Shown piece by piece: positions 1 through 64,000 of a stretch of DNA of 64,000 bases (positions within the stretch are counted from its first letter, which is position 1; each line of letters starts with the position of its first letter). The notes under the pieces are model-generated. The model was not told the origin of the DNA, did not search any database, and saw only the letters and a list, made by a program, of their open reading frames with translations. The stretch is from positions 62,001 through 126,000 of the forward strand of contig NW_020312036.1 of NCBI RefSeq assembly GCF_002999335.1, written 5' to 3'. Source of the DNA: Cyclospora cayetanensis. Taxonomy: Eukaryota > Apicomplexa > Conoidasida > Eucoccidiorida > Eimeriidae. A program made the position numbers and the translations under genes.

Positions 1-1
1 G

Positions 2-1345
2 AGGAGCAACAGCCAAGTTGCCTGTTGCTCCTCCTCCTCTTCCTCTGCCGTGCCGTCGGGTGGTTCTGAAGTGTACGTGTGGGGCGCGAACATTGATGGC
101 CAGGTGGGGGTGGGTTCTGGCGTGTCGGTGTCTTTGCCAGCACTCCTCTCTACTCTCCCTCTACGTCCCCATGAGACAGTTTCTGCGCTGTCGGGGGGGG
201 CCCGCCACTCAGCGTGCATCACCTCGGAGGGCAGGGTGTTTTTGTGGGGCAGGGGAGCAGAAGGAGAGGGAGGGGTTCCGTCTGCTGCTGAAGGGCCCAG
301 GGAGATCGTGCTGCCGCTTCAGGAGGGCGACAAGCCGATCTTGGTTTCCTGCGGCAGCGACTTTTCGTTGGTGGTGACTAGAATGGGCTGTCTGTACACT
401 TGGGGTAGAAACACACACGGGCAGTGCGGGCGGCCCTCGTCAGAGGGGCCAGCCGAGCAGCGGGGGGGGGCGCGGGGATCGTCTGCTCCCTTCCCGCTCG
501 AGGGGATCGGCAGTCGGGATGTCTTTGGGGGCCGAGGACGCTCCGTCTCCTCGCTGCCTCCTGGGCAAGTGGGGGGTCAGCTTAGTGGTCGGAAGGTTGT
601 GGGGGCGTCTTGCGGGGATCGCGTGTGCGCGGCAGTGACGGCGGAGGGGGAGGTCTTCGTGTGGGGCGAGGCGCGTGCAGGGGGCCCCCTTGGGGGCAGG
701 TCGGAGGGGGGGGCTGCTGCTCCCCACGGGCCCCGGCTGGTGCCCTTGCCTGCCGAGGGGGGGGCGCCTGCATGCGCGGTTGCAGTGGCTTGTGGGGAGA
801 GCCACTGTGTGGCTTTGAGCGCTAGTGGCCGTGTCTATGCCTGGGGGAGCAATGCTTACGGCCAGCTGGGGTTGGGCGGGGGTGCCCGAACAGTGGAGGG
901 CCCCCATCTGGTGACTGCCCTTAGGGATCACAAGGTTACCGCCATCGCCTGTGGGGCCCTGCACACCCTGTGCCTCACGGAGCAGGGGAGTGTTTTTGTT
1001 TGGGGATACGGGAAGGACGGCCAGTGCGCGGAGCCGTCGCATTTGGACGTGCCCTTGCCCCTTCAGGTTGCAGTCGAGGGCCCCTCCGGAGGGCCCCTAG
1101 TGGGGCCGTGCACACACATCAGCGGGGGGGAAGGCCACAGCCTCGCAGTCTGTAGCGGGGGAAGGCTTTTTGTGTGGGGACGCGGAAGAGAAGGGCAGCT
1201 AGGTCGGGGAGGTCTCATTGAGAGCCCAGCAGCCTCCCGAGACGTGCCTCTAGAGGTGCTTCTCCCGGGAGGGAAGCGTGTGGTTACTGCTGCGTGTGGC
1301 GGGTGTCACACGATCGCAGCAACGTGCGCACCCGCTAGGGCATAG
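2..1345 (+). CDS. RCC1-like seven-bladed beta-propeller protein, 5' end outside window
   Basis: The frame is open from the left edge to a TAG at 1343-1345 with no in-frame ATG near the edge, so the start lies outside the window. Seven copies of the RCC1 signature (aromatic-x-W-G, then a G-Q-x-G-like turn) are visible: YVWGANIDGQVG, FLWGRGAEGEGG, YTWGRNTHGQCG, FVWGEARAGG, YAWGSNAYGQLG, FVWGYGKDGQCA and FVWGRGREGQLG. Seven repeats make one complete propeller, so probably only a short N-terminus is missing. RCC1-family proteins include the chromatin-bound Ran exchange factor and many unrelated adaptors. The repeats alone do not show which this is. Loops are Gly-rich because of G-runs in the DNA. 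No intron is needed within this stretch. Confidence 0.88.
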   Translation, partial: RSNSQVACCSSSSSSAVPSGGSEVYVWGANIDGQVGVGSGVSVSLPALLSTLPLRPHETVSALSGGARHSACITSEGRVFLWGRGAEGEGGVPSAAEGPREIVLPLQEGDKPILVSCGSDFSLVVTRMGCLYTWGRNTHGQCGRPSSEGPAEQRGGARGSSAPFPLEGIGSRDVFGGRGRSVSSLPPGQVGGQLSGRKVVGASCGDRVCAAVTAEGEVFVWGEARAGGPLGGRSEGGAAAPHGPRLVPLPAEGGAPACAVAVACGESHCVALSASGRVYAWGSNAYGQLGLGGGARTVEGPHLVTALRDHKVTAIACGALHTLCLTEQGSVFVWGYGKDGQCAEPSHLDVPLPLQVAVEGPSGGPLVGPCTHISGGEGHSLAVCSGGRLFVWGRGREGQLGRGGLIESPAASRDVPLEVLLPGGKRVVTAACGGCHTIAATCAPARA

Positions 1346-2602
1346 ACCGCGCGCCGTGTCTCCGCTCGTGCAGCGACTCCGTAGAGGAAATAAACCCCTG
1401 TGACGGGGAAGTGGCGAGCGATGATAGAAAGTGTGTGGCTGTGCACAGGCGCCTCGCACTCTTCTTGCTGCTGTGTTTTATTAGAAACCGAAACAAAAGC
1501 GGAGCCATGTGACCCTCAAAAGCACACTCGAGAGACGGACTCTGATATGTATATATATACATGTATATATCTATATACGTATACATATATACACAATTAA
1601 AAAAGACGCCACCGCACACATCCTTTTTAGCATCGATACAGAGAGGAGGGCCCCTCACCATCCATGAGCACAAGGGTTTCGAAGACCCCTGCTCCTTGTG
1701 CTGACACATCGAGAGGCCCCAGCACTTTGTAGAGTCCAGGCAGGGGGCCCCTTGAAGCAGAGAGTTCGAGCAACCAGTGCAGGCCGGAGTTCTATGTATG
1801 TAGAAAGTATCCTCTGTCCCTCGAGGATTGTCCCCTCCGCCTGACGGGGTCCAGCCCCCTGCCACTCCGGCTGTCGCTCGCTGCACCCCGTAGCTGAGCA
1901 CCTAAAGGCCTTTTAAGGGAGTCTTTGTGCGGAAAGGAGAGGTGGGGCCAACAGTGCCTTTAAAGAATTGGCCCCCTTGACGAAACGGGCAGTTCGCAAG
2001 CAAGCTACGGAAGGGGGGCGTGTCACGCCAATACATGGTAAGGAGCAAAGGGGGTCGGCACTGCAGTGGGTGGGAGTGCAGGAGGCAGCGGCAATCGATC
2101 TACGGCTACGGAATCCAAGAAAGCTCAGGGACCGACCCCACGGGAGGGCAGGAGGAAAGAGCGAGGGAGGGGCAGTGGGATGGAGAGCGCCCGGAAGTAG
2201 GAGCCAAAGCAAACGCCCTAGGGCAAAGTTTCTGGGGACTGCGTTGTTTGGGGTGTATGTACACCTTCCCTACTCCGTACTCATACCCCTAAACCCCGCG
2301 TGCCAGCAGCGAAAGGCCACATGGCCCGTCATTCCCCCGCGACCCCACCAGGTAGCAAAAGCGGAGAGCCGCTCGGCAACAGCAGCAGCAGCAGCAGACG
2401 TCGCTTCAGCTGGCTCTACAGGAAGTAGTACACCGCAGAAAGGCCACCAGCAGTTGCAGCACCAGCGGTGCAACACAGACGCTCCCCATCAGAGCTGCAG
2501 CAGCAACGGCAGCAAATCCCCCAACTTCAACCCCGTGGTCCCCCCTCTTCCTCCCCCTCTCCCCTGCTTTCCCCCCTCAGCACCCTCGATCCTCACCAGC
2601 CA
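1346..2602. other. intergenic, convergent 3' ends of RCC1-like and PDI-like genes
   Basis: This is the space between two convergent genes. It contains a short TATATG/TATACA microsatellite at about 1547-1594, GGGCCC-rich patches (about 1742-1751) and pyrimidine-rich sequence near 2540-2580. An open frame at about 1968-2714 on the plus strand has no ATG start and no recognisable product, and it overlaps the end of the PDI-like gene. Both 3' UTRs probably lie here. I see no RNA gene. Confidence 0.5.
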
Positions 2603-4492
2603 TCACAACTCCTCTAGAGCCGAGGCAGGCCCTTTGCCGCCATTGCTGCCTCCCAAGTCTTTCGCCATCAGTGCAAGGGGATCGAAAGAAGGGATGCCCC
2701 GAACCCTGGAATGAAGCCACTGAAGCATATCGGCTGTAGTCCGATCCCCTATATAAAGCAGCGGCTCCTGCTCCCCCGTTCTGTACAAGTAAAGCGTGGG
2801 ATATCCGCTTATCGCAACGCCGTCTACCTCATTCCGAGTGGCGTCGATGCGCGCGATGATGAGGCCCGGCACATCGGCCACACGCGCCGCCAGCTCCTTG
2901 TACGCGGGCTCCATCTTGCGGCAGAAGCCACACCACGGAGCATAGAACTCTACGAGAACGTTCGCCTCCTGTCGCACATCTGAAGCAAAGGTAGATGCGA
3001 CAAGCGTTCGAACACGGCCCTTCGGTTCTGGCACCTCCGGGGGGGCTTCCGAGCGGAAGTACGGCGCAAGCTGGTGTGTGAGCACCGCCTTTATGAAGCC
3101 ATCAAGAGCACGAGAGAAGGCCTCTTGGCTGCCGCTGCTCTTGTCCGATCCTGGCGCAGGGAACGGCAAAGAGGGAGACGGTTTGTACTTCTGTGTGGGG
3201 TGGTGAGGCCCCTCCGACTTCGGACTCACGTACAAAAGGCGCACTTGCGGAAGGGACTCCTCCTCGATTCCTAGGAGGCTAAGAAGTTGCTTCTCGAAGC
3301 GCGTTGTGTTCCCGGATACGGCAGCGACAACGTTTGCTCTATGAGCCTCTGCCTGAGCGCGAAAGGCAGCAAGAAGGGGGTCCTTAGGTCTGGAGGCCGT
3401 TGCCTGCTTGAGCAGAACCCCGTGCTCCTGGCTGTCCAGCAGGAGCAGGAGCTTCGGCCTTAGATCCTTGAAGAAGGTGTTTCCAATCGTTTCCATGTCG
3501 AAGAGGGAGACAACTGGGAATAGCCACTGCCGTACAAACAAACGGAGCTCGTTGACTTCTCCCACAGAACCCCTGTAGATGTGGGCCGCTGTCTCATCCT
3601 TGTGAGGCACGAAGACTACAACAAACGGAGGAACGAGTTCTTTCAACGCTGCCTTCCCGCGGCGCTCAGCTGCAGGCAGTCCAGGCAGCACGTGCGCATC
3701 GATCAGATGCTTGATGACGTCTGGATTGGCGGTGTCTCCAAAGAATACTTCTTCGCCAAACGCTCGTGCCACCGACTGGAAGCCCCCCTTGTTGTAATCC
3801 GGAGGAAAGGCAGCCACCACTACAACGTGGCCGTCCTCCCCCTCGCCGCGTCTGCTGCTGTTAATGAGCTCATCTAGATGAGCAGTCGACACGAGCTGCT
3901 TGTCTCGATCCACCCTAAGGTCTACCCAATGAACAAGGTTCGTCCTCTCACGGCGGCCCTCGTAGAGCTGTGCCACCCCGTCTATGTAGAGCCTAATCGT
4001 CGGATAGGCCTGGATAAACTCGTTGTTGCACGTATCTTCATGCTCCGTGCAATCGATCTTCGCAGCAATCACCGGAGGCTCATGGTGAGACAGGAGCTTC
4101 GCTGCGGCGTCCAGCTCTGCGAAAGCAGCGCGGGACCAGTAACACCACGGGGCATAGTACATGACGAGCACGAGGGAGTGCGCAGCCATGAATCCGTCAT
4201 AAGAGTCGCCAGACAAAGCAACGGCGCCAGAATCCATTGCGAACTTCTGATCAGCAGCGGCTCGCTCCTTCTGAGCCTCCGTGTAGACACGACGCTCACT
4301 GCGCAGTCCTTCTTCTTCAGCAGCCTCTGGTAGGGAGGCGGCTGCGGAAATTGCAGGAGCAAGGCAAGACAGGGAAACCACAAGCAACAAAACTTGCGAA
4401 AGGCGTCGAAGAACACTCGGGAAAAGGAAAGCTTTTGCAGGGGCCCGTGAGGGCCCCGTGGTTCCCAGAACGGGTGACGGGGGGCAGGCCAT
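2603..4492 (-). CDS. protein disulfide isomerase-like thioredoxin-fold protein
   Basis: This is a single-exon gene of 629 codons from the first ATG (4492). The frame is open further upstream but without an ATG. A basic segment then a hydrophobic stretch (about residues 27-50, with LLLVVSLSCLAPAIS) is a signal peptide or anchor. An N-terminal thioredoxin domain has YAPWCYWS at about residues 113-120 and the cis-Pro motif AYPTIRLY. A degenerate middle thioredoxin-like region follows. The C-terminal domain has FYAPWCGFC at about 516-524 and cis-Pro GYPTLYLY. The second site keeps both redox cysteines (CGFC). In the first site the second cysteine is Ser (CYWS), so it can form mixed disulfides but not cycle like CGHC. 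The protein ends in ALEEL, only loosely like an ER-retrieval signal. It probably works in ER oxidative folding. Other thioredoxin-domain membrane proteins are possible. Confidence 0.85.
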   Translation of the reverse strand: MACPPSPVLGTTGPSRAPAKAFLFPSVLRRLSQVLLLVVSLSCLAPAISAAASLPEAAEEEGLRSERRVYTEAQKERAAADQKFAMDSGAVALSGDSYDGFMAAHSLVLVMYYAPWCYWSRAAFAELDAAAKLLSHHEPPVIAAKIDCTEHEDTCNNEFIQAYPTIRLYIDGVAQLYEGRRERTNLVHWVDLRVDRDKQLVSTAHLDELINSSRRGEGEDGHVVVVAAFPPDYNKGGFQSVARAFGEEVFFGDTANPDVIKHLIDAHVLPGLPAAERRGKAALKELVPPFVVVFVPHKDETAAHIYRGSVGEVNELRLFVRQWLFPVVSLFDMETIGNTFFKDLRPKLLLLLDSQEHGVLLKQATASRPKDPLLAAFRAQAEAHRANVVAAVSGNTTRFEKQLLSLLGIEEESLPQVRLLYVSPKSEGPHHPTQKYKPSPSLPFPAPGSDKSSGSQEAFSRALDGFIKAVLTHQLAPYFRSEAPPEVPEPKGRVRTLVASTFASDVRQEANVLVEFYAPWCGFCRKMEPAYKELAARVADVPGLIIARIDATRNEVDGVAISGYPTLYLYRTGEQEPLLYIGDRTTADMLQWLHSRVRGIPSFDPLALMAKDLGGSNGGKGPASALEEL

Positions 4493-7400
4493 ATTGGTAG
4501 AGGAGTCAAAACGCGAAGAAACTGAGCGAGCGAGCACAGTAGATGGAGCAGCTCTAGAGGCTCGCGGCGAAGGCAGAGAGACGAAAGCAGTTGCAGGACC
4601 GTTGATAGCACGTGGGTTGCCCACAGCAGACGAGGAGCCTCTATGTCCGCAACGCCGCCACAGCCGTCACTCAGATAGCACAAGAAGACAGAAAAGCCAA
4701 AGGGAGTAAGAGAGGCAAGTACAGACAAATCCAAGGAGTGTTCCGACCGACCCAGAAATGCGGTCTGGAGAAGAGAGGTTGAGAAGGAAGAAGAGGAAGA
4801 GAAGAGGGCGCTGAAGGTGCCCGCGCCACTAAAATGCACGCAGGACAAATCGAAAAGCACGTAGTGGCTATTTTCTAAATACTGAAAAGTACATAAAAAC
4901 AAAATATCATGAAATCGTTCATGAAGGGAGAGGACACCCGCCGGCGACACAGAGTCACACACATAACACTACATGCACCTCAGCCCATAAAAGCAGCGAA
5001 TGGAGACATAATCCAAATTATTTCGACACTTCCCTCTCGATTAAGAACAAAAAGATTTTATGCTAGCAGAATTCTATAGGACTGAAACGCTAGAATATTC
5101 GAAGGATTTGTCTCTATGCTTTTCCTGAACTTCTACAGCAGTCTCGCGGGGCCCTTAGGGGGCCCTGGCCGGTAACTTGAATAGGGCCATCTGCTCTTCC
5201 GCCGAATCAAGGAGACTGCTGTGTCGTACTCTCCCTCACATGCTAGTCTCTGCGGTTGTTGCTTGAGAAGATGATTTGCTTTACGCCTACGTGTTAGCTC
5301 GCAAAACTTATGCCGGCCTGCTCACGCAGGGGCTGCCCCTGATCCTTCTCCGGCCTCCCCCTTGTCCCATGCAGATGCCACGATCACCTATGCTTAGCAG
5401 GTCTGGCAAAAAGAATGCCCATATGTAGCCTGTGTTCTGCAGGCCAGAGCTCCCGGCGTCCTCTTCTTGGGGGGCTCTTGCAGGTACAGGTCTGGCGGCT
5501 CCGCAACGTCTGGTCAGGCCGCGGGGGGAAGCCGAAGTAATATGCACTTTTTGCTGTGCATTTCGGGCAGCACTTTTCCTGACTGTTCATAGAGTGTGTT
5601 GGTCGCTCGAACTGCTCTCCCCTCCGCGACCCTCTAAAAGCTGCTTTGCAATAAATGGGGACTTGGTTTGAGGCGAAACTCAGTGTAGTGGGTATTCAAA
5701 AAGTCTGCAGGACAGCTGGCCAATCAATGTGTGAAGACGGGAGCATGTTTCTTCTTTCTGTTCACGCGCTATAGAAGAAGAAGCAAGCGTATGCTGGGTA
5801 TTGGGGTCTAGCAGGCTACACTACACTTAGGCGCCTTCGAATACTGTTGTTCAGTAACAATTACCTATGAATTGACGGCTTGGTATGGCTTTTCGTTCGT
5901 ATTATTTCGTGCGGAGCAATTTGGTGGCTCGGGACGTCAATAATCGATTCTATGTCCGCGCCAATCGTAATGGGTAACTAGCTGGGAATGCTCGTAATGT
6001 TTTAAGGGCGCACTCTAGCTGTCGTTTTTCACCAATGTCGAAACCCTGAGGAGCGAGGCCGGGGAAAAGGAGGAAATCTATTGAAAGCACACGGAGTTTG
6101 TATTGAGGCTGGTTCTAACGGTCTACCTGCAACGACCACAGATAAAGCGTTACCCAGTATTGAAATGTAGAAGTGCGATCTTTTCTGCATCTCGTTTATG
6201 ACAAGGCTAAAGGTGTAGTCTTGTGCTATCGGCTTGCAACTGATGCAATTGGTAGCCTCTATCAGGCTTGGCTAAGATCATGGCACAGATGTATACCTAA
6301 TGGTACCCTGCAAGCCCATTCATGTGCTGAAGGCGCTTTCTCACTACCTTCTGCTTTCTGCATATGTGCTGAGGACCTCCACTATGCTTTTTCAGCCGTT
6401 CATGTTGTGGATCCAGTCCAAAATTCCCTTCGTGCACGCTGCTGTAAGCCAGGATGGTCTTTGCTACGGATATCAGTCGCAAGAGTCTTAGCGAGGTTGA
6501 GTGACAGTACTATACAGTCAAAAAGGCATTCTTGGAGAGCCCAGCCTGCATTATCTGCTTTCTCCAGCCGTGTTGGCATCTGAAGGAGAGGGAGGTTTTG
6601 ATGCTTTGGCTATTTACAGAACATGCTTGGGTTTAACATAGGAGCTCGCAATATCTACAATATCATTCGAGCATTCTCGCTGGCGGATACACTAGAAATG
6701 ACCAGCACGGCACAGAAGCCTTGTCCAGCTATCGCAGCACCATGTGCGTGATTGGACACACGGCGCATACCTCTTGTGCAAAAACCCTTCAACTGGCCTG
6801 TCTGGCGGCCAATGTTGCTTACTCAGTACTCTTAAAAGCGCTGTGCTCTCTTTTTGTCTTGAGCTCTTGTGTCGTAGTGCTTTATCTGACAGGTTTATCA
6901 ACTGCCTGAAGAGCACCCACATCTTTTCGCTGTCTCTTCCCTCGCTGCCTTTTCCGAGCCAAGGCACTCCGCTGCCTTCTGCAAGAGGGCAGCAAGCACG
7001 GTATTCCACAACCAACAGAGAATCAATGGATAGTCTTCAGCTGCCTGGCATCAAGAAGTCAATCCTCCGTGGATATTTGCATCAAGCGAGACTGCTGTTG
7101 GCGTGAAGCCCCTTATAGCGTCTTCAGAATGCCAGGGGCTGTAGGAGGGCTACAACGATACCCCTACAAAACTGTGGCTGCTTGCAGCTACTTGGACGAG
7201 CAGTGCTCAGACAGCACTGCCCAAATGGCAGATGAGCCTCGACAGTTCAGGATGCACAAGGTGTAGCTAGTTACAAGGCCTCTCTAGCTCAGTTCGTGCA
7301 TTGCTTGCTGTCTTTATTCATGGTGAGGTATACAGGCCAGCACACACGGCAAGACTAAGGGTAGTCTTGGGGTTACAAAGACGGTTACCAAGCTGGCCAA

Positions 7401-8578
7401 TGCGTCGCCTTGTTCAAAAAGCGCCTCGTTCCCTAAGCAATATTGCTATTTGGACTTGCAAGTTGAACTTGCGATGCACGAACAGCGAGTAGGAATAGGA
7501 CTTCGGCTTTGCATCTAGCCTTCGATCCTTCCTTGGTAGACTGACGAAAGGTTTCTTATGTGGACTGCATCTCCGCGCCAAAAATTTTCTTTGTTTGCCT
7601 TCAGAGAGAGCCGTCTCACTGTGGGTTGTAGCTGCTCGGACTCTAGGGGTGTATATATGACCAATAGGCAACCAAGTGACTTGCTGAGGCGGACTCCAAC
7701 TGACCACGTGAATGATGTAGCTAGCCAGTCGCATCAGGGGTCTGCAGACTACAGCTTGCCCTGCATATTTTAGGAAGCAAACAACAATTGTTCCCCGCTG
7801 TGTGTTAGCTTGAGGCTCTCTAGAGGCATTGGGAAACCCTGCAAGGGCTAAGGGGGACTGTCCACATTTGGTAGCCAAGTGGAGCCACGTACGAGCCGTC
7901 CGCTAGCTGCCTGTACAGCCACAAAAAAACTGCTTACTAGCAGTAAAAAAGCCACAGACGCAGCAGCAACTCGCTGTCCCTGTCTTCTCCTAAACCCATT
8001 CCCGGCTGCGTGTGGCGCAACCTGAAAGAAAAGTGGCCGCTTGAGGTGCTTTTCGCATTGCGAATAGAATTTCACACCGCTACTGCAGTTGCCCATACAC
8101 GCAGGCGAATGACCGCCAAGTAGGCCAGATGCGTAGATGTCTCAGATCAGGTTGTGCGTGAATAGCCACGAAGGCCGTTGTAGGCATACGCATCGGCGTA
8201 CGGTGACTCTTCAAGTTCCCCGCTGCAGGGGCCGAAAAGGGGAAATTCTACGGCTGGCTTTTTGATTCCCAGCGTGGCACATCTAGCTGGCAACAAAAGT
8301 GCACAAAAACGCACGAGAGCTCTACAAGACTCTCAGCCGCACCTGACTGCGTAAGAGCAGGTAGAAAAGAGGGGCTCCTCCGGTGTCTCCGGTGGCCTCT
8401 CACGAAGGGGCGAGTACAGCCTCAAACGGATGTGTGAGTTCACTTTGATTTAGTTGAGGTGCGATGGTAAAAAGGAGAAGAGAAGGGCAGTAACAGGACG
8501 AGGCAACGCAGTTTTCTGCCCAGTGCTGTGCACTGGAGGGAGGCTCGAAGTGCAGACCACCTAACGTTGTTTGCACCC
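4493..8578. other. gene-poor region between divergent/unknown units
   Basis: I recognise no gene here. The part next to 4493 is probably the PDI-like 5' UTR and promoter. The region is less G+C-rich than the genes, lacks CAG runs, and only short frames are open. Two are worth recording. One (minus, 7848-8096) begins MGNCSS, which fits an N-myristoylation plus palmitoylation signal, and contains a hydrophobic run; it could be a first exon or chance. The other (plus, about 6173-6583) is longer but has no family resemblance. A GGGCCC-rich inverted patch lies at about 5149-5165. Confidence 0.45.
7848..8096 (-). CDS. possible small protein or first exon with MGNCSS N-terminus
   Basis: An 82-codon frame starts with an ATG. 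It begins MGNCSSG, the pattern used for N-myristoylation at Gly2 with palmitoylation at Cys4, a common dual acylation signal in apicomplexans. After a basic stretch there is a hydrophobic run (AAASVAFLLLVSSFFVAVQA) that could be a membrane segment. Dual acylation and a transmembrane helix together are unusual, and the frame is short with no recognised domain. A chance frame is quite possible. Confidence 0.18.
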   Translation of the reverse strand: MGNCSSGVKFYSQCEKHLKRPLFFQVAPHAAGNGFRRRQGQRVAAASVAFLLLVSSFFVAVQAASGRLVRGSTWLPNVDSPP

Positions 8579-11427
8579 TCATGAGCGCCTCTTCCGGTTA
8601 CGATGCTTCCGTTTTGAGGAACTCGGTCTCGCCAAAGTTTTATGCTGCGGGTTTTGCGGATGCGGATTTTGCCTTTGCTGCGACCCCTGCTGCTGCACTT
8701 GGGTGTTGTTTATATCGGCATCCTGGAAGGCAACGGAAGACATCAGTAGCATGGAGCCCTCAAGGAGAAGAGGGGGCCGCCCATTGGAATCTACGGGGCC
8801 CTGTACAGGCACCGTTGCCTGCCGTTGCTCCTGCTGAGGTCGCTGGCGCTGGACGAGAGGGGTTCCTTTCACAATGAGGGGAGCTGGAGGCGCCATTTGC
8901 ACGTTCTCTGTGGAGGAGGCCGCCGACGTGTCCGCCTCATACGGCATTTCCTCACAGCTGCTACCGCAGCCCTTCGGGCAGGGGATGTCTAGAGAGCTGT
9001 CGGAGTCAATGAATCTCCACATTGCATGCTTCTTCTGAGTCACCGGGAGGCCCCTCTGTCCGCAAGTGGAGGGTCTACCTGGGTTGCTCTCAGCAGCTTG
9101 GGTTCGCTCCACACCAGAGGATGGTGCTCCCATCGTTTTGCGAGTGGTTTTTGCATAAAATAATTCCCAGAAGATCTCGGGGCTCAGGTCACTCTGAGGT
9201 GCTGCAGAAGCAGGCCGGCGAGCCGGAACACTTGCTGCTGCAGGTTGAGGCTGAGGCACTCCAGTTGCTGCTATGTGGGTTGCCGGTTGGAGCGCGGAGA
9301 GTGTGCGTGGGCCCTCTGCAGTAGGGTTGTCTGGTCTCCTGGCCCTGGGCATCGGTGAGGTGCAGCGAAGAGCTGACGTGTTAGAGCTAGTGGCAGCTGT
9401 CTCTTGCTGCGGCTGCTGCGGATCCTGCTGTTGCGGCAGGATGTGCATTGCACAAAAAGCCGGTGTTTTTTCTGCCTTAGTCTGGGCACTCTCCCTGGGA
9501 ACTCGCCGTCCCCTACGTTGCTTTCCTGTGGTAAGGTTCCTTGGGCTTTGGAGCTCAATATCCTGGAAATCGTTGGGGGCCTCATCCAGCCAATCTGCGC
9601 TGCTGCTGCCGCTGCTGCAGCTGCTGCTGCTCCCAGGGGCTGTCTGTTTGAACTGTTGCTGCGCGGCCTCTCGCCGCCTCAGACTTGCAGGCGACGGAGA
9701 AGCGTCCGCAGCTAGGAGTCGCTCACTGATGGGCTTCCCATGTTCCTGGGTGGGGATGTTTGCAGGGGCTTGTGACCCCTTTTTTTTGCCACTGAGCTGC
9801 ACTTCTGCAGGGTCTTTAGTGTCCTGCTTGCTAGTGATCTGATCCTTCACACCGACATCCTTCTGTGAAGGGCTTCTGCCGAAGAGCAGCGAGAGGTGTA
9901 GAGACTGACTGTCCCCTGCTCCGTCTGGGAGGTCTGTAAGAGATCCAATGCGCTCAAGGAGACTAAGGTGAAGATTTTCGCTGGCCTCCTCCTGCTGCGC
10001 CAGCTGCTCACTGATGGATTTGGGAACTCTACTGACGCCTGTCTTCTTCTTTCCTTTGGCGGACTTGGCACGCCCAGGGGCTGTCCCTCTAGAGGGCCCC
10101 TTGCCTGCTGGCGGCTTCTGCGTAGGAGGGGCCTCTTTCAGGGAAGAAAGATTGTGTAGCATGGACAGATGCAGCGTCTCATGATCCTCTCCACTTCCCA
10201 GACGCTCCAGAAGGCTGGGGGGAACTGCCCCGCCACTGCCTGTGTCCCGCAGCAAGAGGGCTTCCTTGATCTCCTGTGGCTCGGTTGAGGCCAGACGCTG
10301 CAACAGGTCCAGCCGCTGCAGAGTCTTCTCTCGCTGTTGTGGATCTTCCTGCTGTTGCGGCTGCCTCTGCTCCTTCTGGTGACCCTCCATATCCTTTGCG
10401 AAATCGAGGGAGAGGAGGCGAAGAAGCTCCAAGAGAAAGCCGTCGAAGCTTTGCGAACTTCCCGAAGAAACAGACGGCTGTCCCATCACCTGCCGCAATG
10501 CGCACACACACGATTCCAAAACAATAGGCTCAATACGGCGGAGTAGAAAAACCTGCACCCTAGAGTCAAAAAGCTGCAGTCTAAGTACTAGCCACATGGC
10601 AGGTCGTCAGGAGTCTCTGGAATTTCCTGTGCATATGCATGAGGAGTATCTGCCCAGGAAACTTTAGTCCAACCTGCTGGTCTGCAAAGGTGGTGGAACC
10701 AGAAAAGTCTTCCTGGACGGAGAGGTCGAGAAGAGCATCCGTCGCTTTTGCTGGCACAGCGAGCAAGTGCACATAGTGCGTTCGAAAGATCATTCAGCGG
10801 AACCTGCCCCAGAGGACGGGATGTTGAAAGGACACTTCCTGTTTAGGACGTATAACACGCTGTGTTTGTACTTTCTGTAGCGTGCATGAGCGCATTTTGT
10901 TGTTTCTAGTGCTGCAAAGGTGAAAGGTATATCCATACCTGCAGCGGTAGCGAGGGCGACTGCGTCCTCGAAATTCTTATATGCTTTTCTCTCGAGCTCA
11001 ATGAGGGCACTGATGGCTCTCTCCCTAAGGTATTGTGGGTAGTTCGCCTCTTGTGGCTTTATCTGCAAAAAAAACGAGAGCAAAGCAACGCGTTCCGTTA
11101 GATTGTTTGTTACCCTCATACCAGCGCTTGTCTCTCCGGCGGGGGTGCCATGGAAGGGCCCCAAGCACATTGAAGGAGGGGAAGCAAGGCGAATCTGACC
11201 TCCCGTGCAAGGATCACATCACGACTGGACATGTGGCCATCGGGAACGTTGGAAATGGTCCTCTCGAACCGTTTTATGCCGTGGATGTGCCCTGTATTTT
11301 CTTCATTTGAAGGCTGTAAGTTGACAAGTCCCGTGCTGTTGGTGTTGCTGACGCTGCTGCTGGTACGGCTGTGCTCATTGCAGTTAGCGCTGTTGTGGGC
11401 ACAGGACCTCCTGCTTCGCCGTGCCAT
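8579..11427 (-). CDS. four-exon coding gene, unknown function, basic C-terminus
   Basis: Four exons join with consistent phase: 11427-11200 (ATG), 11062-10939, 10750-10674 and 10552-8579. The introns are 137, 188 and 121 nt with GT-AG ends, giving about 800 residues. The junction reads VILARE then IKPQEANYP. The N-terminal third is predicted helical (RERAISALIELERKAYKNFE, then KATDALLDLS, then FLLRRIEPIVLES). A long low-complexity part rich in Gln, Ser and Pro follows. Between about residues 255 and 370 a short Leu-rich motif recurs: SLLERLGS, LHLSMLHNLSSL, LHLSLLERIGSL, LHLSLLFG. The C-terminus is strongly basic (KRKHRNRKRRS), suggesting a nuclear or nucleolar signal. I do not recognise the family. 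A related motif (IxERLLxAxAxPxxASL) appears in the protein encoded at 37067. Confidence 0.7.
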
Positions 11428-14400
11428 TGTGCTTGAACAGAAGGGGCTGATGACAGAAAAAGTGATGGGGAAAGAGAGCCTTATTCGGTGGTTCGTTCCA
11501 AGGAAGCAGCCGCAGTTTTAGTATGGGGAGGTCCCCAGCAAACCGAGTGAAGCGCAGCCCCACGTAAACTATAAAAAGACGCGGAACCGATATGAGGAAA
11601 GACGCTACAGCCGGTGCTATCAACTAGTCAAAGGGGCCTTCTGCAGTGCGCCTTGCCAGACACCGCAGTAGGTAAGATTTCGGACAGAGATTATGGCCTT
11701 TTGGGCTGAACAGAAGACAGCTACAGCAATATGCAAGGCACCATCGCAAAAGGCAGTGGCGTGGAGGAGGCAGAAGGACGACGAGGGTGAGTGCTGTGCG
11801 CTCTTCAAGGCAAGACAAATGACTCCTTGCTAACGGCCAAGCGGGAGACTTTGAAGGCCAATTCCGCCTGCACGGCTGATAATAAAAAGAAATCAATATA
11901 GGAAAAGGAGAGGAAGGGAGCCTTAAAAACTTAGAAACTGTTTATTTAACGCAGATAAAAAGAATTAAAAATGCTGCATTCGCTCTTCGAGTGCACGTTA
12001 AGCCCCCTCCTGCGAGGAGCGGCAAGGCCAGCAGGCACTACAGCAAGCCGGGGTGTGCTCGTATATAGTATAAAAACAGCGGGCTTTCCCTTCGCCAGGA
12101 AGAGCGGCAAATAAAAAGGGGTACTGATATAATTTTAGAAAAGAAAATAAAATGGGCAGAATGAAGCCCTCAGTTGCACTCCCTGCACAGAGAGCGCGCG
12201 TATAGAGAGGGCATCGAGGTGCGTGTGGTTGTCGCGTAGCGCGGGTGGCGCCGCAACAAGCTCTCTATGCCCTCGTCGTTTCCTTTCGTTTTTCATAATG
12301 AAATTCCCAATAACTTTACTGATTTAACCCTAATTATGTAGCTCTATACCAAACTTCATGTAGGTACTCTGCACATAGCTTTAGAGCAAGCGACTACGAG
12401 CGGCTAGAAACCGTGGCAATCGATGGCTGCACGAGGTCACTTGGGGAGGACCATCGAGGGGCGTTCTTACAGAAAAGGTGAATCTAGAAAACCAAAACGT
12501 CCTTATAAGTCTAAATTTTGTCTGCTCACAGAAATTCACACGAGGAGTTTTTCGTCCGGCTACTTTCCTCATGTCCGGAAGCCGCTCAGGAGGCGCTTGT
12601 GAGCGTCAGAGCTGCACGAAGAGGAGGCTTAAGGTACTCTCTAGTGCCACAAAGCAAAAGATATTGAAAGCCGCTTAAATTATGATGTGCGCTAGCTCTT
12701 TTTAGAACAGCTCTGGTCATTGTCTGTTGCCATGTGAAAAGCACACTTGCTACCAGACCACACAGTCCCCCCCTGATGCTTCCCGTAGTAGGGCACACGA
12801 CTGCCAACAGCACACGAGTGCCTCCTTGACTCAGCCGTGAACACACGGCATATAATCCCAGATCTAGAGAAGGAGAGTAGCGTACAGCAGCTTTCTGTAC
12901 AGCTCCCACAGCGGGAGATAAACTTGTGCCCATGCCCTCGTGGCACAGGGGTGGCGCCACCTCTCCTAGAGCCTCCCCAAGGCGACCTTTTCTTAGCCAC
13001 AACCCAATGAAAGCGCGATAAATTGCTGGTCAGTGCTTTTGCAAAAGAGCCTTCTCCCCCTCCCTGCTGTCCTTCCCCACACCACACCGTCCCTGCGTGA
13101 AGGGACCGAGACAGCCAACGTACCAGCTGCGCGCATCAACTCATAGCGCACAGGCATTGAAAACCCACTCCTATCCTATTGAGCTAAATCCTCAAGCTCC
13201 GCTGGAAGCAACAGACGAACAGCCCAGCCAAACAGCCAATTCTCCACTGGTCCTTGACAAAATACATTTAGCATAGTCGAAAGTAATACCACACTGGAAA
13301 CGTTAACCGGACGCAGAAGGCCATGAAGCAGTCCCCTGAACAAGGGCTCACTAATAGCGTAACGAAGGATCAACCGGCAGAAGGCATTGGGGCCATTCGG
13401 GCAAACCATTTGTTGGTCTGCTTTCTCGTGCCCTCTGAGCATGCACGTCCGCTCCTCCATGCAGACTCGGTTAGCTAGATACCTACGCCAACCAGGCAAT
13501 ACAGGAACTCCCCTTCTGTATGCTCCTACACCAGGAAGGAATTCCTCACTCTACGTTCTCTCCAATCACCTTGAAGGCAGAGCAAGCGTTTCCTGTTGAA
13601 TAAGGTGAGTCTCTGCTTCTTTCTGCCTCAACCGAGCAAACAGCTCCTTCTTTTAGAGGCATGCCACCAGCAAGTAAGCTGTGTACAGCCTGTAAATCCG
13701 AAGGCCGCAGCGCAGCCGCAGCTACAAGGAGGGGGAAAGGTCCTCGATGGACCTTTTGTTGAGGCTCATCAGATTTGCGTTGCTCTCGTGGTGCGGGAAG
13801 GCGACAGCAGCGCCAAGACGCGAAAAAATACAAGCCATTTATGGCAACAATGAGGGATACTTTTAATCTCTACGAGGATTTTTCTATTCGGGAACACAGT
13901 GCAATGCCCCTGTGAAGCAGCAGTAGCAGCGTGGCATAAGTTAAGGGGCGAGAGACTGACCATAACGGGTGAAGGAGCGTGGGGGAGAGAGAGAGCAAGA
14001 TCGAGATAGCGATAAAAAGCTTATGCATATACTGGGGCCGAGGGCATGGAAGGCTAACAAAAGCCTTTAGGCTAACGGCGAGAGGACAGACACATGCTAG
14101 AGAGGCGTTCAGCAGAAGTCCTCCTTCTGCAATTTTTCTGCAGTTCACAGGTTCGAGAAGCGTCTTCTGTGCAGCATGTATTGTTGTACAAACTCAAGGG
14201 CCCCCTTGCAAAGGGGTCCTGAGCACTTCAGACTGGCGAGTCCCTCGGGGGCCCTCAACACGTTCGTCAGGGGCCCCTCCTGAGGAGTTCAGAAGCCTAT
14301 CAGGTGTGCTTCATGATGAGGAGAACAAGCTGCAAAGCCAAATCCAGCAGCTGCGATGGGTAACTGTGCCAACTAAGAGCCAAATTGATAAAATCACGGA

Positions 14401-14696
14401 AACGAGGAAGGTACGAGGTGCGTTACACACCAGGTAAATATCTGCTCTCCCTACATGCATGTGCCCCCTGAAGACTGACCCCAGCACCTCAGGGATGCAG
14501 CGATATGGTGAGTCGCAGAAAGTGAGTGGAGCACAGAGTTACGGAGATTAGAGGGAGGGCAGAATGGAAGGAAAGAGGGAGGTGGACACACAGAGCCGAA
14601 ACAACGCAAGACGCGATCAGCAGTGTGAAGATATTTACATGAATGCGTTCAAAGGAGATGCGGCCCGTGTGTGAGTACATGTGCCTAGAGGGAGGC
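11428..14696. other. intergenic region, no recognised gene
   Basis: The region begins upstream of the four-exon gene and ends at the 3' end of the syntaxin gene. An AT-rich block at about 11880-12380 holds A-runs. Short minus-strand frames at about 13176-13499 (helical, containing SEPLFRGLLHGLLRPVN) and 13546-13833 look more protein-like than chance, but I could not join them by clean splice phase to each other or to the gene at 11427. A GGGCCCC inverted patch lies at about 14198-14282. No RNA gene was seen. Confidence 0.4.
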
Positions 14697-17396
14697 CTAG
14701 CGAAGAGCAACAGAGCTCCTGAAGACGGCAGAAACGCTGCTTACGAGGAAGAAGATGGTAGCTGAGAGGGTAAAGATGCACTTCGCGGCTAGGCCGCTCC
14801 TTCTGCTCTCCTCTGCCTTGCGGATCTCCCGCGTCGCTTCGGCAGACTGATGTGCCACCCGTTCTACGTTGTAGTCGATTCGGTCCAAAATTGTGCCCTG
14901 AAGTAGAATAATTTGCGAAAAAGATTGTTGCAAGTGGGGCTAATGCGGCGAGAATCGAAACATGGAGGCCAGCGAGCGGCGGGGACGGGCAGGAGCAGCA
15001 GGGGTTTTATCGATAGGCTCTGAGAAGTATATCGCGAGCAGGGAGAGGGGTGAGAAGGCGAGGCTTCCAGGAGGCGTCAGCGTAACGCAGGATGCAAGGA
15101 GTGCGAAGACAGGTGTGATTTCACCCAGGGAATTCACGGGAGCAAAGGGCTGTGGTGACAGCAGGCCCCCTGCTGAAGCTTCAACTAGGGCGCGTTGCTA
15201 AGAGCGACAACTCTATACGCGTTTGGCACTAGAGGCTTTCGTTCTGTTTATATGATACCTGCTCGATAACGAGGGTCGCAGTGTCTCTGAACATCTGGTG
15301 CAGCTCTGCCATGGACTGCGCGATCTTTGTGATCTCCTGTGCGGGGAGAGGGCGGAAGCAGACGCAGGCAGACTCGTGGGTGTAAGGCGAGATGGACAGC
15401 AAACAAAAAGGGAGAGGAAAAGTGGTGTGGGTAGTGTTGCATGGCTGAGAGGCCTTCGAGAGGCCAAAAACACGCACTGAGTAAGGCGAGAGCAGCGGAA
15501 AGGAGATGGCAGGGTAGGGCTTATCAAGATAGGCATGAGGCTGTCGAGTAGACTGCTACAGGGGGAAACATTGCACTGCAGAGGTGGAGCAGAGAGGCGG
15601 ACGTAGGGGAACTAGAGGGGGTCCCCGTCTGGACAGATGCACCATAAAGAAGCGGTCGCGCAGCCTTCCACGGCAGAGACACAAGCAGAAAGGAGACAAG
15701 AAGTAGAGAGAGAGAAAGGCGTCAAAGACACAGGACAGCCGCAGCCTCCCGTGATTAAACATCGGCAGAGGAGACTGGAAGCAATGGGTAGAGGTGGGAG
15801 GCGGCCGCAAAGGATGCTACACGCTACAGAAAGCACAGAGAGATCTATCTATCTATCTATATATATATGTATATATCTGGTCTAAGCATCCTATGGGCGC
15901 TACATCTGTGATGCTGCCTCACTTCTCGGCGAACATCGGTTTCTGACTCGAGAACATCCAACTGAACCGTCAAATCGTCGCTAAACCCCTGGTGAAGAAC
16001 GAAGGACAGGTAAAAGGGCAGCGAGGGCAGCCACTAGACAGCGTGTCGAAAAGCAGCCACCGAAGGAGCTGGAGGCAGCAGAGACTCTGGGAGGTGATGG
16101 AAGGGACTGCAGCGCGAGACTCGTCGAAATTTCAGACCGCAAGGTGCAAAAAGCGCCTTTGCATGAGAGATGGCACGCACGCAGTTAGAGAGAACAAGGC
16201 GGGAGAAAGTGCGAAGGGAGGGCTTCTCGCTCACTCGTTGAGAGGCCGATGTGGACTCCTGCGCATCTTGCATGAGCTCACTGCCCTGGCAGCGTCTCCT
16301 GATTTCTGTAGTGCAGACGCAATCAAAAAGCGCTGGAGCCGACACATGGGGAAGGAAGGAAGGGGGGAGGAGGCATGCACGTAAGAAGGCGCTCTTTTCT
16401 TAGTCGCAGTGCAGCTCGTAAAGTCTCGATTACCGCATGCCCTGCGACTCTATCACTACCCCTGCAATCCCATCACACCTCTTCGACCCTAGAGGCTCCC
16501 CGTTTTCCCGTGGAGATCTTCTGGCTGAAAGCCTACCTTCCAAGTAAGCCTTCTGTTGCTGCCGAAAGGTTTGCGTCAGGCCCTGCAGCTGTTGCGCCAC
16601 CGCCTTCTGTGCGTTCTGCTGCATCACGCAATCAGGAGACGTCCCCGCGGAAGACTCCCGAGGGCATAGCTGCTGCAACTTCGCCTCGCAGCTGCGGAAA
16701 AGCTGCAGAGCAGAGAGCCACCAAACAGAAGTCAGGAGCGAGAGGAGTAGGCTAGGCTTGCGGAGAGACGAATGGAGCACGTGGAGAACCGACAAAGGCG
16801 GTAGAGGGCGTGGAAAAAATTCTGCACAAGCAACTGTGCAGGCAATGGGAAGAGGCACAGGCTCCAGACGGATGCTACAGCCAACAAAGGCGGGGACTGG
16901 AAGCCGAAGCCACACAGCGGCCTTTTAAAGCTGAAGAGGAGTGCTGAGGAGCGAGAAAGGGGCAAGACGACAAAGGCAGAGACACAGAGCCGTTGGAGGC
17001 AGCAGATAAGGGGCAAAAGACACCTGCAAGACAGCGTGTCACACACATGGGAAAGTCGGAAACATGATGCACTTGACGGTGCGTCGACCACAGTGCAGCA
17101 GCACACAAAGGGCAAGCGGAGAGCAGGATAATATTTTTTAGAATAGGTAATCTCCAATTGGGTCGAGACAAAGAAGAAAAGAGCAAAGCGCACCTGCGAA
17201 AGGGCTGCTGTTTGACTCTCGATTTCTCTGCCAATAGCTGTCTCTCCGTATGAATCCCCAAAGACTTGCAGCAGGCGCCGCTGCTGCACTTTCTGCAGCT
17301 GACCCACTGCACAGGCGGCATGCAGATTCGCATGCATGCATGCATGTAGATATAAAAGTACATGCACACACATACATATATATATACATATATATG

Positions 17397-17444
<48 letters not shown>

Positions 17445-18293
17445 CACACACCCACACCCACACCCACATACACACACCCACACACACACACACATACACA
17501 TACACACATACACATACACATACATATATATCTATACACTGGTACGCAGGGATATGCAGGCAACTGGACAAATAAGTGAAGCATAATAAAGACCATTCGT
17601 GCTGCGCCTGCAGGCCCTGGCCGTTGCTTGCAGCAATAGCCGCTGGCATCCAACACGCGCCCAAGCATCATGAAACTTTAGCACGAATTTCGTTCGCAAG
17701 CAAATTTACACTCCCTGATCCCCCCCTCAAATGAATGGGGATCCCCTGACGGACTCCTCTCCTTGATGTGAGCGATTTCATCGTGCAGCTCCTCGAGGGC
17801 ATCGACCTGCAGCGGCAAAACACGCCCATGAAGTTTCAGCTCTTTCTACCGAAGAGTGCCAGCCTTGAAATGGCACTCTAATGGACAGAGGGCTCAAGGG
17901 GCTCAAAAGACAGACCCAGCGGGGGGGGAGCTGCGGAGATAGTGCCCCTAAGTCGTCGTCATCTGCCTGAAAAGACAGCAGGCGTTGCTGCCCTGAGAAA
18001 GGCGCAGGAACAACCGTGCATCCCCCATAGAGTTGACGGAACAAGCAGCACTTGCACGGAAGTGCAGCAGCAGCAGCGGCCTCCCTCCCTCCCTGCCTCC
18101 TTTCCGCCTCTAGAAAATAACTACACGATCGAAGATTCAGAATTTTAAAAGGGATCCTACGAGTAGCGCTTCTGCCAGTAGGGCTGGGGATGCAGCCGTT
18201 CGGCTTGGAGAACCTCAGCCTCTTTTCGCGTGCCTGAGCCTTCAGGCGAAAGAATAGAGGACTCAGGTCCCTTATTGCCAGGGGCGCTGCCAT
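14697..18293 (-). CDS. syntaxin-16/Tlg2-type Qa-SNARE, nine or more exons
   Basis: The exons, in gene order, are ATG at 18293; 17966-17916 (ADDDDLGALS, ending PPRW); 17806 to about 17762 (VDALEELHDEIAHIK); 17292-17194; 16702-16537 (LFRSCEAKL); 16305-16235; 15988-15923 (GFSDDLTVQLDVLES); 15336-15259 (EITKIAQSMAELHQMFRD); and 14897-14697. The last two exons form the SNARE helix: the zero-layer Gln is the final codon of one (LVIEQ) and the next begins GTILDRIDYNVE. A C-terminal membrane anchor follows (CIFTLSATIFFLVSSVSAVF). The order matches syntaxin 16, including PP(K/R)WVD and LF.(R)C in the Habc part. Phases close for all junctions from 17292 downwards and for 17916/17806. The first junction and the one after 17762 are unresolved. 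It probably acts in vesicle fusion at the trans-Golgi and endosomes. Confidence 0.88.
17370..17527. repeat. intronic TA then CA/TA microsatellite
   Basis: An alternating TA tract is followed by CACA and CATA repeats. It lies in the intron between the third and fourth exons of the syntaxin-16-like gene. It is preceded at about 17326-17346 by a run of overlapping GCATGCATGC. Confidence 0.9.
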
Positions 18294-20164
18294 GGGTGTC
18301 GCTAGTGAGTATAGCACTGCGGCAATGGCTGCAGGTAGGGGCCTCCTGCTGCAGTTGCTGCCTGCGCCGTCACGGCAGCGAATGTTGCTGCCAGGGGGAC
18401 CTGCCTCGCCTTACGCTACGAGGCCTGGCAGACCAAATCCCCTGTCCTAGGCAGGAGCTGCCCGAAGAACTCCTGTTCTTTATAGTGGCAGACAGGATCT
18501 GGCCGGTTAATTGAGGTGCGCTGCGAATAGCCGCTCCAACGCGGGTGCTAACGGTTTGCGGCTCAGGGCTCCAAGATGCAGCTGCCTACGGTTGGGGCAG
18601 CGTCCCGCAAAGGAGCTGCAGAAAACTAGCGACGATAGTCGTTGGTTGCACGTACACCGACCGGAGCTCTACCAATGGACCGGTGGCAGCTGCAGAAGCA
18701 GCCACAAGACAAGAGCATCACACGCAGTCAGCGCCGACGCAGTTAGCTGCCCTACAGACAAAGCCTGCTATTGAAAAGCAGAATTTAGACACTTTTCCCA
18801 TGTGTCCAGAAATCGCCTAGCTGTAGGGTGAGAGGCCCCTTGCTTGTGGGGGCCCCCCGAGTACCCGTGACCCAACCACAGCGCCGCCGGCTCGGCTGGG
18901 GGGCCCTCGTCCAGGATACCATATAAAAAAAACAAATAGTCAATCCAAGTGAAGTACCTACTTCTCATAATATCTATTTGGGGGTTTTGCCCTTCTCAGT
19001 TGCCGCTTTCGTGTAAGAATCATGAAAACTGTGCCCCTGAACTCCCCCTTATTGCTCCCTCCAGCAGCTACGGTGTATGTACTCCTGAGTGCACAGATCG
19101 TGAATATGCACCTAATGCCTTCATACTATCTTTTCGAAGGATTCTGTGTTTCGCCACCAGCCCTGCCTAATGCCTTCCTAATTCTGTGGTCCATAGGTAC
19201 CATGCGGGACATATACCCATCCTAGAGCCCACGCCAATGAGATCTTTTGTGTTGGGCGCTTCCGATCCATAAGTCCACGCCTCTCAGTGGACAACACACT
19301 CGTGCGCTCTGCCCTTGAATCTTCTCTCGCGTTCTCCGTAACCAAAAAGACGTGTTCTTGTGCCCCTGGCAGACTACGCTACTTGCAACTCCTCCACAGG
19401 TGTAGGTCCATTGTGCACGCATTGGCAGATAAGGTTCCTAAGCACCCAAAAGGGCAGCTAGTCAGAGGAGAGTCTACGCATCATTCACTCAGAACGATCA
19501 GGAGAAGCAGAGGCGTCCCAAAGAGCGAGAGATAGCACCAGTGCAGCGGGCTAGGTTAACATTCTCTAGTACACTGAATGTATTTAGCTGGCAGTCAATA
19601 AAGTATTGAAAGTCCGTTTAGTTCGTATTAAGTTTGAAGCTAAGTGTTTCCTAGTGGAAGGATCTAGATGGGAATATATAAGTGGCCACTCAAGCCCCCA
19701 CTTCCTGCAAAGGAGCAGCGTCTCAGCATATTTGGGTTCGAAATTGCGAGGAGATATTGTGCCTCCAGAAAACCTGCTAAACGTTTGATTCCTGATGTGG
19801 AAGCGTGTCTGCTCTTCATCACGGGGGGCTTGCGCAATGCAGCGAAACGACACCCCAGTAGATGTACACTCCAACGACAGAGACTACGATACATGGTTAA
19901 AGAGCAAGGGCAAGTCCCCAAAACGCACAGCAACAAGAGCTGCAGCTACAGTGCACGTACTGCAGAGGAAAGACGTCTAATGCCGTGCCCTTTTGGTATA
20001 GCGTTGTATCATGCCTTTCGAATCAATATGCAGTCAGTAACCGTGGTCATGGCAGCCTTGGCCTAGCAAAAGAAAACTCATTTTCTCACCACCTCCCCCC
20101 CACTACACCGGAAGGAGAGGACTGCAGTCCTTGATTTATCAGATACACGTCCACTATTGAGACG

Positions 20165-20237
20165 CGATCGCTCTCTCTCTCTCTCTGTGCCTCTCTCGCT
20201 GTCTCTGTCCGTCTGTCTGTCTGTTTGTCTCTCTGTC

Positions 20238-20270
<33 letters not shown>

Positions 20271-20271
20271 G

Positions 20272-20354
<83 letters not shown>

Positions 20355-20364
20355 GTCTCTCTCC
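20165..20364. repeat. TC/TCTG microsatellite
   Basis: About 200 nt are composed almost wholly of TCTC with interspersed TCTG and TGTCTG units. Reading it as protein gives only Ser/Leu or Arg/Glu runs, so it is not counted as coding. Confidence 0.92.
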
Positions 20365-21091
20365 AACACATCACGCGCCTCCTCCTTCTCCGACGCCCTT
20401 CTTACGGTACACGGAACCTTTTGAGGCCGCTGGGCAGATATGTGCATGCTTCGCGTACAGATGCACAGTCAATAGACGCACTGCAGGGCGCTTGACGGCC
20501 AAGTGTCCCCCCACAGAGGGAAAAGTAGAAGCTTCAGCTAGCTGGCCAAGCAAATCCCAAGGTGCTAGCTGACTAAGATATGTTCAATAGGGATGAAGCA
20601 TCCATGTGAGCACCTCATAGAGACGTCCTCAGGCCCCCACAGAAAAGTACCTACAAATTGGCACCCAACTAGGCCAAAAACCCCGCCAAAATCCGGCGCA
20701 GATGCTACCCCGCGAAGCGCTCCCCCTCGCCCACCCCCGCTGCAAGTAAACGGCAACACTACAGCTACGCGTTCAGGTGGTGCCTTGCATTAGGCCGACA
20801 GTGAGCCCCGTCACCATCTCAGATTGGTGCGTCTGCCACTGTACTTGCTGGTCAAATGCCTGCTGCCGCTGCTGCGACCGCTCTTGCAGCCAGAATTGCA
20901 GCTGCTTCTGCTTCTGTGGCTATCGTTCCTATTGGAAAGCCCTGCTTCTGCGGGCTGCAGCCACCAGCAGAAACAGCATCCACAACCGCGGACGCTGGCT
21001 GCAACAAAAGCGTGTCTTTTTGTGCCGCGCGCACGCGACTTGCACTCTGCCCTCGTAGACTGATGTCTCAAGAGGCCCCCGCCGCATGCCG

Positions 21092-21092
<1 letters not shown>

Positions 21093-21132
<40 letters not shown>
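21093..21132. repeat. TA dinucleotide microsatellite
   Basis: An uninterrupted TA tract lies downstream (on the minus strand) of the SR-protein gene. Confidence 0.92.
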
Positions 21133-21133
<1 letters not shown>

Positions 21134-21472
21134 CAGCCCAGAAACCCCTGCTGCTAGGTGCAGTTGCAACTGCAACTGCACCAAACATATCCCTCCCAGG
21201 GCCTCACGGGCCCGGGCATCTCCAGGCTCTCTTACCCGCCAAGTGTAGAATTATACATATATATATATATATGTACGTGGAGTGCACATGCATCACCACT
21301 CATACTAGCTGCACGGTGTCAATACAGCAGGCATCTGCAAGTGCCCGCCCGAGAGAAGCAAGCGGATGCCCAAGAGGCAACCCAACCAAAGCGCATCCAT
21401 GAAAATTGATTATCCATGAGCTCTAAGGGCCGCGGCTTGCCCCCCCCACACAGGGCAGCCAACGACGAAGGC

Positions 21473-23601
21473 TCAAGGACGCTCCCTTGAGTCACCACTG
21501 TAGGAGGGAGATCGACGTGGTGAACGGCTGCGCGGGCTCCGGCTTCGCGTGCGACTGCGGCTTCTGTTTGCACACCAACACGGAGATACCAAGAGAATGG
21601 AGTGCGATACACATATACACACATACACACATACATATATATACATACAAACGTATACATACACATGTACATACATACATATATACATATACACGTGTAC
21701 ATACACACACACAAATATATACATATAAACACATGCATACACACATACATATATACATATACACGTATACATACACACACACAAATATACACATATAAAC
21801 ATATACATACACACATATCTATATATATAAACATATACATACACACATACATATACACATACACATACACACATACATACACATATACATACATATGCAT
21901 CAGCGGGGACGGCAGCGCTTTCCGTATGAAAGGCTCCATAATGAACATCTTGCAAATCCCAAAAAGAGGAAGAAGGATAGCCCCTGGATGGATGCCAGGA
22001 CAAAACAGACTTACGCGCGCCTCCGAGAGTCTCGATAATCGTCTCTATAGCCGCCGCCACCTCCTCTATAGCCGTGTCCACCGTCTTCCCTTTCGCGATC
22101 TCTCCTGTCGTAAGCTCCCCACCAGCCTCTGTCTCGATAATCACGACCCCCCCGTTCTCGACTGCCGTATCGCCGACGAGGGCTGTTGCGCAACACACAG
22201 ATATCCTGAATCCTTCTAGGCTTCGCGTGGCAACACTCCCAAGTGCGTGAAACGCACAGCCACACAGACAAATATGCAGCACATAGCCAATCCACAAACG
22301 CCCCCCGTGCTCATCTACACCAACACACAGGCCTCATCGAACCCTGAACTCTGTGTTCAGAAGAAAGCCTACGGCGAATCCATTCGGCTGTATCGCCGAT
22401 CATCCTCGTAGCGGCGACCACGGGGAGAGACATCCCTGCGTCCCCGCTCATCTCGTTGCTTCTGAAAGCGAGGCAAAAGGCATCAACGCCACACAGCCAC
22501 GAATGCCACACAGCCGCGAATGCCACACAGCCACGAGTTGCAAAGCGGCGGAGCGACAAGCAGCGAAGGGTAGCCGAAGAAAGAGCAGTCACGCATCACA
22601 AGGGGAGGCGGCAAAAGGGGCACTGACGCTGCATTGCGCCCCCCCCAACAGGGGTAGAGCGAACGCTTGCCGCAACACCCCCAAAAGAGGCTGTTGCCTC
22701 AACAATGCACCGCACAAAGTCTCTGCGGGAGGCCTGACCATTTGTTGGGGGGCAGACCGCCCCTTCTTTGCAATGGCGACTTCGATCGCTTTGCCATCGA
22801 GCTCGAAGCCGTCCATCTTCTCGAGCGCGCGCTCTGCATCCTCCCGGTGCCAGAACTCGACAAATCCAAAGCCCCTAGGCAAGCGACTATGATAGTCCAG
22901 TGGCAGATAGACGTCCTTCACCGATCCATATACCGCGAAGGCATTGCGCACTGCCTACACACACACACGGAGGGCAGGCAGGCACGCAGGCGTCATCTAG
23001 CAGGAGCAGAGATGGGTGCGCAGAGATGGAAAGGAGCCGCTCAATGACGGGCGGGAGTCAAGGCGGTTTGCCTCCTGTTGGCAGCAGGAGGAGGCAAACT
23101 CCCAGGGACGAAGACGAAACACACACACACACACACAGAGCGAGTGCACGGGGCAAGCACGACAGGAGGGGAAAAGCATCGGAAGGACGAGAGTGGCGAA
23201 GACAGAGAAGGCTTGATCGAAGGAGATGAGAGCAAGCCCAGTAGAGAGGAGGCAAAGCTGCAACACGAAAGGGAGCTGGCCAGGGAAGCGGCAAGAGGGG
23301 AGAGAAAGAGAGAGTGAGAGAGAGGGAGAGAGTGAGGGAGCAAGAGAGAGAGAGAGAGAAAAAAAAAGAGCTAGAACGACTATGATCTGCATGGCAACAG
23401 AGACGGCTTAAAACGCGATTCGCACCGTCTCTGTAGGCTGCTCTGCCCCTCACGCCTCTGCTTGACGGCACATATGCGTAGGGGGGCCTTCTTGCCTTGA
23501 ATCGACGCGCGAAGGTAGGAATGCCTCACCTCTGGACTTGTCTGGTAGCTCAGGTTCCTAACGAGCAGCGACATGCGCTGCTGACCATCTGATTCGCTCA
23601 T
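21473..23601 (-). CDS. SR-type splicing factor: one RRM plus RS domain
   Basis: Five exons close in phase to 211 residues: 23601-23530, 22954-22739, 22461-22373, 22182-22015 and 21563-21473. The start gives MSESDGQQRMSLLVRNLSY, whose LLVRNLSY is the RNP2 strand of an RRM. Exon 2 holds RNP1 (RGFGFVEF) and the rest of the RRM (EDAERALEKMDGFELDGK). Exons 3 and 4 are rich in RD, RS and Gly (ERGGRDYRDRGWWG, GYRGGGGGYRDD). The last exon is a classical RS tail (SRSRTRSRSPRSRSPRRS). The single-RRM plus RS layout is that of SRSF2/SRSF10-like proteins, which bind exonic enhancers and recruit the spliceosome in the nucleus. The fourth intron contains a long CATA/TACA microsatellite. Exact orthology within the SR family is not settled by reading alone. 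Confidence 0.92.
21600..21898. repeat. CATA/TACACA microsatellite in SR-gene intron
   Basis: Imperfect CATACA, TATACA and CACACA units fill most of the last intron of the SR-protein gene (intron 21564-22014). Confidence 0.9.
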
Positions 23602-25879
23602 TGTGCCTCAAGGATGCGGAGACGGGGAGAACGGGGCGGGGAGCGGGGGAAAGGCTGTGCGGAGGAGGAAGGGCCTCAAGCCCTCATAAGGTGCTGTCGC
23701 GATCGCGGTGATTCGGTTGCGCCTGCTCCTGTTGCTGCTGCTGCTCCTGCTGAAGTTACCTTTAGAGCAGCAACAGGAACGGCGGATTGCAGGGGCCGCC
23801 TCAGCAAGAGGGAAGTCACGCGCGCAGAGGGGGCTATACGCGTCCTAGCGCGCCGTGTTGTATTAGGTGCTGTTGCCACCCCTCCCCTTCCGGCTTCTGC
23901 AGACGAGTCTCGTGCGTACAATGCGCAGCAAAAACGCTACAGAAACGGTTGTGGCGGCTTGTGGGCAGATTGCAACACCCCCTACGGCGGGAGCACAGGG
24001 CCCTGCTGCAGTCTTGCAGTCTGGCGCGTAGGCAGAGCGTGCAAGTGTGGCGCTCTCGCTTTTCCGCAAGGCTTTTGGCTTCTTTTACTGCTTCTTTCGT
24101 ATAAATGTTCGGGGTCGGTGCTAACGTTACGGGGACCGAAAAGCCTCAAGGCGCCAGGCAGCAAGAGCGACCCCGGCAGCAGCCGCAGCAGCAGCCCCTA
24201 CCCCCCGTCGACCCCCTGCTGCGGCTGCATGCGCGGCTGCTGCAGCTGGGGCTTTCTTCGGCTGGCGCACAAGCAAATGCATGTACACACTCTCCTCCCT
24301 CGAGCTCAGATGCTTGTTGGCTTCGTCCCTCAGCCAATTCGAAGCTGAGCAGGACGTAGGAATGACTCTGTAAGGGACAAACCGGCAGACGGAAACGGAG
24401 AGAAAGGGAAGCCGCAGGCTAAGCAGGGAGGGGGACGCAGAGTCTCCGCCTTTGGGGAATCTGGCGATGAAAGCTACCCTATATGCATGTCTGCGGTGTC
24501 TGTGTATTGGGAGCGGCGAATGGGCAGTTAAAGAGGAGAAAGCAATGTAGTTTTAGTACCGCACTGGATACGCTTGAAAGGCAGCGACTGCAAGGAGGGA
24601 CGGCACGAGGGTCGAGGCGGAAAGGATAAATGGGCAAAGAGGGATGCCGTACGGGGAAGTCAAGGGGAGCTCACACTTGGTAAATGCACAACACCCCTCA
24701 GGATTCATGTAACACCGCATATCAGGCCTTCGTAGTGTAAGACACGTATCGTCGTGCTCAGTACAAGCTTAGAGCGTGTTACTCAAAGAAAACCATCTCC
24801 CGCTGCATGCAGCACTCAAAGCTTCTAAAAGGGAGAAAGGGACAAACAGGGCTTGCGTTGCTGCATCCCCTAAGCACTCCGAGCCTTCACTGCTAGCCAT
24901 ACATTGTAGCTAGCGCACGCTCCCAAGCCTTGCGTCTTTTTGTATCGACGCAGCAACGCTCTACGAAAAACTGGGTTGCACGAACAGAAAAACCAATGAA
25001 TCAGTCATTTTGTACTTTCTAGCTAGATATAACTTGTAGAAAGTGGTTAAGTGCAGTTTAAGCTGCTACTGCTCATCCCCTCGTCAGAGCACACGCTCTC
25101 GCTTTCCGCATGTCCGCCGAAAACATCTGCACGCCGGGCAGCGGAAGAATTTTTGACCCATCACAGCTCCCCAGGCTGTCACAAACGTGAAAGATGCTGC
25201 AATTGAGATCTGCAAAGTGCGCTACTGCTAAAGTGAAACCAACAGGGATAAAGCCACGCACACACTAGCCAAGACCGACGAGGAACCAAACCAGCACAAC
25301 TGCGGTAGCGCAATCGCTTGCTCTCGTAGAAGCGCTGAAATGTATGAGCTCCCTGCTGTGAGAAAATGCAATACAGACAAAATTTGCAGAGGGAATCAAG
25401 CTTAACACTAGTTCACCAGAGCCTCCGCGCCTCATATGGCAATCTCTGCAATAAAATGCACCCGGCGCGTGCAGCGTAGTCGACTTCAAAAGTCCAAAAT
25501 GGACATGTGGGAGAATTCAAGCATGCCTGAGAGTGCCTGTGCAAAAAGCTGAGTGTAAAGAATACCTCAACAACAGCAACAGTCCACATTTTCAGCAATG
25601 CCCATGCATAGGGCGGTTATTTCTTGCAGGGCATGCGCTGGAAAGAGCAAAGTACCAAGGAATGATAGGAATAGCGTCGATGTCGACTATTGTTGTAGAC
25701 CAAAAATAGTTGCAAGTTCCCCGTCGGCAATGAAGTTCGCGGCTCCCCCTCTGTCAACGGTTAAGGTGGACGCTCTTCACACCAGTGCACTAGAAACTCC
25801 CCGCTAGTGTATACTCAGTAACTACTAGTCCTATAATCCAGCAGTTCCACGGCTTTATGTGGATCCATTCCCTCCACGT
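23602..25879. other. upstream region of SR gene and gene-poor sequence
   Basis: The first few hundred bases must contain the 5' UTR and promoter of the minus-strand SR-protein gene. A plus-strand frame at 23614-24348 lies directly across this and has no recognisable domain, so I do not call it. From about 24500 onward the base composition is more even, CAG runs are absent and stop codons are frequent in all frames. No gene or RNA was recognised. Confidence 0.4.
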
Positions 25880-27700
25880 GGGTCACTCACCTGCGCGGCC
25901 AAGTCTGCGTATTATTCGGGGGGCTGTGGAATTTAGGAAACCAGGATTAATAGTTTCGGTGACACCCCGACTTTTTAAGCAAATCGATATGGCAAGAAGG
26001 AGCACTGATTGGTGAGAGGGTGGGGAATGTCTGTAGCCAACTGGCCGCAAGCTTCTTCGTTTGGCCGCTTTTGAAGGCACCTCTCAGTGCACGGTGATTC
26101 AGCAGGACCAAATCTCCACGCTCAAACACACAGCTAACTGCTGCCTGTCATAATTTCGTGCTCGTCTCTCTCAAGGTTTGCGCATACATCTGTGTGCACT
26201 GGTTAGCTGTTCTCTGAATTCTACTGCCACAATGTTGGCGGCTGAGTTTGGACCAGCAGGCTCAGGCTCAGATTGAAGAAGGGCTTCTCGTGGTAGACTG
26301 GGGATACAGGAGAGCCATGGGGAGACGAGTATGCCGTTCCAGTATACATTCACTCACCACCAGGAAGAAAATCAAGCCAAGCAATAGGAGGTCTGCGAGC
26401 ACAGACCTCCCACTGCAAAAGAGTGTGGTTGATGCGCTTGGTCTGTCTGTCTGCCTCACAGTGACTCGCAGTGGGCATTTTGTAATCAATTTGGAGGCGG
26501 ATCACGAAGGCACATCGAAACCCACTAACGCCAGAACCCTATCCGTGGTGACGCTCCTGAGGAATCCGTGAAGCTTCCAGACATGAATTAAGAATACCTG
26601 GGCAAGTTCTTGGGCCATGGTTGAGGTGAAGCAATGGATGAATGGACATTTTCGCTGAATGTGTAGACAACGACGTTAATGCTCTCCTTACTCTTGACCT
26701 CAGACAGCCCAGCGATAAAGTCTATAGACAGATCAATCCGAATCCTTAAAGGAACCTGAAGGGCTTGCAAATGGCCAGGTTTAGGAGAAATGCGCGGCCT
26801 CCGCTGCTGAGAAACTAAGCGTCACAAATTATACTTCTCTGCCGCTAGAGAAATCCACGCTACCAGAAGGACTAAGAGAGCTTTTCATTGGACCGTGAAT
26901 CTCTTGTTGTCTATTAGAAAATGATCCTGTGCTTTGCACAAATCGTCACTGCAGACTAAACTCGGGATGTACAAGCCACGGTATCCCAGGTGTACTTTGA
27001 AGCAGCAGGCCATGCTAAACGTAGTAATGTTTCACCCTGTCACCGTTCTGAAGCTCGGCAACAATAGCGACTGTAGGCATGTCGAAAGCATATACCTCAC
27101 CCGATAGCGGTAGAAAATGTGAAGCCTCACAATAAATGTTTGCGCTGCATAGCAGTGAATTGCTGGGTCGTCACGAGAGCGTGTCGGCAACCACAGTGGT
27201 GATGCCCTTGATATACTTCCCCGTGAGGTCGTGCAGAAACCACCGAAGCCAGGGAAGACCACCAAACTCCTGAAACATTGTAGGGTGCCCAGAATACTGC
27301 TGGCAGCTCGCTTATTTTTAGCACATCCGCGAACTCATCCTTGATTTATGCACATTATTGCTGTACCCCCATAATTATTCAATCGAGTTCAGTAAGTAAA
27401 CTGCCAGACGCAGAGGTAACAAGACTGGATCTGAGTTCAGGAATGTCGTCTTTTGTTTCGCTGCTGAGGCACCCGCATAAAGAAATTGCCTCGCCTTCTT
27501 GAGGTACCAACTCTACCCCTATCGCCGTAGGTAAAATGAGCATTGTTAAGACCATGATTTGCGTCTTCTTCTCGCTTCTTGGGCAACTGGCCTCCAAATC
27601 GCACAGCTGTGGTCTTGTGCGTGCCTCCCGTTGGGCCACCCATGGCATGCCTAGGATTACTACGTGGTGTGTAAAATTCCAGCATAGAGATCACGGGCTA
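25880..27700 (-). mobile_element. decayed Ty3/gypsy retroelement (protease, RNase H, integrase fragments)
   Basis: Pieces of a Ty3/gypsy pol appear on the minus strand in the right order but in different frames and with stops. At about 27662-27580 is the end of an aspartic protease (HVVILGMPWVAQREA, like VILGMPWL). At about 27275-27165 is the end of RNase H (WLRWFLHDLTGKYIKGIT, then VVADTLS followed by a stop where the family has ADALSR). At about 26792-26625 is integrase: KPGHLQALQVPLRIRIDLS leads into IDFIAGLS, like the family's PLPIP...ISMDFIxGLP. Its VVVYTFSE replaces the usual VVVDRFSK. At about 26129-26060 is an integrase C-terminal piece (FERGDLVLLNHRAL). Reverse transcriptase, normally between protease and RNase H, is essentially missing. 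I could not identify LTRs. The element is inactive. Confidence 0.75.
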
Positions 27701-30672
27701 TGATGATAGTAGTTCAACTCCTTTCTAAAGTGGCATTGAACTGCCTTAGCCTTGTCGCTCTTTGCATTTGACTGCTCTTCAGCGAGCCGGAGTCTGTGGG
27801 ACTACGCTACCGAGTTAACAGGCACATCGCACTTCTGCCTTGTCTGCTCGGCTGATAGATCCACTTCGAATCCAGAGCGAAGCTGAGTTAGTAATTCTTG
27901 CTATCATTGATGTAACTTCTATTAGCGCAAAACCTAGCCGTGGTGGGCCCCGACTGCGGCTAAGTCCTTCGTAGCCCTCTTCCAGGCGCCTCAACATGCA
28001 TGGGGGGAGCTTTCTGTTTCCTCGATGCGCCTGCCTTGCTCTCCACGCAGCCTGCCTCCGCTGAGCCTAGTCCCTGTGCTTGAAATTCTCGGAGTTTTGC
28101 ATGCACTTGCAGTTCGGGATGATTGACCTGATCTCCCACCGCGCGGGTGACGGGGAGGGGGAGGTTGTCTGGGGTCGCTTAGCAACGCGGGTTCCCTCAG
28201 GTTTTCCTATTAAATTTACTTTAGACTGTAGCTCCTATATTCATCGGTTCTGAATTCCGATTTGGCTTCGTCTATGAAGCCAAAGACTGAAGAGCTGTGC
28301 TCATTTTTTTCCGTGACATCAGACAAGTTATTTGTGGAAGCGTCTCTGATCGGTTATTTAATCGCTGAATCGCTGCACACAGCGCGACCACCTGGCGTGA
28401 GACTTCGGGTAGACCCAAGATAAATCACTGACAAATCAGCCGTTCGTCTAGGCTGTGGCTCTTGCAAACCAAAGTCTCGATTTTTACCGATAGGGTGACC
28501 AATTTTTGTGTTCAAGCTTTACAATTTCTCCAAATCTTGTTTTTAAAGGTAATAGAGGCACAACTGGACGATCCAGGACGTTTTCGAAGATTTGAGTGGC
28601 AAACACTCCTGCAGGCAAGCGATTCCCGCTACATGAATAGAGCCACCACTGAAGCGTTCGTCTATCCAATAGCTATACCTCCATGCTTACACGGTTCTTT
28701 TTGTTGGGGATTACAAAGCTAGGTACATCTCCATTCGGTTATTGATTATGTATACATCGATATGATTATGCTGGCCCGGCCGTAGAGCTGAGCAAGCACT
28801 CGAATAGTTTATCTTATCGGCCCACAAGTCAAGCCTATTTACCAGCTGCGAAACTGCCGCAGTCACGGCAGCTTGCAGGCTGGCCACTGCCGGCCCACCA
28901 GGCACAATGCAACCGTCTACTTCCAGTGACAAAAGAGCTTTTCATTCTTATGCCAATTAAATAATCACTAAGTTACCTACTGACTTCATGCAAAGCGGAC
29001 ACCTGTTGTCGGGCAACCTGACATCCTGCTGCATACCAAGCCATTGGATGAGCGGGGCCAGCTGCATCAAACCATGTGGTGCTAGCAGTGTAGCAGCTGT
29101 GACGCCCTTTCGCAAACCACCCTAGAAAAGCAGTTAGCTCCAGAGGTACATAATAGAACATTGAACATTTTTCGAAGGAAGTCTCGCCTTCTCCTACACG
29201 TGGCACTCAGAGTTCCTCCAAGGGAAGCGGGGCAGCTGGGATGCGTTTCTCTGCACGCTTTAAGCCTCTCAAGCATTCGCAGCTGGTTGCACATAGCGTG
29301 TAACACACATACACACAACGTTTTATCCTTCTACTTGGAGCTAATTCTACGCTGCAAACGAAGAGCAAGAACATACAAACTAAGTAGTCAATGCTTAAGT
29401 TGAAGATAACTAGCGAAGCAGGAAGTGTTCAAGTGTAATTTTGCCAGCCACATGAATGCCTTGCTGCGAAGCGCAGATCGTGTATTAGGCCAAATGCAGG
29501 CTGCCCCATATGCTGCAGCTACTGGGGAATGGGAGCACAACCGTGGCATAGAATGCATAACAGAACACTGCAGAAGGGATGACTCAGGGCACACCCATTT
29601 TTGAGTTGTTGCAAGCCACCCAAAACTTGAAAACCATTGCATTCACTCAAACGCGTTTTTGGTCTGGGCTGCTTCTGCGCACATGGATTCAGGATATACT
29701 GCAGAGTCATGGGGTCCTGGGCTAGCGATGACAAGGAAGAGACACAGTTTAGACATTTGCCGCGCACCCGTGCCAACTCCATGGTAGAGAAAGCACTTAG
29801 ACTTCTTCCATTATGGAGAAGCACTCGTGGGCCTCCCGCAGGGGCGAGCCCGTGCAATTGTCCAATCAGTGTATTCTGCTAGTGTGTGGGCAGATCTGTT
29901 GTCACGCGAATAGGTCTAGAGTCGTGCTAATGGACCACGCGAAAAGCGCGCAGATGCCGTGATACCGTCTTACACAGAGAAACAACTAGACATGTTACAC
30001 CCTGACAGGCCAATCCTTCAGCAGCAGCATCAACAGGAGCCATCATAGCAGCTCGTGCGCTACGTGGCGTGTCTGAAATGACGACTTGGCCGTACATATA
30101 CAGATCATCCCCTCGAACCATGAGCAAACAAAACACTGTACGACTGGGACGGTCATGGGGCAGGATCATTGCAAATTTTGCATGTAATCCGGTATCCGCA
30201 TGAACGAAGTGGAGTATGGCACACCCGAATCGATGACTATGCTGTTTTCCATGAAATTTTAGAGCTACAGCTACACAGGGCAGTAAGTTTAGCAGCAGCA
30301 GCCCCTGCAGCCGCTGCAGCCTCTGAACTACCAGCAGCCGCAGCGGCCGCACAACCACCACATCTCACTGCGGGTACTCCCCCAAAAGGCTCCCTGCCCC
30401 TTCCTTCAGGAGAGCTTCTCGGACAAAATTTAGTCTGAAGATTGTGTGCTTTTTTGTTGCTGATCGCAGTGCCAGCGGTAGCTGCGGCGTCGGCAGGGCC
30501 CTGCCGCGCTTTCCGTGTACTTGCACCCCTTCAGATCCATGCTTCACGGAAATTGTCGCCTTCTCTTATGGACTTGGCGAACAAGAGAGCTATCGAAGGC
30601 GTTTAGTTTGCGATCCCCATCGCTGGCAGCCGCGCTAGCTGCAGCTGCAGGAACAGGTCGTGACATCCGAAC
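27701..30672. other. gene-poor region, possible 5' remains of the retroelement
   Basis: No host gene was recognised. Minus-strand frames at 28711-28932 (SLQAAVTAAVSQLVNRLDLW, coiled-coil-like) and 28484-28669 could be remains of a gag region upstream of the decayed pol, but no zinc knuckle was seen. The first dense Ala/Gln-coding CAG run of the right-hand half starts at about 30289, marking a change of sequence character. Short plus-strand exon-like pieces at 30264-30435 may belong to the gene starting at 30673. Confidence 0.4.
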
Positions 30673-31289
30673 ATGAAGGAGGGGCCGAAAGCTCCCCAGG
30701 ATAATACCCCATCAGCAACTGGGAACTCTGGCACCCAGTGTCCTCTCCTCTCTCCCCTTCATCCCCCTCGAGAAGGCGACAGCAGCGGCAGCCGCCTACA
30801 ACCGCGAGAATTCCTGGATACGTGCTCCGCTCCCGTTCCCTCCGAGTACAAAGCAACAGCCTTCGCTGCGCTTAGCGGCTTCCTGCACTCAGCCCTGGCT
30901 GCAGGAGGTGCCGCTGCAGCAACTGCGGCGGCAGTTCCCCAGCGCCTCGCCTCGCTTGCAGCTGCGGCAGGCCAAACTGCTCCCCACTCGCCAGCGCAAC
31001 AGCAACAGCAGAAGCAACAGCAGCAGCGGCAGCACACGCAACAGCCACAGCCGCACGTGGACTTAGAGGAGCCTCTGTCGTGGCGCTGCCCCTTCCACTG
31101 CTCCGACAGCCGGCGAAGCCCCCCTGCTCCTCCAGCGACGGGAGCTTCGCCCCGCGGCAGACACCTCCAGAGGGCGTCTTTACCAGTATCGGGGAGTAGA
31201 AATCGCAGTTCAAGCCACAGAGGACCTCTCCGTCGCCATCGGTTGTCTAGCAGGAGGGCGCACCAGGCAAGGCCGTACAGTCGGCCCCG

Positions 31290-31322
<33 letters not shown>

Positions 31323-32016
31323 GCAACCCCAAGAAGCTGCCCCTTGGTTCGCTGATTTCTCCTTGAACTCCATCTGCCCCTTTTGTGTGGCCGTCTCCCT
31401 CTCGGCTGCAGCGCGAGGTCGCGCAGAGCATGCGCTCGAGGCGTGTCTCAGCGCTCTCGACAAACAGCAGCAGCAACGGCAAGGGGAGCAGGAAGGCAGC
31501 CTCTCCGACGACTCCTTGCCTTCCACCCCCGGCGGCAGCCCAAGCCAGCAGCCGCTGTGCAGCGCGCACTGCACGAGCTCTGCTTCCCATCTAGGCGAGC
31601 AGCAGCTCCTCCAGCAGAAGCAGCTGCAGCAGAAGCAGCTGCAGCAGAAGCAGCTGCAGCAGAAGCAGCTGCAGCAGAAGCAGCTGCAGCAGAAGCAGCT
31701 GCAGCAGAAGCAGCTGCAGCAGAAGCAGCAGCAGCAGAAGCAGCAGCAGCAGCGTCTGCGGGGAGGAGGACCTCTTTTGGGAGGCTGCTCCGACACACGA
31801 CAGGTTGCGCAGCAGCAGCGGCGTCATAGAGCGCTGGACGTCATTATTTCTACTCTCTTGCCACGCTCTCTGGGGCGTAGAGACACTCCGTCGCGTCAAG
31901 CAGCAGCAGCTGCTGCTGCAGCTGAAGTGACAGGCGGAGGAGGAACTCCCAGCAGCAGCAAAAGGGGGCAGTTTGTTTCGTCGATCCCCTCGCGCGCCCT
32001 TGCATTGGCGGGTGCT

Positions 32017-32061
<45 letters not shown>

Positions 32062-32268
32062 GCCCCCGCGAATTTGCGCCGCAGGCAGAGCAGCAGCAAC
32101 AGCAGCAGCAGCGCTGGATACGCAGTCGAGACGAACGAGGCTTCGGATTACGCAGAGTACTTGGCCTTGCATGTAGAAAAGTGGCGCGAGGGATCTTTCG
32201 ACCGACTGGAAGTGGAGGCGGATAGCGTCCTGTTCGATCCCCTGCAGGCTCGTTGCAAAATTATGTAG
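30673..32268 (+). CDS. low-complexity Gln/Ala/Ser-rich protein, unknown function
   Basis: A 531-codon frame starts with ATG (MKEGPKAPQDN), is preceded by an in-frame stop and ends with TAG at 32266-32268. It contains poly-Gln at 31002-31030 and 31291-31335, about nine QLQQK-like 15-nt units at 31612-31755, and poly-Ala at 31896-31925 and 32010-32063. The non-repetitive parts are FADFSLNSICPFCVAVSLS, RRHRALDVIISTLLPRSLG and a C-terminal segment with YAEYLALHVEKWREGSFD. No known domain was recognised. Upstream exons are possible. The frame is supported by length and by the unique segments, but low complexity makes long open frames more likely by chance on both strands, so confidence is moderate. 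Confidence 0.55.
31612..31755 (+). repeat. 15-nt tandem repeat coding for QLQQK units
   Basis: About nine copies of a 15-nt unit (CAGCTGCAGCAGAAG), degenerating to CAGCAGCAGCAGAAG in the last copies, lie within the coding frame at 30673-32268. The unit length is a multiple of three, so gain or loss of copies keeps the frame. Confidence 0.93.
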
Positions 32269-32455
32269 TTTTTTGAGTGCTGCCGCTGCTCTTTTCTTTG
32301 TTTCAGCGTCGACGCCTCCTCATCAGGCAGGCAGGCAGGCAAGGGGGAGGGAAGGGCCTCTTGAAGCGACGCGCGTGTCGCCTCGACTGGCGGCGCAAAA
32401 CTCAACAACCACTCTACACCTGCCCCCGTGTTGCTTTGCATGCCCCTTCGTGCCT

Positions 32456-33834
32456 ATGGGGAGGACGTCGCGGTGGAAGGCGCGCAGGAGGGGCCCCCAA
32501 ACCCCCCGGGGGGCCCCTCTTACGGCGGCAGCCGTTCTGTTGCGCAACGCGCAGCAGGAGAGTAAGAAGTACAACAGACCGCCAACAAGCAAGCAGATAA
32601 AGCAGAATTCGCAGCCTCCGCAGCCTAGACAGCAGCAGGCGCAGAAGGCTGAGCCGAAGCCGAAGCAAGCAAAGGGCGGCAGGCACAGCCAGCTGCCGCG
32701 GCAAGAGCAGCAGCAAGCGAGTGAGCAGAAACGAAACAAGACGGAGGCAAGCAAGCACAGCCGACAGTCTCAGCAGAAGCAAGAGACGCAGAAACTCTCT
32801 AGGAATCTCCGAAGGAAGCTTCGGCTTTTGCAGCAGCGGCAAGGTCCTCAGCATCGGCAGCAGTTGCAGCAGGGAGAGAAGCAGTTGCTGCAGCGAGAGC
32901 AAGAAGTCACGGCTTCTGTGCAGCGCACGCCAGCTGTAGAGAAACACCAGCGGTATGGCGCTGAGACAGGAGGTGTAGGGGGCCTTTCGAGAGTCTTTCC
33001 GTAAAGGGGGTGAAGGGGCCTACTGAAAGCCTTTGGTTTGGCGTTGCTTTGCTATTCGGAAGGGGTGTCTTGGTTGCAGGAGGATGCGCATGCGCGTGTT
33101 TTGCTGCTGTTGTTGCTGCCCGATCGCAGGCGCAAGCACCAGCGCAGTCCCCAAGATGTGTCTGCGGAAGAGGGAGAAGATGCAGCAGCTTCGACAGGCT
33201 GTGCGGCAGCAGCTCCTCCAGCAGCGAAGTGTGAAAAGAAGCCGTGCCTGACTTTGTGGGGAGACGTGGCAGATGGACCGCCTGACTTGAGAGGGTTCAA
33301 ACAGAAGTTCGAAGCTTTAAAGGCCAAGTCTGCCAAGTATGTCGTGGGGGGAGGTGCTGCGTTCTTGCTTGTTTTCGGCTGCTGCGTGGCTGGAGCCGTT
33401 GAGGAGTGACGACGTGGTAGAAGTGTGAGTTGGAGCGTTGCCGCCACTTTGCTGCTGGTGTTTGTAGGACTAGGGAGAAGACAGCAGCGGAGGAAGCTGC
33501 CGCAACGGCGACGGCTGCTGTCGAAGAGGATCAGCGACTTGCCGCTTCCAAGAAGCGGCGGAAGGGAGCCGCTGCTGTCGCCGATGCGGATCCTTATCAG
33601 CAACAGGCGATGGAGGCGTACAGACAGCTCAAGAAGCAGCGCAAGGAGGCAGAAGCGCAGCAGCAACAGCGAAAGCAGCAGCAGCAGCAAAGGCGAGATG
33701 GCTATCGCAAGGGCCGTCAGCAGGAGGAGGCACCAGGCAAGGCTCCTGGCAGCAAGAAGCAGTGGTCTTACGACAAGGCTCTGCTCTACAGGAGCGATTG
33801 GATTTTTAAGCACCACGTGAACGATCAGGAGTAA
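32456..33834 (+). CDS. basic, probably nucleolar protein, three exons, unknown function
   Basis: The exons 32456-32952, 33130-33336 and 33468-33834 close in phase 2 at both junctions (EKHQ-R-RKHQRS and KSAK-TREK), giving 356 residues. The start MGRTSRWKARRRGP is strongly basic. The middle is Lys/Gln/Arg-rich (LSRNLRRKLRLLQQRQG). Exon 2 contains a more ordered patch (CLTLWGDVADGPPDLRGF, KQKFEALKAKSAK). The last exon contains AYRQLKKQRKEAEAQQQQRK, then SYDKALLYRSDWIFKHHVND. The composition fits a nucleolar ribosome-assembly factor. The AYRQLKKQRK helix recalls the CCDC59/Fyv7 rRNA-processing family, but this is a weak resemblance. An upstream extension of the frame to 32273 exists, but the ATG at 32456 gives the natural basic start. 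Confidence 0.62.
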
Positions 33835-36800
33835 TGCCTGTTAGAGCAGTTGTCGCTGCCGCTGCAGCAAAGGACGCGTTTGCGGCTACAGCAATGCGTG
33901 TGGTTAGCCCTGCTGCTGTTTCTGTTGCTGGTGCTGCAGCGAGCTCGCTAGCAGCTGCTGCATCCATCCAAATCACTCGATAAACCTTAGTGGTGTTGTT
34001 GGGTATTGAGCGCGTCCGGCACCGCGGTCCCTCTCGCGTAGCGGGCTAAAGAGCAGCCAGAAGAGGCGGTGCATGCGACGTGCTGAACCTTTCGCTTCTG
34101 CTGCAACGTCAGTAACAGCGGCGGCAGTAAAAGGCGAAGAGGGCCTCTTAAAGGCCCCTAATCCCCGTGTTGTGTCACACGCTTCTGGGGCATCCTCGGC
34201 GCTGTTGGCAGCCGCTTCCTTTCCCCCCCTTTCCCCCCTGTATTCTCGGCGATTTTCGACTGAGAGGCTTTCCGTTGTATCGTAAGTTTGTAATTGATAG
34301 TGGCATTGCATTTTTGCGTCTGCCGCGGCGCTGTATCACGCCGTGCCTCGCTCCACCGGAGCGCGCGCCGAGAAGCCCTTAGGATTGCTGGGCAAGCAGT
34401 TCGAAGCGAGAGGTTTGTAAGAAACGTTGCGAAGGGGCTAGTAGAGCAGGGTGCTTTAGAGCAAAGCCTGGGAAGTAGCGGTGACGATCTTGAATAAGAG
34501 GGGTCCTTCCCCGGGCCGTGCTGTTGCGGCTTTTATCCGCCACGAAGCGATGGGAAGAAACTGCTGCCAAAGGCGGAAGGCGCCTAGTGCAGCAGCAAGG
34601 CGTTGCGCGACTGCCGTGTGGATGGAAGGCAGGCGGCGAGAAAAATTCAATGTGTGTCTCCGCACATTGTGGCAGATAAAGCACGCGGGTTGAGTGTGCG
34701 AGCAGGGCACCGTGAAGGTTTGGAGAATGTGTCGTTGGTAGTTCGAGAGCATCCAGACTTCCTGGTGAATGTCGTGGGGGTCGGGTTAGGCGAAAGTCAT
34801 TGACTTGCTCTTGCCAAGGCGTGGAAAAAGCAGCTTGGGTAGGTGCGAGGAAGGACGTGGCGGTGTAAATGCAAAGCGCTTCGAGAGCGTCAACTCCACA
34901 GAACGGAGGATGTTCAATGAAGGCTTCTTGAGCTGCGCTACGCTGCGCTGGAGCGAACTGTTGCTTACCGCTTCTTGGTGACTGTGTTTTCTCCCTAGAC
35001 GCCAGAAAAAGAAGCGCAGGATCGGCTGGCCGTTGCGACGGCACCGTGGTCTCCAAGGACCCCTCTTCCTGGGAGGGTGTGTGGCTTTCCACGAATCCGG
35101 AGTTTTCTTGGATTGTAGTCAGTGTTGCAATAATGCGCAGGAGAGAGTTGGCTCGAAGGCTTCCCGCCGAGTCACTGGAGCGCGCAGCAGTGCAAACGGC
35201 TGAGTGCGCATTTAGCCCTGGACTAAGCGAGTTTTGTAGAAGGACGCTGGAGGGGCGTAGGCTTACAATGCCTTCTTAGAACCAATGCAAAGCTACAGTT
35301 CCCGGCGCGCCGGGGACTGTTGCTTTGGTGCACTCCCTGTGTACAGAGAGGGGGCTTGGAGACAGAGTACGGAATCATTCACAGCAAGCAGCAACGGGTT
35401 GTTCTCTTCAGTGTAGCAACACAGCGCAGGAGATGGCCTGAGCCTAACCGGCACTCCACCTGCCCGACTGGATCGTTCGTTGACACTTGGCCTTCCGGAT
35501 TTACGTGTCCAACAGAAGCGCAAGCGCAGCAGCAACAGGGGAGCCTGCAAAAGTAGCAAGCCCAGTGCAGGAGGTGCGTTTCGCACAAAGTCAGATGCAT
35601 ATTAAAACATTGGCATCTTAATTGGGGGAAACTCCCTAAACGTCGGAATTATCGGCTAAACCCCCTCTGTGCCTTGCTTTGTGGCTCCTGCTTGCTCTAC
35701 AGCAATCGGTCATGGCTCCTCTGCCGTGAGAACACAACAGCAGAACGGTTCCGGAGCAAAAAGGGTGGCGCATGGGGCTGTGTACAGAGGCACCACACTC
35801 ACCAGTGTGAAGGCGTGTTTAAACAGAAATGGTGTTACGGGGAGCACACCTACTGTAGCACTCCCTCTAGTTTCTACGCACGAAGACACTTTTAGAGCCA
35901 GACGAAGTACGTCATTCTACAGAAAGTTATCAGAATCCACCCATCCCAAAAGCACTCTGCCCCCTCGGGGGTCCTGCATGAGGGGAGAGGGAGCGGCGAG
36001 CGCAAGGGAGCATGCATTGGCTTTTTGCTGTCCTTTCTAAAACGCTTCCGACACTGACAGCGAGTGCCCCATGGATGAGTGCAGAAGCCCACAATGTTCA
36101 CTCGTGTAGCGTTGAACTCGCGAGTTTCTCTGCATTTACAAGGGTATACGAAAAGCCAAGCCAAGTAATAGTCTTAATGCTTGCTTTTCTGAATGATATA
36201 TGGCTAATACGGTGGAAAGTGTCTTAATATTAAGTAGCTTTGGGACCGATACACCGAGACTTTCCAGTGGTTCTCCAGGGCGTTCTAAAGGTGGCCACGC
36301 TACCGCCGCTGGACTGCGCAGGGGGCGTTCTTTATTTGAGGCCGCTCTCAAGGGCATGAGTTAGCTCTTTTTGCCAGGAGCCGCCACACGCGTCATCATT
36401 GAAGTGAGCCAGCAGGGTAACTGTACGCACAGTGGGGGAGGGAGAGTGTGCTGTGCAGCGCTTCGCTGCACAGCACCTTGTGGTCGGCGTCCGTCGGAAG
36501 GCGCAGAAGTGCTCACAGACGGGCAAGCAGCAAAAGAGGGCAGCGGAGACAGAGAAACACGTCTTGGAGAGACACAAAGAACGCACCGCAACTCACAGAG
36601 AGGCCCCAAGTCTCACGTGGTGACTCCCCTACTGATCAGGTCAAGCTGTCTTCAGTGTATCAGGGGGCCCCCACTGCACCAGCCACTGCCGCTCTTTTAG
36701 GTGCACCTTCTTATTGTGCGAAGGAGAACACAGGCGACTCAAGACTGGCTGTTCATCTTGCAATCTGAGGAGAGGAATACTCTCCTGCTGCTGCTGAGAG

Positions 36801-37066
36801 ATTCCAGAGGCTTCCGCTTGGGCTGCGGTTCATCCCGCGGATGCATCATTCACGGGAACCTGGAAAGTTATTTCGTTGTTACATGTTGAAAAAGGCATTT
36901 CTCACAAAAAACACTAGAAGAAGAGCCGGCAGCAGCAGCAGCCTCGGGGGGCAGCCGCAGCTGTCTCACCGCGTGGCGTAGTCCGTCGCTGGCCGCTGCA
37001 GCTGCCTGCTGCTGCAGCAACAACTCGCGATGATCATCAGCAGGAACAGACGCTTCCGCTGTCAGG
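33835..37066. other. region without a supported gene
   Basis: The 3' UTR of the preceding gene is followed by mixed sequence. Plus-strand pieces with protein-like composition exist (34343-34497 with RFVRNVAKGLVEQGALEQSL; 34603-34803 with FLVNVVGVGLGE; 35046-35279). Across from them is a 237-codon frame on the minus strand (34379-35092). None carries a recognisable motif and I could not settle on a strand. An inverted CTGTGCAGCG motif lies at 36452-36474. Confidence 0.35.
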
Positions 37067-37899
37067 ATGACTGACACAGCCGAAGGGGCCCCTCCCGAAG
37101 GGCCCTCCTCACAGGAGTCGCCGAAGGAAGAGTCTGCTCATGAGCTACCAGCCACGACGAGCGCCACTGAAGGGATGGCTGTGGCAGAACGGGGGGAGCA
37201 CGCGGATCATCAGCAACAGCAGGCGCAAGAAAGCAAAGAAAAGGAGCAGCAAGAACCGCGGCAGCCTCCAGAGAAGCTGCATGAAAGAATGCGTTCCCTC
37301 ACGCAGCTTGACCAAAGCCTTCCAGAAGAGCAGCATTCGAGCACGCCACGACTTCGTAGGGATCAGCAGCAGCAGCATCACCAAGAAGCGGCTAAGGAGG
37401 CCGCTCCAGCGGGAATCGGTGAAAGGCTGCTATCCGCGTCTGCCAAGCCAGGCGAAGCCAGCCTCAGCCTGGCGCAAAGGATGAAAGCTGCCGCTTCCAA
37501 AACAGAAGTTAGAACCAGCGACAGCAGCGCCGTCATGGCGGGAGGGCCCCTCTTCCCTGCGACTGAGTGTGGCTCTGGCCGTTTTCGGCTGAGAACGCGT
37601 GAGGCTTCTCTATCTTTTGGAGGATTTCGTGGAGCTGCTGAGGGGGGAAGGACGCCAGACGATGAGCTGCAGCGCCAGAAACAGCACAGCGGGAGCGTTA
37701 GCGCAATAAGCTCTCCGCTTGGGAGCTCTCCCTCGCCGCTGAGTCGCTCCCGACACAGCGTCAGTTTCGCTGAACTGGAAGTCAAATCCGGTCAAGAAGA
37801 GCTAGCAGAGCTGTTTTGGAGGGGTAGCGACACTGAACTGCACAGCCCGCGTACGTGTGTAGATGCCTCGAAGCTTGCTGCTGCTCGATTCTGTGTGAG
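37067..37899 (+). CDS. Ser/Gln/Glu-rich protein, first exon; later exons to about 38690 unresolved
   Basis: The first exon runs from ATG (MTDTAEGAPPEG) for 277 codons to a GT donor at 37900 (AG before GTAGAT). The sequence is acidic and Gln-rich, with KLHERMRSLTQLDQS, GIGERLLSASAKPGEASL, SLAQRMKAAAS and a Ser-rich part ending SRHSVSFAELEVKSGQEELA. The elements (I/L)xERxxS and SLxxRM recall the recurrent SLLERLGS motif of the minus-strand gene at 8579-11427. Plausible continuing exons are 38071-38141 (AERSWQTSSSVFPQ) and sequence between 38280 and 38690, but splice phases allow several solutions. If no splicing occurs, the frame ends at 37903. The family is not recognised. Confidence 0.5.
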
Positions 37900-38930
37900 G
37901 TAGATTTGCGAAATTGACGGTTCAGGGTTGCAGGCTCGGATTGCTTTTTATTTCTGAATAACTGGGCACTGTTTCAAGCCTTTACGAGCGCGCTTCTCGG
38001 GTTTGAAGTGGACGTGTTCCTCGCGCGCGATCGAGGGGATAGGATATGGGTTCATTCCTGTGCTTGCAGAGCTGAGCGGAGTTGGCAGACGTCGAGCTCA
38101 GTTTTTCCTCAGCGGGAGCCGAGATGCCTCGCTATCGGGCGAGGTAAGGGGCTGCAGTGGGCGGCTAGGCCGATAAGGATAAATGCCGAGTTGAGCGCAG
38201 TATGAGTAGAAGACTTTTACGCACACACACACGCACACACAGCGACGGGCTGAAGTCTTTGGACAGCAGCACTGGCAGGAGGGAGCAGACGGAGGCGTCA
38301 GAATGGAAGCTACAGCGACGGCAGGCTTCTTGCTGCCTTCTAGGGGGGCTTCTGGATGCGGAGCCTTTCAGAACGCGCGAAAAACGAAGAGCTTGCATGC
38401 GTTTGCTGCTGCCAAGTGCAGATCCCTGTGGCTCTTGTTCAGGATCTCCGCGAAGCTGGCAGTTCTATGCAGCGGCCCCGTGAGCTAACTTCTTGAAAAA
38501 TCGTTACCGTAGGATATTTCTCGAGTGGATCTTCAGGATTTTCGGTTTAGCGTTTCGGAGAGCGGCTGCTGCGGCTGTCTGTTCCTGGTGCAGAGGCAAG
38601 AGCGCAGCAAGACTGGATGCTCAAGAGGCGACAGTCTCTTCGTCATGTCGGAACGAGGCGTTACAGTTCTCACTCGGACAGAAAGGTAGCTGACTCTCGA
38701 TCAGCTAGCGGGCTCTATAACTTCCTCGAAGCTAGTTCTCTCGCTGGCCATGTAGCTAGCCGTTCAGGTAGCTAGTGCGCTGGTTGCCTCCTGCGTGAGT
38801 TTTTTCACCTGCTCGGCGGAAGCGGCGCATTTCCAGCTAGCTAGCTGGCTAGATGGCGAGCTGTCCCTTCGACTAGCCGCGCTCGCCGTCCCTACGCTCT
38901 GCGGCGCAGGCGCTGGAGGTTCTTGCTGCG

Positions 38931-41900
38931 ATGGAAAAACGGTTTTTGCCGGATGTTTATGAGGAGCTGCAAGCTCGTATTGGCAGCCTCAAAGAAAAGA
39001 GACGGCAGCAACAACAGCAGCAACAACAGCAGCAACAACAGCAGCAACAACAGCAGCAACAACAGCAGCAACAACAGCAGCAACAACAGCAGCAACAGCT
39101 CCACTTTTTACTGGAGCGAGAACCAGATGTATACGAGGTGCCCGGCGTGACTCCTCTACCCCAGGCTCCAGCACAAATTTGCGAGGAAGCTGCACTTATG
39201 GGTGTGTTTGCGCTGTGTTGCTCTGGGCACTGGCTAGCCGCTTCCAAGGGTACAGCAATTGCCTATGCGCTTGGTGTCAGAGGCTGCGGTCCTGCGAGTG
39301 CTGCCGTTCGTGTTGAGTTTTTCTGCGACTGCGGCTCCTACTGCAGAGTGGCTTGTTAATATGTGCGTTTCCTGACGCTTCGCTGCATGCCTTCACCGTG
39401 TGTTGCTGCTGCGCTGCCTCATCAGAGGCGGGATCTGACACCCTGCTCATGGAAGTCTCCTTTGCTCCCTTGGACCTTGACTTGGCTTTCGAGCGTTTCA
39501 CCGGAGCAGGCTTTTTCCGTGAGACAGCTGCCAACGGTTCCCCTTGCAATTATTCTCCCCTCGGGTGTGGAGGCGGCAAGCTTCCCGCAGTGTGGTACAG
39601 CAAGCCAAGCCATGCAGCCGACTGCCTAGTGCGTGTAGAGCTGCAGGCAGCTAGCGCCCTTCGCAAGTTGTGGTCTTCCGTGTTGCAGCGAATGAGCAGC
39701 TGGATGAAGACTTGCGCCAACTCTATAGAAAAACCTCCGTGGACGTAACGCACCTGTTGGGTCCTACAGAGAGGAAGGAGTCGCCAATGAGCAGGCTTGC
39801 CAGGCTCAGGGTGGAAGTACCAGATGCAATTAAGCTGCTTGTAAAGAATTCTATCTTCCTGATGCTGCTTTTAGTGCATGATGCTGTGGCGCCTTCGCTG
39901 CTGAATGGCTGCATGTACCTACGGGATGCGCTCAAGCTTGTCTTGAGCCGATGTCGCCTTGGTGGTTTGCTGGCTGCATGTGCTGGAGGCAGGCGGAGCT
40001 GGAAAGCTGCCGCTGCCTAAGGACCTGTCCACTGCCGTTTTTTCGCTGTTGCAATCTCAGGAAGGCCTCTGTGCGCATGCAGACGAATCTCGGAGGCAGC
40101 AGGAGCAGTTCGGCGACGTTTCCTCTGGAGCAGCTTACATTTACTCCCTCAACGAAGCGCTCGCCAGTGAGGAGCCGTTGGCTCTTCGAGTTACACGCCG
40201 TCCTGCAGATTTCCTGCTCCCCCCATTGACTCTCTCGTGCCGTGTGTCTGTGTGCTGATGCTGGATGCCACCCCACGTGCGACGCGCCTGGCCGCTGCTG
40301 CGCAATCCAGCTCCTCTTGCCGTGTCTCTACACCCCGAATGGAAAGTGTCGCGTCTCACAGGAGCCACCACACTCACCGTGCTAGAGACAGTGGTGCCTC
40401 GCGAGCAGCGGCAGCGAGGGATGCGACAGGAAGGCCGTGCCGCTTATGTGAGTGGCTGTGCTGTTTCAGAGACTTCTAAGGAGCTGAAAGACAACGTGCG
40501 AGAGGGAGTCGCTGCAGATGCCGCATTGCAGCGCATCCTCTTCAAGCATCATCATCCGCAACGGCAGCAGTTGTTTTTGGCAGCACAAGGCGATTCCAGT
40601 GGTCTTCTTGCTCCTCTCTATTGCCCGAATTCGTGTGTGGTCATGGATACTCTGGCGCGCGACGCGCAGGTTTGCGGCACTTTACCCTTTCCCTCGGCCC
40701 CTTCCAATGGCAGATTCACCTCTTTGCCCTTGCAGTGCCTCCTTCTCTCTCCTTGAGCGTTGTGTCGCCACCACCGTTGCTGCTCCCGCATTTGCATGCA
40801 CGGGCCTCTTTTCAGTGTCTGTGAGCAGGAGCAGCTGCAAGTCTCCGCTCAACAGCAGCAGCAACAGCAGCAGCAACAGCAGCGTGCTCCCCATACTGGA
40901 GAAGCTATTGAAGTGCTGGTGCGCTCTTCTCGTTCCGCAAGCCACGGTATAGGCTTAGGGGTCAGTGTTTGGGAGGAAGGGTCAAGGGAGAAGGGTGCAG
41001 CGTGAGGGTTTGATGCAGGATGCAGCACAGCTAGCTGCAGCTTCTCGGGAGGAGGCTAACCGACGGCTCCAACAACTAGAAGAGAGAATCCGCCGTAAGC
41101 TGGACGTGCTTCCTGGCATTGCCACGTGCAGCAACTGCCGCGACTCGCACTTTTGCTCTACTAGCAGCCACTCCAGCTGCTGTTGCTCGCCGCGTGCTTT
41201 TACAGCTGCAACGGCCACAGAAGCGTTAGGAGCAGCGGTGTTGCATGTGTCATTCCCACGCATATTTCCCCCTGTACATGCACTCAGGGCTCGAGCAAAT
41301 GTGCTCTCCCTCTGCGGCAGCAACGCAAATTGAGAGTGCGGAGGTTCTTCAGCTGGCTGACCAGTGGTCAGCAGATCCCAAAGCTCCTTCCCTCGTAGGT
41401 AAGCCGCTAACCACGCGTTTCCGAAAAAAGCACCAGGTGTAGCCCGCTAGTTGTGGAGGGATAGCTTATAGTCTTCGACCCCTTTGGATCTCTTTTCTAT
41501 ACCTCGAGCGCTGCTGCGCTCACAAATTAGCTGTTGTTGGTGTTGATATTTCTGCTGTGACTGCTGTAGAGATGGCGTCGCAGCTTCACCACTTGCTTGC
41601 CCTCGTTGCTGACCCTTCTCCCCTGTCCGTCCTGTCTGCACGACTCGCCGTGCTGAGGTGCTGTCAGGAGGAACAGCAGCAGCAGCAACAGCAGCAGCAG
41701 AGGCATCAGGAGCGATGGGAGGAGGAAAGGAGGGGCATTGAAGAGGACGAATTTTCAGAGTTCCTCCCGGAGAAGATTGTGCTGTCTCTACATCAAAAAC
41801 TAATGCCTTGCAGCTCCATTGTGGAGGGCTTACCAAAGATTACGGAGGGTCTTATCCAGGCAAAGGACAAATTTGCTGACGTAATTAAAACCTTACACTA

Positions 41901-42323
41901 TCAAAACAAAATCCAGGAACCGACGAGCACGCTCTCGACCCTTGGGTGTAGCCCTACTACTTGACGCATTAGGACGAACTTAAGGTCCCCGTAACTGGGC
42001 TGGCTTCACCCATATCTGCATTCACTTTTTAAAAATATCTAGAGCAACGTGCACTACGGCAGCAATAAGCATGTGCTAGTCAACGCCACCGAAAAAGCCG
42101 AGGAAGGCTTTATGAAGAAGTTTTGCCCTTGTTCGAACTCTGTTTTCTGCAGGTGGTTTCACTTTTACAGAGGATGGCGTCTCAGTGTTCGCAGCAGCAA
42201 ACCCTTAAGGATAAATTGGCGAGCCTCCACTCCGTTGCCTCGTCCTTTGTTACGGCACCCGCTGTACAGAAAAAGGCGAATGAGGCAAACACTAAATTTT
42301 CTTTGCAAAGAACACAGAACTGA
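38931..42323 (+). CDS. dynactin subunit 2 (p50/dynamitin)-like protein with poly-Gln insert
   Basis: Exon 1 (38931-39201) starts MEKRFLPDVYEELQARIGS, carries about 30 Gln residues, then LEREPDVYEVPG. The EPDVYE element is the hallmark of the dynamitin N-terminus. Exon 2 starts at 39426 in matching phase with EAGSDTLLMEVSFAP and LAFERFTG, matching the second conserved N-terminal motif. Later pieces follow dynamitin order: NEQLDEDLRQLYRKTSVDV (39691 on), REEANRRLQQLEERIRRKLD (about 41052), IESAEVLQLADQWSADP (about 41330), SIVEGLPKITEGLIQAKDKF (exon ending 41880). The last exon (42153-42323), in phase 0, has VVSLLQRMASQCSQQQTLKD, like the C-terminal coiled coil. Several middle junctions (39600-41400) are unresolved. 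Dynamitin holds the dynactin shoulder, which links dynein to cargo and kinetochores. Confidence 0.75.
39008..39097 (+). repeat. CAA/CAG run coding for poly-Gln
   Basis: Repeated CAACAACAGCAG units code for about 30 consecutive Gln between the first helix and the EPDVYE motif of the dynamitin-like protein. Confidence 0.95.
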
Positions 42324-43323
42324 GCTGGCCTGGGGACCCCTGACCCTGGACTATTTATTCTATTCCTGCATAGTGCGTTATTTCTCTAGTAATTAGCTTT
42401 AGAGCGCCTTGTTCTGGGCTCTAGCTGCAGGCATGAGGAGGCGGGAACACGATGACAAACACTCTGAAACTTGTATCTGAAGTCGATGCACGTTTTACTT
42501 AGGAGCCATCTACATAAGGTGCTAGCGGGTCTCATTAGTTGCTTTTTAAAAGGCTATTCCTCAGACGCAGCAGCTTCGCGGTTCTGTGCTTCGCTTTGCT
42601 AGGATTTCTGGTCACTGATACAAGCAGCGGCCGAAGCAATGTACACAAATGCCGGCCATATTTGCATCATCAACAACACACTGCATTGGAGTGGCCTCGC
42701 TTTATGTGGCTTGAAGTTCATTATAGTTGCTATGGCTTACCTGGCCGTAGTGGCTGTGCTCTGTTGATCCACCATGTAGCAAGTAGTGACACGGGGCTGC
42801 CTAGATACAGGTGAGAGGATTTGAAGGCGTGAGGAATATCATTCATTGGCTAGTTCAGTCACTGACCCTGAAATTTATACTTTGTTGAGGGACCAGAATA
42901 ACGGTCATCCACCCATTAATTGTAGCTTTTATAGTAAGTGACTGCGAATCCTGACTCGATAGATGGTCATTCACCTTTTGCAAGAAATAAGTGGTTCTTA
43001 CTGGGAGGTGCAGGCACTCGTTTCTGAATCAGCAACAGGTTGCATGGGTAGGCCCGCTGTAATACGGGCAAATGCACAGTTTCCGATGGGAGCAATGATT
43101 CAATGAGCTAGCAATACTTCAGAAGCAGGGACCTCCAAATAGGTATTGTTCACATGATTCAAATCAAATCAATTCAAAGCTGAGCCATGGAAGGCGTAGG
43201 GTGTCTGCGCACCTTCTGTTAGCAACACCTTTCAGGATATCAACGCGACTCATATCTGAAGGAAGAGTTCTGAGAATTTGCAAATACACATTGAAAACAA
43301 TACAGTATTGCGTGCGTGAAACG
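42324..43323. other. intergenic between dynamitin-like and HORMA genes
   Basis: About 1 kb contains the 3' UTR of one gene and the promoter of the next on the same strand. I see no repeats or RNA genes. A short plus-strand frame (42539-42814) has a hydrophobic start but no ATG and no recognised motif. Confidence 0.5.
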
Positions 43324-45757
43324 ATGCAGGTGGCCGTTCGAACTTGCGTGGACATCACCACGCGGCAACAGTCGTTGCAGATACTGAAGAATACAGTTTC
43401 CTTGGGAGTATCGTCTGTTTTGTATCTTCGGAATATTTTTGAAGAGGCAGCTTTCTCCTCTGTTTGGTTTGAGGGTCTGAGGCTGGTCCAGTTGCGACCA
43501 GCCGACAAGAAATCGGACTTCATTGTTAGTCTTCTACGAAACGGTGTAAACGAAGCATTGCAGAAAGTAAGGGGCACACAAGTTCGAGTGCCTAAAATCA
43601 CTAAAACGGATCAAAACCCCTCCAGGAATGCCTCGAACAGCTACTGCTGGGTATTCATGAGCACAAAACAGATGCGCTGCTTGAGTCGTATGAATTCACA
43701 TTCGGTTATGGTGGCCGCCAGCCTCAACTAACCATTTCCTTGGGCGGCGAGATGCGGGTTCCACAAGACACTCGTGAGGTGGAGCCCGTGTCAAAGGCTG
43801 AAGCCAAGAAACAAACGGAAGCTGTAAATCCGAACGCAGTTGCGATATGTTCATAGCTTTCCTGTGCTGTCATCTTGGCCTTTCGTAGCTCCTACAGTCA
43901 CTGTGTGCCATTACGCAGCAGCTGGAGCCGCTGCCGGAAAACCCCTACGTATCACTACGGGTGAGCTACCCTAAACGGCCGTCATTCGTTCATGCATGAC
44001 TGACAGCAATGCACGTGTCTTCTTCAGCTTTTCTTCAACGAAGCTCGAGTAGGAACCAAATACATGTAACTTCCACTGCATGGGTGTCGAGGCTAAAACA
44101 CCTGTAGGCCCCGCCCAACTATGTTCCGAAGGGCTTCACGCCCAAGCTTGATGATATATCTTTTGGAGGCGAAGTGCCATTCACAGCAATAAGTGACAAG
44201 GTATAGTTCCACTCTATCTTCAGCAACCGAGGGCAGTCGAAGTGGTTCATGCTGCTTTCTAATTGTCTAGATCGATACAAAGCATCATACTCTAGAGCTT
44301 TCTATCCAGTCTCTGGCGGACCCGCCTCAGATCTTGCCGGCTCTAGAGGGAGGTCGAGCTGGAGGTAGGAAAAGGCCAACAGCTTTTTGCGGTTTGCACT
44401 CACGCGGTTTACAATTTTCTCAGTGCTACGCATTGTGGAAGAGGTCAAGGCCTACATGCTGGCCACAGGTAGTATACACCAGAAAATCTGCAACAGAAGA
44501 TGCGAGCAATATATTTATTAAAACATTAAATGCCTCTCTAGGCGAAATGAATGTTGAGAAGCTTGCAAAAAAACTTGGAACAAACTGCGAACCCTTCATA
44601 GCAGCAGCACATGCACAGCTCATATCGTCGGGCCTAATAGGTACCTGAAACATCTACTGCGTTCATTCTACATGTGTTGCATGCCCTTTCAACTTGTGGA
44701 TGAAGAAAAAAAAAAAGAGGCCCTAGAACCTTTCCATGCAAAGAAGCACACTGCACACACTTCACACACACACGCGCCAGAGAAAAACGGGCATGCAGCG
44801 GGTGTTCATGGACTACGAACAGGCGCAATATCTCAGCGGCAAAACCAGCAAACAGTGCCGCAAAAGCCGCAGCCCACAACAAGGCCCCAAGTGGAGCAAA
44901 GAACTGCAATAGGCAAGGAGTTTCAAGTCTCATCGCTGCCGGAGGGGCATCTTGCAACGGCAGTAGAACCCGAGCTGCCTCCAAGCGCGGCAGTTCCCCA
45001 ACGCCAACTACGAACACGGGGCCCCCGAGAGGCCCCCAATTCTCAGGTTGAGCCTGCCCCAGCTACAGCCGCACACACGGAAGTTTCACACACGAGAGGA
45101 AAAAGCGCAGAAGACGCACCAATGGTAATTTGTTTCTCTCCTCCAAACTGGAGCTGCAATCTCTACTCAATCGTCCGCCCTTCCCGCATTCTTCCTGCCT
45201 ATATAGCATCCGCCAGATGTCATGAAGGCGGCAGTCGCGTTGATAGAGCAGTGCACAAGCCTGGCGCGTCGAACAAAGCAAATAAGTGCAGAAACTATTG
45301 CCTCTTTCTGCGTAGTCTCATCGGAGGTGGCGAACGAGCTGCTACAAAAACTGTTGGCCACGGGTATCGTCCAGCGAGAGCCAGGCAAGGGAAAGAAATA
45401 CACGTAAGCAGATCCAGAACACAAAACTGTGAAGATCTCGTGCTGTGCATATGGTGAAACAGGTCGGCATTGTACACAGGACCACTTCCTCAGGAGGGGC
45501 AGGCACAGCCGCAGCAACAGAAGCAGCCGCTGAAAACACGAAGCAGTGACAGCACCGCTCAAGCACTATTAGCAGCAACAGCTGCGCCGTCCGGACGGCG
45601 TCGAACTCGTGCAGCAGCGCTAGAACGAGTTCAGGAAGAAGCTGCATCTGCTCGTTGCAACAAGAGAAAGACGCGACCAGCAGCCTCCAGAGGCCCCCCG
45701 TCCACTAGACCCTCTGCAGAGAGACCACGCTTTCCGAAAAAGCGCACCAAAAACTGA
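43324..45757 (+). CDS. HORMA-domain protein, Hop1/HORMAD type, with winged-helix-like region
   Basis: The exons are 43324-43566, 43626-43823, 43889-43960, 44028-44048 (only 21 nt), 44108-44200, 44271-44364, 44497-44640, 44781-45124, 45207-45403 and 45463-45757. A possible extra exon is 44424-44468. The HORMA domain follows HORMAD1 closely: QQSLQILKNTVSLGVSSVLY, YLRNIFEEAAF, ECLEQLL, ESYEFTFGY, then LRLFFNEARAPPNYVPKGF across three exons, and FGGEVPF. Downstream lie two helical segments (DASNIFIKTLNASLGEMNVE; MKAAVALIEQCTSLARRTKQ) that resemble winged-helix domains. A basic tail ends RFPKKRTKN. Hop1/HORMAD proteins build the meiotic chromosome axis and promote recombination. Mad2 and Rev7 lack such C-terminal extensions. 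Phases close at all listed junctions. Uncertainty remains around 44365-44496, where either a 132-nt intron or an extra small exon with a very short intron is possible. Confidence 0.87.
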
Positions 45758-46398
45758 ACTTAAACTTTAAACTCGATGCCTGTGCTGGGCTTTCCTCCAG
45801 GTGTATTATGGCCGCTAGCTGGGCTGTCGAGCACAATGAGCAGAACGGAGGGGCAGACATTGAACTCATAACAGTCGTGCAGCTGAATACGACGTTTACT
45901 ACTTCTTTTCAATGCACAAGGCTAAACGGTATCAAGACAAGCATTTCAGTGTGGTGGTTGTGGGGTCGATGGCAGTGGTTGCGGTTGTTGCGGCTGCATG
46001 CAAGTGAGGGAAGCCTTTTGGGCGCCTCCATGTGGAGCCATGTTCCTTTACTTTTTAAATAATAAAAACGCGTAAAATCCCCTTATTCCACGACTCCTAG
46101 AGCGCGTGCACGATTTTTTTCTATTGAATGTACTGCCGCTGCATTGCGCAGGCTGCTGCCCAGCCCCCGAGCAGCAAGCGTCTGTAGTGCTGGCAGAGTA
46201 CGACCAGACGACGCTGCGACAGGCAAGCGTCTTATTTGCGGCATCCTTTAATTGACGAGGTTTGGGCAGCTGTGCAGGAGAGCGTGCAGCTTCGGGGGAA
46301 GGGGGAGCCTGACAGGAGAAGCGGAGCCGAGACACCGCATGCACCCCCAAGAAAATCCGCAGTGTACTATCAGCAGCAGCAGCCAGCAGCATTTCGGC
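45758..46398. other. intergenic between HORMA and MAD1-like genes
   Basis: About 640 nt contain the HORMA 3' UTR and the presumed promoter of the MAD1-like gene. The frame of the first MAD1-like exon is open upstream to 46252 without an earlier convincing start. A short plus frame (45808-46062) shows no motif. Confidence 0.5.
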
Positions 46399-49300
46399 AT
46401 GGGGGAGCAAGAGGATGGGGAGGGGGGGGGGCCCGCTGCAGCGGCTCTGCGACTGGCGCATGCTCGCCAGCGTCTTCGGCAGATGGCTGCCTCTACGCAG
46501 TCCCTTCTCGAGCGATGCAGCGTAGGTGTAATACATACCCTGACACCTGGTGCTCCGCGAGGCTATATTCTGGTCGTTTGAGGCGTGTAGTTGGGTGTAT
46601 ATCGGGGCCCTTGAGGGCAGCAGCAGCAGCAGCAGTCGTGTTTCCTGCAGTGGAGAGGCGGGGAGTGTGCTGATGACTTGCCTGTATGTTGGCTGGGGAA
46701 GCACAGAAGCCACTGTTGCGGCTGCTGCTGCCGCTGCTTCAGGAGGAGGCGGCAAAGCCCAGCGACGACGTGCGCATAGAGGAGATACGATGCCGCCTTG
46801 CTGCTGCAGACGAGGAGTTCGCAGAGGCGCAGAAGCAACAGGAGGAGAGAGACAGAAGCTCTTTGAAGCGGCAGCTGCAGCAGTTGCAACTGCAGCAGAA
46901 GCGACAGAGGAGTGTGTGGACCTAAAGGGTCCGCGAATGCGGCTAAGAGGCGTTTTAGAAGAAGCCAATCTCCTAAGGGGAGGAGGCAACACAGTAGTAG
47001 TGTGCTGCAGCCATGTGCACCAGGGGTAGCGTCTAGTGAGTGCCACCTCGCAGCGGCTTTTTTTCTGCGTGTGGCGCAAGTGCTACACTGCTGTGAAGAG
47101 TGGCAAGCTGAGTCGTGTGTTGTCAACACCGTGCGCAGATAAGACGGAAGCGGAGGAAGAGAAGCTGCAACGGCGCGTGTATGAGCTGGAGGCGGCAGTT
47201 GTGGTAGCGAAGGCAAGCGCAACAGAGGCTTACACGGTAAATGCGAGTGAAACAGCTTATTATGACGTGGTGTATTCGAGGTGTGCAGAGACAGCTACTC
47301 GCTGCATCTTGCCCCTCAGACGTTGGGCTACACCTGCTGTCGTGACAACTGCTGCTGCTCTTCAAGTGCTGCTCCTGCGGAAGCTGCTGCTGCTCTTCTA
47401 CTGTTGCTGCTGCTAAAAGTGCAACTGTTTGCTGCAGACTGCGGAGAAAAGGCTCATGCAGCTACGTTGTGAGCTGGAGGAGGCGTCTTCTGGGAAGGAG
47501 GCGCTGCAGCACCGAGTGGATGTTTTGGAGAAGGCACTGCAGCAGCAGCGGGAGCAGCAGCAGCGGCAACAAGAGCAGCACGAGGCAGCAGCGCATGCGT
47601 TGCAGGAGGAGCTCACAGAGACGCAGCAAGCGCTGCAGCGGGAGCAGCAGCAGCATCTGCAGCAGGTGTCTGGCCGTCTTCAGCAACAGGAGGAGATGGT
47701 AGGGCTGCTGAGGCAGCAGCTGGAAGAAGCTGATGCAGCTCACGAACGCGCTCTCCATGTAGTAAGCGTCTCCCGTTGAGTGCGTGTGTGTGTAGAGAGC
47801 CCACAGGTGCCTTGCGGCGTTCGCCTTGCTGCGTGTCTTTTGCGCGGCGAATTGGCGCTTCTGCAGCCGTCTGCTGTAGTCTGCTGCTGAGTGTCGCATC
47901 TTGGGCTTTGCGCATGCATGCAGGCAGCGGAGGATTTCCGTTTGGAAAGAGAAGCCCTACAGCTGCAGCTGCACACTGCGCAGGAGAAGCTGCAGACGAT
48001 TTCCAGCATCAAGGCAGCCGTGAGGAAAAGATTTGCTCCTTTTTGCCTCTTGAAACGCCATACTTTGGCATCTGCCCCTACCTCCCTTGGAGCAGCGGCG
48101 GCGCGTGAAACGTCTTTTTTCGTGGGAGTGTGTCTCTTCTGCGGCTGTCTGATTGCGCGTTCCTGCTGCAGGGGCTTCAGGAGAGGCACTGCGTGGATAA
48201 GCTTCAATGCGCAAACGCTGTACGTTGCTGCTGATTACGTGTCTTGGTGCTGCTGCTGGTGTCGTGCTCGGCTGCGTGGGTAGCAATGGCGACAGCGGCA
48301 GGAGTAGAGTTGCTGTGTGTTCGGCGCAAGTCTTGGTAGAAAATATGCAGATGTGTGCATGTTTATGCGCGGATGCATTTTCGCGCCCTCAGAGCCTACG
48401 CAGAGAGAAAGACCAGCTGCAGCAGCAGCTTGTGGAGGCGGCAAAGCAGCAGGAGCAGCTGCAGCGGCAAGAGCAGCAGCAGCAGCAGCAGCAGAAGCAG
48501 GAGCAGCAGCTCTTGGACTGCACGCGAGAGCTCAAGGAAGCACAACTCCAGAGGCAGGATCTCCTCGCTGAAGTGATGCAGTGGAGGAAGCTTGCAGCCT
48601 GTGAGGCTTGGTCGTGCCGTTGGTGATGTGCTGCTGCTACAGCGGAGACTGCCTCTCTCGTCTTTCTTCGGTGGCATTCGGGGAGTTGGATGCTGCGCGC
48701 TGTTGCTGCAGACAGATGCTGTTGAGAGGGGTTGCTTTATGGGCAGCTGCCGAAAGAGGGGCCTTAAAAAAGCCTCAACGTGCCTGCAGTCGTCAGCTCA
48801 CTGAGCCTTCGCTGCGAATAGACTCGCGCGTCTCTTTTCCCCTGAGCGATCCTCTGCGCTGCCGCTGATTATGTGGCTTTGGTGCTGCTGCTGCATGCTT
48901 CGCAGCCTTTGTCGTTGAGGAGACACCCACACGCGATGCCTTCCGCCGCTGGCTGCTGCTGCTCGTCAACTCTGTTCAAGCGCTGCAGTTCACGCGGAGA
49001 GAGGCTGAGGCTGAGCTGCAGCAGCTGCAGCAGCAGCAGCAGCTGCTGCAGCGGGAGCTTCAAGTGAGAGCAGCAGCCTTCTTTCTGGCAAGGGCGCACT
49101 TGCGCCGCTGCGTGAGGCGAGCAGAGTTGCTGCAGCAGTAATTACGGGAGCTGCTGCTCATTTGGAACGGCAGCGGTGGGGGTGTTGTTGCTGCTGCTCC
49201 TCCTACTGCTGGTACCTTTCTGTGGCGTTTCCTGTCTTTTTCAGCACGAGAAAGACTCGATCGCAGCTCTTAAGCTGCAACTGGCTGAGGCAGAGCTGCA

Positions 49301-52300
49301 GCACCAACACCAGCAGCGCAAGCAGGAGGGTCTGCTGTCTGCAGAGAAGTCTACAAATGCATTGCTCAAGGTATGCATATATGTATGTCTGCGTGTATGT
49401 ATGTGTGTATGGTATGTATGTATATTATGTATGGATGCATGTTATGCGTGTATGTGTGTGCTTGTATTCACATATGTACGTACGTATGTACGTATGTATG
49501 TATGTATGCGACACCGTTTCAACTCGAATCTTCGTCAAAGCAGTGGGAGTGGCAGCATCGCATCGCGTGTGGAGGGCTGTTGTTGTTGTTGCTGCCGTTT
49601 CTGCTGCTGCTGCTGGTGGCATGTCATCTCTGCTCGCTCTCATAAGTTTGCGCAGAAGTGTGGCTTTTGCTGCCTGTGCTGATTGGGTGTTTTAGGTGAA
49701 GCTGGCGGGAGCTTTGCATGCAACGAGCGAGCAAATTGAGCGGCTGCTGCTGCAGCCAGCAGCGGCAGCAACCCCAGGGGAGGGGTGCAGTGGCAACTGC
49801 AAGCAGCTGCAAGCTTCTCTGGAAGCAAGCCAGGAGGAAGTGGAACGCATGCAGCAGCTGCTGCAGGGGCATCAGAAGCTTGTAAGCAAGCCTCTGCTAC
49901 TGTGCGACTCCCGTATTTCCACCCTCCGTCGTCTCTTTCTTTTTCCTTGCCCAAGCTGGTTGCTCGCTTACCTCGTCGCATGCTGTCTCCTTCAGAAGCG
50001 TTTATGCTAAATCGATGCATGCGGTTTGTGCTAAATCGATGCATGCGGTTTATGCTAAATCGATGCATGCGGCTTGTGCTAAATCGATGCATGCGGCTTG
50101 TGCTAAATTGATGCATGCGGTTTGTGCTGAATCGATGCATGCGGTTTGTGCTAAATCGATGCATGCGGCTTGTGCTAAATCGATGCATGCGGTTTGTGCT
50201 AAACGATGCATGCTGCAGCTGCAGCGGCAAGACGCAGAGCTGCAGCGGCTGCGACAAGTCGAGCGGCAGCAGGCAAGTGCCGCGATGGAGGGAGATCAAC
50301 TGACCAAAGTGCGTGTTTTTTCTGCTCCTCCTGCTCTGTCTCTCCTGCTCAGCGCTCTCTGCTTCCAGAAGGGCAGCTGTTGCCACTAGCAGTGCCGTTA
50401 AAGAAGCAGCTTTAGCAGGAGCTTTAGGAGGGTTCTTTTCTGAAACAGAGAGAGAGAGCACACCAGTTTCACCCTCCGTAGTTTTTGGCAGACCTTCCAG
50501 AGGCACGACGCAAGCAAGCCACACAGGCTTCTTCTAGAAGCGTCTTTGCGGGTTGCTAGCCAGTGAGATTTGCTGCTGCTGCTCCTGCGGCTGCTTTTTT
50601 TTTCAGGAGAATGCGCGTCTCAGAGGCGAGCTGCAGCGAAAAGCAACCGAGACTGCCGAACTTGAGAGGCGTCAGGGTATGGGCGACTGCTGCAGTTCTT
50701 GAGCTTCTAGAAAAGCGGGAGCTCTTTGTTTGCAGCTCAGCAGTATATCGGCAGGAGGAAAAGGCTGCGCTATCCTACACGAGCTCGAATTTGCAACGCT
50801 CTGGACGGCTGCTCTTGACTGCGCTGCTGCCGTGTGCCTGTGCAGAAAAGCTACTCAACGAACTGGCAGATGTTTCGATCTGCCTGGGTCGGGAACGCAG
50901 TCTTCAGACACAGCTGGTATGTCTTGAGGAGGGCAGTCTTACGCTTGTTTGCACAGATCCGTGTGTGCAAGAGGGCGTTGGCAATGACGCTCTTGCTTTT
51001 GTTGCTGGTGTTGCTGTTGTTGCTGTTGTTGCTGTTGTTGTTGCTGCTGCAAAGAGAGAAAGCGATATTTAAGGCTTGCGATTACTTTCGATGGTGTTAG
51101 TGCTTTTGTTGTTGCTGCTGCTATTGCTGCAAAGAGAAAGCGATTTTTAAGGCTTGCGATTACTTTCCATGGTGTTAGTGCTTTTGTTGTTGCTGCTGCT
51201 ATTGCTGCAAAGAGAGAAAGCGCTTTTTAAGGCTTGCGATTACTTTTGTTGGTGCTGGCTGCAGCAAAGAGCTCTCGAGAGAGTCTCAACTCTCGAAGGC
51301 TTGCTGCGTGGAGGTTCTGGCGATGCAACTCAGCACGCCGATAGAGTTCGAACCCTCGAGACAGAGGTAATCTTTGCAGCTGTAGCAGCTACAGCGTCGA
51401 TGGCACGCCTGCTTGGCTGCTGCTAGAGGGTCGTAGGAGCTCCCAAGTCGTCTTTTAACTGCATGCAAAGGGGGCAGCAGCGAAGAAACAGTATTTTTCT
51501 GCGGCAGGCGTTTCTGCGGCTTCGTCCTTAGGCTGCGAGGATGAAGCAAAAAATGGGACTGCTGCAACAGCACTGCATGCAGCAAATATCGTAGGTTGAA
51601 GTGTCTGCTGTGCGGCTTTAAAGGGGTGTATTTATTGCTCTTGTGGAAAGAGGTGCCAGCGTGTATTATTCCCCTTGCCCTTCCCCCTCCTCCAACAGTC
51701 CTTCACCAGCACTTATAGCACCCTAAGCGACAGCTGCAGAAAAGCCTCCTCGCTTGCCTTATTCTTCTCTGTGCAGCGCCATGCGCGAAGCCGTGTATCA
51801 CATTCTCGGATGGGATGTTGCGTACAAGAGCGGTGAGGCATCGTGTAGATGCAGGGATGCAGGGATGCAAGGATGCATGCATCTAGCGTCATCATCCTGC
51901 TGTTGCTGCTGCTGCTGGTGCGCCTTTTTGGGTGCTGTGCAGCGCAGTAGTTCGTTCTGCGTGAATATTTGCAAATGCGTGTGCATGCGTGTGTTGGCGT
52001 AGGAGGGGAAGGCGCTGGAGAAACCGTGATTTTGCAGTGTCTATACGCCACTCACGACGGCGTCCTCGTGTTCACCAGGCAGCAAGAGCAGCCGCAAGAA
52101 AAGCAGCCGCAAGAAAAGCAGCCGCAAGAAAAGCAGCCGCAAGAAAAGCAGCCGCAAGAAAAGCAGCCGCAAGAAAAGCAGCCGCAAGAAAAGCAGCAGG
52201 AAAAGGATCAAGAGAAGTCTCAGGATGCTGCTGCTGCCTCCGAGCCGAATCGGCAAGAAGCAGCAAACGAAAAGCAAGGGGATGGACAGCAAGATGCAGA

Positions 52301-52388
52301 AGAAGGTTCTACACCCTCCTCAAGTGCCGCTTCTGAAGAAGCGCCTCTCTCTGCGTCAGACAGAGATTGCCTCTCTGCAGCGGCATGC

Positions 52389-52431
<43 letters not shown>

Positions 52432-53147
52432 CTGAAGGTGTTTCCGATTCTGCATGGCCTACGTCGAGATGCGACAGCGCCTCTCAGCCTCTGCAACTTC
52501 AGCAGCGGCAGCCTCAACAAGGCGACGCTGCACTCCAGCGCTTCGCCAAGTCGCAATACCGTGTATCCTTTTTGAATTTCTACGCGGATCTGTTGCAGAG
52601 GGATGCTCAGCTCGTATGTAGTGTCGCTGCTGCTGCGGCTGCTGCTGCAGACGTGGCAATCGCTGCTGCTGGGACTGCTGTCTATGTGTCTATCTGTCTA
52701 TCTGTCTCTCTGTCTATCTGTCTCTATCTTTCTCTGTCTCTTTCTCTCTCTCTGTCTCTCTCTGTCTCTTTCTCTCTGTCTCTCTCTCCCTCTATGTAGG
52801 TGCGTGTGTAGGACTATACGGCGAGCCTCTGCATAACGGGCAGTGCTTGCCGCTTCCTTCAATTTGCTGCAAATATGTTTCCTTTTCTCTGCTGCCACCA
52901 AGTTTCCTGCTGATCGCTGCAAAAAGGGCCCTCCCCCAGCTCAAAGCTCTTCCTCTCTCTCTGATCTTGCTGCAGCCTTTTGACTTTCATTGCGTTGCTG
53001 CTGCTGCCTCAGGGTGGACGTGCCCTTTCACAGCCTTGGCCGGCATTCGTCGCCTCGCTGTGCCTCGAGGAGCTGCGACGTCTGGTTTCCATTTTTCATG
53101 GAAAGACACCCAGAAATATTCATGGAATGCTGCTGCCGCTATCGTAA
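46399..53147 (+). CDS. MAD1-like spindle checkpoint protein, long coiled coil, about 17 exons
   Basis: The exons follow a run of Gln/Glu/Leu heptads. Clear ones are 46399-46521, 47438-47761 (EALQHRVDVLEKALQQQ), 47924-48019, 48393-48600, 48989-49063, 49245-49370, 49696-49881, 50219-50308, 50607-50676, about 50743-50916, 51265-51366, 51777-51832, 52003-52613 and 53013-53147. Others near 46690 and 47150 are less certain. The last three exons identify it. MREAVYHILGWDVAYKSG matches the start of the MAD1 C-terminal domain (FRKVCYMLTGYKID in human). VILQCLYATHDGVLVF matches its strand pair. QPWPAFVASLCLEEL matches the terminal helix (IPAFLSSLTLELF). These junctions close in phase. Between the second and third pieces lies an insert of about 130 residues of QPQEK units and poly-Ala. 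MAD1 recruits Mad2 to unattached kinetochores. The start at 46399 is the first ATG with fitting frame, but not certain. Confidence 0.75.
49372..49508. repeat. intronic ATGT/GTAT microsatellite
   Basis: Imperfect TATG/TGTA repeats begin directly after the 5' splice site (GTATGC at 49371) of a MAD1-like intron. Confidence 0.88.
50005..50214. repeat. 24-bp tandem array, eight full copies, each with TGCATGCGG
   Basis: The unit is TGCTAAATCGATGCATGCGG followed by TTTG or CTTG. Full copies start at 50005, 50029, 50053, 50077, 50101, 50125, 50149 and 50173, and a shortened ninth begins at 50197. The array fills the end of a MAD1-like intron, and the last partial unit merges with the 3' splice site before the exon at 50219. 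Every copy contains ATGCATGC. Confidence 0.97.
51045..51264. repeat. 78-80 bp intronic tandem triplication next to a 3' splice site
   Basis: Three copies of a segment run from GCTGCAAAGAGAGAAAGCG through TTAAGGCTTGCGATTACTTT to TTTTGTTG. AAAGAG occurs at 51051, 51131 and 51209. The third copy leads directly into the acceptor at 51264. Confidence 0.93.
52086..52200 (+). repeat. 15-nt tandem repeat coding for QPQEK units
   Basis: Seven or more copies of CAGCCGCAAGAAAAG in frame inside the conserved C-terminal domain of the MAD1-like protein. It is followed by acidic sequence and by a poly-Ala run at 52385-52432. Confidence 0.95.
52680..52800. repeat. TCTG/TCTC microsatellite in last MAD1-like intron
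   Basis: Repeats of TCTG, TCTA and TCTC lie between the penultimate (ending 52613) and last (starting 53013) exons. Confidence 0.9.
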
Positions 53148-53169
53148 CGCCAGCGAACTCCCTCCCATG

Positions 53170-53355
53170 TATCCGTGCATATGTACATGTGCGATCTTAC
53201 CTGTACATATGTGTACATATACATATATAGACACATACATGCACATATTTATACATATGTATACATGTGCATATATATATGTATATACAGGCAAATACAT
53301 TATAAATATATATGTATATGTATATATGTATATATATATATATATATGTATGCTG
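53170..53355. repeat. TATG/TACATA microsatellite downstream of MAD1-like gene
   Basis: An AT-rich ATACAT/TATATG tract starts about 25 nt after the MAD1-like stop codon and so lies in the 3' UTR or just beyond. Confidence 0.88.
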
Positions 53356-53551
53356 CCTGTTCATTTGTGCCTACAATACCGTTGCGGTCCTTACAGGGAT
53401 TAGAAAAGATGTAGGTGCATGCATAGGACACAAAGGCCGTTCTATTATGCGGCATTTGCAGCGCCTTTATGTGCCTTTGTCAGTGGTTCTGCACATGTCT
53501 GCATGCACCGTGTGTCTGCCTGCATGTCTTTTCGCCTACCGCTTCTCTGCG

Positions 53552-54297
53552 TCTGCAAGCCAGCAGATAGTGCCCAGGCCTGCAGCTCCCCAGCCCTCCC
53601 AGATGCGCATGCGATTATTGGGGAGACACCCTCTTGACTTGCATCGCAGTTCGCGCTTTTTCCACGCAATTCGACTCGAGCTTCGAGGGTTAAGGCGTGT
53701 GAGATGGCTTGGGAGTGAGATAGCACTCCTGGCGCGGTTTGAGTTGCTCAGCTTTCGAAAGGAGGAGGCGCTATACATGCCCATCCCCGTAGAGGCGCAT
53801 TCAAGTGGATTGTTGGCAGCATGTGTATATGTAGCTGTGTGTGTATGTGTGGTGTACGTGTGCGGGCTTGCGCGCGTGTTGCGTCTGCAAAAATCAAAGA
53901 TTTTGGAATGGCGATTTCGTCAGAGCGTTGCTGCGAAACGGCCTGCTTGACACAGGCGGGGGGGAGGGGGGGGAAAGGGCAGGCGGGGAGACTCAAGCCA
54001 GCGGACTTGGATCGATTTCTGGCCGTAGCTCCCATCAGCTAGTCACGACTGCTCCTCCTGTCTTTTCGTTTGCTGTTGTTTCTGCCGCTGCTACGCACAC
54101 ACACACACCCTGCTGTCAATCTACAGCTAGGGGGACTAGGGGAGCCCTTGAAAGCTGTAGGTGCAAGGATCATGTGCAGAGACGAGACACCAACGGCACT
54201 TATGCACGAATACTTTGGCGGGGGGTGGGAGGCATGGGAGGCTAAGGGAAAGCCTCGAGTGCGTTTCTTCCTAAGAAGACCCTCTCAGCACCAATGA
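53552..54297 (+). CDS. probable exons of an unrecognised gene
   Basis: A plus-strand frame here encodes non-repetitive, well-balanced protein: RMRLLGRHPLDLHRSSRFFH, RRVRWLGSEIALLARFELLS and FRKEEALYMPIPVEAHSS (to about 53820, before a GT donor). An exon starting at 54133, after CTACAG, reads LGGLGEPLKAVGARIMCRDE, then TPTALMHEYFGGGWEAWEAK, and ends RRPSQHQ at a TGA (54295-54297). Between them lies a possible exon at about 53904-53960 (FWNGDFVRALLRNGLL). The pieces resemble coding sequence in composition and lie between sound splice sites, but I do not recognise the family and the joins are not proven. They could also belong to an N-terminal part of the downstream LSD1-like gene, although the stop at 54295 speaks against that. 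Confidence 0.35.
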
Positions 54298-56071
54298 GCC
54301 AGTAGCCGAAGAAGTGGGGGATACATCTGGGAGGTGCCTCTCTCTGAAGGAATATTCTGCCGCTTCTTTCTTTCCACAGCCCCTAACAGGAGGACTCCCG
54401 CTTCGCGGAACAGAGAGCGAAAATAAGGATAGTTGGTTCCAGGCGGGCTGGCTGGCTGGGGGCTGGCGCGCATGCGCCTTGCTGCATGCCTTCGTGGCGT
54501 CTTGAAATCTGACTCTTTTGAGTTGAGCTTTGAAAACTCGAAGTGCACTCGAACACAGCGCGCGCGCTTGATGCATAAAAAACAATGTAGTTCCACGCGC
54601 TGCTACATGGGCCTCTGCGAAGGGGAAGAATCTCCGTGCCTTGCGTGCTTGGCTTTATTGTGTCAAGAAATGGATATGCATTTAGCGAGCAGTGGGGGAT
54701 GCGCGCGAGGGAAGTCGCACCTTTTTGCCGAGCTCGAGTTATGAAAGGAAGGTGCAGGATGCATCGAAGGGAAACCCTTTTCGATCGGCTGCGGGAGCCT
54801 CAATTTGAGCAGGAGGCTTTGCAGGTTCAAAAAGAGGGGCGGGATGTGTAGTTCCTCGCGCGTAGCGTTTATGGGGGCTCAAGAGGTGGTGGCTGTCGCA
54901 GCCCATGGGAAGGTTCCACCCCATGCTGGTATTGTGTTCAGAAAGAAGGAGGCTTTCTTCCTTTCCCTTCGGCATAGCGCCTCCTATCGCGAAACGCAGC
55001 TTGTGGCGTATCTCTGTCACAGAAGGGCCTCTGCTACCTGAAGGCTGCAGAGATCCTGGGTTCTACGCACTGAGCAAAGAGCCTGCGAAGGGCAGCTAGA
55101 TATGTACTGTGATATGTGTGTTTCTCCATGCAGATCTGTAGGTATATATGTGTGTTTCTACATGTGTGTGTGTATGTGTGATGCCTGCGTGCTGCGCAGG
55201 AAACTTCCTAATCCTGGATTGCGCGCAGGAGGGGCATTGGCCATTTTAATGGCGGTGAGAATGACCTTTTCCCACGCATCCTGCGAATTTTGGGATGGAT
55301 CTCCAAAGTCTCGAATAAAATGGGGGGGTGGGGGGCCCCACCAGGGGCCCTCAGAACAACTTGGGGCCCCCCGGGTGCTGCGGGGGCCTCTCCCAGTGTC
55401 TGTGCCACCTCGGCCATGCTTGCACGATGACTCCTCCGCCCGCCTTCTTAATTCGTGTGACTTCTTTCGTTTTTGCATGCGAAGCTGAAATCCTGTAGGA
55501 GCCTGCGCTCGAGAAAGCCGCGACTGCGTCCTCCGCTTCCAGCTGTACAGACGCTGTGGCAGCGGCAGGATGTGCGCTCCTGCCTCTGCAACAGCACCAG
55601 ATGCCGCGGAATCTCCCGTTTGTTTCCACTTTTGGCAACGAAATTCTCTATTTTGGAGGCTTTAGCGCGCCGCGGAGATCCGTATCTCACCAAAGGTAAG
55701 AAGACGAAAGTCGCGGTCCGTCCTGCGACAGCAGTGTACAGACAGCACCCATAACAAGCGGACAGGGCCCAGTTTCAGGCTTAGAGTGGTGGCACCGCCA
55801 TGAACGCCGCACGGAGCGCTGCATGCATGCGCCACCCTTCCTGCTGCGCTTCCGACAGCAGCAGCAGCATTTACAGCAGCAGCAGCATTTACAGCAGCAG
55901 CGATCACATCCGCAGCAACGGCAGCAGCAGCTGTACTCTCGAATAACAGCGGCCGCAGCAGCAGCACCATTCTCTTTGTACGACTTCTCGCTCATTGCTC
56001 CTGCTTTTCCTCCTGTCTGCCTGTCTGCCTGTCTGCTGCTTAGCGCTCCTGTCGTGGCAGTGGACTAGGCA
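54298..56071. other. region upstream of LSD1-like gene, possible 5' exons
   Basis: It contains exon-like plus-strand pieces: 54747-54851 (RRETLFDRLREPQFEQEALQ), 54855-55041, 55201-55256 (KLPNPGLRAGGALAILMA before GTGAGA) and 55485-55695 (ending at GTAAGA). It also contains a CAG-rich stretch at 55856-55965 that ends near a GTACGA donor. Some may be 5' exons of the LSD1-like gene. A GGGGCCCC-rich patch spans 55322-55390 and a TGCATGCATGCG element lies at 55820-55831. Confidence 0.35.
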
Positions 56072-59000
56072 ATGCGTCACTCCACACCCTCTGGAGGTAG
56101 GACGTCCCCCCCATCCCTTCCCAGAGGCTCCTTTTCGGGTGCTCACTTGCCCGCAGATGCCACCAGGAGGCCCTTCTTTAGGGGGCCCCCCCCTCAGACC
56201 CCCATCGGTGTGGGGCCCCCCCTCTCCCCCCTGCCTCCCCCTGGATTCGCATATGCCCCCCACACACCTCCCCCCCCCCTATACTCTCCAGTTGATTGGC
56301 GAGTATCTCCTCTTGACCTGAGGCGGCTGCAGCAGCAGAACCAGCAGCAGCAGCAGCAGCAGCCTTACCAGCAGCAGCAGCAGCTCCGACGTGTGCACCA
56401 GCAGAACCAGCAGCATCGGCAACAGCAACAACAGCAGCTGGCGCAAAACGCCGCTCTCCAGGAACCTCCACAAAGATGGGCATCCTCCCCACAACAGCAT
56501 GCGTGGCAGCAGCCTTACCAGCCGCAGCAGATGCCACAGCAGCTCGTAGAGGGCCTTACATCACCTTGGTCGGAGATGCAACAACCCACGGAGACTCAAC
56601 AACTGCCTCCCCAGCAACACTTAAGGGGGCTGAACTTCCTGCAAAAGAACCGCCCCCAGGCTTTTCCTAGTAAACGTCTGCAATCGCAGCAACAGCATCA
56701 GCAACAGCATCAGCAACAACTACTACACCCTAATCTGCAAGCACAGCAACAGCATCAGCAACAGCATCAACAGCAACAACTACTACACCCTAATCTGCGC
56801 TTACAGCAACAGCATCAGCAACAACTACTACACCCTAATCTGCGCTTACAGCAACAGCATCAGCAACAGCAGCAACAACAGCAACAACTACTACACCCTA
56901 ATCTGCGCTTACAGCAACAGCAACAGCATCAGCAACAGCAACAGCAACAACAGCAACAACTACTACACCCTAATCTGCAATTACAACAACAACAGCAACA
57001 ACAACATCCGCAGCTGGCGTGGCATGGGGTGTTACCATCTGCGCAGGAGGGCAGCCTTCACTGGCACGGCCGAGAACAACAGGCGCAGCGAAGGCGTAAT
57101 GAGGAGTCGAATTTCTTTCAGTGGAAACCTCAGCGGCAGCAGTTACAGCAGCTAGAGCAGCAGCAGCAGTTGCAGCTAGAGCAGCAGCAGCTAGAGCAGC
57201 AGCAGCAGCAGCAGCTAGAGCAGCGGCCGCCTCTACGCAGTCGCGAAGGTTCTCCAGAAGCTGGTGAGATACCGTACTCGGAGTATGAAGAAAGCACAGG
57301 GGAGCAGCACACAGAGCAGCAGCGTGCAGCATTAGGCGTCGGAGCAGAAGCAGCAGCCGCAGTTTCGCTTCATGCAGCAGCAGAGAGAGGCGATGGAGAG
57401 TTCGTCGGGCCTAGTGGGGAGGAGCCGCATGTCTTAAGTCTTGCGGATTCCCTCTCCACCATCAGCAGCGATGAATTGACAGCAGTCGAGGAGGATTTAG
57501 AAGAGTTGGATGTGCATGCAGCAGGAGGGCAGGCTGGCTTTTCTGAGGCGAGCGTCGCAAGGGAAGGAGGCCAGGCTGTAGCGACAGAAGCATTTTTCGC
57601 AGCAGTTTCTGCTGGTGGGGGGGGGAGGGAAGCTCCCGCTGCGCCTGAGGCTGCTGTTTCTCCTGCTGCTCCTGCTGTTGCTCCTGTTGCTGCTGCTGCT
57701 GTTGCTCCTGCTCTTGTTGCCAATGAGAAGGATATGCAGCACCACCGTTTGCAGCAGCGGGAGCCGCTGCCACTGCTTGGGCGTTCTCCTGCTGCTGCTT
57801 CACAGTGCAAGCAGCAGCAGCAGCAGGTGCTAGAGCACCTGCAGACACACCAGAGGCTTCCAACGGAGGCATTTGCACGGACAGACACTATTCCTCAGGT
57901 TCCTGCTACAGACGCAGAGGCTGTCAATGCAGCAAAAGCAGAGCCTACAACTGCAGCCGAAGGAACTATCAAGCAGGAGGTGTCAAGGCATGCACTCAGA
58001 ACGACTTGTGTAGCAGAAGAAAAAACAGCAGTAGAGCCAGCGCCAGCAGCAGTTGCAGTAGAATCAGCAGTAAAAACAGCAGCAGCAGCCGTAGCAGCAT
58101 CATCACCAGTACAACCAGCAGCCGCAGAAACAGGAGCTGCGTCACGATCCGCAGCAGAATCACCCTCTGCAACTCTGTCAGCAGAATCACCCTCTGCAAC
58201 TCTGTCAGCAGAATTGCCCTCTTCAACTCCATCAGCAGAATTACCCTCTTCAACTCTGTCAGCAGAATTACCCTCTGCAATTCCATCAGCAGAATTACCA
58301 GCAGCAGAGACAGCGCCCGCAACACGAGCAGCAGCAGCGGTAGCGATGGTTCTGTCGGGAGAGACTTCACAAGACGAAGCCTCGACAACAGCAGCCATTC
58401 CAGCAGATGAAGCAGCAGCAGCAGTGCATGCCTGCAATCCCCGCTTGTCTGTTGGGCGATCTTACTCCTTGCAGCAGCTTTGCAAGAAGCAACGACGAGA
58501 CTTGCAAAATACGCGGGTGGCTATTATTGGTGCAGGCCTCTCGGGGATGAGGTATGTAGAATGAGAGGTAGAATGAGAGGTAGAATGAGAGGTAGAATGA
58601 GAGATAGAATCAGAGGTAGAATTAGGGGTGTTGGCTTGAAGAGGTGTAACAGTAGTTGCACTTGCAGAGAATATTTTTTTTGCAGCCACAGGTCTTCAAA
58701 ACTCAGGCGTCGCGTGCTGGTTAGCCTCCGCTGGAGGGGATTTCCTAGGCAGAGCATTCACGTGTGTGCAGCAGGTTCACGATGCAGTGTCGATGCGACA
58801 CGGAGGGAGGGGTGTTATGACTTGTGCAGCGCCGCACGGCTCTTGTCTTCCTTTGGAGTCCAAGTCGAAGTCTTTGAAGCTCGGGGAAGAATTGGTGGGC
58901 GCTGTTGCAGCGTGCAAGTTGGTGGCATCGACGGCATCGATCTTGTAAGGACCTAAGGCAAAGCGAAGGGAAGAAGGGCAGCTACTAGCCAGGGAAAAAA

Positions 59001-62000
59001 CATTTCCGGGCAGACAGACGGTGGAACGATTTTAGCGTCTGGCTGCCTCCTTCGAGCCGCTGGTAGTCTTCAGTCGAACGGGGAAGGGAGGGAAAAAGAA
59101 AGCCCGTAGATCGCACGCGCAGCTGTAGCTGTAGCTGCAGCATGCGCTTCTCAGTAACTACTGCTTCGTTCTGTCAATGTGCTGTACTACATAAATATAT
59201 ATACATAAATTTATATCTACATCTATGTATATTTATATAAATATATTAACTTTTTTGCATCGCCGGCCGGTAGAGCATGCGTCCTGCGCATGCGCAGTAT
59301 GTATGCACTGCAGGGAGCATCATGGATTCATGGCATTGAGGGCAATCCGCTATACCGAATTTGCAGGGATTACGGGCTGCTGGTTTACGGAGATGATGAT
59401 CGCGATGTACGGCTGCCGAAAGCGCAGATGCAGCATTGCAAACAGGGGGGCAGAAATAACGCAGAGGGGGAAAAAGGGGGAAAGAAAGAGAAGGGAAGAA
59501 AAGAACCAGCTAGGCAGTTCTGTAGTGTTTTTTAAAAAAAAGCGCTTTTCTTCTTCTCCCTGGCATCCCTGCACGTGCTTTGTTTCGTTGTTGTAATCGT
59601 TGCTGCTGCAGATGGATATCCCTGTGCCGCTGTACAGCCTGGACGGTTCCTTAATGGACCCTGAACTTGACAGCTGGTGCGAAGCCACCCGAGCGCAGCA
59701 GCAACAGGATGTCGATGCCTTTCTTTGGGGGGCATGCAACAAACTGTGCGTTCATCTCAAGTGTGCAGAGATGTACAACAAACAGCAGCAGCGCGTGCTG
59801 CACCAGAACCGCGTGCTGCAGCGGCTGCAGCAGCAGCAGCGGCGGCTGCAGCAGCAGAGTGTTGCTCAGCGCAGGCAGGGAAGCGGGCTGACGCTCACGG
59901 GAAGGGCCACAAAGCGATCTATTCTTTCGACGTTGCCTCTTCAGAAGCAGCAAATATCACAGAAGCGCTTTCGCGCGGCTTCGAAGCAACAGCAGCAGCA
60001 GCAGCGACAGCAGCAGCCGCAGCAGCAGGTGTGTATGCATGCGTGCCGAGAGGCGCTCAAGGTGTCTATAGGCCAGTACCTCTCGGAGAAGAATGACATC
60101 GCTCTTAATCGAATGGAGGCGGAAGACAGGGGTCAGTCTGAGGAACAGCGCATTGTGGGCTTTGCTTCAAATTGCGGCTGCTGCTCCCTCTTTCCAGCGG
60201 CTGCCTGATTCGCTTGCTTGCTGCCGTCATGCTCACCAGCGTAGAGAGGGCTCAATCCCTAGAAAGCGAGAAGAGAAGAAGCGTAACGGGTGAGGCTGCT
60301 GCGATGCCGCTGCTGGTGCCTCTGCAGCGGCGGGGAGAGACTGGAAGGCCTTACGGGATGCTCGACGACGCTTGTTAGAATGGCATATTTCCAACACTGA
60401 ATATTCCACAGGCGCGGACGCTCACGGCATCTGTCTTGCCACATGGGATCAGGTAGACCATCACATAGTTGCAGTTGCCTCTGCTTCTTGTACTGTCTCA
60501 GTGGAGGACGTAGCAGGGCGGGGTGTGTATGTGTGTATATCTGTATGTGTATTGTGTATCTGTATTTGTATTGTGTGTCTGTATCGTGTATCTGTACTTG
60601 TATTGTGTATCTCTATTGCGTATGTGTATCGTGTATTGTGCATATGTATTGTGTATGTGTATTTGTATTCTGTATGTGCATTGTGTATGTGTATTGTGTA
60701 CCTGTATTTGCATTGTGTATCTGTATTGTGTATCTGTATTGTGTATCTGTATGTGACTCATGATGACGCTTTTTGGACTGTGGCCGAGTGGGTGTACAGA
60801 CACCGTTTTTTGTGGGATCTTCATGTTTTTAGTCTTTATGCATAGCTTTTTGACGAAGGTGTTTTGTCTGATTCCGTGCTTTTGGCTTCCCCTCTGCGTG
60901 CAGGATGATGTGACGGGTTTATCCGGCCGTCATGTGATGATTTTTAGAGGATATAAGTCAATCGTTGAGTGTCTAGCTGCGCCACCCTCTGTTGTGGCGG
61001 CAGCAGGGGCAGCAGCGCCCCCTCCCCCCGGCCCTGCGGCAGCTGCAGCAGGAAGCGCAGCAGCGGCTGTGCGGCTGCTGCTCCGGCATCCAAAGATTCA
61101 TTTGAATACGCCTGTTCGACGGGTAGCAGTGACAGAGGAAGGAGTTACTCTGCAGCTTTTGGCTGGGCAGGAAACTGCGCCGTTCGACTATTGTCTTATT
61201 ACGCTGCCTCTAGGTCAGCTGGCTGTGATGGTCTTGTAGTAGTTTTTGGTGTTGGTGTTTTTGGTGTTGGTGGGGTTGTTGGTGTTTTTGGTGGGGTTGT
61301 TGGTGTTTTTGGTGTTGTTGGTGGTGTAGGTGGGGTTGGTGGTATTGTTGGGGTTGTCAGTGGGGTTGTTGTTGCAGGGTGTTGGTAACAACCGGTAGCG
61401 TTGTGTTTCCTGATCCGTGTTTGAGCGGGGTGGCGGGTTGCGCAGCAATGCGGAACTGAGGGGGAGGGAAGGGGAGGCGGATGGATGGAGGGAGAGAGAG
61501 AGGATGAAAAGGCTCGTGTCTGAAATTTGATGCATGACTAGAAGGCTTGTGCTCGGGGTGTTTTTTGGGGTGGGGGGCGGGGGGTGGGTGGGAAGAGGGA
61601 GTGGAGAGGTTTGGGCATAAGGGTTTGGTGCATGCCACTGCTGATATCGGAGCAGCTGGTTGGTTTGTTCGGCTTAGCGCGATTCAAAAGGTTTTTTTTG
61701 TGTTTAGGGGCGAGTAGCCTCTGACACCACATCAATGTTTTGCGCCCTCCTTCCTAGAGAAGTGGCTCTTTGTGCACTGTCTGGCTGTGTGCGGTGAGCT
61801 AGCTAGCTAGCTAGCGGCTTGCGTAGATGATGCAGGGGGGCTGTATAGCCTGGCTGCATGCATGTGTATGCGCTGTGCAGGTGTGCTGAAAGCGTCTCTC
61901 GACGCCTACAGCACCGACGGCAGCAACAGCTGCACTGAGACTGCAACAAGTGGGGAGGCATGCGGCGCAGTCTCGGTAGAAGGCAGCGGAGCAGCTGCTG

Positions 62001-64000
62001 ATGGGCAGTGTCTCCCTGCTGCTGCTGCCGCTGCTGCAGCGACAACGGCTGCTGCCGCGCGCATGCTGGGTATGGCGGAGGCGACTATGCATCACGTGGC
62101 TGCATGCGGACTGGAAGCTGCCGCAGCGGAGGCTGCGGCAGCGGCTGCAGCGGGGAGTTGCAGCGGCAAAATGCTGATTCATGGCACAGGGCTAAATACG
62201 GCTGCTGCAGCAAGTGGCGCAGCAGTTGCAACAAATGCTGCAGCGGCTGCTATCGCGACAGTGCGTGCTGCGGAGTCGGGAGCGGCGTACTCCCCTGCAG
62301 CTGCTGCAGCTGCAGGGGAGTATTTGGGGTGTCTGGACAGCTTCCACGAGCTGCCTATCCCTTTGGCGCTTCCAGATCACATTTGCAATCTCATTTCCAC
62401 AGGAGAGGCGTCGTCGAGTGTGGCGGGGCAGCAGCAGCAGCAAGCAGCCGCTGCTGCTGCAGCCGCTGCTGCCGCAGACAAGGCAGCAGCAGCAGCAGCA
62501 GCTGCGATGCAGGTGGGAGGATCGCAAGGACGCTTTTCCACGTGGGCTTTGCAGCACGCAGACTCGACAGCCGCTGCAGCAGCGGCTGCTGCAGTCGCAG
62601 CTCAAGGCGTCTCTCCAGCTGCAGCGGCAAGAGCATCTGCCGTGGCAGAAGCAGCCGCTGCTGCAGCTGCAGAGGCTGCCGTCGCAGCGGGAGAGTCGGA
62701 TGCCATAGCTGCAGCTGCGGCGTCTATTGAGTCGCGAGCTGCTGCCCTCGCAGAAGCAGCAACAAGGCGCATGCAGCAGCTGTTAGATGTCACTCGTGCT
62801 GCAGCAGCAGGCAACCCCACAGAATATGCTGCTTTAAAGGTATCTCCGGGGGCGGCAGCGGCTGCAGCTTCCGCTGTAGATGCTGGCGTTCGTGCAGCAG
62901 TTGCTGCAGCATGCAGCACAGCGCATGCCGCGGTAGAGGGAGCAAAGGCGCGTGCGTGGCATTTGTCCTTTAGTAGGAATAACAGCAGCAGCAGCAACAA
63001 CAGCAGCAGTACGATTGCAGGCAGCAACAGCAGCAGCAGCAACAGCAACAGTACGATTGCAGGCAGCAACAGCAACAGCAGCAACAGCACAATTGCGGGG
63101 AGCAACAGCAACAGCAGCAGCAGCAGCAGCAACAGCAACAGCAGCACGATTGCAGGCAGCATCAGCAGCAACAGTAACAGCAACAGTACGATTGCAGGCA
63201 ACAACAGCAACAGCAACAGTACGATTGCAGGCAGCAACAGCAACAGCAACAGCAATACAATTGCGGGCATTAGCAGCAACAGCAGCAACAGCAGCAGCAA
63301 TACGACTACTCCTACTACCCCCACCCCCACTACCAGCGGGGTGCTTGTAAGCGATTTGAGAGAAGCGAGGTTGCTACTATGCGCGTCTCAGGCTGTGGAA
63401 GCAGAAGGGGTAGAAACGGAAACAGCTGCAGCAGTAGCAGCAACAATGGATACAGCAGCACCATATGCAGCAGCAACAACAGATGCAGCAGTAGCAGCAG
63501 TAGCAACTACAGTAGACGCAGCAGTAGGAGCAGCAGAAACAACAACAGATGCAGCAGCAGCAGCAACAGATGCAGTAGTAGCAGCAACAACAACAGATGC
63601 AGCACCAGCAACAACAACAAGAGATGCAGCAGAAACAACAACAGATGCAGCAGAAACAACAACAGATGCAGCAGCAACAACAATAGATGCAGCAATAGAT
63701 GCAGCAACAGCAACAATAGATGCAGCAGTAGGAGCAGCAGCAACAGCAACAATAGATGCAGCACTAGTAGCAGCAGAAACAACAATAGATGCAGCACTAG
63801 TAGCAGCAGAAACAACAATAGATGCAGCAGCAACAACAACAACAGATGCAGCAGCAGCAGCAGCAGCGGCTGGCAGTAAGGTCGGCTTGGTGGAGTTTGA
63901 TCCCCCTTTGCCTGAATGGAAGCGACATGCAATCCGTGTTGTTGGTATGGGAGCCATCAACAAGCTGGTGATTGTGTTTGATCGCATCTTCTGGCAGACT
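56072..64000 (+). CDS. LSD1/KDM1-type flavin amine oxidase with giant insert, 3' end outside window
   Basis: The exons 56072-58551, 58830-58944, 59314-59406, 59612-60131, 60328-60452, 60904-61213 and 61881 to the edge close in phase at every junction (1921 codons so far; human LSD1 has 852 residues). Exon 1 is mostly Gln-, Ala- and Ser-rich and ends VAIIGAGLSGM, the FAD dinucleotide-binding loop. It continues AARLLSSFGVQVEVFEARGR, IGGRC, then DLGASWIHGIEGNPLYRICR, PLYSLDGSLMDPELDSWCEA and EWHISNTEYSTG, LATWDQDD, VMIFRGYKSIVECL, HLNTPVRRV and FDYCLITLPLGVLK. After about 670 repeat-rich residues it resumes at 63896 with FDPPLPEWKRHAIRVVGMG and LVIVFDRIFWQT. No SWIRM domain is evident in exon 1, though upstream exons may exist. 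It probably demethylates mono- or dimethyl-lysine on histones. A polyamine-oxidase relative is the alternative. Confidence 0.85.
56328..57005 (+). repeat. Gln-coding repeat region, including LLHPNLRLQQQ units
   Basis: CAG/CAA/CAT-rich sequence in exon 1 of the LSD1-like gene. Between about 56700 and 57005 a longer unit recurs six times: CTACTACACCCTAATCTGC codes for LLHPNL and is separated by Gln/His runs of varying length. The unit is therefore compound, not a plain trinucleotide run. Confidence 0.92.
58556..58640. repeat. 12-bp tandem array starting at a 5' splice site
   Basis: Copies of GTAGAATGAGAG, some degenerate, follow directly on the donor (GATGAG before GTATGT at 58552) in the first recognised intron of the LSD1-like gene. 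Each copy recreates a GAGAGGTAGA sequence similar to the donor itself. Confidence 0.92.
60525..60755. repeat. GTGTAT/CTGTAT repeat in LSD1-like intron
   Basis: Imperfect units of TGTATTGTGTATCTGTAT fill the intron 60453-60903, giving a T/G-rich sense strand. Confidence 0.92.
61238..61380. repeat. GTTTTTGGTGTTGGTG minisatellite in LSD1-like intron
   Basis: Units of GGTGTTTTTGGTG, GGTGTTGGTG and GGGGTTGTTG lie just after the 5' splice site at 61214 in the 667-nt intron 61214-61880. Confidence 0.92.
62978..63312 (+). repeat. AGC/AAC repeat coding for Asn/Ser runs with TIAG spacers
   Basis: Within the last LSD1-like exon, AACAGCAGC runs code for Asn/Ser tracts. They are interrupted regularly by ACGATTGCAGGCAGC or close variants, coding for TIAGS. 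Several spacers have the same form, so the unit is higher-order. Confidence 0.93.
63405..63875 (+). repeat. ACAACAGATGCAGCA repeat coding for TTDAA/TIDAA units
   Basis: Repeats of ACAACA(A/G)ATGCAGCA with varying spacers code for TTDAA, TIDAA and VAAETTIDAAL units. They continue to a poly-Ala run just before the amine-oxidase domain resumes. Confidence 0.94.

What the first reader, a model, noticed from the sequence alone, without database searches (positions are those of the whole stretch)
61881..63895. About 670-residue repeat insert inside the catalytic domain of an LSD1-like demethylase
The amine-oxidase domain runs LITLPLG-VLK up to 61891 and resumes at 63896 with FDPPLPEWK. In human LSD1 these two elements (LPLGVLK and FVPPLPEWK) are separated by fewer than ten residues. 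Here one continuous open exon puts about 670 residues between them: Ala-rich, then a unique patch (YLGCLDSFHELPIPLALPDH), then Asn/Ser with TIAGS spacers, then TTDAA repeats. Frame and phase are intact on both sides. Either the insert folds outside a working oxidase or the enzyme has a new regulatory surface. The unique patch is the best place to look for function.
Basis: partly seen in the sequence, partly recalled or inferred. Interest (0 to 1): 0.82.

Follow-up and report, generated by a model that had tools for sequence, protein, structure and literature searches.

The report
Giant conserved-motif loop in coccidian LSD1
In a coccidian parasite, a gene for an enzyme of the chromatin-editing LSD1 family carries a repeat-rich stretch of 668 amino acids where its human relative has 7; two related parasites have a long stretch at the same spot, and all three hold one short, similar segment inside it, which suggests a docking site although most of the stretch is repeat padding of a kind already known in these parasites.

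Summary
Window 61881-64000 is an open exon (continuing to 64351 in my model) of an LSD1/KDM1-type amine oxidase. 668 residues (61892-63895) lie between LPLGVLK and FDPPLPEWK; human LSD1 has 7 there. The coding frame has no stop; the other five frames have 6-29. The catalytic-lysine segment after the insert is intact. Repeat-rich inserts are known in Eimeria. But this one is shared: Besnoitia (499 aa) and Hammondia (513 aa) have one at the same place, against 5-31 residues in 54 other measurable amine oxidases, and two paralogues in this genome have 5 and 14. AlphaFold gives no confident fold for the insert. My reading: an active-looking LSD1 fused to a PHD-like zinc finger, with a surface loop grown into a mostly disordered, partly neutral linker that carries one short conserved, probably docking, motif. 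Shown: gene structure by homology, shared site, motif similarity in three species. Inferred: disorder, activity, docking. Not excluded: pure repeat growth, or partial splicing. No RNA evidence was available.

The parts
56072..58551 (+). exon 1 (start codon assumed): Gln/Ala-rich N-terminal region ending in the FAD-binding GAGLSG motif
   Evidence: open frame, splice model, PDB match from the GAGLSG region on
58830..58944 (+). exon 2, FAD-binding Rossmann part (AARLLSSFGVQVEVFEARGRIGGR)
59314..59406 (+). exon 3, GASWIHGIEGNPLY
59612..60131 (+). exon 4, Gln-rich segment in the place where LSD1 carries its tower
60328..60452 (+). exon 5, LLEWHISNTEYS...WDQ
60904..61213 (+). exon 6, DDVTGLSG...LITLPLG, with its own Ala/Pro-rich insert at about 60979-61089
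61214..61880 (+). phase-1 intron directly before VLK
   Evidence: G|GTCAGC ... TGTGCAG
61881..64000 (+). exon 7 (continues to 64351 beyond the window): VLK, insert, FDPPLPEWK, catalytic-lysine segment
61892..63895 (+). 668-residue insert
61892..62970 (+). Ala-rich half; all four GCN codons used, third position near maximal entropy (1.98-1.99 bits)
62330..62398 (+). conserved patch CLDSFHELPIPLALPDHICNLIS
62972..63340 (+). Asn/Ser stretch with TIAGS spacers, Ser and Asn codons nearly uniform (AGC/AAC)
63341..63895 (+). mostly TTDAA-type repeats, Ala and Thr codons nearly uniform (GCA/ACA), with a short non-repeat start
63896..64000 (+). FDPPLPEWKRHAIRVVGMGAINKLVIVFDRIFW: core resumes, with the lysine in the place of the LSD1 catalytic lysine

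Best explanation
The gene encodes an LSD1/KDM1-type flavin amine oxidase fused to a PHD-like zinc finger. A surface loop directly before the catalytic-lysine segment was expanded in coccidian parasites to about 500-670 residues. Most of the loop is disordered, low-complexity linker that the fold tolerates; in this genome part of it is recent triplet-repeat growth. One 23-residue motif inside it is kept between this Eimeria-like lineage and two Toxoplasma-like ones and most likely works as a docking segment, for a partner of the demethylase or for the enzyme's own surface. Shown here: gene structure by homology, shared position of the insert, motif similarity in three species. Inferred: disorder, catalytic activity, docking.
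For: The core before the insert and exon 8 after it match KDM1A chains best in the PDB; the piece right after the insert is Pfam Amino_oxidase. Same-site inserts of 499 and 513 aa in Besnoitia and Hammondia against 5-31 in 54 other proteins. Motif: in the Besnoitia-Hammondia insert pair the patch is the best 23-residue block (86; next 60 abuts the core, then 38); the profile of those two puts the patch first in this genome's insert (30.5, next 5.0; 0 of 500 shuffled inserts reach it), and 21 of 100,000 shuffles of the patch's own letters reach 30.5; the patch alone finds its counterpart first in the whole Besnoitia (32, next 16) and Hammondia (29, next 17) proteins, against a maximum of 22 in 45,877 windows of other returned proteins. 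No confident fold in the insert (mean pLDDT 38); in a moth LSD1 model (pLDDT 84, 15-residue loop) loop residues 533-535 fall below 50. Core motifs intact. PHD-like part in the same gene: 108 of 220 aligned columns identical to Besnoitia.
Against: Only three orthologues with the insert, two of them close kin. Identity of the patch with Besnoitia is 6 of 23 and with Hammondia 4 of 23. One unrelated window scores 29.0 in 147,992 six-frame residues. The masked local alignment with Hammondia alone is not significant (175 of 2000 shuffles), and the unmasked inserts do not align beyond chance. The patch sits at different depths of the insert (0.22, 0.54, 0.75). AlphaFold gives the patch itself low confidence (blocks of 29-37). 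No partner is known.
Confidence: 0.58

Rival explanations
1. Neutral repeat growth: the loop is merely a site that tolerates insertions, and homopolymeric amino acid repeats expanded there as they do in many Eimeria proteins; the patch is an old loop remnant with no binding role, or its similarity is weak chance.
For: Seven Ala runs of 7 or more in the insert and five Gln/Ala runs elsewhere in the same model; [quoted passage not shown] uniform third positions in the Asn/Ser and TTDAA parts.
Against: Same site in two Sarcocystidae whose inserts have no run of 7 or more of one residue (their DNA was not seen); motif similarity in both; paralogues in this genome have 5 and 14 residues at the junction.
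Confidence: 0.27
2. Part of 61892-63895 is an intron, so that the protein carries a shorter insert or none.
For: Acceptor-like AGs with good pyrimidine tracts lie at 62375 and 62402, inside and just behind the patch, and 18 of 262 AGs in the insert reach the mean of the modelled acceptors. No RNA data were available.
Confidence: 0.09
3. Assembly error or a decayed gene that no longer makes an oxidase.
For: Short-period repeats can be mis-sized in assembly (general knowledge); the exact number of repeat units is untested, so no call supports this directly.
Against: Both sides read through in frame, ten modelled GT-AG introns keep phase, catalytic motifs are kept on both sides, two orthologues share the architecture.
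Confidence: 0.06

Closest known systems
KDM1A/LSD1 (human, PDB 2hko, 2h94, 8q1h)
   Same: amine-oxidase core, WDQDD, catalytic-lysine segment, FAGEHTIR-YP-T-HG
   Different: no SWIRM hit at this gene; tower place is Gln-rich; 668 instead of 7 residues at the loop; C-terminal PHD-like finger
LSD1-PHD-like proteins of Besnoitia besnoiti (P0001) and Hammondia hammondi (P0002)
   Same: same domain order, insert at the same junction, related patch, second large insert after FW
   Different: insert 499 and 513 aa, without residue runs of 7 or more and with 19% and 12% Ala against 34% here; patch deeper in the insert
Perkinsus chesapeaki LSD1 (P0009)
   Same: LSD1 core plus zf-HC5HC2H
   Different: 31 residues at the junction; best patch-profile window scores 8.5 and lies elsewhere
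Homopolymeric amino acid repeats of Eimeria
   Same: runs of 7 or more of one residue (here Ala in the insert, Gln and Ala elsewhere) inside coding exons
   Different: here they sit at a site shared with non-Eimeria coccidia and surround a non-repeat motif

Membership tests
LSD1/KDM1 histone demethylases | flavin amine-oxidase domain most similar to KDM1 | tested here: met
   Pfam PF01593 on both sides of the insert; KDM1A best in PDB for the core before the insert and for exon 8
LSD1/KDM1 histone demethylases | lysine at the place of the LSD1 catalytic lysine (K661, number recalled) | tested here: met
   GAINKLVIVF in the place of GNLNKVVLCF (motif comparison with moth and Perkinsus LSD1; human)
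LSD1/KDM1 histone demethylases | N-terminal SWIRM domain | tested here: not met
   own-genome SWIRM hits at E up to 1 only on contig C343; none in the Besnoitia and Hammondia proteins at E up to 0.01
LSD1/KDM1 histone demethylases | tower (helical hairpin that binds CoREST) | tested here: inconclusive
   Gln-rich segment in its place, low-confidence alignment
LSD1/KDM1 histone demethylases | demethylase activity on H3K4me1/2 | not testable with these tools
   needs an assay
coccidian LSD1 with PHD-like finger | C-terminal zf-HC5HC2H in the same gene | tested here: met
   49% identity to Besnoitia over the C-terminus; Pfam PF13771 at E 0.0013, 19.3 bits, below the curated cut-off of 29.1 in the one exon piece tested
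Eimeria homopolymeric amino acid repeat | runs of at least 7 A, S, Q, L or N in coding sequence (definition in PMC9131526, passage) | tested here: met
   7 runs in the insert, all Ala

The most novel reading that the evidence does not exclude
Coccidian LSD1s, for which no SWIRM domain was found at this gene or in two orthologues, carry their main partner- or self-docking site on a lineage-specific giant loop next to the catalytic lysine: a replacement for the tower/SWIRM mode of recruitment, with the 23-residue motif as the contact.
Probability: 0.25. Interest if true: 0.68.

Novelty: new variant of a known kind. Interest (0 to 1): 0.45.

Why it matters
If the motif is a docking site, it gives a concrete, parasite-specific handle on how coccidia recruit a histone demethylase, and one that human LSD1, with 7 residues in that loop, does not have. 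It also gives a test case for telling function from padding inside Eimeria repeat inserts: a motif kept while what surrounds it changes.

Tried and rejected
Considered and rejected: insert as a general feature of amine oxidases in this genome (paralogues on C383 and C170 have 5 and 14 residues there; C26 reads as a protoporphyrinogen-oxidase-like protein by my judgement, no search). Insert as a known domain: Pfam finds only the core end in the exon piece; the three-sequence patch profile finds nothing in the PDB at E up to 10. Whole-insert alignment without masking: no signal. AlphaFold of the insert exon: too low to interpret, so not searched by fold; the fold search was made with the moth LSD1 model. 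Patch elsewhere in the genome: only itself. Besnoitia patch as genome query: empty and uninformative, nothing passed the first look. Further orthologues: the three protein searches, each limited by length and, to the 7981 candidates sharing most words, returned no protein named as Toxoplasma, Neospora, Cyclospora, Sarcocystis or Eimeria; hits without names were not identified. Junction lengths: of 74 proteins (73 returned plus the model), 58 had both anchors; 16 had none and were left out; Besnoitia was mis-anchored (value taken) and P0062 was mis-anchored and dropped; many of the 54 short-loop proteins are bacterial amine oxidases or moth and butterfly LSD1s, so they are not 54 independent LSD1s. 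An earlier, looser pattern gave four further false long loops and was not used. Papers: listings for LSD1 with Toxoplasma, apicomplexa, Eimeria, MORC/HDAC3 and alveolate, and for names such as TgLSD1 or EtLSD1, showed by title and abstract start none on a coccidian LSD1 protein (one search listed 15 of 78, one search listed 30 of 68); one search found none. Passages only were seen of PMC8785600, PMC10863139, PMC4751559, PMC7564333 and PMC9131526. Reid et al. 2014 is not held and was not read.

Full report
What is there. The window is part of a 1.04 Mb contig of a 43.2 Mb genome. Reading on past the window's end, I modelled a gene with ten GT-AG introns: exons 56072-58551, 58830-58944, 59314-59406, 59612-60131, 60328-60452, 60904-61213, 61881-64351, 64979-65255, 65748-65830, 66031-66146 and from 66707 on, where the last part was not resolved. 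The splice sites were chosen by eye to keep homology in frame; no RNA supports them. The protein is about 2,160 residues up to the end of the oxidase and then enters a PHD-like zinc finger. The core before the insert and exon 8 after it match human LSD1/KDM1A best in the PDB, the piece right after the insert matches Pfam Amino_oxidase, and the LSD1 motifs WDQDD, the NK lysine segment, SRW..DPFARGSYSY and FAGEHTIRPYPSTAHG are present.

The insert. Between LPLGVLK and FDPPLPEWK stand 668 residues (61892-63895). Human LSD1 has 7 there (numbering of the alignment). The coding frame is open while the five other frames carry 6-29 stops, and none of 1000 Markov-1 sequences is open; triplet-permuted controls are open in 24 of 2000 (one phase) and 0 of 2000 (other phase). 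So openness is not just composition, although Ala-coding repeats make long frames easier. The insert has two layers. The Ala-rich half uses GCT, GCA, GCG and GCC freely, with near-maximal entropy at the third position; this fits an old stretch held at the protein level. In the Asn/Ser and TTDAA parts the codons of the repeated residues are almost uniform, as recent triplet-repeat growth would give (the age reading is inference).

Relatives. Besnoitia besnoiti (P0001) and Hammondia hammondi (P0002) carry inserts of 499 and 513 residues at the same junction, without any run of 7 or more of one residue. Of 74 proteins examined, 58 had both anchors; 35 have 5 residues, 16 have 15, and one each 11, 16 and 31 (Perkinsus), 54 in all; the other four are the three coccidian inserts and one mis-anchored protein that I dropped (Besnoitia's value). 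Many of the 54 are bacterial amine oxidases or LSD1s of moths and butterflies. Two paralogous amine oxidases in the same genome have 5 and 14. The distance from FW to GSYSY is also longer in the three coccidia (171, 509 and 518 residues, against 89 in a moth and 107 in Perkinsus), so the catalytic-lysine segment lies between two inserts.

The unique patch. Without using this genome, the best-conserved 23-residue block between the Besnoitia and Hammondia inserts is DALHDVPVNFKLPADILPFLLPA / DALHDVPVDFTFPPDLLPFLISS (score 86; next 60, which abuts the core; then 38). A profile of that region (shifted by two residues) ranks CLDSFHELPIPLALPDHICNLIS first in this genome's insert (30.5, next 5.0); 0 of 500 shuffled inserts reach it, 21 of 100,000 shuffles of its own letters do (maxima 44.5 and 55.0 in two such runs), and one other window in 147,992 six-frame residues comes close (29.0). 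In reverse, the patch alone finds its counterpart first in each whole orthologue. Against this: identity is only 6 and 4 of 23, the masked local alignment is significant with Besnoitia (41; maximum 36 in 2000 shuffles) but not with Hammondia (175 of 2000), the unmasked inserts do not align, and the depth in the insert varies. Perkinsus has no match (8.5). I take the homology as likely, not proven.

Structure. AlphaFold of the exon piece with three sequences gives mean pLDDT 38, so neither the insert nor the patch shows a confident fold. In a moth LSD1 model (mean pLDDT 84, best PDB matches human LSD1) with a 15-residue loop, the junction lies between helix 522-529 and strand 541-543, and residues 533-535 are below 50. 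The insert therefore enters what is probably a flexible loop in an ordinary LSD1, which would explain how the fold can tolerate it. One species was modelled; solvent exposure was not measured.

How it probably works. The oxidase core looks active and the PHD-like finger probably reads chromatin (family knowledge). No SWIRM domain is found at the gene or in the two orthologues, and the tower place is Gln-rich, so the known CoREST contact is doubtful. A disordered loop with one conserved short motif is a usual form of a docking segment (general knowledge); that is my best guess for its role. The rest of the loop in this genome is most simply the known repeat growth of Eimeria coding sequences (PMC9131526 and PMC7564333, passages).

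Verdict. It is a new variant of a known enzyme family, with a testable but unproven regulatory role.

Noticed in passing
L002:4707-5073 (window scale 66707-67073): PHD-like zinc finger encoded in the same gene, downstream of the oxidase; the fusion is also seen in Besnoitia, Hammondia, Perkinsus and three metagenome proteins (P0056, P0057, P0061).
   Followed up: yes
window 56677-57008: Tandem LLHPNL(R/Q)LQQQ-type units (periods of 45-105 bases) in the Gln-rich N-terminal region.
   Followed up: no
window 60979-61089: Smaller Ala/Pro-rich insert in exon 6 of the same oxidase core; by eye not present in the Besnoitia and Hammondia proteins.
   Followed up: partly
window 63995-64000, continuing to about 64240 in L002: Second low-complexity insert after FDRIFW, at a place where Besnoitia and Hammondia have several hundred extra residues.
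   Followed up: partly
L004 about 2600-7640 and L005 about 3200-6140: Two further repeat-rich amine-oxidase genes of the same genome (contigs C383 and C170) without the junction insert.
   Followed up: partly
window 60534-60752 and 61242-61371: Introns of this gene hold long tracts of TGTATCTGTATTG-type and GTTGGTGTT-type repeats.
   Followed up: no
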